Below, in pieces: positions 1-5,632 of a stretch of DNA of 5,632 nucleotides (position 1 is its first letter; every line of letters begins with the position of its first letter). The stretch lies in the NCBI GenBank assembly GCA_029210545.1, contig JARGFV010000139.1:1-5632 (forward strand), read 5' to 3'. The notes beneath the pieces were generated by a model, which did no database searches, had not been told where the DNA came from, and saw only the letters and a list, made by a program, of their open reading frames with translations. The position numbers and the translations under genes are program-made. This DNA is from a bacterium (GTDB lineage Bacteria; BMS3Abin14).

Positions 1-26
1 TGTCGCCCCCTTGCAAAAGTTGAAGT

Positions 27-72
27 AGGGGACATTTGTAACTTGGACAGAGGGGACATTACTACTTTGGAC
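27..72. repeat. Two-copy 24-bp tandem repeat (GGGGACATT / TTGGAC)
   Basis: Two copies lie end to end, at 27-50 and 51-72. Each has AGGGGACATT at its start and TTGGAC near its end, exactly 24 bp apart between copies. The 6-7 bp between these blocks differ. Upstream, TGTCGCCCC at 1-9 is a near inverted match to the GGGGACA at 28-34, so the whole 1-72 segment could be the edge of an inverted or tandem array that continues outside the window. From memory, GGGGACATT-type repeats often lie beside transposase or integrase genes in deltaproteobacterial genomes. No such gene is visible here, so the mobile link is inference. Confidence 0.6.
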
Positions 73-102
73 TAACAATCGGGTGGTGCGGGCATTTATA
101 AT
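72..102 (+). promoter_or_regulatory. Candidate sigma-70-type promoter for the transporter operon
   Basis: A perfect TATAAT lies at 97-102. The best -35 candidate is CTAACA at 72-77, which matches TTGACA at 4 of 6 bases with a 19-bp spacer, so it is a weak partner. Transcription would begin near 109 and leave a leader of about 95 nt before the binding-protein gene. The TTGGAC at 67-72 is too far upstream (24 bp) to serve as -35. Only the -10 box is convincing. Confidence 0.4.
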
Positions 103-190
103 GACGTTTTTTATGTTAGGATGCCAAGTTAAAGCGAGGCGTCCTTTCACAACGCTTCGATGGGGATTCACGAAACTGGCACCATTAGCA

Positions 191-197
191 AAGGAGA
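191..197 (+). promoter_or_regulatory. Ribosome binding site fixing the binding-protein start
   Basis: AAGGAGA lies 5 nt before the ATG at 203. It decides the start: the reading frame is open back to a GTG at 83, but the extra 40 residues would bury the signal peptide, and nothing upstream of 83 resembles a better site. Confidence 0.8.
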
Positions 198-202
198 GTA
201 CA

Positions 203-1432
203 ATGAGAAGAAGGTTCACTGTTCTTATGTCAGTTCTCATGGTTGTCGGCCTGGCGGTTCCGTCCGCCTTCGCCGATATCGTCATCGGCCACCCGGCCAC
301 ATTGTCGGGCTCCCAGGCCAAGGCAGGCGAACAGGCCGTCGGCGGTGTCAAGGCCGCCATAGACTGGGTCAACAACACCCGGGGCGGCGTCATGGTCGGC
401 GGCAAGAAGATGATGCTCGATTACAAGGTCTACGACTGCGAGTCCAAGAAGGAGTCGGTCACGAGCCTTCTCGAGCGCCTCGTCACCACCGACAAGGTCA
501 ACTTTCTTTTCGCGCCCTACAGTTCGGGCCTGACCCTTGCCGGCGCCACGGTTGCCGAGAAGTACGGCGTGGTCTACATGGACCACGGCGGCGCTTCCGA
601 TAACATCTTCAAGCAGGGGTTCGAGTACGCCGTCCAGACCATCGGGCCGGGCTCGAAATACCACGCCGGTACCCTGGAGATGGTCAAGAAGATCGATCCT
701 TCAGCGAAGAAAGTCGCGCTGGCCTACGAGGACTCCGAGTTCGCCCGGTCCGTCATGGACGGCGCCGAAATACGGGCCAAGGAACTGGGCTTCGATGTCG
801 TGTTCAAGAGGACCTACCCCGCCAAGGTCACCGATCTGACGCCCCTGCTCAGCGACCTTAAAGCATCCGGAGCCGAGATCGTCATCGGCGGCGGGCACTT
901 CCAGGACGGCCAGCTCATGAACAAGCAGATGGCCGACCTCGACATCAACCCCAAGCTCCTGTCCCTCATCGCCGCCGCCACCCTGCCCGCCTTCGGCGAG
1001 GCCCTTGGTGAGCTGGCTGAGGGCGTCATGGGACCCTCCCACTGGGAGTACGGCGTGACTTTCTCGGCAGAAGGCGCAAAGAAGCTCGGCAAGACCTGGA
1101 TCGGTCCTTCCCAGGACGAGTATGTGGCCCTGTTCAAGAAGGCTGTTGAAAAAGACATGCTGCCCGACTACCACGCCGCTGAAGCCAGCGCCGCTGTCCT
1201 GGCCCTGGTCCTGGCCGTGGAAAAGGCCGATTCACTGGATAACGACGCTGTCCGCAAGGCTCTTGGCGACCTGACCTTCATGAGCTTTTACGGCGGCTGG
1301 GACGTCGACGACACCGGTCTGCAGGTCGGCCACTCCATGGTGGACGTCCAGTGGCAGGGTGGAAAGCGCATGATCATCTGGCCCGAGGCCGCCCAGACGG
1401 GCGCCCCGGCCTACCCGAAGAGAAAGTTCTAA
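203..1432 (+). CDS. Periplasmic substrate-binding protein of a HAAT (branched-chain amino acid-type) ABC transporter, LivK-like
   Basis: This 409-aa protein should bind the ligand in the periplasm and hand it to the LivH-LivM channel encoded downstream. Residues 1-24 form a Sec signal peptide: RRR at 2-4, a hydrophobic core at about 6-19, and an A-F-A cleavage site before D25. There is no lipobox cysteine, so the mature protein should be soluble. The mature start IVIGHPATLSG followed by G42 and VNNTRGG is typical of the Peripla_BP_6 family (type I periplasmic binding fold). Segments around APYSSG (104-109) and HGGAS (128-132) fall where this family contacts its ligand; this is inferred from motif position. 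The C-terminal QWQGGKRMIIWP segment (383-394) is also common in the family. The ligand is undetermined: branched-chain amino acids are likely, but amides or aromatic acids are possible. Only one cysteine (C79) was noticed. A terminator follows directly, separating this gene from livH. Confidence 0.93.
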   Translation: MRRRFTVLMSVLMVVGLAVPSAFADIVIGHPATLSGSQAKAGEQAVGGVKAAIDWVNNTRGGVMVGGKKMMLDYKVYDCESKKESVTSLLERLVTTDKVNFLFAPYSSGLTLAGATVAEKYGVVYMDHGGASDNIFKQGFEYAVQTIGPGSKYHAGTLEMVKKIDPSAKKVALAYEDSEFARSVMDGAEIRAKELGFDVVFKRTYPAKVTDLTPLLSDLKASGAEIVIGGGHFQDGQLMNKQMADLDINPKLLSLIAAATLPAFGEALGELAEGVMGPSHWEYGVTFSAEGAKKLGKTWIGPSQDEYVALFKKAVEKDMLPDYHAAEASAAVLALVLAVEKADSLDNDAVRKALGDLTFMSFYGGWDVDDTGLQVGHSMVDVQWQGGKRMIIWPEAAQTGAPAYPKRKF

Positions 1433-1443
1433 AGCGACCCGAC

Positions 1444-1477
1444 AGGGCCGGCAGCATCCGTTGCCGGCCCTTTTTTT
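1444..1477 (+). terminator. Intrinsic terminator/attenuator after the binding-protein gene
   Basis: GGGCCGGCA at 1445-1453 pairs perfectly with TGCCGGCCC at 1462-1470, extended by A1444-T1471, around an 8-nt loop. Seven T residues follow at 1471-1477. It starts 12 nt after the stop codon. Because the four remaining transporter genes follow on the same strand, this probably acts as a partial terminator that keeps binding-protein mRNA more abundant than permease and ATPase mRNA. Alternatively livHMGF has its own promoter. Confidence 0.9.
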
Positions 1478-1568
1478 GCGCGCTTCTATATTTTTTGTTA
1501 CCGTTCTGGTAAATCCAGAGGAAACTGACGTTTCCAGTCTGCACCAGGGGTCTGGCGGAGAGCCTCAC

Positions 1569-1586
1569 ATGGACTCCTGGCTTTAG
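1569..1586 (+). CDS. Possible five-codon leader ORF (MDSWL)
   Basis: ATG-GAC-TCC-TGG-CTT-TAG is preceded by GGAG at 1557-1560, 8 nt before the ATG. It lies inside the structured leader of livH, and its stop codon overlaps the left arm of the TAGTGA palindrome. A leader peptide that senses translation is conceivable, but it holds only one Leu and one Trp codon, and no terminator hairpin lies between it and livH. An ORF this short can arise by chance, so it is listed only as a candidate. Confidence 0.15.
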   Translation: MDSWL

Positions 1587-1598
1587 TGATACTCACTA
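1584..1598. promoter_or_regulatory. 15-bp palindrome TAGTGA-N3-TCACTA, possible operator
   Basis: Two perfect 6-bp arms (1584-1589 and 1593-1598) are separated by TAC. The symmetry and size suit a dimeric regulator, and AT-rich DNA follows directly (TATTTTCGATAAA), where a -10 box could lie. The 3-bp spacing differs from the 6-bp spacing of CRP-type sites with TGTGA/TCACA arms. A 6-bp palindrome is not very rare by chance in a 187-bp segment, so the operator role is inference. Confidence 0.3.
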
Positions 1599-1616
1599 TT
1601 TTCGATAAACCGGCTT

Positions 1617-1646
1617 GCGGCGTGTCACGGTTTCCTGACGCGCCGC
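1617..1646 (+). other. Strong mRNA hairpin just upstream of the livH ribosome binding site
   Basis: The segment 1617-1627 pairs with 1636-1646 over 11 bp (ten Watson-Crick pairs and one G-U) around an 8-nt loop at 1628-1635. The lower stem is GCGGCG/CGCCGC. No T run follows, so it is not a terminator. It ends 9 nt before the GAGGG ribosome binding site. It could protect the 5' end of a processed livHMGF message or influence ribosome access. Confidence 0.6.
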
Positions 1647-1655
1647 GGGGGAAGC

Positions 1656-1667
1656 GAGGGAAAGGTG
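1656..1667 (+). promoter_or_regulatory. livH ribosome binding site and GTG start
   Basis: GAGGG at 1656-1660 precedes a GTG codon at 1665-1667 with a short 4-nt spacer. GTG is preferred because the protein from here begins LLEQLSGNLLQGL, matching the usual LivH N-terminus, and there is no in-frame ATG until GMATMG at residues 21-26, inside the first membrane helix. Confidence 0.65.
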
Positions 1668-2747
1668 CTTTTAGAACAGCTATCCGGAAACCTGCTGCAG
1701 GGTCTCGTTTTGGGGGCCGTGTACGGCATGGCCACCATGGGGCTCTCCCTCATTTTCGGGGTCCTGCAGGTGGTCAATGTGGGCCACGGCGCGTTCATCA
1801 TGGTCGGTTCCTTCACCGCCCTGATGATGTTCCAGGGCATGGGTATACCGCCCGTCTTCGCCATCCCCGTGGCTATGCTCATCGGGATGGGGCTCGGGAT
1901 GCTCTTTTACTACGGGGCCATGAAGCCTCTGGTCTCACCCAGCGGATCGGGCATCAGGAAAATGTCCCCGAAGGTCCTGGGCATGGCAGGCGGCGGTTTC
2001 GTCGGGATGCTCATCCTCATGTGGATCGGTTCGGGGCTGTTCAAGCTGAACGTGGCCATATACATCTTTGTCGGGATCATCTTCATTTACGGCTTTTTCC
2101 TGTACATCTACGGAGGGAGACGCCAGGACAAGGCTCCGGAACTGGCCACTCTCCTGGTCACATTCTCCCTTGGCGTCATCCTGGAGGAGGTTGTCAAACA
2201 GATATTCACCTCCGAGTCGAGGGGGTACAACTGGGACATCGGGAAACTGGACGTCGGCATCACGGTTTTTCCCTACCCGAAGCTTCTGGCGGCCTTCGGC
2301 AGCATGATGATCGCCATCCTGCTCTACCTGTGGTTCAAAAAGACCCGGGCGGGCATGGCCATGCGCAGCGTGGTGGAAGACGACGTGGGCGCCCGTGTCT
2401 GCGGCGTCGATGTGGACTGGCAGTACGCTCTGAGCTTTTCACTGGGCATCGGTCTCACCGTGACCAGCGGTGTTCTTCTCACCATGTTCATTCCGGTGGG
2501 GATCAACCCCTACATGGGCGGGCCCTACACCCTGAAAGCGTTCGTCATCGCCGTCCTCGGCGGTCTGGCAAGCCCCTACGCGGCGTTCTTCGGGGGGGTG
2601 GTGTTCGGGCTTCTGGAAAACGGTTCCTACACCCTGTTCGCCAACATCCCCGGGGTTGAGCCTTTCGCCATGACGAGGTTTTTCTCCTTCGTGATGCTCC
2701 TCGTGATCCTGCTGATCCGCCCCACCGGGCTGCTGAGGGCGAAATGA
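1665..2747 (+). CDS. livH: Branched-chain amino acid-type ABC transporter permease LivH, with an extra two-helix insert
   Basis: This 360-aa inner-membrane permease forms half of the import channel with LivM. The opening segment, with GLSLIFGVLQVVNVGHGAF at about 26-44, matches the LivH hallmark (typically GL.LIYGVL.VINFAHG). The cytoplasmic coupling segment, with E238 D239 and ARVCGVDV at 243-250, is where the ATPases dock. INPYMGG (280-286), KAFVIAVLGG (291-300) and RPTGLL near the C-terminus are also typical. The protein is about 50 residues longer than E. coli LivH (308 aa). The excess lies between MKPL (86-89) and ELATLLVTFSLG (159-170), where two extra hydrophobic stretches (about 103-126 and 129-149) are followed by GRRQDK. 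About ten membrane segments are therefore expected instead of eight. The gene has a GTG start, and its stop overlaps the livM start in ATGA. Confidence 0.94.
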   Translation: MLLEQLSGNLLQGLVLGAVYGMATMGLSLIFGVLQVVNVGHGAFIMVGSFTALMMFQGMGIPPVFAIPVAMLIGMGLGMLFYYGAMKPLVSPSGSGIRKMSPKVLGMAGGGFVGMLILMWIGSGLFKLNVAIYIFVGIIFIYGFFLYIYGGRRQDKAPELATLLVTFSLGVILEEVVKQIFTSESRGYNWDIGKLDVGITVFPYPKLLAAFGSMMIAILLYLWFKKTRAGMAMRSVVEDDVGARVCGVDVDWQYALSFSLGIGLTVTSGVLLTMFIPVGINPYMGGPYTLKAFVIAVLGGLASPYAAFFGGVVFGLLENGSYTLFANIPGVEPFAMTRFFSFVMLLVILLIRPTGLLRAK

Positions 2748-3742
2748 TGAAGAAGATCGACAAATATTATCCCATCATACCTGTCCTGGTCGCCTACGCC
2801 GTCCTTCTCGGATACGGTCTGGTCAATCCCGGCAAGTGGCAGCTGGTTTCCCAACTGGCCTTTTACTGCACCCTGGGACAGGCGTTCAACCTGTTCATGG
2901 GGATGACCGGATACGTCGATTTCGGATACGTCGCCTTCATGGGTGTGGGCACCTACGGGATGGCCGTTTCCATCTACCATCTCTACGACAAGGGCCTCGG
3001 ACTATGGATAGTCGTCATCGGCCTGGTCCTTGGCGCCCTGTTCGCAACCCTCCTTTCCCTGGCGGTGGGAGCCGTGGCCCTGAGATTGCGGGGGGCGTAC
3101 TTTGCCATCGCCACCATCGGGGTCAACGAGGGGTTCCGATACCTTGTCGAGGGAGCCCGGATCTGGAACGGTTCAGAGGGCATGATCTTCACCCGGCATA
3201 TGAAAAAGGCGATGGGCAGGGAGACAGCCATGGCCCTGTCAACCTTCTGGGCGGACATCCTGATGTTCGGGGTCGCCATCCTGGCCGCGGCCCTGACCCT
3301 TGTCTACATGAGGAACAAGGTGGGCTACGCCCTGACGGCCCTCAGGGAAGACGAGGACGCCGCCAAGGTCATGGGGATTAACGTGACGAAGTACAAGATC
3401 ATCGCCTTTATCACCAGTGCCGCCATGGCAGGCCTGCTGGGCGCCACGGCCTGGGCCCTGAAGCTCAACTATGTCTACCCTGCGGACGTGTTCGAGATCC
3501 ACTACACGGTGGAGGCGATCATCATCGTTCTGCTGGGCGGCGCCGGGACCCTTCTCGGACCCATCGTGGGCGGACTGATCTACGGGATCTCCAAATATTA
3601 CCTGTCCATTGTGCTGCCCGGATTCCAGCTCCTCATCTTCGCTCCCATCATCATCGGCATCATCGTCCTGTTCCCCGAGGGAACGGTGGGAGTCCTCAAG
3701 AAGAGGCTCATGGGTACACCACTGCAAAAATACGTAATCTGA
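2744..3742 (+). CDS. livM: Branched-chain amino acid-type ABC transporter permease LivM
   Basis: This 332-aa permease is the second half of the channel. Family landmarks are in order: FNLFMGMTGYVDFGYVAFMG (48-67), the counterpart of the usual NL..GY.G..S.GH..F.G; LRLRGAYFAIATIG (113-126); an NGSEGM segment (142-147) matching the usual GG.GL; the coupling-helix region ALREDEDAAKVMGINV (199-214), where LivG or LivF docks; LLGGAGTLLGPIVGG (263-277); and FPEGTVG (310-316). About nine hydrophobic segments span residues 10-310. The length is ordinary for the family; E. coli LivM is longer (425 aa) at its N-terminus. The gene overlaps livH by 4 nt (ATGA) with GAGGG at 2735-2739 as ribosome binding site. 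A second ATG at 2747 is an equally possible start, so the N-terminus could lack one Met. Overlap suggests translational coupling with LivH. Confidence 0.95.
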   Translation: MMKKIDKYYPIIPVLVAYAVLLGYGLVNPGKWQLVSQLAFYCTLGQAFNLFMGMTGYVDFGYVAFMGVGTYGMAVSIYHLYDKGLGLWIVVIGLVLGALFATLLSLAVGAVALRLRGAYFAIATIGVNEGFRYLVEGARIWNGSEGMIFTRHMKKAMGRETAMALSTFWADILMFGVAILAAALTLVYMRNKVGYALTALREDEDAAKVMGINVTKYKIIAFITSAAMAGLLGATAWALKLNYVYPADVFEIHYTVEAIIIVLLGGAGTLLGPIVGGLIYGISKYYLSIVLPGFQLLIFAPIIIGIIVLFPEGTVGVLKKRLMGTPLQKYVI

Positions 3743-3752
3743 GGATTGAAAC

Positions 3753-4502
3753 ATGCCCCTGTTAAGATGCGAGAACGTAACGAAACGGTTCGGCGGCCTG
3801 GTGGCGGTCGACGACATGACCTTCCAGATCCACCCCGGAGAAACGCTGGCTATTGTCGGCCCCAACGGAGCCGGGAAAACGACCATGTTCAACCTCATCA
3901 ACGGTGTGTTCCCCGCGGACGAGGGCAGGATCTGGTTCGAAGGCGTGGACGTCACCAATTACCCTGCCTACAAGAGGGCCCATCTCGGGATGGGGCGCAC
4001 CTTCCAGATCCCCAGGCCTTTCTCTTCGGCCACCGTTCAGGAGAACATCGCCATCGGAGCCATGTTCGGCGCGTCCGGCAGCGAGACATCCGTGGACAAG
4101 GCCATGGAGATGGCCGATTACTACATCGATCTCATCGGGCTTAAAAATTACCGTGACAAGCCGGCCGGAGGTCTTACCCCCATCGAGAAAAAACTGGTGG
4201 AAATCGCCCGATCACTGGCCATGAAGCCCCGGCTCCTGCTCATGGACGAGTCCATGGCAGGGATGAACCCCAAGGATATCGACGAGATGGTCAAGTTCAT
4301 CAAGCATATCCGGGATACCGAGGGGATCGCCATCGTGGCCATGGTGGAGCACATCATGAGGGCGGTGGCGGGTCTGGCTGAAAGGGTCATCGTCATGCAC
4401 CAGGGAGCGCTGCTCGTGGACGAGGCAACAAGGGAGGCCCTCACCGACCCCAGGGTCATCGAGGTCTACCTGGGAAGGCCCGCGGAGGAGTACGATGCTT
4501 AA
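3753..4502 (+). CDS. livG: HAAT-family ABC transporter ATP-binding protein LivG, with degenerate signature motif
   Basis: This 249-aa cytoplasmic ATPase pairs with LivF to power the LivH-LivM channel. Visible motifs are Walker A GPNGAGKT (36-43), Q-loop Q85 in GRTFQIPRPF, Walker B LLLMDE (161-166) with catalytic E166, D-loop region MAGMNP (168-173) and switch H200 in VEH. The ABC signature, usually LSxGQ, reads LTPIE (141-145) and runs into KKLVEIARSLA. Walker B is followed by S167 where most ABC proteins have Pro. From memory, a branch of LivG-like proteins with LTLA-type signatures and DE.MAGLNP Walker B regions exists, so this may be a lineage trait and not decay; nothing else in the gene looks broken. 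The ribosome binding site GAGGA (3741-3745) overlaps the livM stop codon. The gene overlaps livF by 8 nt. Confidence 0.94.
   Translation: MPLLRCENVTKRFGGLVAVDDMTFQIHPGETLAIVGPNGAGKTTMFNLINGVFPADEGRIWFEGVDVTNYPAYKRAHLGMGRTFQIPRPFSSATVQENIAIGAMFGASGSETSVDKAMEMADYYIDLIGLKNYRDKPAGGLTPIEKKLVEIARSLAMKPRLLLMDESMAGMNPKDIDEMVKFIKHIRDTEGIAIVAMVEHIMRAVAGLAERVIVMHQGALLVDEATREALTDPRVIEVYLGRPAEEYDA
4484..4490 (+). promoter_or_regulatory. livF ribosome binding site inside the end of livG
   Basis: GGAGGAG lies 4 nt before the livF ATG at 4495 and is embedded in the last codons of livG. It fixes the livF start and the 8-nt overlap, so ribosomes finishing livG probably restart on livF. Confidence 0.8.
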
Positions 4503-5202
4503 GGCCGAGAAGATCGAATCAGGTTACGGACCGATGCAGGTCCTCTGGGGCCCGAATGTCGAGGTCAAGGCCGGAACCATCACGTCCCTGCTCGGACCCA
4601 ACGGGTCAGGAAAGTCGACCCTCCTCTGGACCATCCTGGGATCGGTCAAGGCCCGGAGCGGGACGGTGACATACGAGGGAAATGACGTCACCACCCTGCC
4701 GCCCCACAAGAAGGTTGACCTTGGGCTCACCATGGTCCCTGAAGGAAAACACCTGTTCAAGGAGATGACCGTTTACGACAACCTCATCATGGGCGCTTAT
4801 CGCAAGGAGGCCCAGGCGGTCAGGGAAGAGAACCTCGAGCTCGTTTACTCCATGTTCCCCATATTGAAGGAGAGACACATCCAGAAAGCCGGATCCCTTT
4901 CAGGGGGGCAGCAGCAGATGGTCACCATCGGCAGGGCGCTCATGACCAGGCCCAAGCTCATCATGATGGACGAACCCAGTCAGGGACTGGCTCCCAAACT
5001 TGTTCACGAGATCTTCGAGACCATCGAGAAGATGAAGGAGGATGTCGGCCTGACGATCCTCCTGGTGGAGCAGAACGCGGCCGCGTCCCTGAGCGCGGCT
5101 GACTACGTTTACGTCATGCACGAGGGCAGTATCAAGGCCGAGGGAACACCGGACGAGATCAAGGGGAGTGATGAGATCAAGGAGGCGTACCTGGGGATGT
5201 AG
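4495..5202 (+). CDS. livF: Branched-chain amino acid-type ABC transporter ATP-binding protein LivF
   Basis: This 235-aa cytoplasmic ATPase is the partner of LivG and close to the E. coli LivF length (237 aa). Motifs are Walker A GPNGSGKS (34-41), VPEG (81-84) in the Q-loop region, a canonical signature LSGGQ (135-139), Walker B LIMMDE (155-160) with catalytic E160, and D-loop SQGLAPK (162-168). The switch position holds Gln (Q193 in LLVEQN) and not His, which is typical of LivF. It ends AYLGM, as the family usually does. In the LivG-LivF dimer its LSGGQ completes the ATP site built on LivG, while its own Walker motifs face LivG's degenerate LTPIE. The last base of the TAG stop is the first base of a GTTTAC repeat array. 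Confidence 0.95.
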   Translation: MLKAEKIESGYGPMQVLWGPNVEVKAGTITSLLGPNGSGKSTLLWTILGSVKARSGTVTYEGNDVTTLPPHKKVDLGLTMVPEGKHLFKEMTVYDNLIMGAYRKEAQAVREENLELVYSMFPILKERHIQKAGSLSGGQQQMVTIGRALMTRPKLIMMDEPSQGLAPKLVHEIFETIEKMKEDVGLTILLVEQNAAASLSAADYVYVMHEGSIKAEGTPDEIKGSDEIKEAYLGM

Positions 5203-5236
5203 TTTACGGTTTACAGTTTACGGTTTACAGTTAACC
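5202..5236. repeat. Tandem array of 7-bp GTTTAC-type units (left end of repeat element)
   Basis: Five 7-bp units follow one another: GTTTACG, GTTTACA, GTTTACG, GTTTACA and GTTAACC. The alternation of G and A gives a 14-bp period that is exact over 5202-5229. The first base is shared with the livF stop codon. Related units in inverted orientation occur at 5387-5414. Confidence 0.85.
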
Positions 5237-5246
5237 GTTGATAGGG

Positions 5247-5335
5247 TCGCGAAAAGTCCAGTCAAGACTTTTCCTGGTTCATTGATTTGGGCACCCCGCG
5301 CGGGGCGCGTTGATGGACTTTTTGCGAGTCCATCA
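5247..5335. repeat. Internal hairpins of the element with an alternative long-range pairing
   Basis: Local hairpin A pairs 5251-5258 with 5266-5273 (GAAAAGTC/GACTTTTC, 7-nt loop). Local hairpin B pairs 5311-5319 with 5327-5335 (TGATGGACT/AGTCCATCA, 7-nt loop). Between them lies the palindrome CCCCGCGCGGGG (5294-5305). Alternatively, 5247-5260 (TCGCGAAAAGTCCA) pairs with 5314-5327 at 13 of 14 positions, which would melt both local hairpins and enclose the palindrome. Confidence 0.7.
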
Positions 5336-5355
5336 CCATTTACAGTCAGATCGTA

Positions 5356-5382
5356 GCGCCGGCCGATGGCCGGCGCATTTTT
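5356..5382 (+). terminator. Likely intrinsic terminator of livHMGF, inside the repeat element
   Basis: GCGCCGGCC at 5356-5364 pairs perfectly with GGCCGGCGC at 5368-5376 around a 3-nt loop (GAT). An A and five T residues follow (5377-5382). It is the only hairpin with a T run between livF and the pseudopilin gene, 154 nt after the livF stop. Confidence 0.75.
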
Positions 5383-5414
5383 GTACTGTTAACCGTATAC
5401 CGTGAACTGTAAAC

Positions 5415-5514
5415 AGCCGGAGTTGGATTCCAGCACCAGATATTTTATGGTATTCATAAAAAATGATGCCAGCACGAAAAGCCTCTACACATCGTAATGG
5501 ATCCAACTCCGGCT
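5415..5514. repeat. Perfect 14-bp inverted repeat bracketing the pseudopilin start codon
   Basis: AGCCGGAGTTGGAT at 5415-5428 is the exact reverse complement of ATCCAACTCCGGCT at 5501-5514. The 72-bp interval holds the whole translation start region, and the right arm lies in the coding sequence just before the prepilin cleavage site. The left arm begins directly after the last base of the repeat element (5414). Confidence 0.9.
5443..5461 (+). other. AT-rich hairpin directly upstream of the pseudopilin ATG
   Basis: TTTTATG (5443-5449) pairs exactly with CATAAAA (5455-5461) around a GTATT loop and ends one base before the ATG at 5463. It sits where a ribosome binding site should be, and no purine-rich site is seen. 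It is nested in the 14-bp inverted repeat. The sequence could also carry a weak promoter: TTGGAT at 5423 and TATGGT at 5446, 17 bp apart. Confidence 0.5.
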
Positions 5515-5632
5515 TTACACTCATCGAAGTCATGACCGCGGTGACCATCCTCGCACTCATGGCCGCCATGACCTTTACGGTGGTCTTCGGCGCCGTTAAG
5601 CGCTCCCGGGTCATCGACGCGCGGTCCGAGCT
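5463..5632 (+). CDS. Type II secretion/type IV pilus-like pseudopilin, N-terminal part (runs off window)
   Basis: The frame opens after TAA at 5457-5459 and continues past the window end, giving 56 complete codons. It begins MMPARKASTHRNGSNSG followed by FTLIEVM. This is a class III (prepilin) signal: a short basic leader ending in G17, F18 at +1 and E22 at +5, followed by a hydrophobic helix (about 18-44) and then basic residues (KRSR). Prepilin peptidase (PilD/GspO type) should cut after G17 and methylate F18. The mature protein would join a periplasmic pseudopilus or pilus. The helix loosely recalls GspJ-like minor pseudopilins, but subtype cannot be decided from this fragment. Start is 5463 or the adjacent 5466. 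No clear ribosome binding site precedes it, and the start lies between the arms of an inverted repeat. Confidence 0.8.
   Translation, partial: MMPARKASTHRNGSNSGFTLIEVMTAVTILALMAAMTFTVVFGAVKRSRVIDARSE

Follow-up and report, generated by a model that had tools for sequence, protein, structure and literature searches.

The window, the whole stretch of DNA analysed here, is an entire contig of 5632 bases from a 2.72-Mb assembly of 241 contigs (genome G000). Towards its 3' end, an operon assigned through Pfam to a branched-chain amino-acid type ABC transporter is followed by a pseudopilin gene with its ATG at 5463, which runs past the contig end, so that only its start lies in the window. On its domain matches the gene is a GspJ-type pseudopilin, with N_methyl found in the window part and T2SSJ in a full-length orthologue (PF11612, 1.2e-7, above the Pfam cut-off). 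The same orthologue scored 35.2 bits with the TIGR01711 equivalog, below the cut-off of 64.85, and the gene is therefore called 'GspJ-type' only. From the stop codon of the ABC gene, the order in the 5' to 3' direction is a 7-mer array, a dispersed element, a terminator, an inverted 7-mer array, the left arm of an inverted repeat, a promoter-like stretch and the ATG, as follows.

5201–5238, plus strand: tandem array of 7-mers of the TTTACGG/TTTACAG type, a direct repeat that begins where the ABC gene ends, at its stop codon.
5239–5342, no strand assigned: core of a dispersed repeat element with the hairpin TCGCRAAAAGTCCA...TGGACTTTTTGCGA; the genome has dozens of copies of the element.
5356–5376, plus strand: intrinsic terminator predicted for the ABC-transporter operon 5' of it; the syntenic genome G002 has a similar stem and T run in the corresponding position.
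5385–5414, minus strand: second 7-mer array, inverted relative to 5201–5238; the inverted pair is 87% complementary.
5415–5428, plus strand: left arm, the reverse complement of pseudopilin codons 13–18; 5430–5432 give three more pairs.
5448–5456, plus strand: extended −10 element TGG TATTCA, 6 nt before the ATG; its kind and place are conserved in five genera (aligned by eye).
5463–5630, plus strand: start of the GspJ-type minor pseudopilin gene, with the prepilin leader MMPARKASTHRNGSNSG/FTLIEV (PF07963 N_methyl, 4.4e-8), truncated by the contig end.
5501–5514, plus strand: right arm, within the prepilin-leader codons; 5498–5500 give three more pairs.

The dispersed element has 48 matches in its own genome, mostly to window positions 5276–5340. 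Several contigs of the assembly begin or finish at a copy of the element (window 5239–5342), so that it probably breaks the assembly. The contig start (window 1–72) carries GGGGACATT...GGGGACATTACTACTTTGGAC, which resembles another repeated motif. A viral origin of the pseudopilin gene was considered and rejected, no relative being found among viral contigs; the scan of genome contigs for relatives returned mostly distant pseudopilins.

An earlier note on this DNA had described a perfect 14-bp inverted repeat around the pseudopilin start, and the repeat search confirmed it: 5415–5428 and 5501–5514 are 14 nt long, 100% complementary and 72 nt apart. The RNA fold reaches 17 pairs, with T5429 bulged and the stem extended by 5430–5432 pairing with 5498–5500, and a stem as stable (z = −5.1) was found in 0/200 shuffles. 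The complementarity to codons 13–18 is likewise correct: the right arm takes in the third base of codon 13, all of codons 14–17 and the first base of codon 18. The Markov null yields about 0.7 repeats of this kind (arm ≥14 nt, loop 20–200) per 950 kb and hence about 0.004 per window-sized stretch, in agreement with the previous estimate of below 1 in 100 per window. Although coincidences turn up in long searches, this low expectation and the separate repeats at orthologous gspJ genes make a chance match hardly credible. The arm sequence occurs at these two sites only in the 2.72-Mb genome, which rules out the left arm as a piece of the dispersed element. The left arm does abut a repeat at 5414/5415, and what adjoins it is the end of the 7-mer array at 5414. 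The reported lack of a Shine-Dalgarno site before the ATG also held, and the 7-bp AT hairpin at 5443–5461 is present, but it coincides with the −10 region (5451–5456).

Elements of the −10 type end 6 nt before the ATG in the window (TGG TATTCA), G003 (TGG TATCTT), G008 (TGG TATTGT) and G006 (TGA TATTGT), and the element of G002 (TGC TATTCT) ends 8 nt before it. That five genera conserve an extended −10 element 6–8 nt before the ATG suggests that the transcript should begin inside the loop. Transcription of gspJ is thus predicted to start at or very near the ATG, and from the same element the mRNA is expected to be leaderless or nearly so, with its promoter in the loop. The left arm lies over the −35 region, 5' of the predicted transcript. 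The terminator at 5356–5376, between the ABC operon and the arm, limits read-through toward the arm, and a scan with one consensus gave no sigma-70-type promoter match between the terminator and the left arm. Since the −10 element is in the loop and a terminator precedes the arm, the left arm is not expected on normal transcripts. The earlier proposal that the stem gates pseudopilin translation is therefore disfavoured. Moreover, two orthologues that have the same promoter (G002 and G006) lack the repeat, which argues against a regulatory stem. A routine gate on gspJ translation is not supported, given a promoter in the loop and an mRNA expected to be leaderless or nearly so.

The comparison set comprised the phylum's twelve genomes, all of one family, and relatives carrying the repeat were compared in small stretches of genome. 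Because a duplex-energy score favours long loose pairings and failed to part signal from noise, a stem-run score was used instead. A strong stem between the upstream region and the prepilin-leader codons was found in 3/10 gspJ-type orthologues of the family (window, G003 and G008), each matched by 0/300 shuffles. The upstream partner starts 37–48 nt before the ATG, with left arms at −48, −43 and −37 in the three genomes, the loops measure 72, 45 and 50 nt, and the stems of G003 and G008 have 13–14 pairs. The arm sequences at the three loci (AGCCGGAGTTGGAT, CACAGTGCTGGA and GATTCTCCATCCGG) are unrelated. In G002 the ABC operon still stands beside gspJ, with 77% identity over 3.9 kb and a terminator-like stem, and the intergenic sequence before gspJ contains no array, element or arm. 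A second gspJ-leader copy in G008 (L096, G008:C1:528536) is 90% identical to that at L093, up to a run of N, and may be a scaffolded sister-strain piece; the two copies have the same arms in the same orientation.

The repeat in the window belongs to a larger set. In 950 kb of G000 (L129–L180, with gene calls from a simple hexamer score), 12 inverted repeats with low-copy arms of 14 nt or more and loops of 20–200 were found, against 0.7 in the Markov null, and many of them adjoin degenerate 7-bp arrays. Arrays of period 7 numbered 165 in this sequence (two of them runs of N) against 2 in the null; 46 arrays had period 8, 21 had period 9 and few had other short periods. At the array borders we counted inverted copies of the border segment of at least 12 nt within about 200 nt outward, after removal of repeated and array-like arms. 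Such copies occurred at 20/593 borders, where shifted controls gave an expectation of 2.9, and with a loop of at least 20 the count was 9 against 1.5; some short-loop cases may be ordinary terminators. Direct copies were found once, with 0.5 expected, and a looser count gave 27 inverted copies against 4.4 and 2 direct copies against 4.4. The array at 5385–5414 is itself too degenerate for the detector behind these statistics. Of the border cases, those at L141 and L174 are at gene starts and those at L160, L165, L140 and L171 at gene ends. As long-loop cases occur at both, the class is not confined to translation starts, and a mutational process fits this better than a translation device. In another genus (g5), the association with array borders was absent from G009 (0/116 borders) and weak if any in G004 (3 against 1.4 expected), at array densities of 35 and 83 per Mb, respectively, compared with 172 in G000.

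The degenerate 7-bp arrays of G000 (about 172 per Mb in L129–L180) consist of many unrelated heptamers and are mostly intergenic. Among neighbouring arrays less than 400 bp apart, 13/66 pairs were similar in inverted and 3 in direct orientation. At each end of one array (L171:11365–11436), the border carries a reverse-complement copy of adjacent DNA. In the leader of another prepilin-type gene (L149:3830–3917), a 17-bp inverted repeat immediately follows an array of the same GTTTAC type. At L138:783–892, both arms of a 14-bp inverted repeat lie within a phosphodiesterase-like coding sequence, with no adjoining array.

Three further genes show how long such repeats last. Around the start of dapF, G000 has a 22-bp perfect inverted repeat (L177:1405–1475), which brackets the stretch preceding the start and has its right arm within codons 1–8. 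It can be aligned in G011 and G003, with 59/60 cells of 20 pairs paired across the three genomes (98.3%), and it is absent from G008 and G006. Three of the 20 pairs differ on both sides, a count based on three sequences only and reached by 20/500 shuffles. The queT repeat, of 16 bp in G000 and 12 bp in G003, ends just before or at the ATG, with a common core and one paired difference, and none was found in G008. The zwf repeat occurs in G000 only. G-U and A-C mismatches in imperfect arms were counted by eye and amounted to few cases. The distribution at dapF, queT and zwf indicates that the repeats outlast an unmaintained scar, yet come and go. The earlier note had proposed to look for compensatory change between the arms at pseudopilin loci of relatives. 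Paired change between genera was seen at dapF, in three sequences; at gspJ the arms of G003 and G008 are unrelated to those of the window.

As an explanation we favour, with confidence a little short of even, that the left arm was copied from the coding arm, and is occasionally re-matched to it, by replication template switching at the array edge. The edge of a 7-mer array would be a likely stall site, at which the nascent strand could briefly copy itself or the sister strand. The left arm would then be a reverse complement of nearby coding DNA laid down by such a switch, the same process would now and then restore its match to the coding arm, and it would belong to a class of edge hairpins found throughout the genome in this lineage. 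Template switching would explain why the copies are inverted only and the arms short, why they lie at array edges and at both gene ends, and why covariation goes together with frequent loss. It is known to make and maintain hairpins (PMC8794818) and to homogenise their arms (PMC8604942). The hairpins described here resemble those attributed to template switching (PMC8794818), including quasipalindrome mutation in E. coli (PMC7202029), in being short reverse-complement copies of nearby DNA. Such switching also gives multi-base compensatory change without a requirement for selection, to which the three double changes at dapF may correspond. The hairpins here differ in being tied to 7-mer array edges in one bacterial lineage, and the mutation itself is proposed from sequence.

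One competing account is a selected RNA stem, in which read-through transcripts from 5' of 5415 would fold back and hide the start codon, and the arms would covary because pairing matters. It explains the covariation as well as template switching does. The stable fold (z −5.1), the stems of G003 and G008 at the same gene, the double changes at dapF (hairpin z −6.6 to −8.3) and a likely ribosome site in the right arm of queT in two genomes agree with it. Furthermore, equivalent repeats at 3/10 gspJ orthologues exceed what independent rare events readily yield, which leaves room for selection. In the transposase mRNAs of IS10 and IS50, fold-back inhibition operates through a stem that hides the start codon. 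The likeness lies in a start codon enclosed by a stem formed only in read-through transcripts; here, however, the gene is a secretion gene, a terminator lies upstream and the left arm is outside the likely transcript. A selected stem also leaves the same repeat class at gene ends unexplained, and the conserved −10 element in the loop, the terminator 5' of the arm and the orthologues with the same promoter and no repeat (G002, G006) count against it. Rfam gave no known RNA family in the window or at the dapF and queT loci, and one tRNA only. We consider this account unlikely, while giving it appreciable weight. The idea of a scar, also raised in the earlier note, holds in part: the edges of 7-mer arrays are enriched in reverse-complement copies of the DNA beside them, the left arm adjoins an array end, and G002, with its genes in the same order, lacks both array and repeat. 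It is nevertheless improbable that a single insertion or rearrangement of the element left a scar that was not maintained: the dapF arms should have decayed, but still match, with paired changes, although the gene region has diverged by about 30%, and repeats of different sequence occur at gspJ in two relatives.

Recombination between the arms could instead flip the 72-bp segment with promoter and start, which would turn gspJ off or give it a new leader peptide. At each of the three gspJ loci the arms lie on either side of promoter and start codon, as inverted repeats do at the invertible promoter of C. difficile cwpV (PMC2784873), and the flipped loop gives an in-frame ATG into the prepilin in 3/3 (in the window, MNTIKYLVLESNSGFTLIEV). 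The chance of this is about 0.18 × 0.13 × 0.11, or about 0.0025 if the three are independent, but it was noticed after the fact, with a test devised once the data had been seen. Unlike the sites of one recombinase, the arms differ wholly between relatives, are not common to loci and, in the window, are unique in the genome. No recombinase is among the Pfam-scanned genes of the window, both G008 copies have one orientation, and many sister repeats have loops that are too short or lie around gene ends. An invertible segment is accordingly quite improbable. A regulator with two binding sites, the first over the −35 region and the second in the early codons, would suit left arms lying over the −35 region in three genomes, but the sites have no sequence in common between species and the inter-arm distances differ; we regard this as very improbable.

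The arrays themselves have counterparts. In the consulted parts of the respective papers, the heptameric intergenic repeats of Xanthomonas and Nostoc (PMC4692102) and the TAACTGA repeats of Beggiatoaceae (PMC4679880) also have a 7-bp unit and an intergenic position, and inverted pairs are reported in Xanthomonas (PMC4692102). Here, by contrast, many different heptamers occur in one genome, and those parts of the two papers hold no mention of array edges that carry reverse-complement copies of the genes beside them.

Beyond the single locus, template switching suggests a more tentative reading, in which the 7-mer arrays of this lineage cause the ends of nearby genes to be copied again and again as reverse complements. 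Starts and stops would be kept in self-renewing hairpins, whose covarying stems would mimic selected RNA and may at times be recruited for regulation. Covariation is usually taken as proof that an RNA stem is functional, but if template switching renews the arms, it would appear here without function, and at gene starts and stops. This lineage would then be a natural setting in which to learn what makes 7-bp arrays grow and how they give rise to inverted copying.
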